Assembly: GCA_029641185.1 (NCBI GenBank)
Contig: JAPWGK010000027.1
Location: forward strand, 248,001 to 312,000
Length of the DNA stretch: 64,000 bases
Source of the DNA: Pseudofabraea citricarpa
Lineage: Eukaryota > Ascomycota > Leotiomycetes > Helotiales > Dermateaceae
Direction of reading: 5' to 3'
Below are positions 1-64,000 of this stretch, piece by piece. Below the pieces are notes generated by a model, which saw only the letters and a list, made by a program, of their open reading frames with translations, had not been told where the DNA came from and did not search any database. Both the position numbers and the translations under genes were made by a program. How positions within the stretch are numbered: the first letter of the stretch is position 1; the number at the start of each line of letters is the position of its first letter.

Positions 1-1398
1 CAAGGGTTTCGTCCCGGCTGGGTCCACCCTTTCGACGTCGATATTCAATTTGTGCAACAGGTCAGTATCCGCGGATTCGATGTGCCACGGCTACTAGCCA
101 AGGATTGTCGCCCTGGAATCCTCGGGTTTCCTGCATATTTGTGGGAGGTTGCCTACCACCCAATCGATATGACCCCAGTGAAGTTAGAGTGGCAGCAAGA
201 CTGGGCGAGTATAAATTGTATCATGACCGAGTTCGAACAGCAAAATGGTGAAAGTGATAGGGCCTACCAAATCCGAGAAAATGTAATATCCGAGCGTCAG
301 AAGCAGAAACGCCAAAGCATGAAGGAAGAATTGATTGCTTATGGCTTCATTCGCAACGATTCTTCATTCTGGCATGGCATTGAATATTATGCCGGTACCG
401 CCAAATTTAGTTTGGTTCTGTTTGCGGACCACTTAGAGATGAGTCTGGAGAGTCAGAAAATATTTTCCAAGATCTTCTTTGGCATCCTGCGGTTTTTATT
501 CGACCATGCTAACATTGACCCTCGGACGCAAGGCATAGCCAACAGCATTTGGCAATCCATGCGCGTCGACGTGGTGCAGACAAATCATCCAGAGCTACCA
601 GACACCGTTTGTGAAGATTTGTTCCAGCACCCTACTATTCAACAGACCCCTTTCAAAGCCATCCTCCTGGACAGAACACGTTACGGCCAGTACCATCAAG
701 TCTGGCTATTCGACCGTATCATGAGACACGGAAATCTCTATGTTGGCCATTATATACCAGAGCTTGGCTCATGCCAATCTTCATTATCCTTGGAATCAGG
801 ACCAGAGATGCCCGTGGAGAATGGCAGTTTGTCTGATGAGGAACCCCTTGAGTGGAGCGAGAAGCCTCTCAGCAGCAAATTGAGGAAGGGTTCTATCATG
901 GACCGGCAATTTCTCCGGCTGGTACAGATGCATATATACGCTACCGATAATATAAACAACTACTGTGAGGGCAAGATGGAGTCTGAACAAGAAGCTGGAA
1001 TACATAGTCCGCATTACCAGCCTACGACGGGGGAAATGATAAGCTTCCGTGATCACAGTGCCAGAAAGCTGGTTGGCGACATAGAATCTCATCGTGCAAA
1101 GGAAGCTTTCTCTGTGTTCGATGTTGAAGGTCCCTGCACAATCGCCATACCATACGATGCTGCCTGGGAAAGGATACCTCATCCGAGTTTCAGAGGCATG
1201 AGTGTTTGCTGGGTTATTGAGAGAAAACCCAGACAGTGTGATAGCACTACTACGGAAGCTAGCAGTAGTACCAGCTCGAGGCAACCAATCCCAAGTAAAA
1301 TGTCTTCCAGTTGCTCAATAAGAGTATTAGACAAAGTTAAGGGGGTTTGGCCAATAATGGATTTACCCCCTTTAAATAAGTATAATTTGGAGATATAG
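1..1398 (+). CDS. Uncharacterised fungal protein, 5'-truncated by the window edge
   Basis: The frame is open from the first base, so the true start lies outside the window. Translation before the first possible internal start (GTG at 52) continues seamlessly, and the frame ends at TAG 1396-1398, giving about 465 visible residues. I do not recognise a named domain. The protein looks globular and soluble, with no membrane segment. An acidic patch sits near residues 270-290 of the visible part, and a Ser/Thr-rich low-complexity tail near residues 415-435 precedes the C-terminus. A conserved-looking block with many aromatics (WHGIEYYAG, GQYHQVWLFDRI) suggests a real structured protein. It is followed by a decayed F-box gene on the same strand. 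Function unknown; that it is coding is fairly sure from the long frame. Confidence 0.7.
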   Translation, partial: QGFRPGWVHPFDVDIQFVQQVSIRGFDVPRLLAKDCRPGILGFPAYLWEVAYHPIDMTPVKLEWQQDWASINCIMTEFEQQNGESDRAYQIRENVISERQKQKRQSMKEELIAYGFIRNDSSFWHGIEYYAGTAKFSLVLFADHLEMSLESQKIFSKIFFGILRFLFDHANIDPRTQGIANSIWQSMRVDVVQTNHPELPDTVCEDLFQHPTIQQTPFKAILLDRTRYGQYHQVWLFDRIMRHGNLYVGHYIPELGSCQSSLSLESGPEMPVENGSLSDEEPLEWSEKPLSSKLRKGSIMDRQFLRLVQMHIYATDNINNYCEGKMESEQEAGIHSPHYQPTTGEMISFRDHSARKLVGDIESHRAKEAFSVFDVEGPCTIAIPYDAAWERIPHPSFRGMSVCWVIERKPRQCDSTTTEASSSTSSRQPIPSKMSSSCSIRVLDKVKGVWPIMDLPPLNKYNLEI

Positions 1399-1663
1399 GG
1401 TCCGAAGGAATTATAGTTGGTTAGTCAAATGTGTGCTTTTATAATACATGCCACTTAAAGCGTATCAAGTTATATTTGAAGAAATTGTTCTACTTGTTCC
1501 GTTAACACATCTCGCGAAATCACTTTGAAATTTCAACCTACATGCACGATCCTAAAAGCCCAAAAAAAACTAGATTTTCCTCCTTGAAAGCTCGTTTCAC
1601 CTCTATCAGAATAATCCGCGCACCAAATTTGCGACGGCTTTACAGCCATTAGGCATATTGAGA

Positions 1664-2426
1664 ATGTCGACGCCGAAACTTGAAACCCTAAGAGAATTTC
1701 TCTAGCACATTTGCAGCTACCTCGACCATAAAACGATATCCGACTCTACTCTCGTTAGCAAGCAATTCAAAGCTGCTACCATCTTTCTAAAATTCCGGAG
1801 AATCGGTATCTTTTTATTTGGCCGGAACAAATTCCAGCTCAGACTAGATCGATGGACTCGCACACTATGCATTCGTCCAGATTCAAATATGCACTTCGAC
1901 TTGAGATTGAAGGTTTGATGCTATTGGAGTGTGATACTGGGCTACTCTCAAAAGCAGCAAACTATAGCTGCTGGCGTAAGCGACAAACTTACGGACACTA
2001 CGATATTCTTTCGATATCATTAGAAGAGAGTCTTCTAGTCGGTGGTTAAAATCTTACTCTCTAAAAAAACACCAAGAGAAGATACTGCATGGATGCCACT
2101 GGCCAATTTCAATCGCATGCTGCCTCACTTGGTCAATATGGTCTACTCTTGCGTGCAACAGTTCTCGCTATGCCTCTTCAAAGCATTATATCAATATCAA
2201 TGTGGTTCAGTATTTGGACAAAAATATTGATATTAACAAAGATGCTGCTTTAAGAATGTTAGCGGGTTTGGCACCCAATCTCAAAGATATGCGCTTGATT
2301 AACAAGCCGGAGCGTTATCTTATTGATGACCTCTATGCGGAAGACTGCGAACCATTATTACTCCCAAGAATGAGAATGGACCAAAAACAGCGTTATGGCC
2401 GACTGTTAGAGTTAAACTGGAGTTAG
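1664..2426 (+). pseudogene. Decayed F-box protein gene
   Basis: From ATG 1664 the frame reads as a short start segment, hits TAG at 1703-1705, and continues in the same frame with HICSYLDHKTISDSTLVSK, which resembles the second half of a fungal F-box (ICSYLD...LSLVSKQF). Further fragments follow in shifted frames: 1852-2049, 2042-2230, and 2202-2426 with ALRMLAGLAPNLKDMRL, which is like the leucine-rich part of such proteins. Several frames and at least one stop must be crossed, and I found no intron set that repairs it. F-box proteins recruit substrates to SCF ubiquitin ligases; this copy is probably inactive. An alternative is a heavily spliced real gene in which the first stop lies in an intron. 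Confidence 0.5.
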
Positions 2427-2719
2427 ACCAGATCTGTCGCGATTTTGTGGATAAAGTCGCAATTCTCATTCTTTGTCAATCCTTGTCAATCGGAGTAACG
2501 AAGTGGAAAGTGGGGGAATCTTCAAACTCATTTCGCCCAGATATTGCCGATAAAGATGGCCAGACTGCCAGGTAACTTGCCGGTGGGTCTATAGATAAGA
2601 GAATGGCACAGCATGATAACGGTGTCTCCGCTAGGAGTACAAGTACCTATGTATATGGCTATTTCCCCAGATTGTGAATCTCATTTGCACGAAATCGTTG
2701 ATCGGATTTCTTTGGCAGG

Positions 2720-4550
2720 ATGTCGAAGGAGTACACAACATACCAGACAGAGCCTATAGTGGCATCTACTTCGTCTTATGAGAATGGCAGTTCTTCATTA
2801 TGGAGTCGAGTCAAAAACAAAGCTTCGCTGCAAGTAAGTGACAGTAGAATGGCGCCGGGGACAAAATGGAGCAATAAAGGTAAGAAATAATTGAACCACA
2901 AAGAAATGAGTACTGATTTCTTGGTAGATCTTGACCCCGTTGAACCAGAATTTCAAACCTGGCGGACCTATAACTGTTGGTTGATCAAATTATATAATCT
3001 CTTCGAAAATTCTAACCAACTTTTAGTTGTTATGTATTGGATCTCAGATGCATTCGCCGTTTCGAACTGGAGAATCGGAAGTTCTTTAATCGCAATTGGA
3101 CTATCTTGGAAACTGGCCTTGATAGCAGTGGTCATCGGAAATTTCATCACTGCACTTGTGGTTACTTTCAATGGACTAATCGGTGCGAGACTACACATCC
3201 CTTTCACAATCCAGGCCAGAAGTGCGTATGGGTTCTACTTCGCCTACGTAATCATCATCTTCCGAGTTATTATTTCTGTCTTCTGGTATGGGATCGGAAC
3301 ATATACAGGAGCAGAATGTATTCGTGAGTAGACACGCACCACCTTTACTCAGAGCCACTTTGCTGATACAAATGAGCACAGAATCAATGATATTTGCGAT
3401 CTGGCCACGATTCCGAAATGTACCAAACCAGCTACCTGAGTCGGCAAACATCACAACAAAATTCATGATCTGCTACTTCATCTATTTCCTAATCTGCTTA
3501 CCGTTTCACTACATACCAGCCCATCAAGTTCGATGGTTCTTTACATTCAAAAGCGTGGTAACACCGATTGCTGGATTTGCTCTTGTGGGTTGGATAGTGA
3601 AAGAAACTGGTGGAGGGAATGCTTTGTTCGTTCAGGGCAACGCTGTCCAAGGGTCTGCACTTGGATGGACTATGATGAATGGTATTTATGCCATGGTTGG
3701 TAATTTCGCGACTCTCGGTGTGAATATGTTAGTATCTCACAACAAGACGCGGCAAAGAACCCATCTAACTTTTAGCAGGAATGACTTTGCTCGATACTCG
3801 AAAAAGCCCAATAGTCCTTACGTTCAACTTATTGTCATCCCAATCGTTTTCATAATTATGATGCTTTTCGGAATTATTGGCGCAAATGGCTCTCAAATAT
3901 TGTACGGAGAATTACTCTGGGACCCTTTACTCATTGTCGACAACTGGACATCTAAAGGAGGACGTGCAGCAGCATTTTTCTGCGCTCTGGCTTTTCTTAT
4001 TGCATCAATCGGAGTGAATATCTCGGCCAACTCGATTTCCGTCGCTACCGACTTATCAGCCTTGTTTCCAAAGTACGTCAATATCCGCCGCGGTCAATTT
4101 ATTTGCGCTATCATTGGAGCGTGGGCTATGACACCATGGAATATTCTCGTCTCTGCCGGCTCACTCATTAGTTTCATGAACGGGTACACGATCTGGCTCG
4201 CGCCCATAGCTGGTATCCTCATTGCGGATTACTGGGTTGTCCACAAACAGGTTCTATCCGTACCGGATATGTACCGTCCGGATGGAATATATGCATACAA
4301 CAAGTTCGGAACGAACTGGAGAGCTGCAGTTGCCTTCTTCGTGGGCTTCATTCCACTTCTTCCTGGCTTTGCTCAGTCGGTAAATTCGTCACTCAACGTC
4401 CCACAGGGTGCTATACATTTCTATTACCTTGGATATTTCTATGGCTTCATTGTTGGTGGCGGGCTACATATTCTGTTGAGTCGAGTGTTTCCAGCAAAAG
4501 AAACTATGTTGCATGAGAAGCCAATCCCAATTGAGGGGAGGGATGTGTGA
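2720..4550 (+). CDS. NCS1-family nucleobase/nucleoside permease (Fur/Dal4-like)
   Basis: Exons 2720-2879, 2928-3323, 3382-3727 and 3779-4550 join in frame to 557 residues ending at TGA 4550. The cytosolic N-terminus (about 55 residues) leads into NKDLDPVEPEFQTWRTYNCW, the hallmark entry of NCS1 transporters. About ten to twelve hydrophobic segments follow, including NANGSQ/NSISVATDLSALFP and the NIRRGQ loop typical of the Fur/allantoin-permease branch. NCS1 proteins are proton symporters for uracil, uridine, allantoin, thiamine and similar compounds at the plasma membrane. The substrate cannot be told from sequence. Intron 3 (51 bp) keeps the frame and has no stop; removing it gives VNMNDFARY, matching the family VNxxDFTRY motif, so I treat it as an intron. 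Length fits the family (500-600). Confidence 0.9.
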
Positions 4551-4749
4551 TACCTTGACATATATACGTTGAAAACTATGTAACAGTCCGAAAGTGAGAA
4601 TTTCTCTCTTCAATATACAACTCACCACTAGCAAATAGCGATTAAATATCATAAGAAAATCAGCTTTTTAATAAATGTGTAGATTTCTCATACGTGTTTA
4701 AATATATACAGATGAATGAAAATTTCAAAACCTCTAATTGCATACGCAA

Positions 4750-6633
4750 TCAATATACACCTTCTTCGGGGCAAGACCAATTTTTGGCATCCGTTAAATT
4801 CCCACTACCGCTATAGATAGGAATATTTGGCCAACGGCAATAAGGTCTGGTGAAATCGATTCCCGAAGCCGGTACATCATTGACATACTTTGTCCCCACC
4901 AAAGTAGATGGCGCAACATTATTCTCAACCCAGTCAACAAGAGAATAAAGCAAAGAATATTCTGTTTCGTTGGTAGCAGGAAGTGAGGTTCCCTGGCTTG
5001 TACCGCCAGTCACCCATGCTGTTTCAATTAGTGTCCGTTTTCTCACATTCCAGATTTCAAGTTATGATGAGAGAGTACTCACCACCATCACCACCATTAC
5101 AGTGCTGCATTCCAGGTATCATGAATAGTCTATAGAACTCCTGAACTTCGTTGACTTTCCCCAAGTCTTGGTAGAAGCTAGAGACTTCATCATACCATGT
5201 TGCCGAAGCGAGCGAGGGAATGACGGGGTCTTGAAATCCATGATACTCGAGAACTTTGCCTTTTCGTTCTTGGAATGAACGAATATCGGGATTATATGCA
5301 TTGATGCCTCCAGGATTGATCTCGTCAGCTAATGCAACAGTGGCTGCGTCAATCGTGGAATAATCCCAGTTTGAATCGTTGACAACGGCTTGACGAAAGA
5401 AATCAATGCCTTGAAAATAAAGTTAGTTTCGGCTCTTACCACACGAGATAATAGTCCATAATTACCAAATTGTGGGCGGGCGCCGTTGAATAGAAAGCCG
5501 AACCCGGTTTCAGAACCCGGCGAGAGCCCCTCGTAAATTTTGGTGTTGTTTGCTTCCCACCACGGTTGATATATATGTTTGAGATTACTTATCTGTGGAC
5601 TTGTGAGACAAGCAGACGAATTAACGCCTGTGCGACCACAAGCCAACACTTCCGGACGGAAATTGCAGCTAATAACACATCAGCAGAGATTTTCATAATT
5701 GTCTATGAGAAGACTGTACCGTGTTGGATCGCTAATGAGTTCATCAACGACGCCATCCAGAGCATCGCATTGATCCAAAACAGCCTTGTGAATAGTGGTC
5801 CACATGGCTGCTGGGATAAATGAAGACTTGGTATTCGGGAACTGTTGAAGTGCAACTCTGATATCCCAAGCTGGTAGATGTGTCATCCAATTTGCAGGTG
5901 CACCCACCAGAACGCCATCAAAGTCAAGTGGGTAACGTTGTACTTCGCTCCAGCCTTGACGACCTCCTGTGGAGCAACCTGAATAATACGAGTAACTTTG
6001 CTGGGCACTGTAATAAGTCTCAATCACTTCTTTGGCCGCAATTGTTGATAGATGCAATGCTCGGTGACCGCTAAGTCATCATTAGCGAGGTTTCTTTCTA
6101 CCTCATCTTGAAGACAACTTACAAATCAATCATAGCATTGGTGTCGTTCGTCCAAGTTGCGTCATTTTGAGTTGAATTGTGACCAGTATCAGTGCTCATA
6201 GTAGCAAAACCTTAGAAACTGTGAGTATATCGCTGCAATGGAATCTTCCCAATCACTCACCTTTACGAAGACCGACGACGATGTCGGGGTAATTAATTCC
6301 GCCAGCCCAGCCGCCATTTCCCACAGCCAGGAATCGATGGTTCCATGCTGTGGTTGGTGGCAGCCATATTTCAAACCGAGCAGTCGAACTATCTGAAGTC
6401 TGGACCGTCAGAGCCACGCGACATGCTTCGGGTAAGTTAACCTGCTGGGCATTGTACCCCGTCTCGGCCGAGTCACCCGTGAAATTCGTTCCAGCAATGA
6501 GCGGCAAGGCAAATCGTATGTATGATTGAGTGAGATTTTCAAAGGTCAACGAAGAGCAGGAGGAGTTTAGCAATGGAAGACCAAGTGCAAATTCGCTTGC
6601 CAGCAAAATGAAAAGCGCTCTCACAGGCCACAT
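4750..6633 (-). CDS. Secreted tannase / feruloyl esterase family protein
   Basis: Exons, in coding order: 6633-6261, 6210-6123, 6070-5720, 5668-5466, 5409-5083 and 5018-4750, giving 536 residues. A signal peptide is evident (MWPVRALFILLASEFALG). The nucleophile sits in SGCSTGGRQG (Ser187), the acid in HGFQDPVIP (Asp399) and the base in MQHCNGG (His441). Cys186 and Cys442 directly flank Ser and His, as in the CS-D-HC motif of this family, where they form a disulphide that shapes the active site. These enzymes release ferulic or gallic acid from plant cell walls or tannins outside the cell. The five introns are 50-64 bp. Length matches feruloyl esterase B types (about 520-550). Substrate choice between feruloyl esters and tannins is uncertain. 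Confidence 0.92.
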
Positions 6634-6731
6634 GGTAATGCCGGGTGCTCACTGCTCACAGGAAATGATTGGAACGAAGGATACCAATGAGAGCCAAGGA
6701 ACGCTCCTTCAATATTTGCATGATTGATTGC

Positions 6732-6737
6732 TTTATA
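6732..6737 (-). promoter_or_regulatory. Probable TATA box of the tannase/feruloyl esterase gene
   Basis: TATAAA on the minus strand about 100 bases upstream of the esterase ATG at 6633. Position and sequence fit a core promoter; no functional evidence. Confidence 0.45.
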
Positions 6738-7387
6738 CCTAGTCTAACATTATGCCACAGAGAATAAGGGATGGTGTAAGCGCAATCACTTCATGTTATC
6801 ATCGGAGCTCCGACATTGCTGATATGCTATATCCACAATCCCCCATTCTTCCAACTCAATAAGTGGAGATTAAATTGGCCATAGATCTCCTCAAACTTAA
6901 TTGCGATAGATGAAAATCTGACTTGTATAATTCCTCAAGCCTGCATTGCGTACTGTAGAAATGTGCTATTATTGCAATGGAATTAAGCGACGCTCGCCTG
7001 TCACGCAAGGAAGACTTCTAATGCATAAATTTAGTTATACCTCGCATCATGATCGCTTCTTTTGTTCTGACATAAAGTTCCACGAGAGATTAACTGGAAT
7101 CCTCAACGGTTCTTGTCACTATTCCGAATGGTCACTGAAATTTCTCACACGAATAACATTCTCTACGAGCGACAAAGCCCTGATATCAGTCCATCTAACA
7201 GATTGTAACATCAAACAACTCTCCAAGCAGCCAAGCAGTAGCACAGAAAATCAAAAGCCTGAGGTTGTGCCGTACAATCAACCGAGTTCCCCATCAATCA
7301 GACTCTTGATGAAAAAAGAGATAGGTAAAAAGAAAAGGAAGAAGAATCCCAATAACATCGGTATAGAAAATGGCAGCCCGCTCAAAA
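6738..7387. other. Intergenic; no supported gene
   Basis: This holds the distal promoter of the esterase (minus strand) and the likely 3' untranslated region of the RING gene (minus strand). A 162-codon plus-strand frame lies here, but it lacks an ATG at its start, is Lys/Ser-rich and resembles no family I know. Confidence 0.5.
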
Positions 7388-8809
7388 TCAGTGACGCCAT
7401 GGAGTTCGGCTACAAGAAGTTAGATCAAATTTGATTAAAATAGCAATTGGAAGGACTCACCAAAAGCCGCATGTGTGACTATCGATACTCCACGTTTCAA
7501 AACACTCGATACAGATATTTTGGCCGCAGCCATCCCGACACCAGACAGCCTGATCGGGGTGAGTCAATCCTTCGTAACAGACATAGCAGTCAGCTGGAAG
7601 AGGTCGTCTGGCCACACCAGTTCTTCTTGGTGGTGTTCCTTGGTCTCGTCCTGCTTGTGGTTGAGCTAGACTTCGATCTTGACTGGCAGGCTGAGAGGAA
7701 GTTGTTCCTCGACGTCTTGGTGTATCGGTTCCACTTTGCTCGGACAACTCTATCTCTGCAGGGTCTTCACCGAAATTCTCAGCTAATCGTGCCACTGGAA
7801 TGTGTGGGCTCAGTGCAGCAGAATGGCCAAAGACATGAGGAGCTTGTTCTTGTGAGGTAGGAGGATCAGCGTGTATCTGAGGACTTTCTACACTTATGCT
7901 TGCTGGTCCACTTTCTGGGGTCCTAATACTTGGCGCGTCAATTAATCCGAATCTATCCATGAGGATGGCTATACGCATTCCCGTCACACGCATTTCATCA
8001 TTATCAGGCCTGCTACCGTTTATGTTGTTGTTCTGCATAGCTGTTCTAAAATTCAGCACCGCATTTCTCAACTGGTCGGAAGCATCCTGTGTCAGTTGCG
8101 GCTCGTTCATCCTCGCTTGTCTGGGGATTCGGCCAACTGGGGCAGTCTGGTTTTCATCTGGTGTTTCGTCGTCCGATCTCTGGTCCATTTCGTGTAAAGT
8201 TTGTGCTGTTGAACTGGCTACAGGAGTGTGACTGTGTGCGTGAGCAACATGCTGGGTTCTTCTGGGTCGAGAGCGTTGCTCCTCGCGTATCTGATGTCTA
8301 CCCGAAACAGGTGCGTTTGCTCGTCTTTCATTGACAATCTCAGTGGTTGTGTCACTCTCCCGCGTTCTGGCTACTTGCCTGGCGTGGTTCTCTGCGGGAA
8401 CGTCCGCGGTTCGGGAACTTGCAGTAGGTCGCGGAGAATCGTTGTTGGCATGAGTGCGAGCTGAGTTTGGTCTAGCACGAAGCGCTTGCTCGGTACGAAA
8501 ATCGGCGATGATATCGGACCATCGACTCGTCATGTTGTCAACTTGTGAATAACCTGGCTTTCGATGCCACCGCGGGCATAAAGTTACTTCCGCAAGGTTC
8601 CACAATTCCCTATTCGCGCAAGCAGTGAATGTAGAGGAGGCAGGATCGAGTAATTTCAGTCTCGAAAGAATGTTGCGAGCTTCATCCTTGTCGGCTTTAG
8701 AGATAGCGCTATTTCCACACCTAGAGCCACCTTTTTTGGTTCCCACGCAAGTGAATCCATAGCCCGGATCAACGTTGATCAAGCTCGATGGATCCCAAAG
8801 TGCTGCCAT
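7388..8809 (-). CDS. RING-finger protein with long disordered middle
   Basis: Two exons, 8809-7461 and 7409-7388, encode 456 residues. The frame extends upstream to 8902, but only a TTG is there; the first ATG (8809, good -3 A context) gives MAALWDPSSLINVDPGYGF. Near the N-terminus a CVGTKKGGSRCGN motif resembles the CxGxTKKGxRC motif seen before some fungal T5orf172-type domains. Residues about 110-400 are polar, Arg/Ser/Thr/Gln-rich and likely disordered. The C-terminus has eight cysteines spaced C-x2-C-x12-C-x3-C-x4-C-x2-C-x10-C-x2-C, which fits a RING-type zinc finger and thus a possible E3 ubiquitin ligase. The 51-bp intron splits the codon of the last zinc-binding Cys, so an unspliced reading ends early and loses it. 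Confidence 0.8.
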
Positions 8810-10678
8810 CTTATTGTAGAATGTGACTCCGAAGTCGAGTGTAGGCTGAATATGTGTTGCTGTTGTTGAATGGTGACTGAGCGGATAAAAATCAAATTTC
8901 AAAGGAAGAATTTAAAAGACTTCTCAAGTACTGCCAGAAAGTTCTTATGTTTAGATAGAAAAGACTCGGAAGATCAGACATGGCTAAGCAAGCTCATGGG
9001 TTCCCAAGATGGCTACCGATTATTTTGCCGGCCATCATCAGGCAGATTCTTTGTTTGCAGCTTCTAATTCCAAGGCAGCTACATCTGTCTGTTTTGTTCC
9101 TTTGTATTCTGTTAGGCAACCTGCTCTGCCACGGTCATCGCCGGTACACATATTTTCTGATACACGTAGTAAAGCGGGCAAATCGAATAGGTATTCAGTA
9201 CACCATCAAGGCAAAAATCCAACATACTGGTCTTCTTGGCCTGCGCACTCCCTGATCAAATGGCGAGGTATCCAACAGTTCTTAGCTCAGCCTTGTTTGC
9301 TGGGCAGAATATTTTTTCCGTATCTGGTCCAAATCCATGCAAAATGCTGCACAGCTACCATTGAACAATGCTCAAAGCCACGGGCTATGCAAGTACCTTG
9401 AAACTCTTTGTGTTCCACTAACCGACGACGACCTGTTTGTAGAGGCACAGCAGCCACGTGACCGATGTTCAAGGGTGAGCATGAAGATGGACATCAAAGC
9501 AAAACCTGTTCTATTACTTAGTTATTAGAGTTGGGATTTTGATTCAGCCCTGTTTTCTGTGCACTTTTGGAAGTGATCTAGAAGGCTGATTATCGGAACT
9601 GTTCGCGATAAATCAAGTCAAGGTTGTTCGCTTAACTTTGGGTCTGCGAAATGATCGGCTGTTGAGATAGATACCATTGGTAATTTTTCATAAACCTTAA
9701 GTGTTCCAGTACCGATCAGTGGTACGCCACTTTCCTGTTCTCTGTGTAAAATATGGGAGTTCAAATGTTATTAATAGATTATTAAGAGGCAGTAATAGCA
9801 AATCGCACGAAGCTGATACTTCAAAGTTGACATTGTAGCAGTGTCTCCACCCTGTACAAAGTACCCGCACTTGCCAGTACCTGTAATCAGAGTCTCATTC
9901 AGTACCATTTGATTATTCTTAGATATCCTTTAAGTCTAAATTAACTTATGGCCTCGAAATTATCCCTCCTGATTCAAGATGTACATATTAGTCAAGAGTT
10001 GGGCAGTGCGATCACTTAGTTCAACATAATATATTAAGAATGAAAGTAAACGTAATGCATCAATTCCACCAGGAACATGAATTAGAGGAATTAGATCCTA
10101 TCATGGAGTAGACATTTAGTTTGACCGGGCGGCAGAACTGGGCGACGCTTCTCAACCAGCACTCTCCGATTCGTGTGACAGTTATCTGCTTTTGAGTCCT
10201 GAGGTGACTAAAACACCTCCATTATCATTGCTATTAGCGACAGAGCGAAATCCACTGTTATCGCATGACCGATGATCTTCGCTGTTCCAATCCAGCAACC
10301 TGCATAATATGTGGTCGAACCCGGCCAAGGCATACGTCGCCATACAGAAGTCCACTAACCTAGGTGCAAGGCAGTCTGCAACGACATCCCGAATGCGCAG
10401 CTCCGACCGGACGTAAAGATGGCCTACTGGTCAGGCATTCTGGCTGAGGTAGCACCTTCCGAATGGGACGACGTTTACCAGCGTGTCGGTAACCAATCTC
10501 GTCAATGGCCGTCGCAACAGGGATGGGATATGCACCAACTGCATTCCGCTGTCACCAAGTCGGGATCGAACACACATATCATCGTGGTCTGCCGCAGGAT
10601 GAAGATTTCTTCCTCTCGCTCGTCTCTTTTGCGACATTTTTTATTTTCATTCTTGCAGCTCAGCAGAACTTGCTCGCG
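8810..10678. other. Long intergenic stretch; no supported gene
   Basis: About 1.9 kb of mostly AT-rich sequence between the divergent RING gene and the first methyltransferase. Small overlapping frames at 8980-9528 (up to 130 codons) show no signal or family resemblance. The last 250 bases contain the methyltransferase promoter and several small out-of-frame frames. Confidence 0.5.
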
Positions 10679-12267
10679 ATGGCCGAATCTCATGGAGTTG
10701 GAAATCATCCAATTGAGGCAGAAGTAAGCTTCTGACTTGTTGCATTGACAATGGATACAGTTTTGAATTTTAATCTGTGTGTAGACGGACGATTACAGTG
10801 ATCATGATTCAGCCTTTGATGGCGTGAGTGCTCATCATGCGCAAAGAAGTCTAGCGAACTAACGGAAAGGTCTGCAGGCAAGTCTCGCCAGTTCGACGAC
10901 GTCTATTGGGGAAAGTATCATGCAACACCGGAAGGAAAATGGAAGAACGTACCACGCGTACAAGGAAGGAAGTAAGCGATTGATGATTCAAGAAGATATG
11001 TCTCAGCCTTGACTGATTTGTGGTTTGAGAGTACAATCTACCCAACGACGAGGTGAGGTAACAGATTCAAATGGGTAGACGGATGACAGCTGACATATTA
11101 AGGGCGAAAATGATCGACTAGGTAACTATACATGCTGTTGAATGCCGAGAGAATCCTGAGTAATTCTTTAGATCTTCAACATCATTTATGCTTCCTTACT
11201 CAAGAAGGCAAATTATTCCAATCTCCAGCGGGGAAAGAAAATGCGCTTCATCGAGTTCTGGACGTGGTATGAGCACGAATAGTTAACGGATCAGGATGCG
11301 AATGCGAAGACTGACGAGTTATAAAGGGTACTGGAACAGGGATCTGGGCAATTGATTTCGGTCAGTATCTTTTGACCAAAATATTCGGTGAGGGGGTAAT
11401 ACTGACCTTCATACAGCCGATGAGCATCCAGAGTCTCAGGTATTAGGGATTGATCTCAGTCCCATCCAGGTGAGTTCTGTTGGATCCTCCGAGCCAAGAT
11501 AGCGAGCTGATTATCATTAGCCGTCATTGTATTTCAACCACACTTCTTCCCTTTCTATCTCCGCCTAACAAAAACCAGTCTTCCACCAAATTTGACCTTT
11601 CAAGTCGACGACTTAGAAGAGCCATGGAACTTCACGAACAAATTCGATTTCATCTACAGCCGTATGATGGTGGGCTCTTTCGCCGACTGGCCACGGTTCT
11701 TCGAGCAAGCATACGAGTGAGTAACCCACCCCAGATCAGGACACTTCAACCGACACCTGCTTATACGCATCAGAAACCTCAACCCAGGAGGATACATCGA
11801 GATTCTCGATGGGCTTTTCCCACTAGCCAACGACGACGACAGCTGGCCGGAAGATTCGGCTCTGAAGAAATGGGGCGAGCTATTCCTCGAAGCATGTTCG
11901 AAATTCGGACGGCCAGCCAACAGCCCGTTGCATTACGTAGATCAGCTGGAGAGTGCGGGGTTTACCGACATACAGAAAATCGAGTACAAGTGGCCGATCA
12001 ACGCGTGGCCGAAGGACAAAAAGCTCAAGGAGCAGGGCGCCTGGACGTACGAGAATATGTGTGGCGGCATCTCAGGATTGAGCCTGGCGCTTTTTACGAG
12101 GGCTCTTGGTTGGTCGGTGGATGAAACTGAGAGCTTCTTAGTGGATGTGCGGAAGGAGTTTAAGAATACGAGGATTCACTCGTACTTCCCCATGTGAGTG
12201 AGCCATACCTCTGACAGACGCAACTGACTTGTACAGATATGTCGTGTGGGCTAGGAAACCAAAATGA
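10679..12267 (+). CDS. LaeA-like SAM-dependent methyltransferase, copy 1 (12 exons)
   Basis: Exons: 10679-10723, 10785-10823, 10878-10971, 11030-11052, 11103-11121, 11172-11266, 11327-11360, 11417-11469, 11521-11528, 11579-11716, 11774-12193 and 12237-12267; 332 residues. The product starts MAESHGVGNHPIEAE, has an acidic N-terminus, then IMQHRKENGRTYHAYKEGKY, DLQHHL and the SAM-binding motif I VLDVGTGTGIWAIDF (Gly106-Gly110). DLSPIQPSFLPPN, VDDLEEPW and NLNPGGYIEI follow. This is the TAM-domain family that includes LaeA, a global regulator of secondary metabolism, but many paralogues are pathway enzymes or of unknown role. Exon 9 is only 8 nt. The second copy at 22.9 kb supports every junction except three introns unique to this copy. 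The exact target of methylation is unknown. Confidence 0.88.
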
Positions 12268-12892
12268 AGCTCCGAGAAGAGTCTTATGGAACTATGTTCT
12301 GGAATTATACAGTATTATACTGATGGTGAAGAATCTACCCCTCAACAACCAACTTGTCGGTACTATCTATTGTGTTCGAGGTAGGTCTCCCATAATAAAC
12401 AAAGAACACGTTTTCCTTCTCAATAGCCACTCGAACTTGACAACTACTTGCACGAAATAGCGGGGAGGAAGAATAACGATAGTATTACAAGAAGACAACT
12501 TGTCCTCCTGTAGCTGTCCCTCAGACAGAACTGGATCAGTCCAGAGTTATCGCAAACGCTACGCGAAAGACAGCAAGCCCAAAGGACGTGCAATTATAAA
12601 AGAAACCATGGAGTAACCAATACAGGAACTCGAAAGCAATAAAAATTAGGGTGTAGACAAGGAGGGAAATAGTATCCTTCTTATCAATTGTGAAGAAGAT
12701 GGGAAGTCAACACTCGCACGGATCGGAAAAAACGGAAACGCCGAGGCCATCCTTAATGCTCGTGCATAGCTACCCCTTTCTTTACACCCCTTTCTTTGCA
12801 CTTTCATAACCAGCATAAAATAATGCCAGAGCTATGAAGCATTCGTCTATCCTCGTTTCCCTCTCTTCGCATCTACAAAAGCAGCCAAAAAG

Positions 12893-12978
12893 AAAAAGCA
12901 AAACAAAAAGTTCAGCTCTGAATTCCAGATCCACCCCCTGCGAGGCAGAAATGTACTCTTCCAGACGCCTAGTCTTTA
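12893..12978 (+). repeat. Dispersed repeat module B, diverged copy 0
   Basis: AGCAAAACAAAAAGTTCAGC followed by a TCCAGATCC...GCAGAAATGTACTCTTCCAGACGCCTAGTCTTT-like arrangement parallels the better copies at 13393 and 13858. Similarity is by eye and partial. Confidence 0.5.
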
Positions 12979-13392
12979 TAGGTTTTGATATGACAGAATA
13001 GATATTTTTTGGCTCTGTCAAGCCAAGTTATAGGTGTTAGGTCCTATTGTAAACTAACAGTTTTTCATGGTTTTGTTGTGCCCGAGGACGCGGCGACGTT
13101 ATCATAGCATAGACCTATGTATTGTCTTAGCAACCTCTACGCTCAATGTCGGGGCCCCGACGAGCTGGCCTACTCTCTACCACTCGGCCACGACAACGTC
13201 CTCGGACGGGAAGCGGCTTTCTGTGGTTTTGGTTACGCTGCATTCGCTTGTTTGGGTTTATAGTGGGTGTTGTTTGTGAATCGATGGCCGCGTTCCTGAA
13301 GCCACATCTCATTTCGCTTGTCTCCCATATTGAAAATTGAAACAACTCATCTTATCCTCTCGCTACTATACGAAATGACCAAATACCAAATG

Positions 13393-13475
13393 TACAGCAA
13401 AAAGTTCAGCTCGCTACTTTTCCAAATCCTCTCGAGGAGAGAAAGCGTACTCTAGAAGCTAACCTAATCTTTGCG
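13393..13475 (+). repeat. Dispersed repeat module B, copy 1
   Basis: AGCAAAAAGTTCAGCTC, then a TTTTCCAA.TCCTCTCG.GGAGAGAAAGCGTACTCTAGAAGC.AACCTAATCTTT core (shared bases only, in pieces) that matches the copy at 13858 at most positions. Confidence 0.7.
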
Positions 13476-13600
13476 GCTACTGGTTTTGATCTCAGCGGGC
13501 GGGGCTATTTGTTATTTCAGAAGACACTCTCGGGTCACTCGGAGAGAGTCAACCGAACGATGGCTAGCGCCCCGCCTGCTGATGCGTGTCTATTTGGCCG

Positions 13601-13742
13601 GCCTATTTCTCTCCCAACTGCACCACCGACGCTCCTATTCGGATACAATCGGTTTAGCTCGTATAGTAGGACTTTCGGCAACAGAAATTCAGCTTATGTC
13701 GCTTTATAAAGAGACAGCACCAAAGATTCATTCACCCTATAT
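13601..13742 (+). repeat. Dispersed repeat module A, copy 1 (contains TATAAA)
   Basis: Starts around TCTCTCCCAACTGCACCA and continues through GGTTTAGCTCGTATAGTAGG and CGCTTTATAAAGAGACAGC to TTCACCCTATAT. The stretch at 13988-14132 is a clear second copy, about 388 bases downstream. Confidence 0.75.
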
Positions 13743-13857
13743 ATCTTATTTGGTTGCCAGCTCTCCGCCTAAAACAACTTGTTACTACTGTATGTATATT
13801 TTCTCCCGCTCTCTCGGTAAAACAAATCCAAACCAAAATCCATTTCAAAAAGAAAGA

Positions 13858-13944
13858 AAAGCAAAAAGGTTCAGCCCGCTCATTTTCCAAGTTCTCTCGG
13901 GGAGAGAAAGCGTACTCTAGAAGCGAACCTAATCTTTCAAGCGA
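13858..13944 (+). repeat. Dispersed repeat module B, copy 2
   Basis: AGCAAAAAGGTTCAGCCCGC followed by GGGGAGAGAAAGCGTACTCT and AGAAGCGAACCTAATCTTT; near-identical in its core to the copy at 13393. Confidence 0.75.
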
Positions 13945-13987
13945 CTAGGTATATACTCTAGCTAACTATCTGGCACGCCTACTTTTC

Positions 13988-14132
13988 CTATAATATCTCT
14001 CCCAACTGCACCATCAACGCTCCTTCTCGGACACGATCGGTTTAGCTCGTATGGTAGGATTTTCGGCGACGGAAAAGCGGCTTATTTCGCTTTATGAAAA
14101 AACAGTAGCAAAGTTCGTTCACCCATATACAT
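13988..14132 (+). repeat. Dispersed repeat module A, copy 2
   Basis: TCTCTCCCAACTGCACCATC, GGTTTAGCTCGTATGGTAGG and CGCTTTATGAAAAAACAGTA correspond base by base to copy 1 with scattered substitutions; its TATA-like element is altered to TATGAA. Confidence 0.75.
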
Positions 14133-14667
14133 TCATTCCCCTGCCGAACCTCCTGCCAGCCTCTTACACAAGAGATAAGTTAAATTTCAGCTTATGGATT
14201 TTTTTTCCAGTTTCCTTCGCCTCTGCCTCAGATAGACTAATCGTTGGCTGGGATTAGTTTGAGTTAGAATTGGTCTTCGTTGCGCTTTCGCGCAATAATA
14301 CTAGTAGCAAGTAGCATTATGAAGGTACAGACAGGGAAATAGAGATAGAGACTGGCCTTTGGTGTCTCTCTGCAGTGCTTCTCGCGCTGGAGGCAACGAA
14401 AGAAAGCACAGTAAAATACGATATCGGCTTCAGTTCGAAATTCTCTACACAGCTAGGCTATATATCAGGGCAACGAATCCATGCATGAAAGACAAAGTAG
14501 ATTACCATGTTAGCCGAAGACACGAAAACATGGCAGACATAACATTCACGTGAGAGTAGATTGAGGATTGAGAATTTCTTAGTTCGCTGACTGAAGACAT
14601 ATTCTTGCTTCGCAGGAAAGCTCATAACGTGCTCGAAATCATCTTGACTCTTGCCTCCAGCATCTAA

Positions 14668-15927
14668 CTACACGCACAGCCATAAGCCATACTTCGACGA
14701 CATTAAACGCTTATAAGGAAAAGGAGCGTCGGTGTTCTTCCCTTGTTTGCGATTTTCTTCCACCAGCTTATGCCAGCTTAAGACGAACGTAGGGCGGCAT
14801 ATCATATCGAGAACAGCAACCTTGGGCATTGGCTCTTCTAGGTCGTACTCTCCCATAGAGTGAGCGAAAAGAGGACGTATATCGTTGTAGCAATACCTGC
14901 ACAGCGCCTCCACATGCAATGGTGACAATGGCTTCTTGTCCTGACGCACAACGACGGTACTTCCCACACTGTTCTGCCACTGTTCAGAAGCCCAACCCCA
15001 ACCTATTGTTCCAGTGCGACGATCGAATTCAGCTTTGGGATCACAGCACAGGTGGAGGTATGTAGCGTCCTGGTTATTGAAGGGGCTTTCCCCTTGGAAA
15101 AGCTGCTTGTCCTGGTTCTTTGCCCACTTTGGGTCTGGAGGGCAACGTCGTGTGAAGATAGGAAGGCCAATGCGTTGCGCAATATCGGAGGTGTCATGCT
15201 TGGAGAAGATAGGATCGGTCGAGGATACGTCGATCGCCTCAAAGTGCGGTTTGTTTAGCATTTTCCGGTCGCCAAGACAGTTTATCTTGACGCCCTTGAC
15301 CATTGTGTTGGTGGACTTCTTGGTAGCTGGTGGAGGCTTGTAATCGTATGAGAGGAAGTAATCGGTGATGTGACGGAAGTCTTTCATGTCAAGGTCTTTG
15401 CAAGCCGGCGGATCAAGCTCCGATCCTTCCCTACCATAGGCAATGAACGGTCCTCTCCAATCATAGCACTGTCCGGGTTTGGTAGCTGTAATGGCAGCAA
15501 TGCTGTTGTTGGCTTTGGATCCATCGATAGAAAAGGTATCACGATGACAAATGCAAATTGTATCTGACAATTGTCTCTTCAACACTGGATTGTACTGAAT
15601 TGGCGAATCCCTTCGAAACGCATCAGGGCCGAGAAATGACTCAACTTGGGCATACTGATACGTGCCGTCGTCGTCGTCGTCGTCGCGCCACTCGCAGTGA
15701 ATCCAAATAACTTGAGGCTTTTTAGAATCTGTCGGAAAAAGGATTGCTCGGAAGTGGTCCTTGGTGGGTCGGCTCACGGTATTGAAGTTAGAAAAGGCTT
15801 CACAGAGTAGCTTGTGAGTGCGCCAATCTGCGCGTTGACATACTGCCGAGCAGTAGCGGGCGCTCTTGCATCGGTTGCAGAAAAGCGAATTGGATTTGTT
15901 GCACACGATGCACGCGTCGGAGCTCAT
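14668..15927 (-). CDS. MYND zinc-finger protein
   Basis: A single uninterrupted exon of 419 residues from ATG 15927 to the stop at 14668. The N-terminal MYND finger is complete: Cys6, Cys9, Cys17, Cys20, Cys26, Cys30, His38 and Cys42, with the typical YCS.VCQ..DW..HK..C pattern. MYND fingers bind proline-rich peptides and mediate protein contacts. The rest (residues about 45-419) matches fungal MYND proteins of unknown function in style and has no SET domain that I can see. A run of six Asp at about residues 82-87 is encoded by a GTC/GAC trinucleotide repeat at about 15663-15685. It sits alone between two repeat-rich spacers. Role unknown; the finger assignment is secure. Confidence 0.9.
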   Translation of the reverse strand: MSSDACIVCNKSNSLFCNRCKSARYCSAVCQRADWRTHKLLCEAFSNFNTVSRPTKDHFRAILFPTDSKKPQVIWIHCEWRDDDDDDGTYQYAQVESFLGPDAFRRDSPIQYNPVLKRQLSDTICICHRDTFSIDGSKANNSIAAITATKPGQCYDWRGPFIAYGREGSELDPPACKDLDMKDFRHITDYFLSYDYKPPPATKKSTNTMVKGVKINCLGDRKMLNKPHFEAIDVSSTDPIFSKHDTSDIAQRIGLPIFTRRCPPDPKWAKNQDKQLFQGESPFNNQDATYLHLCCDPKAEFDRRTGTIGWGWASEQWQNSVGSTVVVRQDKKPLSPLHVEALCRYCYNDIRPLFAHSMGEYDLEEPMPKVAVLDMICRPTFVLSWHKLVEENRKQGKNTDAPFPYKRLMSSKYGLWLCV

Positions 15928-16096
15928 GATGAGGGAGTTTGCAAGAGCCTGGTGAGTTGAAGGAAGGTGTTTGTGGTGCAGATCGCGAAGATCAAAGGGC
16001 TGCCTGTAGCTCCACGTGCAGAATTCACCGATTCATGCGCGTTGAGCAGGTAGGTGGTGTTGAGGTTGGTTGAGGAGGAAGCGTATGGGTTGAGAC

Positions 16097-16103
16097 TTAT
16101 ATA
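16097..16103 (-). promoter_or_regulatory. Probable TATA box of the MYND gene
   Basis: TATATAA on the minus strand, about 170 bases upstream of the MYND ATG at 15927. Confidence 0.4.
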
Positions 16104-16721
16104 CACGGTGGAGGTATTCACCTATTCCAGTCACATGGTATATCATGTGCCTGGATTACATGACATCTCCAGCCATTCACCCTGACTGACGGGAAATTGA
16201 GAACCCAGAAAAATGCGCGGTGAAAACTAAAGGTTGACTTGGAAATACTGTCTTGCTCGGCATCCTGTATCTGGCACAGTATGCTGCGCCTAAACAGCAC
16301 TTGACAATACCTGTTAGACGTAATATTTCAGAGAAAGAGAAAAAAAAGTGCAAGACATGATTACTATACTTCAATCAAACAACTAATCATAATTGCAGAC
16401 AAAGCATACTTTGCTTCCTCTTTCTAACGATAGAATACTTTCCAGCGCTAGAACCACTGAGATCTGTGTCCCTTACTGGGAGATAGAGAGTTGGAGTTGC
16501 TTGCTTTACTCTTGACAGACCACTAACTGCCGAGTACCTACCCTCTTACAACTACTTTATCAACGCGGTAGCGGATCGAGTAGCATGCCTGTATAAAAGA
16601 GACAGCGCTATAAACCGGGTACCACATCATAGCGCAAAAAGAATCCACAAGGCGAGCGGGACGAGACGAGACGAACTCGCTTCCATCAAGCGTTACCCCA
16701 CCCCCACAGCAAAAAAAAGAG

Positions 16722-16800
16722 GAGCAAAAAAGTTCAGCTCCACGAATTTTCCAGACCCCCGAAGGAGAACGTACTCAATATCGTGGCGCCTACATCTTTC
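16722..16800 (+). repeat. Dispersed repeat module B, copy 3
   Basis: AGGAGCAAAAAAGTTCAGCT, then TTTTCCAGA and GGAGAACGTACTC with a CGCCTACATCTTT end. About 130 bases upstream lies TATAAAAGAGACAGC (16592), similar to the TATA part of module A, so the A-then-B order is kept. Confidence 0.6.
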
Positions 16801-16961
16801 CAAGAGTGTATTCCATTGCTGGATACCATGAAGACGTTTCTCACATCTCCACATCTCTCGGGATAGGAAGACCGAAAATGAAGGACATTTTTTTTTCTTT
16901 TTTTTTCAGATCAGCAAGATCTACTTCCGAGCACCCACGGGGGGATCAGCTCAGGGGTGTA

Positions 16962-17031
16962 CTGAGGAACCTTCTCGTTCTTGATACTCAGTCTTTCATA
17001 TCTGAGGAACCTCATCGTTCTTGATACTCAG
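16962..17031 (+). repeat. Tandem duplication, 40-base period, two copies
   Basis: CTGAGGAACC....CGTTCTTGATACTCAGT occurs at 16962 and again at 17002 with only two differences over about 31 bases. Confidence 0.8.
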
Positions 17032-18305
17032 TTTGAAATTCAGTGTTAGAAACACTTTTATCTGGTCGTTCGACCACAGGGCCAACGGCACCTTTTTTCT
17101 TTGCCTACGCAGTAGGATTTTTGAACCGACAACGCCGGTGATGGCACTTTTTGATATTTGGCTTTATGTAGGGCGGCTCCGGAGGGGCAGGCGCACCACC
17201 ACACCATACCACACCACACCACGACACAAATAAAATGCATCAAGTTCGCACCAAGCATTTCCCGAGCAACAGACAGCAAAGGAAAAGGCCTCGCGGTTTA
17301 GAATTGCTGGTTTTTGCTACCGCGCTACGAGGAGGGTATCTAGAATAATTATTTCTTTTTTTGTCTTCTGAGCAGCAATAAGATGTATTAACTGGATACT
17401 TCTCTCCTCTTTCTTTCTCCCCAATTCCAATCTACTCCTCGAAAAGGTAGGTGTTTATTTTCCTCCTTTTTTTCCTCCTTTCTTTTCTTCTTTATCTCTC
17501 CTCAACCTCACGAGAAGCCAGACAATAAAAAAGAGAGAAAGAAAAAGAGAAAGATAATCTAGGGAGAAGACGAACAGAAAACAGAGTGAATCATATCAAA
17601 GAGGAGAGAAGAGGAAACAAAAGAAAAGACGCAAGAGTTAAAGAAATGTGCGAATCCTCCTCCTTAAGGTACGTACGGTACGAGGTATGCAAGGGCAAGA
17701 AAAAGTCAAACCCCTCCCCTTCCCCACTTGTATGTACGAACCACCCCACCGCCAGCGCCTGGGATATTTCGCATTCGCTAAGACCTTGGGAAGCAGGGGC
17801 AGGCTTGGGTTGGGTTGGTGTTGGTTGGTGCGTGTGGGTTAGCGAGTATTTAACCGAACATCGCCCTCGCCCCTTTGTTGTCCCTTTTGGTCTTTGTAAG
17901 ATCGAGATCTGTGTTGCACCAGAGTGAACCGACATGATTGTAAATGAGTGGTTTATTTTTTTTTACGATGGCTTTGGGATAAATATCAGCCGAGGTAAAT
18001 AGCACTGTGATGAGATGGCACAGGATGAAGCTGAAAACAGAATTTGCCTCGACAAGGAGATTTGAAATCTAAGAGAGTATACAATTATAAGCAGCCCTAT
18101 TTAATTACACCCTAAGCACTCCACAAGAGATATCACTGCTCTCACAGCTCTTCCTCTTCCGTCCCCTTAGCAGTGAATCTATCTATGTACCTTTTTTACG
18201 CATGCATCTAGTAGGTACAAAACCCAAGACCCTAGAAAATACAGCGGAACAAACGAAGAAGAAAGAAAACCGACATCTTCAAATCTTACAAAACACACCC
18301 CGCTC

Positions 18306-20825
18306 CTACGCAATGTCTTCCTCCTCGTCCGTATCCGGCTCCAAGGGCTGGCCGGGGTTGTCGCGCGCGTTCTGGCGCCGCAGAGCCCTGCGCGCATTCC
18401 TCCGGTTATCCCTCCAGCTGGCCTGCTGATCCCGCAGCCTCTGGATCAGCTCAAGATCAGGCGCCTCGTCGTCCTCCTCATCCTGCACGGCGAACTTCTC
18501 AATGCCCGTGCCGGCGCGCGCAACGTCGTCCCTCAGGGCGGCATCCCAGCGCCTGCGTTCTTCTCGGCGCCGACACATCTCGACGTCGGCCGAGCTCACC
18601 TGGCCGGCCTTCCACTCGTCCCAGTTCTCGCTCATGAGGAGGAGGCCGTTCTCGATGATCCAGTACTTGTCGAGCGTCGGCATGTCGAGGTCGAAGAGGA
18701 CGTCGTCGTCTTCTTCGTCTTCGGCCTCGGCTGCCGCTATGGCTTCGAGGGTTGCGTCGGTGGGAAGCACGGCGTCCCATTGCTCGTCGGCGAAGATGGC
18801 CCGCCGCCCGTCTTCGTCGGGCATTATGCGTCGCTCGATGTCCCAGTGGTCCGTCACTTCGGGTGTGATGCCGTGTGCCTCGTGGAGCGTCCATGGATAC
18901 ATGGAGTTCTCTCCCTTGCGGCACATGGCACATCTATACTCGCCTCGTCGGGGGTGGTCCCAGTCGCGCATCAGGCATACGAAGTGGAACCAGTGGCCGC
19001 AGTGCAGCTTCACTATCAGAGCGCCGGCTCTGAATGTCTCCTGGCAATACAGGCAAATGGTGTCGTCCTGCAAGTTGTCTGAAGCCGCAAGGTTGAAGCA
19101 GTGGTTGCCGAGGGGGAGTATGGGAAATATAGATTGGAAGAGGGCTGCGTTTTGGGTCATGCTCTCTTTGTGGATATCATCCCTTGGATTCTTAATCAGG
19201 AAATCCATGAGCTTCAGGAACGACTCTACGTATGAAGCTAGCGCTTCCTCCTTTCCACCAGGACAGGTGTCGAAGACGTACCAGAGGTTGGCCCTGTGCT
19301 CATGTTAGCAAATTACCAGTTCACAAGCTGTAGTCTTACTCACCAAGGTTTACGCTGCCGCACGTTTCGTATCAGCATGTAATCCCGCCGTTGTCGATGA
19401 GTCTGCATTATCTTCCTAAGCGTCGGGTAAATTGTATCGATGTAATTGCTGCGGTCAAGAGGGTTCTCGTAGATATGACGGGGGTGATAGTTCTCGTCTA
19501 AAAGATCGCTAATGTCTGATATCTCGTCGTTGTATATGACGCGTTTGGAAATTAACGTATCCTCGATGTGCTCCACGTCAAAGCGGTACTCGAAATCAGA
19601 AGTCAGGTTTTGCAGTCTGGACAATAGGATCGCGCCGGGCGAGTAGTTGGGCGGGGAGAGATACTTGATTGATTAGCCGGGGCACTCATCAGCAAAGAGT
19701 AACGGCGGGCATACCTTATCAACAATGGCAGCAAACCTCTGCGGTTCTAGGTTCCAATTGATAATAGTGTCTTCGTCAGTGACGCCTGGATTAAGAGCAA
19801 TAAATTCGAGGCTCGGGGTGAAGAGGGCCATGGCAATGCCATTCAGCGCACGTACGGCCTCGTCCATAGTAGGGGGGATGTCGGCAAATTCCTCTCTGAT
19901 ACCTTTGCCTTCACGCTGCACGCGATTGGCTTCGTGCTGCAGCAAATTCAAGGATATGTATAAGATGTCTTGCATCTGCATCCAGCCGAACGGGTTGCCC
20001 TTGAAAACCAACGCCTTGTAGTGCAGAGCACGGATCCAGCATCGCTACGAAGTCGTCAGTAAAGATAAATAAAAAAGTGATTCGACGCATACTTACATGT
20101 AGAGCCCACGCAAGACGAAGATCCTTGGTGTCCATGCCAAACGGGTGCCCGTCCTGCTGCGGCGCAGGGCCACTCGCGTCCGGGTTGCCCTTATTGCAGA
20201 ACCGAATGATGCGCTTGATATAGACGACGAAGTCGATTGCCACGCAGATCTTGTTCCACGCTGCATCGTTCGCCTCGCCCACCTGCGATGCGAGCGCCCG
20301 GAGGTGTGGTTTCTTGCCCGCCTCGATGACCAGTCTGGTCAAGTAGGGTGTGACATCGGGATGCGTGTAGTCGGCCCAGTTGAACTTGTCAGCCTCGAGG
20401 ACGTCGACGTCTCTGGTCCGGGCCCACTCCTCGCTTCTGGACTTGCGAAAGTTGTACAGCATGTTGGCGTTATTCTGTATCAGGGCCTCCGACATGAGCT
20501 TCATGTCCTCCAGGATGTGGCCCGCCTCGCCGAATATGTCGTAGACGGTATTCGCTGCGCGAGGGGAGTCTTGAAATTCCGGAGGCCACGGGCTCCCACC
20601 TCCATCCTGGTCGTAAAGAATCCGCTGGTCCATCTGGTGTTCGAGGTGCTCGCGCTGGTTGTAGGCATGTAATCGCCGGCGAGCGAGAAGCACTCTGCGC
20701 CTGTGCCCATTACCCCCATCCTGGTTCGTTGGGTAGCGATGGAATTCGGGGAGGTTTTCGGGGTCGTCGTCAAAGGGAGGAGGTATGCCCACCGCATTGT
20801 TGATGTTGTTGCGATCGTAGGCCAT
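18306..20825 (-). CDS. Large RING-H2 finger protein
   Basis: Four exons in coding order, 20825-20097, 20044-19715, 19663-19344 and 19293-18306, give 788 residues. The ATG at 20825 (MAYDRNNINNAVGIPPP) is preceded in frame only by TTG-type codons. Introns are 50-52 bp. The N-terminal 450 residues are helical-looking with no named domain. A RING-H2 finger is complete: Cys540, Cys543, Cys558, His560, His563, Cys566, Cys581 and Cys584 (C-x2-C-x14-C-x-H-x2-H-x2-C-x14-C-x2-C). After it come acidic patches and an Arg-rich C-terminal stretch (RDNRRNARRALRRQNARDN) ending in an acidic tail. RING-H2 proteins are usually E3 ubiquitin ligases. The substrate is unknown. The C-terminal exon is notably GC-rich compared with its surroundings. 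Confidence 0.87.
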
Positions 20826-21059
20826 GGCGAGCAAGTGTGGGAGCGAGTCGTTTTGGCGAGAGAGGGCTCAGCTAACAGTTTCGATTCCGAAGCCATCTGT
20901 CTTAAAAGATAGTCTGCTTTGTCTCTCGAAGCATCGTCTTTTTTCTCGGTAAATAAAGGACTTCGAAGCCGGATGCAGACAATAGACTATGAACAAAGAG
21001 CCACTGGGCACTCTTGGTACTCGCAAGAGCTGGTACTGATACCCTTTGGACATGGCATG
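20826..21059. other. Upstream region of the RING-H2 gene
   Basis: Probable promoter of the minus-strand RING-H2 gene; no distinct motif beyond pyrimidine-rich stretches. Confidence 0.35.
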
Positions 21060-21345
21060 CTGCCAAAGCAAGGCTTTGGTATTGAATTATGACATTGTCA
21101 ATGAATCCTGCCCTTTGTCATGGCATGCTATCACGTCAAGATTTTGATATTACATTGAACGTTGGCGTGTAATGGTATGCGACCAAGCCATGGCATTGAT
21201 ACTGAATAATGAGACTGACAATGGATTGTGATATTAATCCTAGTATGCTACCAAGTCGCAATCTACCCTTGGGTAAGATTGACCAAGTCGTGACTTTGGT
21301 ATTAGATTATGATATTAGCAATAGATCGTGATTTTATCACGGCAT
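21060..21345 (+). repeat. Degenerate satellite-like units upstream of the 133-bp array
   Basis: Short diverged units built on GGCATGCTA.CAAGTC..GACTTTG.TATT...TATGA recur roughly every 70-80 bases. They share the words found in the cleaner 133-bp units that follow, suggesting an older, decayed part of the same array. Confidence 0.6.
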
Positions 21346-21900
21346 ACTATCAAGTCGCGACTTTGAAATTGCATAGAAATACAGTGTATGATAGCTACCA
21401 TGTTATCAAAACCTGGATTTAATCTCGGGTCGTGACTTTGATAACAAATGGCGGGCCTTAATCACAACTTTTATTGTAGAGTACCAACCAAGTTGTGGCT
21501 TTGATACTGCATGGAAATACAAAGTATGATATAATGCTATAAAAACCTGCATGTAATATCAGGTCGTGACTTTGATAACAAATGGTAGCCTTAATCACAA
21601 CTTTTATTATGGCGTACCAACCAAGTTATGGCTTTGATACTGCATGGAAATACAAAGTATGATATAATGCTATAAAAACCTGCATGTAATATCAGGTTAT
21701 GACTTTGATAACAAATGGTGGTCTTAACCACAACTTTTATTATAGCGTACTAACCAAGTTGTGGCTTACCAACCAAGTTGTGGCTTTGATACTGCATGGA
21801 AATAGAATATATGATACAATACTATAAAAACCTGCATGTAATATCAGGTTGTGACTTTGATAACAAATGGTGGCCTTAACCATAACTTTGATCATGGCGT
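21346..21900 (+). repeat. 133-bp tandem repeat array, about four copies
   Basis: Units begin at 21346, 21483, 21616 and 21749, so spacings are 137, 133 and 133. Each runs from ACCAACCAAGTTGTGGCTTT through CTATAAAAACCTGCATGTAA to TTGATAACAAATGG. The last unit carries an extra 19-base duplication of its start (21749 and 21768). Copies two and three are nearly identical. No long frame crosses it. Confidence 0.92.
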
Positions 21901-22851
21901 GCCCTCCAAACCTGACTTTGTTTTGATATTGGATCACGACTTGGGCCACTTGGCCTAATGGCATGCTACAGTACCAACTGACAGCATAGCATGCAGATGG
22001 CGTGGACAAGGGCTCAAAGCTAAAGATGGCAACAGAATGGACAATGGGCGTCTGGCATCTGGGCCGGCACCTCTTCGCGTGGTCAGATGTTGCACCAATG
22101 AGGCAAACTGGTCGTATATGTACATGTACATGTACATGTACACGGGGTGACTGGTCGCTTAATCGTCGGTTGAAGAAGTGGTAGGGAAAGTGGCGGCGAG
22201 CGCGGGCTTCAAAGCCTAACAGAGCGGTGAACAGGCTGCCAAGCAACAACCTTCCTCCACTGGGCATAGCGGGAGTCTATCGAATAGCGGGGTCCTTATC
22301 GCTTATCTAGGGGGGCTCCGGGGGGGAGTTCAGCGTGCGAGGTGTGTCGTGCGTCCTCTTACAGTAGCAGCCACGCAGCCTGTTCGCAACACTCGTATTT
22401 CCGCACAGCACAACACGCACTCCCTACAGCACAGCATAGCACAACACACCCACCACACCCACACCCATACCCTACAGCACTCTTGGCCCACGTCTTCTAG
22501 GCCCTATCGGTCACCGGGATAGCCCCCGCAGAACCGTTGCATTCTTCAGGGGGGAGCATCTCGCGAGCCAGTAGGGGAGTAGGGGAGTGCGCAGACACCC
22601 TAACACCCTATCCCACAGGGGTTCGCCAGCACGCTAAACGGGGCGGGACTGGGACTGGCACTGAGCTCGACGGTCGACTGAGAGGTCCTCGTCCCCTGCG
22701 CTACGTCGCCGGTACAAATACAATACACCACCATAGCATACAATACCCGGCCTCAACGAACCTTTGAATGCTTTGAACTCTCAGCCGCGCTTCACCTTGG
22801 ATTTTGGCAGGCTGGGTGGAATGCATCGAGAAGGCCCGCGCTTGGCCCCTC
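21901..22851. other. Intergenic, GC-rich in its second half
   Basis: Contains a TACATG microsatellite at about 22115-22142 and CACAACAC-rich low-complexity sequence at 22390-22480. The downstream part is the promoter of methyltransferase copy 2. No supported gene. Confidence 0.45.
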
Positions 22852-24255
22852 ATGGCGAGTTCGTCGTCGTCCATACAGAATGAGCAGATCGAGGTCGATG
22901 TGCGTCTCCTCCTCTCTCCCTGCTCTTTGCGCGGGCACATCACCGATACTGACATGTTGCGCACAGGATCAATCTGCTCCAGAGGATCCGTACGAGAACG
23001 AGAACGAGGACGAGGTGGGCGATCTGCTAGCAGCATGTGGACTAGTGCTGACAGCATTCTAGATTGCCTCATCCACCGCATCTGCGAAATCGAGCATCTT
23101 CCGATACCAGGAAGAGAATGGCAGGACGTATCACGCATATAAAGCTGGGAGTAGGTTTGGTTGATCTACAACATGTCGAGTGACTGACACAGCTGTAGAG
23201 TATGTGCTCCCGAACGACGAGGTAGGAGAAAACTCAGCAGGACAAGATTCATGACGCTTACACACATCCTTTGAAGCCAGAGAACAATCGACTTGGTACC
23301 GTCAACTGTGATCTTCACCATCTGCTTCCACTGACACGCATCAGACCTGCAGAGTCATCTGTGCTACTTGACCTTTGGTCGGACACTACCTTTAGCACCT
23401 CTAGACAATGTCAAAAGAGTTCTCGATGTTGGCACAGGTACAGGGATATGGGCGATCAATTTTGGTACGTTACACCGATCAGCTGGGAGATATACAACTC
23501 ACACATCTAGCGGACGAACATCCGGATATCGAGGTGATCGGAATGGATCTCTCACCCGTCCAGCCCTTATTGTACGTGGCGCGGAAACTACTTATCGATG
23601 CCCTCTAACCATACACAGTGTACCAACAAACCTGATGTTTGAGATTGACGATCTGGAAGAGAATTGGACCTTCAGCTCCAAGTTTGATTACATACACGCC
23701 AGTATGATGTGTGGATCTTTTCACAACTGGCCTAAGTTCTACAAGCAATCATTCGAGTGAGTCCAGATCTCCGTGGGGTAATCTATCCATCCACTGACAA
23801 ATCCTAGAAACCTGAATTCCGGTGGATATCTCGAAATCCAAGATATGAGTCTCCCCATCCGATGCGACGACGATACCTTCCCAAAATCGACAGCACTCCA
23901 TCAATGGAGCGACCTGATACAAGAAGCCGCCAGCAAGATGGGCATTGATCTCGGAGCATGCCACCATGCGAAGGAAGACTTATTAAAACACGGATTTGTC
24001 GATGTGGTCAAGATCCCGTACCGGTGGCCCATGAACCGATGGCCGAAGCAGCGGAAATACAAAGAGCTTGGCATGTGGACGCAGGAGAATTTTACGATGG
24101 GGTTGGAAGGCATGAGCCTCGCGCTGTTCACGCGCAGCCTGGGTTGGAGCATGCAGGAGGTCAAGATCTTCTGCGCCCACGTGCGCAACGACATGATGAA
24201 TACGAACATCCACTCGTACTGGAACGTTTATGTTATATATGGGCGAAAACCATGA
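22852..24255 (+). CDS. LaeA-like SAM-dependent methyltransferase, copy 2 (9 exons)
   Basis: Exons: 22852-22899, 22967-23014, 23063-23150, 23199-23221, 23277-23295, 23345-23464, 23511-23571, 23619-23756 and 23808-24255; 330 residues. Landmarks are YQEENGRTYHAYKAGKY, DLQSHL, motif I VLDVGTGTGIWAINF (Gly105-Gly109), DLSPVQPLFVPTN, IDDLEEN and NLNSGGYLEI, in the same order as copy 1. Eight intron positions and phases are shared with copy 1; exons 4, 5 and the 138-nt exon have identical lengths in both. This is the TAM-domain/LaeA-like family: SAM-dependent methyl transfer, target unknown. The 3'ss before DLQSHL (23344) was chosen because the next AG breaks the frame. The two copies probably arose by an old duplication, as protein similarity is only moderate. 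Confidence 0.88.
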
Positions 24256-24748
24256 TATTTCCCTTTTTGATGACCTAGAGAAGGCGGAGGATTCTTTCTC
24301 GTCTCGTTTTTATGTCTTGCAAAGAAAGCATCATGTTATCCCACTATAGATAAAAAGGAAAAAACCCACCTCAATTGATGTTTATCGCTCAGATCAGACC
24401 CCACCAGACCTACATGCAGCATCATGTTTATTTAGTCTTCTCTTCCCCCTCTTCCCACTCACTGCACGAGTGCACGAGTCCCGGTACCACGGTAGCTAGC
24501 CTCACCACTGGCTTTCGAGCACGCTACGCACGCCTGTGCCTACGCCGTGGGCAACGAAAACTTGGGACTCGCGACTTGCGACCTGCGAGTCTGCGACCTG
24601 TGACCCGGAACCCACTCTTACTGTCCTGTACATGTACCTGTACATCTTTTGCTCATCTCGATCTCGTCTCCCTGATCCACGGACCCGGGTCCCCCGCTCG
24701 CGGTTTGGTCATTCGTTCATTCCCAGGACAATGGGGATTGGGTTGGGG

Positions 24749-24750
<2 letters not shown>

Positions 24751-24781
<31 letters not shown>
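24751..24781 (+). repeat. Homopolymer run of 31 G
   Basis: Uninterrupted G from 24751 to 24781 following GGTTGGGGTT. True length is uncertain because such runs are error-prone in sequencing. Confidence 0.95.
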
Positions 24782-24948
24782 CTACGGGAGACAGGTGGGT
24801 TGCGTCTGTGTGTGTGTGTGTATGTGTCTGTGTCTGTGTGTGACGATGACGAGTGATGAGGGAAGAGGGAAGAGAGAAAAAGCCAATCAAATCAAATCAT
24901 ATACATATACATATGGTGGTGCGGATCTGTATATTGTGTAGAGATGGA

Positions 24949-25030
24949 GTTGATGTTGATGTTGATGTTGATGTTGATGTTGATGTTGATGTTGATGTTG
25001 ATGTTGATGTTGATGTTGATGTTGATGTTG
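24949..25030 (+). repeat. Perfect GTTGAT hexamer array, about 13.7 copies
   Basis: 82 bases of exact GTTGAT units with no interruption, flanked by GAGATGGA and GGCAGTTGGGCAG (itself a short duplication). Confidence 0.95.
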
Positions 25031-25126
25031 GGCAGTTGGGCAGTTGGGGTTTTTTGAGTGTACCGTACCGTACCGAGAGTAAAATCATCTTTGTCGTGGT
25101 TTGTGGGATTGGGTGTTGTTTGGTGT

Positions 25127-25168
25127 TTGGTGGTTGGTGGTTGGTGGTTGGTGGTTGGTGGTTGGTGG
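25127..25168 (+). repeat. TTGGTGG heptamer array, six copies
   Basis: Six exact TTGGTGG units; repeated GG pairs make two-tier G-quadruplex formation plausible. Confidence 0.93.
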
Positions 25169-26081
25169 TTGGGTTGTGCAGTGGAGTGAAGTAGAGTAGA
25201 GCTTAAATTGTGGGTTGGAGAGGATAAGGACGAGGAGCGGTTCGTGAAATGGGAATAGGGGGTTTATTATAAGTCGGTGTCAGTGATGAATTGGAATTAT
25301 GAAATCGCGTCGGGATAGCATGTTGTGATTGTGATTGTGAAATCGGGTTATACTTTGTGTAGGTGGGATGTGGTGTTTGTTCGTTCGTTTGTTTTTTTGT
25401 TCTTCTTTGGTCCGCTCTACCTACTGTGTGTGTATGTGTGGCACTGGACTCATCGCTTATATCCTACAGTAGGTACGCAAGAGATGACTTTTGTGGAATG
25501 GATTATCATCTGTGGTTGGAATTACTGGTTTGAGCATTGCGTGGGTTGGGCTGGTTCTGTGGGGAGTCGAATGGATAAAATCGACTTGGTAGTTGGAAAG
25601 GGAATGTCGCGGGTTGGTTTAGAGCAGCAATCCTTAGTACGGATCTTCTTTTCTTTATTTTTTCGTCTCTTTTTTCTTTCTTTTTCTTTTTGTAAAATTC
25701 TCTCGTTTAATATTTCATCGGCTGTATGACATTCTGAGCAGTCCCATTGCCCACGGTAGTGGTTTCAGCTTCCACAGAACTCCTGCCTCACAACATAAAG
25801 TAAAATGATTCCACACTTGGCTCGCCTCCCCAATCATCGACAGAAGAGCCAAAACACACGAGCTCCTTCGTCTCAAAAAATTTAAGCTTTTCATGTCATC
25901 CCATCTGAGGCACCGTTAGCGCTGATGGACGGTGCCGATGTGGAATCACCAAGTAGCCGAGCATCTGAAACGATGACTTTGGAATCTTTTCCCGCTGCTT
26001 GGGGATAAGCTCGCTTGAGATGATTCCATCCATTATGGAAAGGTATTTGATATCGAGATCTGTTTGGGTTATGGCTGCGAG

Positions 26082-26088
26082 TATAAAA
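26082..26088 (+). promoter_or_regulatory. Probable TATA box of the secreted propeller gene
   Basis: TATAAAA about 160 bases upstream of the ATG at 26244, followed by a pyrimidine-rich leader typical of fungal secreted-protein genes. Confidence 0.5.
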
Positions 26089-26243
26089 GTGATGGGGGTT
26101 TACTGTTCTGGTCCTCTTTTCGATGTCTCTTTAGCTGCGCTCGCATTCATTTTCTATCTCTCTATCCTTCAAGTCTTTTACATTGAATATATTTTACGGC
26201 ACCAAAATCTTTTACTTGCCTTCTTTATTGCCAAAATCTCACC

Positions 26244-27720
26244 ATGGTTCAACTACCATCCCTTCTAGCAACTCTTACTCTCTTCGTCATCACTTCAGCC
26301 TTACCACTCACCGTCCTCTTTGGGGATGCCTCCTCAAACAACCTGACGATTTCCGAAGATGGTAAAAGTGTGTCTCTCAACGGGCAGCCGATCAGTCTAA
26401 GTAAAGATAAACAAAAAGGCCACGGCTCTCAAGCAGGCACAAAACCTGCACCGGATGCTAAAGCTATCTACTTCATTACCAACACAGCCGAGAATTTCAT
26501 CGTGGCTTTAAAGGTTTCAAACGATGGTTCACTGTCCGATGGATCAATTACACCCACTGGAGGAGCGGGGATGAGCGGAGTTGATTCGAAGGGTGTTCCT
26601 GCTGCTCCGGATGCGCTTTTCAGTCAAGGAGCTGTGAAGGTATCCGGGAACGTAAGTCAACCTTCCCTCCTTGGTCAACAGAGTGAGAGAGAACTGACGC
26701 ACGAACAGCACATCCTCGCCGTGAATCCAGGATCGAACACAATCTCTTTATTCTCAATCGACTCCCTCGATGCTACAAGACTAACCATGCTCGGTCAACC
26801 TGCCAACACACTCGGCGAATTCCCCACCAGCATCGCAGCCTCCTCCAAATTAAACATGGCATGTGTTGCAAATACCGGTGCAAAGGCGGGCATTGCATGT
26901 TTCTCCATCTCAACCTCGACAGGTCTGGTACCGCTCGATACCGCACTCCGTCCTATCGAGCTGAATCAAAGCACGCCCCCAAAAGGGCCTACAAACACCA
27001 TCTCCCAGACCTTCTTCAACGCCGACTCGACCGCTCTACTAACGACAGTAAAAGGCGACCCGACCGTAAACAACACAGGATTCCTATCCGTCTTCCCAGT
27101 GACCAACGGATCCGTGTCGACTCAAGACGTGCGCTCCTCTCCCGCCGGCACGGCCGTCCTATTCGGGACGGCATTACTGCCTGCCTCCAACGAGCTATTC
27201 GTCACCGACGCCACTTTCGGCTCTGCGACGCTGTCTCTGTCGCCAGACAATCGAGCCGCTGTGTCTGCGAAGACCGACATCCTGGGCCAGGCTGCGACGT
27301 GCTGGGCGGCCTTCTCGGATACTACGGGCACGGCATTCGTCACTGACGTCGCTGTCAATCACCTCGTCGAGGTCGATCCGAAGACGGGAGCCGTCGTCAG
27401 TTCTGTGAACTCGCCGAATGGCAATCCCGGCATGGTCGACCTCGTTGCTGCGGGCAGGTTCCTCTATGCGCTTAGTCCCGGCAACGCTACGACTCCGGCG
27501 GCTGTGGCGGTCTTTGATGTTGCTGGTGGACGCGGTGGTGAGTTTTCTGGCTTTCTTGGTCCCATTTCCGTCTTTTCATCTCTTGTTTCTCTCTTTGCTT
27601 GCCTGTTCTCCCCTCGGTGAAATATTTAAACTAACGTGATGCATAGCTGCGAAGGAGATCCAGAATTTTCACCCTACAGGCGTCTCAGCTAGTGCTCAGG
27701 GCATGGCGTTTTCGGTTTGA
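26244..27720 (+). CDS. Secreted beta-propeller protein (3-carboxymuconate cyclase/lactonase-like)
   Basis: Exons 26244-26651, 26709-27537 and 27647-27720 give 436 residues with the stop at 27720. A signal peptide is clear (MVQLPSLLATLTLFVITSALP). The mature part shows repeating propeller-style blades: AIYFITNTAENFIVALKVSN, HILAVNPGSNTISLFSI, FLSVFPVTNGS and VTDVAVNHLVEVDP. It fits the seven-bladed lactonase / 3-carboxy-cis,cis-muconate lactonising enzyme-like family. In fungal pathogens such as Sporothrix a surface glycoprotein (Gp70) belongs to this group. The protein has several N-glycosylation sequons. Intron 1 (57 bp) is in frame without a stop; its GTAAGT donor and CTGAC branch, and the join SGNHILAVNPGS, support splicing. 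Enzymatic activity is doubtful; an extracellular or wall role is likely. Confidence 0.82.
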
Positions 27721-28975
27721 TCAGAACGATGTTGTGGTTGGAGATGACTCGAAATCCGTACTTTGCTTCGGTTTTCGAAGATATAGAAACCGGAATCGTT
27801 GATGTGTAGAGAATTAATTTATCAGCGAGGCTTGACGTAGAATCGTCAACTTCTCGTATCCTTCCCTCACGAGTAAAATATAGAATTTAAACCATTAGTA
27901 GCCTTTATTGAATTCTCAATCGCCTTTTCTCTCACCGGGTGTTGAGAGTTCCCGACTATGCCTATCGTCGCTAAGCGGTGGTAATTAAGAGAGAGAAACT
28001 AAGGACCTTGTTGGCAAATATTACTTAACCGACTCCTAGCTTATTTTGTCTAGCCAATCAAACTCGGGGCCGAAAGAAGGATGAGATGCAAGCTCAAAGC
28101 TAAACAAGAGAAGAGACTTTCCTCCAAATCGGGGAGCACAAATCTGTACAGAGCTTGATCATCAACCTTTCTACCGTCTCAGTTTTGAGTTCTTACCGAT
28201 GCACACTAGCGGGTTAAGCATGCATGCTTTAATCATGTTTTACACTTTATAATCGAGATCTCTTTTGGTTGATGGTTTGTGATCTCGGAGTTTTCACCTT
28301 GTCAGTGCTTGTTCGGCATACTTGATCTCGCATGGTCAAGATATATTGGACTCTCAAAAGTGGGCTCGATTGCAGAATTCAGCAGATTTAAAAAGAGAGT
28401 ATTAACACAGCATAAAAGTGGGTTATGCATGTCGCTATTTCACTCAGTTTAAGTTTAAAAATATATTATCTCACAACTTGTAATCTATCAAGATTCAATC
28501 CGCTCCGAATCCGAAGCTCAGGCTTTTACATAACATAAATTCATAATGGCGTGAATTTTCGTGCCTTGAGGTGGTTGGGATTAACTCATCGGCTTCTTGC
28601 TAAGCTCTTGTCGTCTTTAAGCTAGAGATTTGTAGGGGCATGTTGACAGCTTAAGTTCACGACGCCTTTCTCGAATTGTATAAGCGAGTAAGTGCCAAGA
28701 TATATCGTTATGAACCATTCTTTCTGTTATTTTTGGCCATCAGAAAAAGACGTGACGACTAACAAATGGTAATTGTAACAGTTCAGGAGCCAAAAAAGCA
28801 AGAGTGAGGCTTAAGCAGATTAAGATCTGAGAGTCTGAAAATCCCATCTTAGTGGCTCTTACATTTCCTACATGTAGATTTGCTTCAGTCCCTTCTTTGT
28901 TTCTTCTCAGATTCCTTCTTCATCCTCACATTCGTTTTCACGTCCACAAACCCTTGACTCCCAGAGCCTCTCAAT
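27721..28975. other. Intergenic; no supported gene
   Basis: AT-rich spacer of about 1.25 kb with no long frame. The last 120 bases are a C/T-rich leader before the hydrophobin-type gene. Confidence 0.5.
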
Positions 28976-30410
28976 ATGAAGCTCTTAACATCTATATTCT
29001 TTGCGCTTGGTGCTTTTGTTATTTCTGTGACAGGACAGATCAATCTTCCCCTGACAACATCAACCAGCACCACCACCACCAGCAGCACTTCTACTTCCAG
29101 AACATCAACATCAACTTCGTCCTCAAGTAGTACTTCATCTCCTACGACCACCTCTCCAACATCTTCCGGGACCACGACTTCTACGACCTCAAGTACCTCA
29201 ACTACCACCAGCAGTTCAATCACGACTACAACTACTTCACCTACATCCACTTCTGGAACAACCACCTCGTCAACTTCCAGTTCATCACCAACAACCTCTT
29301 CTACAAGTTCATCAAGTTCTTCTAGTGCAAGCTCCTCAACCTCCAGCTCGGGTTTGATCAACGGAATAGGGGGAGGGTTGCAGGCAACTTCCACAACAAG
29401 TACTTCGTCAAGTACTTCTCTTTCAACCACGTCGTCCACTACATTAAGTACGACTACCACAACTACATCTACTTCTGGAACAACATCCTCGACTGTAACT
29501 ACTACAACAAGCTCGTCTTCTACAAGCTCATCTACGACCAGTTCATCCTCAAGCAGCTCAAGCTCAGCTACTTCATCCGCCTCTCCCAGTACAACTTCCT
29601 CTTCAACAAGTTCGTCGACAAGCCCTTCAACGAGTGCCCCGACAAGTTCATCGACGAGTTCATCAACAAGCCCCAGCAGCACCAGCTCTTCCACAACCAG
29701 CTCGGGTCTACTCAATGGAATAGGTGGAGGTTTACAGGCCACTTCCACAACAAGCACTTCTTCGACCACCACATCAAGTTCTACCAGTACCACATCCTCA
29801 TCCTCATCCTCATCAACCTCAAGCTCAGTACTCGGTCTGATCGGCGCCACCATAACCACATCATCCAACCAAGGAAATGTCGGAGTGACCGCATCGCCAG
29901 CAAGCGGCGCTGCTCGAGGGGGTGCGCAAACGACTGCAACAGGAACAACGCCATCCGTCCAAGGCGGAGCTCAGGCGACGGCAACTGGAACGAACGCCGG
30001 TGCACAAGCGACTGTTGGAGCCGGCGCCGGCCCCGTAGATGCATCGGCCTGTGTTGGCGTCAACGGTGGTGCAAGCTGTACAAGTTCGAGCACGACATCG
30101 AGCCCAACCAGTAGCCATACTGCCACGTCCACGGGACCTATCTGCCCTGATCCAACGTATTATACGAAGCCCTTCTGCTGTATTGAGTATGTGCATCGCG
30201 CTTTGCATCTTGATTGTAGACCAGGCAGTCGGAAGTATGTGAACCGAACAGGATTCCGCCAGGTGTGTCATGATGATCGGCGGGCTCCTTTGTGTTGCAA
30301 GATCCCCATTGTAAGTTCTTCTTTTCTTTCCCTGGTAGTTCCCTCGGATTTTGACTGACCTTTCTTTCTTCCGTTAGGCTGGTGGTGGATTCCAATGCCA
30401 AGGCGTTTGA
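28976..30410 (+). CDS. Ser/Thr-rich mucin-like protein with C-terminal class II hydrophobin domain
   Basis: Exons 28976-30310 and 30378-30410 give 455 residues. A signal peptide (MKLLTSIFFALGAFVISVTG) is followed by about 360 residues that are mostly Ser and Thr. This part contains two copies of a GL(I/L)NGIGGGLQATSTTSTSS motif (residues about 125 and 243), then a Gly/Ala/Thr segment. The C-terminus carries eight cysteines at 390, 401, 402, 414, 431, 440, 441 and 452: C-x10-CC-x11-C-x16-C-x8-CC-x10-C. That is the class II hydrophobin spacing, and LDC, the PLCCKIPI-like segment and the final CQGV also fit. Splicing of the 67-bp intron is needed to gain the eighth Cys. Hydrophobins coat hyphae at interfaces; the O-glycosylated stalk may anchor or extend it. 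Ordinary class II members have only about 100 residues. Confidence 0.85.
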
Positions 30411-31379
30411 ATAATCAGATATATTTTACCGAATTATCCACGGTTCTCTGTGACGATTAGAGGCGAAAGCATTGTTGTTTTTTGTGGCGTGCTTCAAGCA
30501 AGTCAGATCAAGCTTCCGAGACTTCGAGCTTCACAAAGCAGTGGAGGGTAGTGATAACCAAATTAACCCACTTCTTGTACCATATCACTTAATTCAAAAG
30601 TACATTTCCTGTTTTCTTGTCCAGTTCTCGCGTATTCTCGTGTCGCAAGACTTCGTCAAGGCACAAATTTCCTCAAAGGACTATTTACTAGGTAATGGAC
30701 GATCTTTCCACCGTGTATTAGGTTATAATCTTCATGATTCCGAGATTTATAACATCGTAGGATAATAAATAAATTGAAAAGTGAATAGAGCAATGATTGA
30801 CCCGTTTTTGAGCTGGTCAGCTCATTTTAAATGACTCGTCAAATATCACAAGTCAATTGGTTGTGTCTTGGTGACTGAAATACTACGATATATATTTATG
30901 TACATCGGTACGAAAGTGTCTTCTGCGTTACTAAGAAGACAGATGCAAGTCGAGATTAGTCGTGTAATTTTTAGAGAGAGAGAAAATGCGAATGTCACCC
31001 GGAGATAATTTCCTGTGGGGTCTATTCAGGCAAGCGAGATAACTGGATGTCAACACTATGGTCACTAGCGAGAGGTTTCGCTTTGAGAAACCATTTAGCA
31101 AGATTGCCTCTCTCGAATATGAATTATCTGGGCTTGATCTGGTTTCATGCCCACCATGTAAGTGGAAAGAAAAAAGTAAAAGTTTCAATTGCTTCGCCAA
31201 CCCTATGAAATACGTCCGTCGCACACAAATTGCCCAGGTTGGCGACATTTCTAAGCCCAAAAGTTATACTGCTGTCAATGAAAAAAGTCAATCGTAAGTT
31301 CATAGGTATATCTACGTCAAAACATTAGAAGCCCCCTAAATTACCCTGTATGCAATGACAACGCCAATTCTACCTTGTT
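30411..31379. other. Intergenic; no supported gene
   Basis: AT-rich spacer between the convergent hydrophobin and histidine-phosphatase-like genes. Frames at 30472-30765 and 30931-31297 show no family resemblance. Confidence 0.5.
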
Positions 31380-32441
31380 CTATCGCTTGATGGCCTGCTT
31401 CACCAGAACGGGAATTATATGGGCTGGAGGGAGGTTGAACTCTCTATGCCCTACAACTCTCAGCAAAGCAGCTATCGTTCCGGCATCTACAGTCAAAGAA
31501 ATAAACCGATTCGTGTCTTGATCAAAAAGCTCTTCCAGGAAACTACTCATACGCTCGTCGTCGTCGTGCTCCGTTTCCTGCGCAATCTGTTCCCATAGCT
31601 CGTCATTCTCTGCGAAGCCTTTCTCAAAGTTGAATGTCGGGTGTTCAACCTGTATTTCGGATTTCGTACTGCGGCGAGCGGCTGCATGGCTTCCTTCTGT
31701 TCTTGTACGTAATTTCTAAATTTCAATTGATTACTTGTGGTTCTAGAGTTCTATCGTTATTTAACTTACATCTTTGACAGTGACGACGAGAGGACTCTCA
31801 TCTTCGGCTAGATTGCTGTATGTAATCTGTGCCGTCTCTAAACATTTCTTCTGGGGACCGGAATAGAAGCTCTGCGGCAGCGACATGTCTTCGCGAAGCA
31901 ACTGATACAGCCAGAACAGATTGAGCTCCTTTGCCTGTCGGGCGCCCATCTGTGTAAGCGAAGGGTCTTGCCGATTTTCGTTCTCTGACTTGTCTGAAAA
32001 GCCATCGTCATTCTGCTTAAGCCACAGTCAGTCAGCAAGGCTATTAATATTCTAGTACCTTTGTAAGTACCTTTGCAGCACCGGCTTGCGCCGTCTCGCT
32101 ATTCCGGCCGAGGAAAAGCAACTTGTACTTCTCAGACCCATTGCTGTTGGCATTTAACTCTTCGACTTTCGTTTCTAGTCTCTGCCATAAAGTTTGTGTT
32201 TTTTGCTTCTCAGACTTCTTAAATGGTTTGAGCCCGAAGTTATGCAGCTTCTATTTGGGTTCGTTAGTGGCTTGTGCATTCTCGAGGGGTTTCAAGGACC
32301 ACCGACAAAGTCGAAAGCTTTAGCCTTGGTGCGCTCTTCATCTTGCAAGAAGTAGCCGTCGACGGTAGAAAACTGGGTGGTCATCTTTCGAGACGGTTCG
32401 TAATAGACTCGTGCCACCACGAGAGGATTTGGCTTCTTCAT
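31380..32441 (-). CDS. Histidine-phosphatase (phosphoglycerate mutase-like) family, catalytic residues lost
   Basis: Exons in coding order: 32441-32307, 32250-32071, 32012-31770 and 31715-31380, all phase 0, giving 297 residues and TAG at 31380. The order FSTVDGYFLQDEE, NFGL, KYKLLFLGRNSE, TQMGARQAKELNLFW, SFYSGPQKKCLETA, RRSTKSEIQVEHPTFNFEKG and RFISLTVDAG...VGHREF follows fungal PGAM-type phosphatases. The catalytic RHG is R94-N95-S96. The second active-site Arg position is Lys161, and the distal His position is Asp263. The usual block after RHG that contains WDCYW is replaced by a polar stretch. No stop or frameshift breaks it. The last exon lacks its own start. It is probably a non-catalytic paralogue or a young pseudogene. 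The start may be the inner Met (MTTQFSTVDG). The first donor (GTCGGT) is weak. Confidence 0.75.
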
Positions 32442-39712
<7,271 letters not shown>

Positions 39713-41264
39713 ACATCTCAACATGCTCGGCCTGTATCTCCTCTTTTAAGACTGTAGTCTCTTTTAGCTAGTGTTGATAGTTAGATGTCAATCGTTTACA
39801 TGACTCGTTTTTGTGCAGCTCTTGCGTGATATCAGTCTATGGTTTTGCCTGTCTTCGATGTTATCGTTTGACAAAAAGATATAAAGTTGTGCTTGTTTTA
39901 CTCTTTTGTCTGTGAGATCAAAGTGATAGTTAAAAGTTATAGCTTGATTAAGCTCATAATAACTACATTCCTCAGTCTGTTTATAATCCTTCGCACATAC
40001 TTACGTTTAAACTTACACCTCTGCGTGAAAGAAATCTATTTTTTTCGTTTTCTTTTTTTTTAAAAAAAGAAATAAAAGAAAAAGCTTATCTGAATAGAAG
40101 AACAAGTTCTTCTTACCACTCTTTGTTGATTGTCTGATTTGTGTCGAAAAGGTACTACGGACTCTTACATAAGTAACTTGAGTCTATATATCTTTCTAGA
40201 AAGTGATTTTATCTAGATTATACTATCGTGCTAAGCTAAAGTTAAGCTCATTATTTCTCGTGTAGTTCATTGAAGAATAATAATGCCGGAGCTTTTCTTT
40301 CCAAAGTAGCCGAAAAGAAAGTAAAGAGACTAGCTGTAAAAAGAAATCTAGATTTTAATACTTAGAAATATAATTATCACTTACTAGAGAACGCTGCACT
40401 TTCTATGCAGTGAATATACCATTTGAGAAGATCAAGTGGCTTATTACTTGTATTAATAGAATTTCACTATAGATTGATGTTTAGTCTGAATTAAGTAGGC
40501 TTGTTTACTTCAAGAGCTCAACTTGTAAAGTATACTTGGCTTTTATCTGAACTATCGTTTCTATCTGTGACCGTTATTATAGAATCTCTGGAATTGTGGA
40601 CGCGCGTGTGTTAGCCCGGTGTCTTTATCGGATATACTAATACTATGGAGGTTGAGAGTTTTGTGATAAGATTGTGAGATGCTGTGGAGAGTATGAATCA
40701 GCTGGCATATACCGCTCATTCTAGGCAATATGTCAAGTTAGTTTTGACATCAGTTTTTATCATCGTTTCGTCAACCAACCATAATATTCTCGTGGTAATA
40801 AAAGCATCTAAAAACTTGGTATTATCAGCAGGGAAACAGACCACAGATTAAACATAAACAACTGTTAGTATAACCATGTGATATAGCAGGTGACCAGATT
40901 GGGTGAATAACCACTCCCATATAACCTCACGGATCCTTACCATCCTCCTCCATAGAATCAACATCAATATCACCTACCAAGCTCAACGCGTATGATCATG
41001 TGAATCCCACCATTCTTTACGTAGGGCTACAGGTAATTACCCTGGATCACCACGCACTACGAGGTGTGCATCGACAATAACAGAATGCTGTGCAGCCATG
41101 AAAAAGATGCAGAGACAAAAGGAGAGTGACGACTGGTTTCAGTAAATATAAAGGGTGGTTGTCTGAGAAAAACCTGTCATTGGAGAATCATTACGCTCAT
41201 ATACTTCTAAAAAAGGTACCACGCATCTACTTTCCTCAGTGCGCCAAATCTTCTACATCACTAC
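39713..41264. other. AT-rich intergenic spacer
   Basis: No gene supported. The katG 3' untranslated region lies at its start. A T-rich then A-rich stretch at about 40038-40083 could fold into a hairpin. Confidence 0.5.
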
Positions 41265-42262
41265 CTACCCAGCGAGCGCGAATACACGCTTCACGATCTC
41301 GTCATCACTTGGGTTTCCGTCTCCCTTGATGGTCTCGTACGCAGGTGCGAGGACGGCCTTTTCGATTTCCGTGTACTTGCCATCGGAAACATAGATGGCC
41401 TCTCCATGTCTGGAGCCATCGACCATCAGATAAGCAGCACAGCGAGCCACGATCAAACCGGGTTGGGCCTCGTGCGAGATCATCTTCATCATTCCCTCCA
41501 AGTTTGGGAGGAGGCTGGTGGTGGTCCACGACGGCATGAGAGTGTTGATACGGATGGGCAGACCCGCGACCTCTACAAGACGTGCGTAACCTCTTCCAAA
41601 GCCCAAGACGCCGTGCTTGGCCGTGGCTACATGACTTTGTGAGCTTGCAGTACTCTATCACAACGCCATGTTTGGGTGCTCGACTTACAGTAATCCGTAG
41701 CTCGGAGTGGCTGCAGACCGGTGCTGGAGCCCATGAGCACGATGCTGCCGCCCTCGGGCTGCTGCTTCAGGAAATGCACGGCAAGACAAGCTGTGTTGAT
41801 GACGCTCTTCAGGTTGACGTCCAAGACTTCGTGTGTTGGCTCCTGGAGCTCCCCGTTCGCGTCCGTCTCGATCTCCAAGTAGTTGGCACGTGGTCCAATA
41901 CCGGCGTTTGCGAAAACATAGTCAATTCGGCCAAAGTGCTCCTTTGCCTTCTTGAACAGCGCACTGAGATCGGCCCAGCTGGTCACGTTGGTCTTCACAT
42001 ATAGGAAGCCAGGTGCTGCTGCTGTCTCGGTTGGCGGCTGGATATCGCCACTGACAACCGATGCTCCCAGGGACAGGAGAAGGCCGACTGTTGCGAGGCC
42101 GATGCCTGAGGAGCCGCCTGCAATGATTCCGTAGATTAGTCAAGCGGAATCAGAAATCGTCTCGACTACCCCGCGATGTGGTGAAGCGGCCGTACCTGTG
42201 AGGACAACAACTTTGCCCTTGAGGCCGGTCAGATCCTCATCCTTGATAAGAAATTCGGCCAT
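41265..42262 (-). CDS. Short-chain dehydrogenase/reductase (SDR)
   Basis: Exons in coding order: 42262-42196, 42117-41689 and 41626-41265, giving 285 residues. The Rossmann motif TGGSSGIG sits at 22-29 across the first intron, NAG at 93-95, the catalytic Ser in MGSSTG (153/154) and YSTAK (Tyr165, Lys169). The 3' splice at 41627 was chosen because it alone restores the Y-x3-K motif; upstream AG sites break it. Classical SDRs oxidise or reduce alcohols and ketones with NAD(P). A gap after the Rossmann strand (GDIQPP) starts with an acidic residue in the usual place, which suggests NAD rather than NADP. The C-terminal region (MMKMISHEAQPG, VDGSRHGEAIYVSDGKYTEI) resembles fungal 15-PGDH-like SDRs. 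The substrate is unknown. Confidence 0.9.
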
Positions 42263-43832
42263 GGTGCTGAGATGGAATATGCCGCGGGCAGATGGAAGGA
42301 TTCAAGGCGGTTTCTCTGAAACTTGGATGCGAAGAAGCAAGAGGGGTTCAAAAGACGATATGAAAGACAAGAGGTTCAGCGAAGCTTGTTCATAAATCTT
42401 ATGAGAAGCACGCGAGACAAGCGCCCGCCTTGAGTCTCCAGACAAATCGGCGAGTGGGCACTCTACACGTAACACTTAGGTGCGGAGTAGCATACTGTAC
42501 CGGTGTGTGTGCTCCGTAACGTAAAAAGGCTCCCTTTGTGGATCGCTTCGAGAAGATTGCAAGCCGATCTGAGTTTTCGCTTAGGGGACTGACATCGGGC
42601 TCTATGTTTTGACTCCCTGGCACACAAGGGAGGAGAACAGCAATAACATTGTTTTTACCAGGTAGCCTTGAGCAACTTGAGCACCTCGGCCCCAAAAAGC
42701 CCATTCATTAAGGTTTCGCGACGGATCGTCAACGGCGGTCAATGGCACTCTGGCATTCATTCAGCTTATCGTCCCAGAGAAGCAACTTGGAGGGCTATCG
42801 CTGCAAATGCCGAAGACTAGACTGTTCCTGACGCCCGGTTCCACGAGAACCATGAAGTCTTTGACTCGGAATCGTCCTGTCTTGCCCAATCCTCACTCCA
42901 CCTCTACCTGAGAATGTCCCACTTTACTGTTTTGAATACCTTCCACCAGGTTCATTCCCGACTTCCAGACCTTTCCTATCGCTCGAGAGATTCTGGCCAG
43001 AGTCAAGTGGGAGACATTTGACTTTCGATGATCATCTGTCAAAAGCTTAGGACCTTCTGCATCAGATGTCTGCTCTTGTTGATGGGTATGGTCGCCAAAC
43101 ACCCAAGCCTTTTCCAACCCAGACAATTAAGCTCACCTACAGGCTACAGCAGCTGTACCTCATACAGTGAGTGCATGTACGTCGAGAAGCGAAGCGTGGC
43201 CCCCTTACGCAGTCGAAATTTTTTGCATGAAGCAACAACTTGGCATTGAATTCCGTCATAGTCATAACAAGAACCGCAGGATTGGGACATTCGACGGTAC
43301 ACAGACATGGCGAAGACAAACGCCCCTCCCGAGTCGCTCGACTTGTGAGTCGTTGACGCACAGTTAAGGAGGCCCCGATTAAAAAGGCATGTTATTACAG
43401 GCTGCACATGCTGTAGCACAGGGTTCAGAGTGGGCTACAGGCTGGGAATAGCGCTGAAATAGCATGTAGGGCTTGCTCGTTTAGTAATTGACTGCTGTAA
43501 TTGTCGAGCCAAGGACCCCTGCGCGATCAGGGACCGTGTCGCTTAATATGCTCGCGAAAAACTCCCCCGGTAAAGAGGGTAATGAGGAGCCTATGAGAGG
43601 AGGCAATCGCTACAGGCTGCGTAGCTGGTATCCTCATAAGTTTTGGCCGAAACCTTCGTATCGAATTGACCTTTGCCTGGTCGAACTTGAATTTATTTTC
43701 TACAAGATCCCTTCAGCTGTAGAGACCGGAGAAGGGGCAGTTTTCTTCTTCTTCTTTACCTTCTTCACCCTCTCTACGTGTGCGTTCAATTGCGGTCCGG
43801 CACAGCGTCTCATTGCACTACTGTCTGCAGCC
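42263..43832. other. Intergenic; no supported gene
   Basis: Divergent promoter region between the SDR (minus) and the rhodopsin-domain gene (plus). Frames up to 91 codons overlap on both strands without family resemblance. Confidence 0.5.
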
Positions 43833-45106
43833 ATGGGCCAACCGGCAGGGGATGGCGTCCCGCTCTTCTGGACCTCGATACTGCTGCTGGCTGCAAGTTG
43901 GCTCATATTCGTCACACGCGTTGGTGTGCGGATATGGAGGAAAGCTTTAGGTTCGGACGACTATATAATGTTCATTGGCCTCGTACGTGTGAAAGCAGCT
44001 TCCCTCTTCCCTCTCCCCCAAGAGCAAAACCTAACCGTCATGTCTTGCAGCTACTCTTCACCGTCACGAGTTCCCTGTGCATTGTGTGCAGTTTCTACGG
44101 ATCCGGCCAGCTCGCAGCCGCCATAAAGCCTGCTGATATCATGCAAGGAACCAAGGTATGTACTCTGGCTCTGGCTCTGTGGAATCGAAAAATTCTAGCA
44201 CACTGAAACTGACCATGGTCAAAAGCTCTTCTTCATTGCCGAGTTCTTCTACGCCTCCGGTGCTGTTGCCATCAAGTGCAGTATTGCCGTGACTCTTCTC
44301 CGTATCGCCGACTCTCGCCGTCGCTATACTTGGACTATCTGGGGGATCATGATTGCCACTGCCATTTCCGCCGTCATCTTCATTATCACTATCGCCAATA
44401 TCTGTCACCCGATCACTACCTTATGGGGTGAAACTACCACCGGTTCATGCAATCTTAAGCTGAACAGCGATATCAGTTTATTCTTCTCTGCTGTTGAAAT
44501 TACGACCGACTGGACCCTAGCAATCTTGCCCGCTGTTTTGTTATGGAATATTCAGATGAAGAGCAGAGTCAAGCTTTCAGTAGCTATAATTCTAGGGATG
44601 GCTGCATTGTAAGTACCTTTCGTATTTTCGGGTTTTCAACCGACTAACACTTCTCCAGTGCAAGCTGCGCAACGATCGTTCGGCTCCGCTACCTGAGCCT
44701 CTACAGCGACCCGACAGAATTCATGTTCGGAACGGGCAAGATCGGCCTCTGGTCTGTAGCGGAAGAAGGCATCGGAATCATCGCAGGCTCGCTGCCAGCT
44801 CTGCGGCCCCTCCTCTCTCTACCGTTCCTGAACTTCAGCCCGACGACGGACAACAGCGGGCCCACGTCAGCCAGCAAATTCAAGCAGTCCAGGAGCCGGC
44901 ACCAGGTGCTGCGGTCCGACGTCAAGATGGACACCTTCCAGCAGCTCGGCGACAAGGACGGCGACGGCGACAGCCAGAAACACATCCTCAAGGAGACGCA
45001 CGTCACCGTCATGTCGAACGACCGCTCGGCCGACTCGGGCGCCTGGGAACGGAACCAGGTCCTCGGCTGGAAGAAGAATAAGTTCGAGACGGCCGATTCG
45101 GATTGA
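43833..45106 (+). CDS. Rhodopsin-domain integral membrane protein (PTH11-like group)
   Basis: Exons 43833-43982, 44051-44155, 44226-44608 and 44659-45106 give 361 residues. About seven hydrophobic segments follow the short N-terminus, beginning FWTSILLLAASWLIFVTRV, with GSDDYIMFIGL between the first two. NICHPITTLWG and the tryptophan-containing EITTDWTLAILPAVLLWNIQ region are typical of the fungal rhodopsin-domain family, which includes PTH11-type receptors and many secondary-metabolism cluster proteins. The cytosolic tail (about residues 270-361) is polar and charged. An upstream in-frame reading to 43488 exists but lacks family features, so the MGQPAGDG start is preferred. Lack of a CFEM domain means it is not a canonical PTH11. 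Ligand unknown. Confidence 0.85.
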
Positions 45107-46008
45107 TCGATCCTTCCTTTTTTTGTCTTTGAATAGCTAGCGGGCTCTGCGTGGTTATGGCGGCGCAAAGAGGGAATTGGGAGTGAGGGAGCGTCGGCAT
45201 GCATGATATAGGATGATTTGTATACTATTTTGACACCAAAATTTGTGGCCAATGTATCTGATGCTAGGGGTTCAATCTTTACTCAAATTATCTAGCTCGG
45301 TATATGTATATTCTCACACATGTAGATTCTATTTTGAAGACTTATGAACTCATCGATCTCGCTCTTGACTGGCTGGGTGATCCTCTTGGCATCTCACTGA
45401 GCAAGCGAAGCAAGGACTTGCATGCTTCCACAAGTGGCATGTCTACCATGTCCATTTCCTTTATTTCTGTGCAATGCGGCGAATAGATTTAGAGGTAGAA
45501 AATGTCCCTACTAATACATTTTATCAAGATCTAAGGAATGGTTTTACTACCTTCAGTTGATGGTTTCTAGAATTCCTCATTGAGACTTGAGCATTAAGAT
45601 GGAAGGTAGCCGGCTGCTGACGACTATCTTACTTTAAAAGCTCTATTTTCTTTTGGGTACTTGTAAGTTGTTTTGCCAGTGAGTTCTTTCAAGGATTTAA
45701 TCAGTCATATCTCACATTTTGTTTGCTAATAATATGACTTGAATACTGGCGGATCATTCATCTCCTTTCTGATGGTTACAACTGTAAGCAACAAAAGTAC
45801 CAACACACAGCAAAAGTACCAAACACATGTCTCGTATTCAGACCTGATACACTGCACTGTTTAGATTATCTCTCTCCCAATCGTGCCACCAACTGGGTAC
45901 AAATTCCCATTCAAGCTTGTGATCATCCAACACCCACATTACTCAAGCATGACCAATAACCACCAGCAGGCCCCAAACCCACCCAACCACATGAGCCATC
46001 TCGACCCT
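45107..46008. other. Intergenic; no supported gene
   Basis: AT-rich spacer between convergent genes; small frames only. Confidence 0.5.
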
Positions 46009-47022
46009 TCAAACAAGAAGCATACTTGCACCATTCGGCAGATCGGTAAAATGAGGCCTCGGCAACTCCTTCCCGGGATTCGACAACCTCTCCTTTTCCA
46101 ACGCCTCTTCAAAGGTCACCTTGGTCTTATACACAATCCAGTACGCCAGACCCGTTGTATCATGATCTTCATCATGCGTTCGAATCCAGTACTTCGCACC
46201 TGTCATCCTCTGCAAAGCCAGTCCATTATGCGCTCCCAACCCACCTTTCAGTCCGAAAACCGTCACGTCGAGAGCATGCAGCAGAGCGAGCGTCTTGATA
46301 GGTGGGTTGGCCAACTGCAGTTTCTTCCCGTCTTCGAGGAAGACTCCGTGCGGTGTGTATATGAGAGCCTCCGGGTCGCACATCTCGTCTGCCACGCGCG
46401 AGATGGTGATGATGATGGCAAAGTGCAAGTCCTGGAACCACTCGGGCGATTCCCAGCGGAACACGCCTAGCCACGGCGGCAAGAGATCCGACATGGTCGT
46501 CCTCCAATCCGCTGACGTCGGGTTAAAATCTGGCAGCGTGCGGAGATGGCTGAAGTGGTTCCAAGCTCTTATCCTCTTTGCAGCATGTGCTTCGGCGAGC
46601 ACGGGAGTCGAAGAGTCAATGTCACGCAGGCTGTTGCCGACATGATCCAGTAAGTGGTGACTTATAATTACCAGATCGATGAGGTATTCCGGGGCCCTCC
46701 TTGCATCGCCACTTTCGATGGCCGAGATGGCTTCTTGCACATCAGATATCGATGAAAATGCACAATCTTCAATGTGCTTCAAGGTTGCAAGGAATTCGGG
46801 AGTATTGGCAACCATTCCAGATAGCCAGGGATCCAGTAATATATGGAAATACGCCTTTTTTGCTGAGAGCTCAGGCTTTGATGAGGTGCTGGAGGATGAC
46901 GGCGGGATCGGAATTGACATCAACCAAGAAGTATCGTTATTCAAGTGAGTGAGGATCGGACGTCGTGCTTGAGTTGCTAAGTCCCGCAACTCTTGCATTC
47001 TTTTGCTTTTGATTTCCTCCAT
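46009..47022 (-). CDS. Metallo-beta-lactamase-fold protein with altered metal motif
   Basis: An intronless frame of 337 residues from ATG 47022 to TGA 46009. The layout HLNNDTSWLMSIPIP, YFHILLDPWL, IDLVIISHHLLDHVG (His122, Asp126, His127), STPVLAEAHAAKRIRAWNHF and KYWIRTHDEDHD (residues about 280-290) follows a fungal group of MBL-fold hydrolases of unknown substrate. The standard HxHxDH metal site would need His124, but Leu is present (HHLLDH), so metal binding may be mononuclear or lost. No signal peptide or membrane segment; probably cytosolic. It stands alone between a rhodopsin-domain gene (convergent) and a spacer. Family assignment is by memory of related fungal proteins and moderately sure. 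Confidence 0.75.
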   Translation of the reverse strand: MEEIKSKRMQELRDLATQARRPILTHLNNDTSWLMSIPIPPSSSSTSSKPELSAKKAYFHILLDPWLSGMVANTPEFLATLKHIEDCAFSSISDVQEAISAIESGDARRAPEYLIDLVIISHHLLDHVGNSLRDIDSSTPVLAEAHAAKRIRAWNHFSHLRTLPDFNPTSADWRTTMSDLLPPWLGVFRWESPEWFQDLHFAIIITISRVADEMCDPEALIYTPHGVFLEDGKKLQLANPPIKTLALLHALDVTVFGLKGGLGAHNGLALQRMTGAKYWIRTHDEDHDTTGLAYWIVYKTKVTFEEALEKERLSNPGKELPRPHFTDLPNGASMLLV

Positions 47023-48341
47023 CCCGAGGCTGTATGCTTTTGTGATATCTAAGTGGTAAATCCCGTTTTTGTCACGGCAAGTCGGTAATATTAAATAGAA
47101 GCATGAAGACGCACCTCATACGTTGTGAAACACAAGAACTAAGGAGGTTAAGGTATGAGAAGAAGCTGGACTCTCTTATCAGAGCTGTGGATTCTTGAGA
47201 ATCAAGTCGAGACGAGGTTAGATTAGCTCTCACATAAGCAGAACCCAATTCAAAATCTTGGCACGAATTTGTTAGTGGTCAGCTCGTCGACTGTGGCTTT
47301 CAGCTGCGAAGTGAATGCCTCATTGGGTTATCATTGGGGCTGCGCCATGGAACGGCAGGCTGAAAAGCTGGGGAACGGCCAATCTCACACCCGACAACAG
47401 ATCAGGAGTTGTTTATGCGCCGCAATGGCAAATATACAGACGGCTCAGCAGTAGAAAACACAACCAGAAGCTCGACTGACCGTAGTCAAACTCTGGCGGT
47501 TGAGTCAGTGAATTCAACTGATGCTGGGAAGAATAGATACGTAAATACGTGGTAGTTTTTACGTGCTGGCCAACTTCTATAGCATGTCGTGATCGACCCC
47601 GCGATTTATTATTGGCGCCTAGGTTGCAAGGAAAGCTACTTTGGTGTCCTGATGCTGTTAGATATTTAAAACTTTTTGATGACCCGCAGAAATCGCATCA
47701 TTATGAAGCATACTTAGTTGTATATTTCAAAAGGTGAAGTCAATCAATCACTGGATGGTAGAATAGAAGTGGCAGCGGCAGCGAAGGTAAGGACAGGAGT
47801 AACTAATGAATTGATCCCATCTGTTGTGATGCAGACAAGTTTGCAAATAATCAATGTGAAATTGAACGATGAACGATCAAAAGATGCCAGCTGATAATTT
47901 AATCATCTATGAGCGGAACTCACTAGTCCGTATACCATTGAGGACATTCCTCAATATCTGACTATTATCCCCCATACAATACAGCGCAGATTCGCAGTCT
48001 GTTCATGTCCTAATATAATGGAAAGACAATTCGGTACGACCTTGACGTTGCTAAGACCGAAACTAGCGCCTGCTTGCCGTCCCTATCCTTCCTCAAATGG
48101 GGAGCTTAAACTGTCGATGATGTGGTTTTGGTTGGATGTCGAATATGTGGCACAGATTTCAAATGCAGTGCGGTCAAAATTGCATTGTGATCGAAGCTGG
48201 CTGGTGATTGTGTGGGAATAATGCCGGAATACACAACGTGTTGCTGCCGGCGACTCAAAAATCGAGATTGAAGCTAACTGTAGTACAGCCAACTCTTCGT
48301 CGGCGGCATAAGGATGTTTTCTATCTTCAGAAAATAAAAGC
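47023..48341. other. Intergenic; no supported gene
   Basis: AT-rich spacer of 1.3 kb; includes the promoter of the MBL-fold gene and the 3' region of the first BTB gene. Confidence 0.5.
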
Positions 48342-49254
48342 TCATCGACGAGCTTTCTTATTAGGATTCTCTGCTTGACCCTCGGTCTCAACGAGAGTGG
48401 TCCCAGACTCGCCAGCATGTTTGCAAGGGGTTTTGTGCCAGTGGAAATCACACGGTGGTAAAGTCTTTAGATCGACAAGGTCTCGAGACTTTCGAGTCAA
48501 GGTTAAGAAATCCAAGAGAAGTGTGTCGTGTTTCTTGAACAGTTCGTACACTTTATCGGTAGGCCATTTTGACTCATATAGCCCAGATAGAATGATGTAA
48601 TGGGCGAAGTGAGTGAAATGCTTCCTCAGAGGTGAGGTTGTTAGAGTAGTATCAAAGACGAAGTCCATCGAATCAATTGCCAAAGACCTCTTTCTATCAT
48701 TGTGGCACTCCAGCAACAAGTCCATGATACCATCCATAAGCTCGTAGAGGAGGAACTTCTCAGCAAGACAGTAGAATAAGACCCCGCACCATGTTCTTGA
48801 GCGCACACCGGTTGGGCCCTTCATGACATGTAGTGGTTTGATAGCACTAGAGTATACCCATCCGAGCAGCAGGTCGAATGCGCGTGGATCATCTTCGGGG
48901 AAGGTTGCTCGCAACTCGGTAGTTTCTTTGAAGTTGCCGTTAAACATCTTGTCGAAGTATTCGATCTTGTTACAGAGTATCTTCTTGTGAACCCTAAAGA
49001 GCTGTTCATCCGGACCAACGTATAGATCTACCATTTCGATTCCCATAGATCTAGGAGGTATGTCAGTGAGTGCTCTTGCAGATGCGGCAATAGCAGTTAA
49101 TTTACTCGAGGAATGATGATCCTGCATCCTCTACATCGGTACCAACGTCAATGCTGCGCTTGCGTTTCTGTGGAGGTCGCTGTTCAACTTCCTTTGAGCC
49201 TTGTATCTCTGTGACAGGCTGCTCCGGAGAGGCTTGACGCTCAGGTGTAGACAT
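48342..49254 (-). CDS. BTB/POZ-domain protein, paralogue 1
   Basis: Exons 49254-49106 and 49050-48342 in coding order give 285 residues. A polar N-terminus with a basic patch (QKRKRS, possibly a nuclear signal) ends in SSFLE at the intron. The BTB core follows: MVDLYVGPDEQLFRVHKKIL, CNKIEYFDKMFNG, FPEDDPRAFDLLLGWVY. A helical region completes the protein, and the tail is basic (NPNKKARR). BTB domains dimerise and often act as Cullin-3 adaptors or in transcription. The 55-bp intron is in phase 2 just before the BTB domain. An unspliced reading begins with an ATG inside the exon-intron area (49127) and should not be used. Two relatives lie next to it on the other strand. Confidence 0.88.
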
Positions 49255-50178
49255 GGCTATTGATGGATGCCGCGATTATGGGCCCGTGGAAACTGATTCT
49301 TGTGGAGAAAAATGGAAGGTGATTACTTTGACGTGCGTGTCGTGATCGATAGCAGCAGCTACAGAGTTAGGCGCGTAATCAGACAAGATATAGCCTATAA
49401 AGCAGACTCTCGTCGTCTTGTCACGCAGTTGGTGAGAGTTTCGTAGTGAGGGACGCGTTCTGTGGTAGAGGCTTAGGTACTTAGACCGCCTTAAGTTTCT
49501 GCCGGTGCAAAGGGTTACTTTGGGATTGGTGCAAATGAGGCGGTGTAAACCTAAAGTGCGTGCAGAACTTCCACGTGATCATACAAGTCAGCATTCAACC
49601 ACTGCATTCAACTCATATTAATCACCCATTTCCATCTCTCTCCCGCATGAACTATTCCGCGAAGAAACAAAGATAAATTAATACGTGATAACGATAGAAG
49701 ATAAACTGACCACAGGCCACAGGAAGCAGGTTGGCAACAGCATGAAAATTACTGCTAATTCCACCTAGGGGTAAGCAGATTTCCTCGCAAAACGTCGTGT
49801 AGAGTATCCTTCCTTCTTTCCGGAAAACAAGAAAGGCACACGACGGTAGCTCCTTGATGAGCGCAGATACGTAAACGTTGATTTACACCTACATCTTCGG
49901 CGGCGGTTGATAGATATCCCGCTGTGGAGAGCTGAGGGCCCTTTGAATAGTTGAGTCTCCCTTACACCCCTTGCACCCCTTAGCACTACCGTAGACTAAC
50001 AGACCAACAGTCCGGCAAACATATGCTCAGTATAGTATTCTGGTTGGACACTATTGTACAAAAGTTCTCTAGCAATAAGTCGCAACTGTTCTGGTTCTCA
50101 TAGCTTCACCAGCCTTTATTCCTTGATAATATATTAAGGAGCCAACTCATTACTTCATCATCTCCCGGCACAGCTGCA
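49255..50178. other. Divergent intergenic region between BTB paralogues 1 and 2
   Basis: About 0.9 kb, shared promoter space for the divergent BTB genes. No long credible frame. Confidence 0.45.
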
Positions 50179-51011
50179 ATGTCTACAAATGCCCTTGAGA
50201 GTTCAACAGCTTTGGAACGGAAACATTCGAGGGATGAAGGTGATGTTGAAGTAACTGCTGGTCGTTCTTTGAAGGCAGCCCGTCATAGCTCATCATTTCT
50301 TGAGTAGGTCGTTCACAACTGTACTTCAATGACAGGAATTGACCGCATGCTAGATTTACCGGCACCGAGACTGTGGATCTCTATGTTGGCTTTGAGAAGA
50401 AGCTTTTTCGAGTCCATAAACAGGTCATTTGCCAGAAAATCTCATACTTTGACTCAATATTCAATGATGAATCTGGAAAGCCAAGACAAACGACCGCTGA
50501 ATTTCCAGAAGATTCTCCCATTGCCTTTGATGTACTTCTTGAATGGGCATATCACGGGCACCTGCGAACTCTGACATCCGCGGACAACCCATCAAAGTCG
50601 AGATACGACGCTTGTGCAGCGTACTTTCTTTTCGAGAAACTCGGCCTTCCGAAGCTCATGAATCTGTTGATGGGCATGATACGTGACTATCAAAGAAAGC
50701 ACAATAGATTCTTCTCGCCTCATACCATCCGTAAGGTCTATCAAAACACTCGAGTGCACTCGCCTTTGCGGAAATATTGTCTTCACACGCTGCACTATGT
50801 GATAGAGAGAAACCCAACTCCACATATAAGTGGCGGGTTTACTTCTACAGCGTTGCTGGCATTATTACAGGAAAATCCCGATTTGCTGAATGACCATATC
50901 ACTCTCATGCTTCAACAACATGGGGTGCATGTTGAAAATCCCAATTTGACACCAGACTCTCAATATCATGCCGAAGTATCAAGAATGAATTCGTTTCTAA
51001 AAACCAAGTAA
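50179..51011 (+). CDS. BTB/POZ-domain protein, paralogue 2
   Basis: Exons 50179-50303 and 50354-51011 give 260 residues. The N-terminus (MSTNALESSTALERKHSRDE) runs to SSFLE at the intron, exactly as in paralogue 1. The BTB core reads TVDLYVGFEKKLFRVHKQVI, CQKISYFDSIFND, FPEDSPIAFDVLLEWAY, followed by an alpha-helical region with the conserved VHSPLRKYCLHTLHYVI. The intron is 50 bp, phase 2. The shared intron and SSFLE end show that the gene arose by duplication with its neighbours. Function unknown; possible Cullin-3 adaptor or regulatory protein. Confidence 0.88.
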
Positions 51012-51449
51012 GACGGGAAGCTGGCAGTGTGGTGATGGGTTAGAAAATCTTCGAAACGAACAGTCTGGATGACTTAAACGCTTTTGGAGTTCTTTGGTAT
51101 GTTTTTGAGCCAGAAACTTGCCAGCGCCGTGGACTGAATTCTTATATGCAATAAATTATACTTAGGACAATGAAACAGACGTACAATACCATTAGCTTCC
51201 CTTCTTGTTTTCGTCCCCTTCAAGGACGTGTCGGGTCACGTGTTCGCGCGTCATTCCACGTAAAGCTTAACCCGGAGCTTCATCCTCAAACTTACCTCCA
51301 TGTCACAGCAACGCAGAAAGGCCACCATTATTGATCTATGTGCGTACGAGCTTGTCTACACAAAGCCATATTCCCTCTTCGGCCAATTGGACTTCTCTTC
51401 ACCCTCACAATCAGTCGCGTGAATCCGCATCGCCCTTCACATAGCAATC
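51012..51449. other. Intergenic between BTB paralogues 2 and 3
   Basis: Contains the 3' end of paralogue 2 and the promoter of paralogue 3; nothing else seen. Confidence 0.4.
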
Positions 51450-52292
51450 ATGACAATTTCGACCCAACCTCCAAAACGGAAGCAGGATTCCACAAAAACT
51501 ACCAGTCTCATCTCCAGCAAGAAAGCTCGCGTCAGGAAGACAGCAGAACACGAATCCAAAGAAAGTGCTTTACCATTCTTAAAGTCAGTACCCCAATCGC
51601 CATCTGCCAGCAAGCTCACCACTCACAAATGTACTGCAAGGTCAATGGGTACCAACATGGTTGAACTCTACGTTGGTCCTGAAAAGCAGCTATTCCGAAT
51701 CCACAAGGACGCTTTATGCCGTAAAGTCAAGTTCTTTGATAAGATCTTCAACGAGCCGTTGCGCGACGTCGCGAGAAACTCGGCCGAGTTCCCTGACGAT
51801 GACCCAGCAACATTCGATGTTCTTTTGGAATGGGTGCACACGGGAAAGCTTCGGAGGATCACATCGGAGGAGAAGGACACACAAAATTGGGATCCATACC
51901 TGTTATACTTTCTGTGCGAAAGACTTTGCTTCACTAAGCTCATGGATCAGACAATGGATATTATAAGAGCTGCCGATGCGGAGAGGGATTACCTTCCCGG
52001 TCCAGTTGCTGTCCATCTAGTGTACAGCAATACTACGTGTGCATGCTCTCTGAGAAGGTATGTCGCAAGCGCGTTTCAGTTTGGGATTATGGAAGATCAC
52101 TTCCCAGACAGACGGCTTCCAAAGTCAGCAGTGCAGAAAGCTTTCAGAGACCACGGAGAATTTGCCAGCGATTTTGTCAATTTGCTTAGGGCTGATGCCT
52201 ATTTACCGGACCCGAGGACTGCGTCAAACTGTGAATTTCACGTTCATGAAAGGGATGAACCTTGTCCCCAGGGAGAATCGGATATCTACTAG
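51450..52292 (+). CDS. BTB/POZ-domain protein, paralogue 3
   Basis: Exons 51450-51583 and 51641-52292 give 261 residues. A Lys-rich N-terminus (PPKRKQDS...SSKKARVRK) could be a nuclear signal. The BTB core reads MVELYVGPEKQLFRIHKDAL, CRKVKFFDKIFNE, FPDDDPATFDVLLEWVH. The 57-bp intron is a multiple of three without a stop, so the frame reads through it and adds 19 residues. A GTCAGT donor, its place just before SMGTNMVELYVG, and the same phase-2 position as in paralogues 1 and 2 argue that it is spliced. The C-terminal CEFHVHERDEPC parallels CDFHWHKTPC of paralogue 1. Confidence 0.87.
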   Translation: MTISTQPPKRKQDSTKTTSLISSKKARVRKTAEHESKESALPFLKSVPQSPSASKLTTHKCTARSMGTNMVELYVGPEKQLFRIHKDALCRKVKFFDKIFNEPLRDVARNSAEFPDDDPATFDVLLEWVHTGKLRRITSEEKDTQNWDPYLLYFLCERLCFTKLMDQTMDIIRAADAERDYLPGPVAVHLVYSNTTCACSLRRYVASAFQFGIMEDHFPDRRLPKSAVQKAFRDHGEFASDFVNLLRADAYLPDPRTASNCEFHVHERDEPCPQGESDIY

Positions 52293-54485
52293 TTTGATGC
52301 GGGTGAGGACAACAGATTGTGACTGGGAGCACAAGATCGGCCCTCGAACTAAGAAACCCGTTGAATACCTAAATACTCACACAACCCAAACGAGGCATTG
52401 TAGCACGAGCATTTGATAGTTTCGTGCCTAATTTCACACTGGCGAAGGAACGAGGAAAGCGAAGGACGAGAGCGAAAGACGAGGAAGGCGAAGCTAACAG
52501 ATATCCGACCAAAACTAACCAGGCCTGACTAAAACCATCACCAAGGTGTCAGACATGCTACCGGTCTTTTGACAGCTGCAAGCCGATTTGAAGCTATATT
52601 CTTTGTTTCGACGACTTACTTCGAGATCTGTTACACAGTATACAGTCATCGCCTATGCATCCAGCGTGTGCCATGTGTCACGGTCATCTTAATTGAGCTG
52701 CCTAGGATGGATGATTTATAGTTATCTCAGTTCTTTGGTGTTGTCATCAAAGCTCTTTTGACCTTGTTTCATCACTTGAACGGTTTCTATGAGCAGTGTC
52801 AATAAAAACCATAGTCAGGATCTCTCACATGCAGCTATTGAACATGCGCGGAGCACTCAAAAGCCGATTACAGGTAGCTAAGCCCGCGATCGTGGGTAAC
52901 CATGGGAAGTTTAAAAGGCTTCGCAAGATCAAAATGAATCGAAGGCTAAACCATTTTCAGTTCCCTTGCTGGACTGGACCGAGAGTGTATTTGCTGCAAC
53001 TCTTTTTACAGTAGAAAGTTGGGAAATTATTATTTCATCTCGCCAAACCAATGCTTTATACCGGCTGCATGATACAAGGAAGCAGATATTGGTTGAGATG
53101 CGCATCACAAGTTGGCAACAAAATAGCGCGATTAACTCAATTGTGGTTAATCAAAGTTCTGGCATTTACACAAGATTTCAGTGCCGTTGATTTAAACATT
53201 TGGTGAATGGCAGCTTCTTCTCCACTTTACAATGCTTGCGATCTTACTCAGTCTCACTTTTTTGCATCCAGCACCGATGCTTCTCAAGCGGAGGCCCCAC
53301 CGGCCAAGTATTTTCTCCTTCTTCTCAGTGCTCACACAGCGAGGACGTCCGATCGCCTCCGAGGCCAAAGCTTGCCTATTGCCCTATTTCGAAATGAAAC
53401 AAGCGTTCATATATTTGCCATTACGATCCTCGCACCCTGCTTTCAGAAGTTACGCGGCCTGTCCTGCAAAACTGAGCTCCCGCCTCAAATCTTTATCTGA
53501 CAACAGCTTCATGCAGGATGCAGCTTTCTGGAGACCCCAGCATTACTTAGCGAATATCTTCCCAACATGATCATATCTCAAGCTTTTATTGTCAACGGCA
53601 ATTATCCTAGGCGCTAACAGCACCAGGGAGTAGCTAGTCATGTTAGGTTTCAATGCCAATGATTTACGTCGGTATGACATGATGCCCAAACTACTGGAAT
53701 CATGGTTAGCTATAGTATGAGGCACATTCTCCAATCTCTTCATCTCAACTGGGCAGTATTTCGTCTTCCAAATCTCCCTTATTATTATAAGAGAGCATTT
53801 AGAGAGTGTCAGCACGTGCCAACTTTTTACGAGGTGTTCTAACATTGAATAGAACCAACGAGTCATGCTCTCCTCTCAGGGACTGGACCATCAGTATGAA
53901 CCACGAAGATATACTCATGGGAACCAATGATTTAGTCTGATCTTCTCGGTATGCTGTCATTCCAAACTAACCGACCAATGGTGGTCTGATTTTTGGAATG
54001 TTCATTGGCAGGCTTACGCTTCTGAACTCTCAGATGTGCGCTTGGACAGGGTATGCGTTGGATATTGGGTTCCCGAAACCACCCCCCACACAAGTTTTAT
54101 TTGAACTCCATTCATTAAGCATTTATTCACCTCGATCGAAGACTCTGTGTCGCATCGAGGCACACCAAGAGATTTTTAACTTTGAATCTTCTTATCGCGT
54201 GCCCGCTTACGCTTGTCAGGGCTTGTTACAATGTCGGTTAAAGCCTGTAGCAAAGTCTCTCTTTTCGGTCTCCATTTACTCCAGCAGGTCTAGGGTTTTA
54301 CCGCCCAAGTGAATGCAAGACATGTATAGCTACCAAGACTGGGCTTTGTGCCAACTCCCGGCAATCAGGAGCTGTGCGGGGAGACTAGGAATAGTCCGAC
54401 ATCAACGTTCGGCTCGATTGCTCCATTATATGAGGCTACGAAGACCCCATAATTCCGAAGGTTTACAACGTCAAGATCTCACGAA
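52293..54485. other. Long intergenic stretch; no supported gene
   Basis: 2.2 kb with several frames of 90-113 codons on both strands (for example 53207-53570 in three frames). They overlap one another and show no family resemblance. No transposon ends or RNA genes recognised. Confidence 0.45.
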
Positions 54486-55839
54486 ATGCTGCGATCAGTT
54501 TCGCTTACTGATACACGACTCTGTGGCCTCGCGGCAGGCTTTACCCTCGGCTTTGGAATATGGACAGCGACAGTTGCAGTCAAGCAAACACGAGTATGCA
54601 AACATCCACGGCGAAGCATTTTCATTTATATGGTATGGGGAGAGATTACAGTGAACTTTCTTATGGGAATTTTAGCATGGCTTGGGATTAATGGGGTTAT
54701 ACCAGAGAAGTAAGTCTGACTTGGTAAAAACCACCACAAACACGTGAATAGCATCATATGACCGAATCTGATACGTTTCTACTTAGTCTTACATTTTTCA
54801 TCCTGGTGACAACATTTTGGGTGTTCCAAGTTCAACTCTACTTTCAAATTATCATCAACAGGTGTGGGGTTGTTGCTGATAATAAAGATATGATCAAGAA
54901 GCTGAAGGTGGAGCCACACATACAATATGAGCACATAATACGGACACTAACATTATGCAAGGTCATAACAGCTGTACTGATTACTCTCATTAATATCTCT
55001 GGTATGTTCAGATCTAACAAGTGATATGACAATGCATACTAAGTAGTTCAAGTATATATCATATGGATACCAGCACAGGTCAAACCTCCACCAATACCCA
55101 TGTAAGGTATGCACCCCAAAGACCAATTTTTGCTCACTGACGTAGTTAGACTCGTTTCTGTAAACAAGTATTGGGACCGTACTTCTAAAGGGATATTGCT
55201 TATCATCGACGCTGGATTGAATGTTTATTTCCTACACACCGTACGACAAACACTTGTAAAAGACCACGGTCTCGTCAAATACAAGCCTCTGATACATTTC
55301 AATGCCTGGCTTATGCTGGTCTCGGTTTCAATGGATGTATGGGAATTTTCCACTTTATGATAATCTTGCAGCTAATTTAAGAAGGGTCTTTTGATCGGAG
55401 TTGAGACAATATCAATAAACACTGACTCAGTTGTGTTCGAGCAGTTCCACCCTCTCGTTTATGTACGCCAAACTCTCCTACTAACACGGGCTTATGTACA
55501 CGCTGACCTCACCTCGAGAATGTCAAACTTCACATTGAACTTTCCATGGCGGCGTTGATCACCAAGCTAGCAAAACGCAGTGCAGACGACCTCATCTACG
55601 AATTCTACAACAGTAACCATGGACAGCCGTTAAGCACGCAACCTGAGAGCGATTTGCCAACTATTCCGTCGTTGTCTTTGCCTTCCCCTACCATCCCTTT
55701 CGATTCTGCCGACAAATCTATACCAATGGCTCAAACCCTAGATATCAGCACTGCTGAGAAAGGCATTGCAACAGTGATGGTCAGGAGTAGATGCCAAGGC
55801 TCCAGTGATGAGGAAATTACACCTGTACCGCCCAGATAA
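54486..55839 (+). CDS. Multispan membrane protein of an uncharacterised fungal family
   Basis: Exons 54486-54709, 54787-55001, 55047-55101, 55150-55336, 55385-55462 and 55519-55839 give 359 residues. All five introns (45-77 bp) restore an open frame. Hydrophobic segments: ICGLAAGFTLGFGIW-like start, EITVNFLMGILAWLGI, LTFFILVTTFWVFQVQLYF, VITAVLITLINIS...IIWIP, GILLIIDAGLNVYFL, FNAWLMLVSVSMDGLLIGV and the QFHPLVY region, so about seven spans. The cytosolic tail is Pro/Ser-rich and polar. Landmarks NKYWDRTSKGILLIIDAGLN and HPLVYNVKLHIELSMAALI recur in a family of fungal integral membrane proteins with no known role, as I recall it. It does not resemble the rhodopsin-domain protein at 43.8 kb in motifs. 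Confidence 0.82.
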
Positions 55840-56763
55840 GGTAGAAGCAAATGAGAAAGAATTTGTCAAGTTAACCAATTGCAATACAACCTCGAGTTCA
55901 GGTATACAATTCTCTGAACATACACGAAGATGGTTAGATGCGCAAGCCGGCTGGCCGAACCCGACTCGCAACAAATCGGATGCTGTATACCAATAATATA
56001 CATTGGCCTGTCAGACGAGATTGAGAGGTTGTTCAGACGACTTGCGAGAATCTTTGGTCGGGTAATCCCTCGAATATGGAGGCATGAACAGAGAAAGCAG
56101 AATTGTTTATCCAACACAGCAATCATCACCAGTCCTGAAGATGGCGGACATGCTAAGAACCGAAATACCGGCGATCGGAAAGCTTGTAAAGCTTAATTGG
56201 AGGACAAGCTTTGGGTCCAAATGATGGATAGATTGGTTGCAGCGTTCAGGACGCATGGCTCATCTCTCAAGCTTTCGTATCCAATTTATTCGGAGGCTTG
56301 ATTCCAACGACTTCTTCAACATGAAACTAGAATCTATCCACTCATCACGTGGGGCGCGTAACATGACGAAGCTGCGATCCAATAGTGGCCCGTTCATGAT
56401 CTGGTGAGATCCGGAAATGGGGATCTCATTTACACGAGACATGGGTTCATCTCACCATCCCCTTGTCAGAAGCTTGAGTACAATGAATCATCACGCATGT
56501 AATTGTGCCTTGTGGGTCGTTGTGTTGTGAGAGTACGCAGCTCGTTTCAACGATATCCTATTCAGTATCTACAAGCATAGAAAAATTTCTCATATGCGGT
56601 TAGCCATGCTCTATCTGGGAACCATATCAGGGATAATCTGGGGATCACATAGTGTGTTTGTTTCGAATCAAATGAACCTGACATCGTCAGCCACAGTGGT
56701 TCTCTTCTCATTTCTCCACATGAGAGATTTATACATCAGGTAGTCTGATGCTTTCCCCAGTGA
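55840..56763. other. Intergenic; no supported gene
   Basis: 3' region of the membrane protein and distal promoter of the polygalacturonase. Frames under 90 codons only. Confidence 0.45.
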
Positions 56764-56771
56764 TATATATA
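56764..56771 (+). promoter_or_regulatory. Probable TATA box of the polygalacturonase gene
   Basis: TATATATA about 115 bases upstream of ATG 56881. Confidence 0.45.
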
Positions 56772-56880
56772 CAGCTTGTCCAGCTTCAACAAGATTTCTT
56801 CACAACCACCCATCACTCTTTTTTGGGTATACTTCACTTTCACTCATTCACATATCAAAGTTTGTTTTCCTCTTCTTAAA

Positions 56881-58473
56881 ATGCGTTCTTTCTACCTTCT
56901 AGCTACTATCTTACCATTGGCTCTCGCCGACAATTTCGCCGATAGTTGCGATTCAGACTCGGATGCTGCTCCCAGCTCTAGCAGCTTTGCAAGCGTTCTT
57001 CCATCAGATGTCCTCCAAGTAGTCAGTGCAAGTGCAAGTGCTGCTCCAAGCACCACGTTCGCCACGGTTAAGGTTACATCAAAATCAACTAAGAAATCAA
57101 CCAAGACAACCGCAAAGGCATCTTCTTCAGCTGCCGCATCAACGGGATCCTTCTCCTCTGCCATTCTCTCTTCCGAGACCGCTATAGCATCTTCTCAAGG
57201 TCCAGCAACCACAGCTCAGTCTGTTGCTGCCAGCGCAGGCTCGACAGTAGCTGCAACAGGGAGTGCATGTACTGTTACTGCAGCCGCAGGCATTTCATCA
57301 GCTGTAGCATCATGCACCAATATTGTTTTACAAGATATCGCCATGCCAGCGAGCCAGAGTCTTGATCTGAACGACCTCCAAGATGGCACAACGGTCACTT
57401 TTGCCGGCAAGACCGTAAGTACTCTGCTTTCAATTCCTCTTGCTTGAAAGCTGATTGGAAATTTGGAACAGACTTTTGCAACTACTGCTGATTCTGACTT
57501 CAATCCCATTGAAATTGCTGGCACAAACATCCTTATAACTGGTGCTGCGGGTCACGTTATTGATGGAAATGGTCAAGCATACTGGGATGGTGAAGGTTCG
57601 AATGGAGGAACAGACAAGTGAGAATTTACCATCCACTACATGCATATTTCACTAACGCAAGACAGACCCGATCACTTCATCGTGCTTGACAAAATGGTCA
57701 ACTCTGTTATCTCTAACCTCAACATCCAGAATTGGCCTACTCACTGCTTTGATGTTACCGGGTGCAGCGACACCACTATCACAGGGATCACGCTCGACAA
57801 CAGTGCTGGTGATGCACCAAACTCCGCATCTGGCTCTAAAGCAGCAGCCCACAACTCAGATGGATTCGATCTCTCATCCTGCACTAACGTCGTCCTCTCG
57901 AACTCCGTCGTCAAGAACCAAGATGATTGCGTGGCAGTTACGAGCGGTACGAACATTACAGTCACGGGCATGACATGCTCAGGAGGTCATGGACTGAGCA
58001 TTGGATCCGTTGGCGGAAAGAGCAACAATGTCGTTTCAGGCATTACATTTTCAGATTCCAGTGTTTCGGACAGCGAAAACGGGTGCCGAATCAAGAGTAA
58101 CTCTGGCACTACTGGCACAGTAAGTTCTTCTCTCTCCCCTCGACCCACGAATATGATGTTCAGATACTGACGAGCCGCAAAGATCGAGAACATCACCTAC
58201 AAAAACATCGCTCTGTCAGGCATCTCCGATTACGGAATCGACGTGCAACAAGACTATCTCAACGGCGGTCCAACCGGCTCGCCTACAAACGGCGTGACCA
58301 TCTCTGGCGTGACCTTCTCCAACGTCACGGGAACCGCCACGTCGGATGCCTACAACTACTACATCCTCTGCGGCAGTGACAGCTGCTCGGATTTCACCTT
58401 CACCGATGTCGCCATCTCCGGTGGTGGCGAGACTAGTTCTTGTAACTTCCCAGCCTCGGGATGTCCTGCCTGA
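56881..58473 (+). CDS. Secreted endopolygalacturonase (GH28) with long low-complexity N-terminal region
   Basis: Exons 56881-57414, 57472-57617, 57666-58119 and 58183-58473 give 474 residues. A signal peptide ([16 protein letters not shown]) is followed by a Ser/Ala/Thr-rich stretch to about residue 130 that includes a Lys-rich island ([12 protein letters not shown]). The beta-helix catalytic domain has all four GH28 motifs: HNSDGFD (Asp292), QDDC (Asp313, Asp314), GGHG (His335) and RIK (368-370). The enzyme cuts homogalacturonan in pectin. Most fungal endo-PGs are about 360-380 residues, so the extra 100 residues lie in the N-terminal region. A frame extends back to 56776, but only a TTG is there, so the ATG at 56881 is used. 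Motifs favour the endo type over exo types. Confidence 0.95.
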
Positions 58474-59370
58474 TTTTTTGGGGGGGACGAACGTGTGTGG
58501 AGGCATGGCCTTTTCGATTCTTTTTCTGTATATATTATTTTTTCCCATTCTTCTTCGGATCTCTCCTCTGGAATGAGCTGGTTGGGAAGCTGTTGGGAGA
58601 TCGCTTTCCTGTTGATCGGCTGGTTTGGAAGCTGCGTCTTGACTCGCTATGGATTATATTTTCATCCTCAAAGAGAGAGATTGTTGTGCATCAATTACTT
58701 TTTCTACCTTGTCAATATGGACAGTGCATAAATATATCCTTCTGTTAGTCGTGTGCTCCTCTTTTTTCTCGTTGTGTTGGGTACGTACCTCGCTTCGTGA
58801 GTGTAAGTACAGCTAAGTAATTGGTACGTGCAAAATTCTTCTACATTATTCCCGCATGTATTTCTGTTGTTACACAAAAGCCAAAGTTGCCATTGAAATT
58901 ATAATCTCTTTTCCTTCGTGTCTGAAGCTGACTTTCCATCCCAAAAGTCCTCTACCGTGGTTGAACCATTCGTTTCAGTCATGACGTCGCTCCTGCCATC
59001 ATTATCGATGCTGCTTGATGACAGCGTTCAGTGTAGTACTTACTAGAAGCCAAAGTGCTGTTGCCGAAAGAAGGAGTCTGACAGCTGGCCTTTTGTCCTC
59101 GCTGTTCAATGTTCCTCCAACCAACAACATCTGCATTCATTCATATCAAAATACCAATCATCCAAGTACTTTCACATCAGCAACTACATCAGTATTCAAG
59201 CAGCGTCTAATTCTTCACCATTACACAGAATAGCACCATCAGTCGTTCTTGAGAGGTCACCTTCGGAAACTCCAAGACCGTCAAGACAACTTCTCCAGAG
59301 AAAAGGACCTCAACCACAACCTAAGCACCAAGAAACCTTCATCAGTTCAGAGCGAAAGCTATCGGGCAAG
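58474..59370. other. Intergenic; no supported gene
   Basis: Polygalacturonase 3' region and promoter/leader of the F-box-like gene; T-rich, no credible frame. Confidence 0.45.
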
Positions 59371-59994
59371 ATGGCACACATGCAGAACATGCAGACCTAT
59401 GAGCTCCAAGCACCAAAGCAATCACTTTTTCGCCTTCCTAGGGAAGTTCGACACTTGATCTTCGATAATATGGTTCGAGAAGGAGCAATTAATATTTTTC
59501 ATGTCAACAACCTGCGCGACAACAACTTCATCTCGCTCTTGGAGACGGGCCACCTGATGCGTGTAGAGATTAACGACTGGTGGAATAGGAGGTCTGGTTT
59601 GGTTCCGAGCCTCGCGTTCGGCATATACAAACCAGCTACGACAACGTTTCATGTCCACCTCGACGAGAGCACACTTCAGCGCCAGGCGAGTTTGGATCTT
59701 TACCGAAGAGTCTGCAGAGAACGGGGGCTTAGAGACTTTGCCCAGCAGTTCGAATTTCACTTTCACACTAATCCCGAGCTCGTTACATCATCACCAGTTG
59801 GCGGTGATTCTTATTTTGAAGTTCTGACGAGATTTCGTGATTTGAAGACGGTCAAAGTCAGGATTCACCAGGCAAATCGAAAGGTACTAGTAATAAGGCC
59901 CGCATCATCAGACCTCCTCAACCGGATTTCTTTCAATTGGGTTGAGCATGTTCATTCTTGGCTTCTGCGGGAACATCAATTTCCCCCCCGCTAG
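59371..59994 (+). CDS. Small F-box-like protein
   Basis: An intronless frame of 207 residues from ATG 59371. SLFRLPREVRHLIFDNMV near residues 19-36 matches the first helix pattern of fungal F-box/2EXR-type proteins (LP.E.R..I), which place a similar opening before a variable body. The remainder is rich in His and Arg with alternating strands and helices (VHLDESTLQRQASLDLYRRV, VLTRFRDLKTVKVRIHQ). No signal peptide or membrane segment. Role unknown; such genes are numerous and fast-evolving in filamentous fungi. Coding status is fairly sure; the domain is tentative. Confidence 0.65.
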   Translation: MAHMQNMQTYELQAPKQSLFRLPREVRHLIFDNMVREGAINIFHVNNLRDNNFISLLETGHLMRVEINDWWNRRSGLVPSLAFGIYKPATTTFHVHLDESTLQRQASLDLYRRVCRERGLRDFAQQFEFHFHTNPELVTSSPVGGDSYFEVLTRFRDLKTVKVRIHQANRKVLVIRPASSDLLNRISFNWVEHVHSWLLREHQFPPR

Positions 59995-60797
59995 GTCTAT
60001 ATTTCAACCACCGAGGAGTCTTGTCTGCATCCGACCGAGTGCCAAATATGTCTTTTGGTTTTCTTCTTCGAAGACAAGTCTTTAACGCGGGATAGATTCC
60101 ATGTCTGCTAGCGAGAAAGACAATGGAAGATGCTATGGTACCTCGAGCGGCCGATTGGATGGCTTTGTTCGCTACCCGTTCCACTGGATCATGGGAGATG
60201 GTGTTGTACTTGCGTCACTTTACTCTTGAAAGCGTGTCGTTTATTTTAGTTTACCTCCATAATGCATCGAGTTTGTTTCTTCACTATGAATTCATGTGAT
60301 TTCTTGATCCTGACCCAAGAACCTCTGTATCTATGTGGGTTCGAAGACTGGAAAGTGAAGCTAGAGTCATGAATCTAGGAAGCGTTTGGCTTGCTTTACT
60401 CAATAAGCAAAAAAGTTTCAGCTCCTGAAGTAATGGGTGACTTGCCTTCTTGGTGGCCAGCGGCTGAATTTCTAGAAAATCAGAAATACAACCACTCAAG
60501 GCTGGCTGCACACGTGTCAGAAGGCCTATAAAACCTACAGATTACTATACTGACCATGAACGCAACAGTCTTTTCCCTTCGAGGCTAGCACATACGCCTC
60601 TAAGTATTTTTACAGCAGTGCTTTCTCCAAATTACACGCCATCTTCCAATCAATTGTGTTATATCTAAACTTCAGCATACAATTCTCCAATCTCTCGAGT
60701 GTCTCCTTCATAATTTGAACAGATTTTTTAACCAGGTAATTCTCCGTCGAGACATAGAAACCCATCTCGCCATTCACCTGACCCGTCCCCGATCCCA
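59995..60797. other. Intergenic; no supported gene
   Basis: No credible frame. Near 60407 there is AGCAAAAAAGTTTCAGCTC, resembling the start of dispersed repeat module B, but no further similarity follows. Confidence 0.4.
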
Positions 60798-60803
60798 TAT
60801 AAA
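60798..60803 (+). promoter_or_regulatory. TATA box-like element before a possible small gene
   Basis: TATAAA 115 bases upstream of ATG 60913, followed by a C/T-rich leader of the kind seen before expressed fungal genes. Confidence 0.4.
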
Positions 60804-60912
60804 CCCCTTCTTCCCCCCTCAATCCTCTCTCAATTCCTAATCTCTCACTTTAACGTTCCTCGTCTCGCTTAAACTCCCAATCACTCAATCCCGCTTGCAC
60901 CGCCTCGAAAAA

Positions 60913-61435
60913 ATGAAGTTTTTCCACCCGACCATCACCATGTTCAACCAGGAGGATCATGATGGGGTAACCGAGCAGCCACGCGATCCCGGTAAGCTTT
61001 AGCGAACAATTTTTTTGATGTTCCTGTCTCGCTTGTTTTTGAGGCTCCATTTATACGGTCAGGAGAATTGACATAACACAGGCTATGGGAAATAATTACG
61101 GTCGGAAATTGTTGTTGTGGGTTTGGGTCGTGGTGGGGGGGATTTTTGGTTGTTGGTGGTTTTGGCATGAAGATTATGAGGCCGCCACGATAGGGCGCCG
61201 CGAAAGTAGTTTTAGCGGCGGGATGGGCCGTCATAAGCGAATCACTGCTAGCCGTATCGAGGCAGGCCCACAGGCACACTTGCCAAGAGCTTGTGGCATC
61301 AAGTGCTTAGTATCTGTTGGTATCATTTCGAACAATCTAAGTTATGTTTATGGTTTGCGTGTATATGTCTTCGTGAATCTAAAGTTCTCCTATTTCTATT
61401 ATGATTTAGCTTGTTACTGTTTACATTCTATCTAA
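60913..61435 (+). CDS. Possible small gene: short spliced frame and/or small membrane protein
   Basis: ATG 60913 opens a frame of 26 codons to a good donor (GTAAGC at 60992). Joining to an acceptor at 61081 ends soon after (29 residues). An ATG just after that acceptor (61085) starts a 116-codon frame with one strong membrane span (LLLWVWVVVGGIFGCWWFW). The first frame could therefore be an upstream ORF in a leader with an intron, and the second the real product. No family resemblance. The TATA-like element and C/T-rich leader are the main support. Confidence 0.3.
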
Positions 61436-61728
61436 GAACCTACGGTAATTCAGACACTTAAAATATCTTGCTTGTCGCTGGCGTCGAGTTGACGATGTAA
61501 GTTAAACTATACCCTCGTAAACTGATTCATATTTTCTTTTAGATTTGCTGCATCAGCAATTGCTGATAGACCTGCTTTCATGTCCCAAGCTGTCTTCAAG
61601 GTCCACGGCCAAATATCTCTTCGGACGATGGTTAATCCGGACCGGTTATCATCGACCCCTCCTTGTACCCACTTCTTCCCCCCAACGAAGACATAATCGT
61701 GTTTTAGAGAAAGTTGACTCGTGTTAAA

Positions 61729-62891
61729 ATGGCACCAATCTACGCCCCCTTCGCTGTAAACCACTCTGGTCACTTGCAGGTCTCTCCGGTACACTCACTC
61801 TACTTTGAAGAATGCGGCCTTCCAACAGGCGTTCCGATTGTCTATCTGCATGGTGGACCTGGAGGGGGAATAGATGACAGTGATAGGTGAGTGCTTTCAA
61901 GTAGCCTATAGTGGAGGTACATTTGAATCAATGCGACAACAACCCGGAGGCTTGAGCAATTCTTTGCTAATATGAGAATCCAGACAATATTTCGATCCGG
62001 CTCACTATCGCGTTCTCCTCTTTGACCAACGCGGCTCTGGCAAATCTACCCCTCATGCATCACTCGAAGACAACACGACCTGGGATCTTGTAGCCGACAT
62101 CGAAGCGCTTAGACAACATCTGAAGATCGAGAAGTGGATCGTGTTTGGAGGATCTTGGGGCTCAACACTTGCCCTGGCATATTCACAGAAGCACCCCGAA
62201 AGATGTCTCGGGTTGATTTTGAGAGGAATCTTTACACTACGGAGAGAAGAGTTAGAGTGGTTTTATCAGAAGGGTGCTGATATGTTGTTCCCGGATTTCT
62301 TCGATGCGTATAAGGCGGCCATTCCTGAAGAAGAGAGGGGTGATATGATGAAGGCTTATTACAAGAGACTCACTGGTGACAATGAGGAGGAGAAGCTGAA
62401 GTGGTATGCGCATGTGGTTTCCGTTAAGAGAATAATGCTGACTATCTACCAGTGCTGGAGCATGGAGTACCTGGGAGACTGCAACCAGCAAATTGATTGT
62501 TGATCCAGAGTACATCAAGAAAGTGGAGGATCCAAAATGGTTAGTTTGACAATGACCACGAGATTACTAGGGTTAATTATTTTGACACAGGGCGCTTGCT
62601 TTTGCACGTATCGAGAGTCACTTCTTTGTCAATGGAGGCTGGATGGAAGATGGCCAGTTGCTCAAGGACGCCCACAAGATCAAGCATCTGCCAATTGTCA
62701 TAGTTCAAGGTAGATATGACATCGTGTGCCCAGCAAAGACCAGTTGGGAATTATACCAAGCTCTCGGAGGAAAGGATAATTCAAATGTGGAGTATCAGAT
62801 CATTGGCAATAGTGGCCACAGTGCTCATGAGAAGACGATCGAGGAAGCTTTGGTCGATGCTGCCAACAAGTTCAAGTCTATTAAGTCATAA
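61729..62891 (+). CDS. Proline iminopeptidase (alpha/beta hydrolase, S33)
   Basis: Exons 61729-61886, 61984-62403, 62453-62539 and 62591-62891 give 321 residues. The enzyme removes N-terminal proline from peptides in the cytosol. The oxyanion motif HGGPGGG is at 41-47, the nucleophile Ser110 in GGSWGS, Asp265 in GRYDIVCP and His298 in GHSAHE. DQRGSGKSTPH and the cap landmark AWSTWETATSKL are also family features. The third exon needs the 49-bp intron (62404-62452) to be removed; reading through gives a false stop at about 62503. Length matches bacterial-type iminopeptidases (310-330). No signal peptide. Confidence 0.95.
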
Positions 62892-63451
62892 ATGTCTAGT
62901 AGTCCAGGCTAGGCAGAATACTCTAAAGACTAACGAAATAATGAATTCTTACTCATTACCAAACTACCACTCATTTGTAGTGGCAATCCTTCAGAAGTCT
63001 GGAAGAAGCACACATGAATGTTTACTCTGTAACCGAAACCTGGCAGGTTGAACATAAAGGTCCTTAAATAATACCGCATTTTCTTTGAGTTGAGAACCAT
63101 GTTATTTGATGGTCATATGTCACTTTAAATTTAGTGGCGAGTTTATGGATCTTGGGTTCGTCGCTTAATTCACGAGCTCGCCCCCAAAGAATTCCCCATT
63201 CTGCCTATCACACACCTGGATGCTCACGTGAACAGCTTCCTATTGTCCTGATTAACAACTGCCGCACAATAGGAAAATACAATCACATCAATTACCGCGC
63301 GAGATTCAATGACCACACGTACCAACCCCCACAGCACATCAAGTCTGCGCAGTCTTGAAGGGAACCTTCTACAGCATGACCCATTCCTCGAAATACTAAA
63401 GACTGTTCGAATTCTTGTCTACAAACCCCGCCTCAGAGTACAGCCTACACG
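62892..63451. other. Intergenic; no supported gene
   Basis: 3' region of the iminopeptidase and promoter of the secreted-protein gene at the window end. Confidence 0.4.
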
Positions 63452-64000
63452 ATGTATTCTGCTACAATCCTCGCTGTTCTTCTCTGCTTTATCCATGCAG
63501 CTCTTGCACTTCCGGCCCACTCCGCCTCTACAGCCGCCTCTGCCCGCGTCTTCAACTACTTCAAGTGGTCAGCAGGAGGGAACCGCACATTCACACGCCT
63601 GAAGAGCACCATGGTCGTCCCCAACCTTCCCATTGGACCCAACGGCCTCCAAAGCATCTGGCCTGGTCTCCAATCTCCCGGCCACGAGATGGTATTCCAG
63701 AACGTGGTGGCGAATCAGATAGCCGGTGTCTGGGGATTCTGGATCATGGAGTGCTGCATCCCGAACCACTCATTTACGCCTTACGTCTCAGTCTACCCCG
63801 GAGATAGCATCACCACTGAGTTCATGCAGCAGCCTTCTGGAAACTGGACGGATTCTTGGAAGCTCGAGCGTGGCAAGCAGGGGTTGCTTGCTGGTGCTGA
63901 GTCACAGGAAGGAAGTATTGCAGATGTGGTATTTCCGAAGTTTGAAAGCTTGAATGAGGCCTACCTTACGGTTGAGTTGGGCAGTGGTGCGCATTGGGAA
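63452..64000 (+). CDS. Secreted protein, 3'-truncated by the window edge
   Basis: ATG 63452 opens a frame that stays open to the last base (183 codons). A signal peptide is clear: MYSATILAVLLCFIHAALAL. The mature part has N-glycosylation sites (NRTF, NHSF, NWTD) and strand-rich sequence such as TMVVPNLPIGPNGLQSIWPG, IMECCIPNHSF and VYPGDSITTEFMQ. YPGDSI...GNWTDSW faintly recalls the jelly-roll fold of eqolisin-type (G1) acid peptidases, but I cannot see their catalytic Gln/Glu in the visible part. Best called a secreted protein of unknown function. Confidence 0.75.
   Translation, partial: MYSATILAVLLCFIHAALALPAHSASTAASARVFNYFKWSAGGNRTFTRLKSTMVVPNLPIGPNGLQSIWPGLQSPGHEMVFQNVVANQIAGVWGFWIMECCIPNHSFTPYVSVYPGDSITTEFMQQPSGNWTDSWKLERGKQGLLAGAESQEGSIADVVFPKFESLNEAYLTVELGSGAHWE

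What the first reader, a model, noticed from the sequence alone, without database searches (positions are those of the whole stretch)
28976..30410. Class II hydrophobin domain at the end of a 360-residue mucin-like stalk
The eight cysteines have exact class II hydrophobin spacing (C-x10-CC-x11-C-x16-C-x8-CC-x10-C), but the domain follows a long Ser/Thr-rich region with two copies of a GL(I/L)NGIGGGLQATS motif. Typical class II hydrophobins are about 100 residues. This could be a wall-tethered or extended surface-active protein. The last Cys lies in a 33-nt terminal exon that is easy to miss, so automatic annotation may label the gene only as Ser/Thr-rich.
Basis: partly seen in the sequence, partly recalled or inferred. 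Interest (0 to 1): 0.78.

Follow-up and report, generated by a model that had tools for sequence, protein, structure and literature searches.

The report
Hydrophilic hydrophobin-like domain on stalk
A fungal gene encodes an apparently secreted protein with a long serine/threonine-rich stalk ending in a small disulphide-knotted domain of the hydrophobin family, but that domain has lost part of the oily surface that makes ordinary hydrophobins water-repellent, so it may bind or space things at the cell wall rather than form a water-repellent film.

Summary
Exon 1 28976-30310, a 67-nt intron 30311-30377 and a 33-nt exon 30378-30410 encode 455 residues. Residues 390-453 match Pfam Hydrophobin_2 (E 1.2e-11; domain alone 8.7e-13) with exact C-x10-CC-x11-C-x16-C-x8-CC-x10-C spacing. 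The intron has a GTAAGT donor and an ACTGAC branch site and lies at the same place and phase as the last intron of the canonical class II hydrophobin elsewhere in this 44 Mb fungal genome.

'Surface-active' is doubtful. The C1-C8 core has GRAVY -0.46, net charge +5 and 10 Lys/Arg; the 120 listed relatives (best of 763) range 0.11 to 0.78, -8 to +2 and 0 to 6. Of 12 near-invariant hydrophobic columns, chosen from 118 of those relatives, three are His, Lys and Gln here.

Tailed class II hydrophobins are known (QID3, HFB6, Vdh5), with Gly/Asn- or Pro/Asp-rich tails; I saw none with a Ser/Thr stalk like this. Best reading: a secreted, O-glycosylated hydrophobin-fold wall or matrix protein, a new variant of a known kind. 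Secretion, glycosylation and role are inferred; there is no transcript or biochemical evidence here.

The parts
28976..29035 (+). Likely signal peptide, residues 1-20 (cut inferred after VTG)
   Evidence: Read by eye from the translation; no signal-peptide program was available
28976..30310 (+). Exon 1 of the 455-residue protein (445 codons)
   Evidence: Open frame without stop; splice enumeration
29054..29875 (+). Ser/Thr-rich stalk, residues 27-300, 219 of 274 residues S or T
   Evidence: Composition
29351..29392 (+). Hydrophobic motif copy 1, GLINGIGGGLQATS, residues 126-139
   Evidence: over 22 codons around the motif (block chosen after seeing the codon table), about 10 synonymous and 1 nonsynonymous differences from copy 2
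29705..29746 (+). Hydrophobic motif copy 2, GLLNGIGGGLQATS, residues 244-257
29825..29866 (+). Degenerate third hydrophobic motif (SVLGLIGATITTSS), residues 284-297
   Evidence: Same i, i+3, i+7 spacing of hydrophobic residues by eye from the positions; sequences side by side
29876..30049 (+). Gly/Ala/Thr-rich segment with three GAQ(A/T)T sequences, residues 301-358
   Evidence: Composition (for 301-360) and Gln contexts
30050..30079 (+). Extra cysteine pair Cys359...Cys368 (CVGVNGGASC)
   Evidence: Cys positions; a disulphide between them is inferred
30143..30310 (+). Class II hydrophobin domain, exon 1 part, residues 390-445 (7 of 8 Cys)
   Evidence: PF06766; HFBI; model of 30128-30310 resembles HFBI, HFBII and NC2
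30311..30377 (+). Intron, 67 nt, phase 0 (GTAAGT...ACTGAC...TTAG; branch site 30354-30359)
   Evidence: same position and phase as the last intron of the paralogue on C13
30378..30410 (+). Exon 2, 33 nt: AGGGFQCQGV and stop; holds Cys452
   Evidence: the spliced domain scores 48.5 bits against 42.5 for the retained-intron reading

Best explanation
The gene encodes a secreted protein whose long N-terminal Ser/Thr region is probably heavily O-mannosylated and stiff, carrying at its C-terminal tip a class II hydrophobin-fold (PF06766) domain. In HFBI the N terminus lies on the hydrophilic side, so a stalk there would leave the other face free. Because part of the aliphatic patch is replaced by His, Lys and Gln and the core is cationic, I think it does not build a water-repellent film by itself. 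It more likely works as a tailed wall or matrix protein whose disulphide-knotted head binds anionic or mixed surfaces or neighbouring hydrophobins, while the glycosylated stalk acts as spacer and wall-retained brush; the small amphipathic motifs in the stalk may add lateral contacts. Shown: gene structure (without transcripts), domain membership, composition, lost hydrophobic positions, paralogue. Inferred: secretion, O-glycosylation, wall retention, the binding role.
For: Domain: Pfam 1.2e-11 and 8.7e-13, HFBI 1.2e-10. Intron position shared with the paralogue. Core GRAVY -0.46, net charge +5, K+R 10; the 120 relatives measured have 0.11 to 0.78, -8 to +2 and 0 to 6. Polar residues at 3 of 12 near-invariant hydrophobic columns, none in any of 118 relatives (columns were chosen from these same 118), while the genome's C13 paralogue, not among them, keeps 12 of 12. 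A survey puts most class II sequences at pI 4-6 and GRAVY 0-1, computed on whole sequences (PMC12375992, passages); core pI here is 8.9. Being more hydrophilic was the reason given to doubt five B. cinerea hydrophobin-like proteins as hydrophobins (PMC3032640, passages). The HFBI N terminus is on the hydrophilic side (PMC8164047, passages). Stalk motif kept at protein level despite synonymous divergence: pS 0.54, pN 0.021 over 22 codons.
Against: Nine of the 12 hydrophobic columns are still hydrophobic, so a smaller patch may remain and the protein may be surface-active. The relatives compared are the 120 best of 763 hits to a profile of five class II sequences, four of them canonical, so they lean to canonical ones; the known tailed proteins (HCf-6, Vdh5, QID3) were not compared. 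No transcript, glycosylation, localisation or binding evidence. A cationic head is compatible with several ligands.
Confidence: 0.5

Rival explanations
1. A working, film-forming class II hydrophobin with an unusual Ser/Thr-rich tail: the head inserts at the air-water or wall interface and the glycosylated tail forms a hydrophilic brush.
For: Full Cys framework and 9 of 12 hydrophobic columns kept; 39 percent identity to HFBI in the alignment; the 2025 survey takes tailed hydrophobins to be probably fully functional (PMC12375992, passages).
Against: GRAVY -0.46 and net charge +5, outside the 120 relatives measured; in the C7-C8 loop the Leu present in 118 of 118 is Gln here, and a position with Val in 108 of 118 is Lys.
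Confidence: 0.27
2. A decaying former hydrophobin: the head is under relaxed selection and the gene has little function.
For: Residues seen in 118 of 118 relatives are lost (one Pro, one Gly and one Gln are Gly, Arg and Gly here); no close relative found.
Against: Frame, all eight Cys and splice sites are intact and most core hydrophobic residues are kept; the stalk motif copies suggest purifying selection. No orthologue was found with which to measure selection on the head.
Confidence: 0.13
3. A PIR-like wall protein covalently ester-linked to beta-1,3-glucan through the glutamines of its GGLQATS and GAQ(A/T)T sequences, with the hydrophobin domain as cargo.
For: Five G-x-Q-[AT]-T sites loosely resemble the end of the PIR repeat; the genome has a true PIR protein with DGQIQAPT repeats.
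Against: No PF00399 match at E up to 1. The ester-forming Gln is the first Q of DGQ[IV]Q (PMC8975586, passages); in an ungapped reading by eye that position is Gly here and there is no Asp.
Confidence: 0.06
4. Gene-model artefact: a Ser/Thr-rich protein joined wrongly to a separate short hydrophobin gene.
For: Tailed hydrophobins can be mis-annotated; an unpredicted intron had to be corrected by cDNA in V. dahliae VDH5 (PMC9783231, passages).
Against: Stalk and 7 of 8 core Cys lie in one uninterrupted frame of 1335 nt; I see no signal-peptide-like stretch just before the head.
Confidence: 0.04

Closest known systems
Extended-N-terminus class II hydrophobins: Trichoderma QID3, HFB6, HA_2c, HV_21a; Cladosporium fulvum HCf-6; Verticillium dahliae Vdh5 (PMC2253510, PMC9783231, PMC12375992; passages)
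   Same: Long low-complexity N-terminal part and a single C-terminal class II domain; tails poorly conserved between proteins; an intron missed by annotation in Vdh5
   Different: Their tails are Gly/Asn-rich or Pro/Asp-rich (64-133 residues in five Trichoderma proteins; Vdh5 is 250 residues in all); here about 369 residues, mostly Ser/Thr, with repeated hydrophobic motifs, two extra Cys and a hydrophilic basic head. QID3 lacks one of the eight Cys; this protein has all
Trichoderma reesei HFBI (2fz6) and HFBII (1r2m), Neurospora NC2 (4aog)
   Same: Eight-Cys framework and sequence match; model of the exon 1 part superposes
   Different: Canonical ones have an aliphatic patch; here three near-invariant hydrophobic columns are His, Lys, Gln, and the core is basic
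Canonical class II hydrophobin of the same genome (contig C13, near 270.8-271.2 kb, minus strand; 93 residues)
   Same: Same inner spacing 11-16-8-10 and same last intron position and phase
   Different: Two introns, no stalk, GRAVY +0.68, pI 4.1, 12 of 12 hydrophobic columns kept; 26 percent identity in the alignment
Hydrophilic hydrophobin-like proteins of Botrytis cinerea, e.g. BC1G_03277 (PMC3032640, passages)
   Same: Long N-terminal part before the Cys pattern (111 residues) and negative GRAVY (-0.43)
   Different: Different Cys spacing (7-10-17-8-12) and shorter (178 residues)

Membership tests
Class II hydrophobin domain family (PF06766) | Profile match above the curated cut-off | tested here: met
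   44.9 bits whole protein, 48.5 bits domain, cut-off 24; also found from DNA in the genome, 41.7 bits
Class II hydrophobin domain family (PF06766) | Eight Cys with class II spacing | tested here: met
   10-11-16-8-10; inner spacing as in 118 of 120 relatives
Class II hydrophobin domain family (PF06766) | Conserved last intron before the C8 strand (not strictly defining) | tested here: met
   Phase 0 after ...CCKIPI, as after ...CCILPI in the C13 gene; the C13 gene's first intron has no counterpart here
Class II hydrophobin domain family (PF06766) | Class II fold (beta barrel plus helix) | tested here: inconclusive
Functional (surface-active) class II hydrophobin | Hydrophobic core region with an aliphatic patch | tested here: not met
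   GRAVY -0.46 against 0.11 to 0.78 in the 120 measured; polar at 3 of 12 columns, hydrophobic at 9. Hence filed as a hydrophobin-fold protein, not as a proven hydrophobin
Functional (surface-active) class II hydrophobin | Lowers surface tension and forms films | not testable with these tools
   Needs purified protein
Extended-N-terminus class II hydrophobins | At least 70 residues before the first Cys | tested here: met
   358 residues before the first Cys, 389 before the first core Cys; threshold from PMC12375992
Extended-N-terminus class II hydrophobins | Gly/Asn-rich or Pro/Asp-rich tail (the two types described in Trichoderma) | tested here: not met
   Residues 21-300: S 0.45, T 0.33, G 0.06, P 0.03, 4 Asn
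PIR cell wall proteins (PF00399) | DGQ[IV]Q repeat | tested here: not met
   No PF00399 match at E up to 1; none of the Gln contexts listed is DGQ
GPI-anchored stalk adhesins | C-terminal hydrophobic GPI signal after the stalk | tested here: not met
   Protein ends ...GGGFQCQGV, three residues after Cys452, and the stalk is N-terminal (read by eye, no predictor run). Usual adhesin order, binding domain first, Ser/Thr repeats, GPI end: PMC9026816, passages
Polyhydrophobins (CFTH1, CPPH1) | Two or more hydrophobin domains | tested here: not met
   One PF06766 stretch

The most novel reading that the evidence does not exclude
The class II hydrophobin fold has here been re-used as a cationic binding head on a glycosylated stalk: an adhesin or matrix linker in which hydrophobin surfactancy was traded for a ligand site, with small amphipathic stalk motifs as lateral stickers.
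Probability: 0.3. Interest if true: 0.62.

Novelty: new variant of a known kind. Interest (0 to 1): 0.42.

Why it matters
Hydrophobins are known for surfactancy, and the role of their long tails is called poorly understood in a 2025 survey (PMC12375992, passages). A tailed member whose head kept the framework but lost part of the patch would separate the two: it allows a direct test of what the framework does without full surfactancy and of what a stalk does. It also warns that a 33-nt last exon decides whether such a gene is seen to have all eight Cys.

Tried and rejected
PIR repeat as the nature of the GL(I/L)NGIGGGLQATS motif: rejected as membership. Other copies of the motif in the genome: a 23-residue query returned only the two copies in this gene (only the best candidates are scored there). 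Other copies of the stalk-to-head segment: the gene itself and two weak matches, E 0.004 and 0.08, each with a stop inside; I read the frames of 60 residues or more around both and saw no hydrophobin pattern. Class I hydrophobins (PF01185): no match, but the control rang nowhere, so absence is not shown.

Close orthologues: residues 384-455 within the full protein gave 6 candidates, none with E at most 0.001; the 70-residue domain gave no candidate sharing three words (E up to 10). A profile of five class II domains gave 763 proteins at E at most 0.01 among 802 candidates, 120 listed, so the database holds class II hydrophobins; but length limits (0.55 to 1.75 times the query) kept long proteins out of that search, so how common long ones are was not measured. 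The species is not identified. Rfam: no match in the window at gathering scores. Bacterial promoter scan is not meaningful for a fungus. Tandem repeats in the stalk: 7 rows, best score 76. Single-sequence structure model: low confidence, four strands, not used.

PDB by sequence: engineered TPR chains stood second and third (E 2.4e-7 and 7.4e-7, sums of repeats, no stretch passing by itself), above HFBII (9.6e-5) and NC2 (0.0024); I take them as chance. With a three-sequence profile only the four hydrophobin sequences remained at E at most 0.01.

Literature: searches for tailed, Ser/Thr-rich or mucin-like hydrophobins listed 20 of 25, 25 of 219, 25 of 386, 12 of 55, 8 of 12 and 2 of 2 papers; in the titles and abstract openings listed, and in the passages read, I saw no Ser/Thr-stalked class II hydrophobin. 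The supplements of PMC12375992, which should name its 60 tailed class II proteins, were not available to me, so an example may be there.

Statistical cautions: the 22-codon block of the motif comparison and the 12 hydrophobic columns were chosen after seeing the data, the columns from the same 118 relatives. A synonymous excess also appears in the upstream flank (pS 0.85, pN 0.39, significant) and not in the downstream one (pS 0.77, pN 0.66, p 0.22); low pN (0.02) sets the motif apart. Flanks are low-complexity and their register is uncertain. The clustering test treats the two near-identical motif copies as independent, which inflates it. An earlier count said 11 synonymous changes; one search gives 10.

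Full report
Gene and observation. The + strand frame from ATG 28976 is open to 30358. Of 18 GT...AG pairs tried near its end, only 30311-30377 (67 nt, GTAAGT donor, TTAG end) gives ...CCKIPI-AGGGFQCQGV with the eighth Cys at the class II distance; the intron holds a fungal-type branch site ACTGAC at 30354-30359 (the consensus RCTRAC is recalled). The spliced protein has 455 residues, the last exon being 33 nt with the stop. Cys spacing is 10-11-16-8-10. The finding's coordinates, motif copies and spacing are therefore right.

Is it a hydrophobin domain? Pfam Hydrophobin_2 matches residues 390-453 with E 1.2e-11, the domain alone with 8.7e-13, and the retained-intron reading with 6.2e-11 (48.5 against 42.5 bits), so the spliced exon improves the match. 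The best solved relative is HFBI (E 1.2e-10); HFBII (9.6e-5) and NC2 (0.0024) follow, below two engineered TPR chains whose E-values (2.4e-7, 7.4e-7) are sums over repeats with no stretch passing alone, and a coronavirus spike chain stands at E 0.46; I take these as chance. A three-sequence profile retrieved only HFBI, HFBII, NC2 and the NC2 chimera at E at most 0.01. The genome, 44 Mb in 43 contigs, gave matches at two PF06766 loci: this gene and one on contig C13. Within the intron lengths I allowed, the C13 gene has two eight-Cys splice solutions, with introns of 53 and 59 (or 65) nt, the last in phase 0 right after ...CCILPI, the same place as here. Trichoderma class II genes are reported to have two positionally conserved introns (PMC2253510, passages); the window gene has only one. 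No transcripts were available.

The head is unlike its relatives in chemistry. Of 763 class II proteins at E at most 0.01, the best 120 were listed and all 120 listed were measured: GRAVY of C1-C8 0.11 to 0.78 (median 0.46), net charge -8 to +2, Lys+Arg 0 to 6. The window head has -0.46, +5 and 10; none of the 120 is as extreme on any of the three. The C3-C4 and C7-C8 loops are both less hydrophobic than in any of the 120. The genome's own C13 hydrophobin has +0.68 and pI 4.1. Twelve columns are hydrophobic in at least 98 percent of the 118 relatives with the same inner spacing; here three of them are polar (Leu to His, Val to Lys, Leu to Gln), while none of the 118, from which the columns were chosen, has a polar residue there; the C13 protein, not among them, keeps all twelve. 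Nine of twelve are still hydrophobic here. A survey puts most class II sequences at pI 4-6 and GRAVY 0-1, computed on whole sequences (PMC12375992), and the aliphatic patch is proposed to give class II proteins their surface activity (PMC5445765, passages). So the protein belongs to the class II domain family by framework, but a functional hallmark was tested and not met. Caveat: the 120 are the best-scoring ones, hence canonical; weaker hits were not listed and may include hydrophilic ones.

The stalk. Residues 27-300 are 219 of 274 Ser/Thr. The 17 hydrophobic residues (L, I, V, F, M) in it are clustered: 23 pairs within 8 residues against a shuffle mean of 7.9, with 1 of 10000 shuffles as high, a figure inflated by the duplication itself. 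They form two near-identical motifs and a weaker third. The motif copies differ by about 10 synonymous and 1 conservative nonsynonymous change over 22 codons (block chosen after seeing the table), which suggests that the peptide is kept by selection. Their helical hydrophobic moment is high for their composition (0.7 and 0.4 percent of shuffles as high for the two copies, 7.8 percent for the third). O-mannosylation and a brush-like form are inferred from composition only. Residues 301-358 carry three GAQ(A/T)T sequences; residues 359 and 368 are extra cysteines.

How it probably works. With an N-terminal stalk, the head's hydrophilic side would face the stalk, since the HFBI N terminus is on that side (PMC8164047, passages). 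A head with a reduced patch and many basic residues at the tip of a glycosylated spacer is most simply a wall- or matrix-held binding module. The nearest functional precedent is HCf-6 of C. fulvum, credited with a role in adhesion by the title of Lacroix 2008 (seen only as a reference in PMC3510045; that genome paper found no HCf-6 expression in its EST data). Vdh5 of V. dahliae, a 250-residue tailed class II protein, is reported to matter late in infection (PMC9783231, passages). Neither establishes the mechanism here. No tether was found: no PIR match (repeat definition in PMC8975586) and no GPI signal by eye.

Relation to known kinds and novelty. [quoted passage not shown] What appears new is the combination of a stalk of about 369 residues dominated by Ser/Thr, with repeated hydrophobic motifs, and a hydrophilic, cationic head. 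The listings, all but one cut short, did not show one, and the survey's supplements were not readable. No close relative was found in 5.8 billion proteins by shared words, a search that misses divergent ones. I rate it a new variant of a known kind, of moderate interest.

Noticed in passing
G000 contig C13, about 270.8-271.2 kb (L002): The genome's other PF06766 gene: a canonical 93-residue class II hydrophobin with an unusual C1-C2 spacing of 6, the same as Botrytis cinerea Bhp2 in PMC3032640.
   Followed up: partly
G000 contig C1, about 422.0-422.4 kb (L005): A true PIR protein with seven DGQ(I/P)Q repeats and a hydrophobic C-terminal end, so this fungus has PIR-type wall proteins.
   Followed up: partly
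G000 contig C39, about 1246.3-1246.5 kb (L015): A small Ser/Thr/Ala-rich frame with a signal-like start and a hydrophobic end, perhaps a GPI-type wall protein, weakly similar to the stalk-to-head segment (E 0.004; frame).
   Followed up: no
window 28885-29970, minus strand: A 361-codon stop-free frame opposite the stalk, rich in Val, Glu and Asp; most likely a shadow of the Ser/Thr codons and not a gene.
   Followed up: no
window 37454-39709, plus strand: Uninterrupted 752-residue peroxidase gene (PF00141, E 3e-69, two stretches), of catalase-peroxidase type by its length and two domains.
   Followed up: no
window 26244-27620, plus strand: Upstream neighbour: apparently secreted protein (458 residues in this reading, introns not sought) without a Pfam match at E 0.01; looks like a beta-propeller by eye (recalled).
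   Followed up: no
window 48342-52292: Three BTB/POZ-like frames in a row, one on minus and two on plus; one confirmed by Pfam, the other two by similar sequence, by eye.
   Followed up: no
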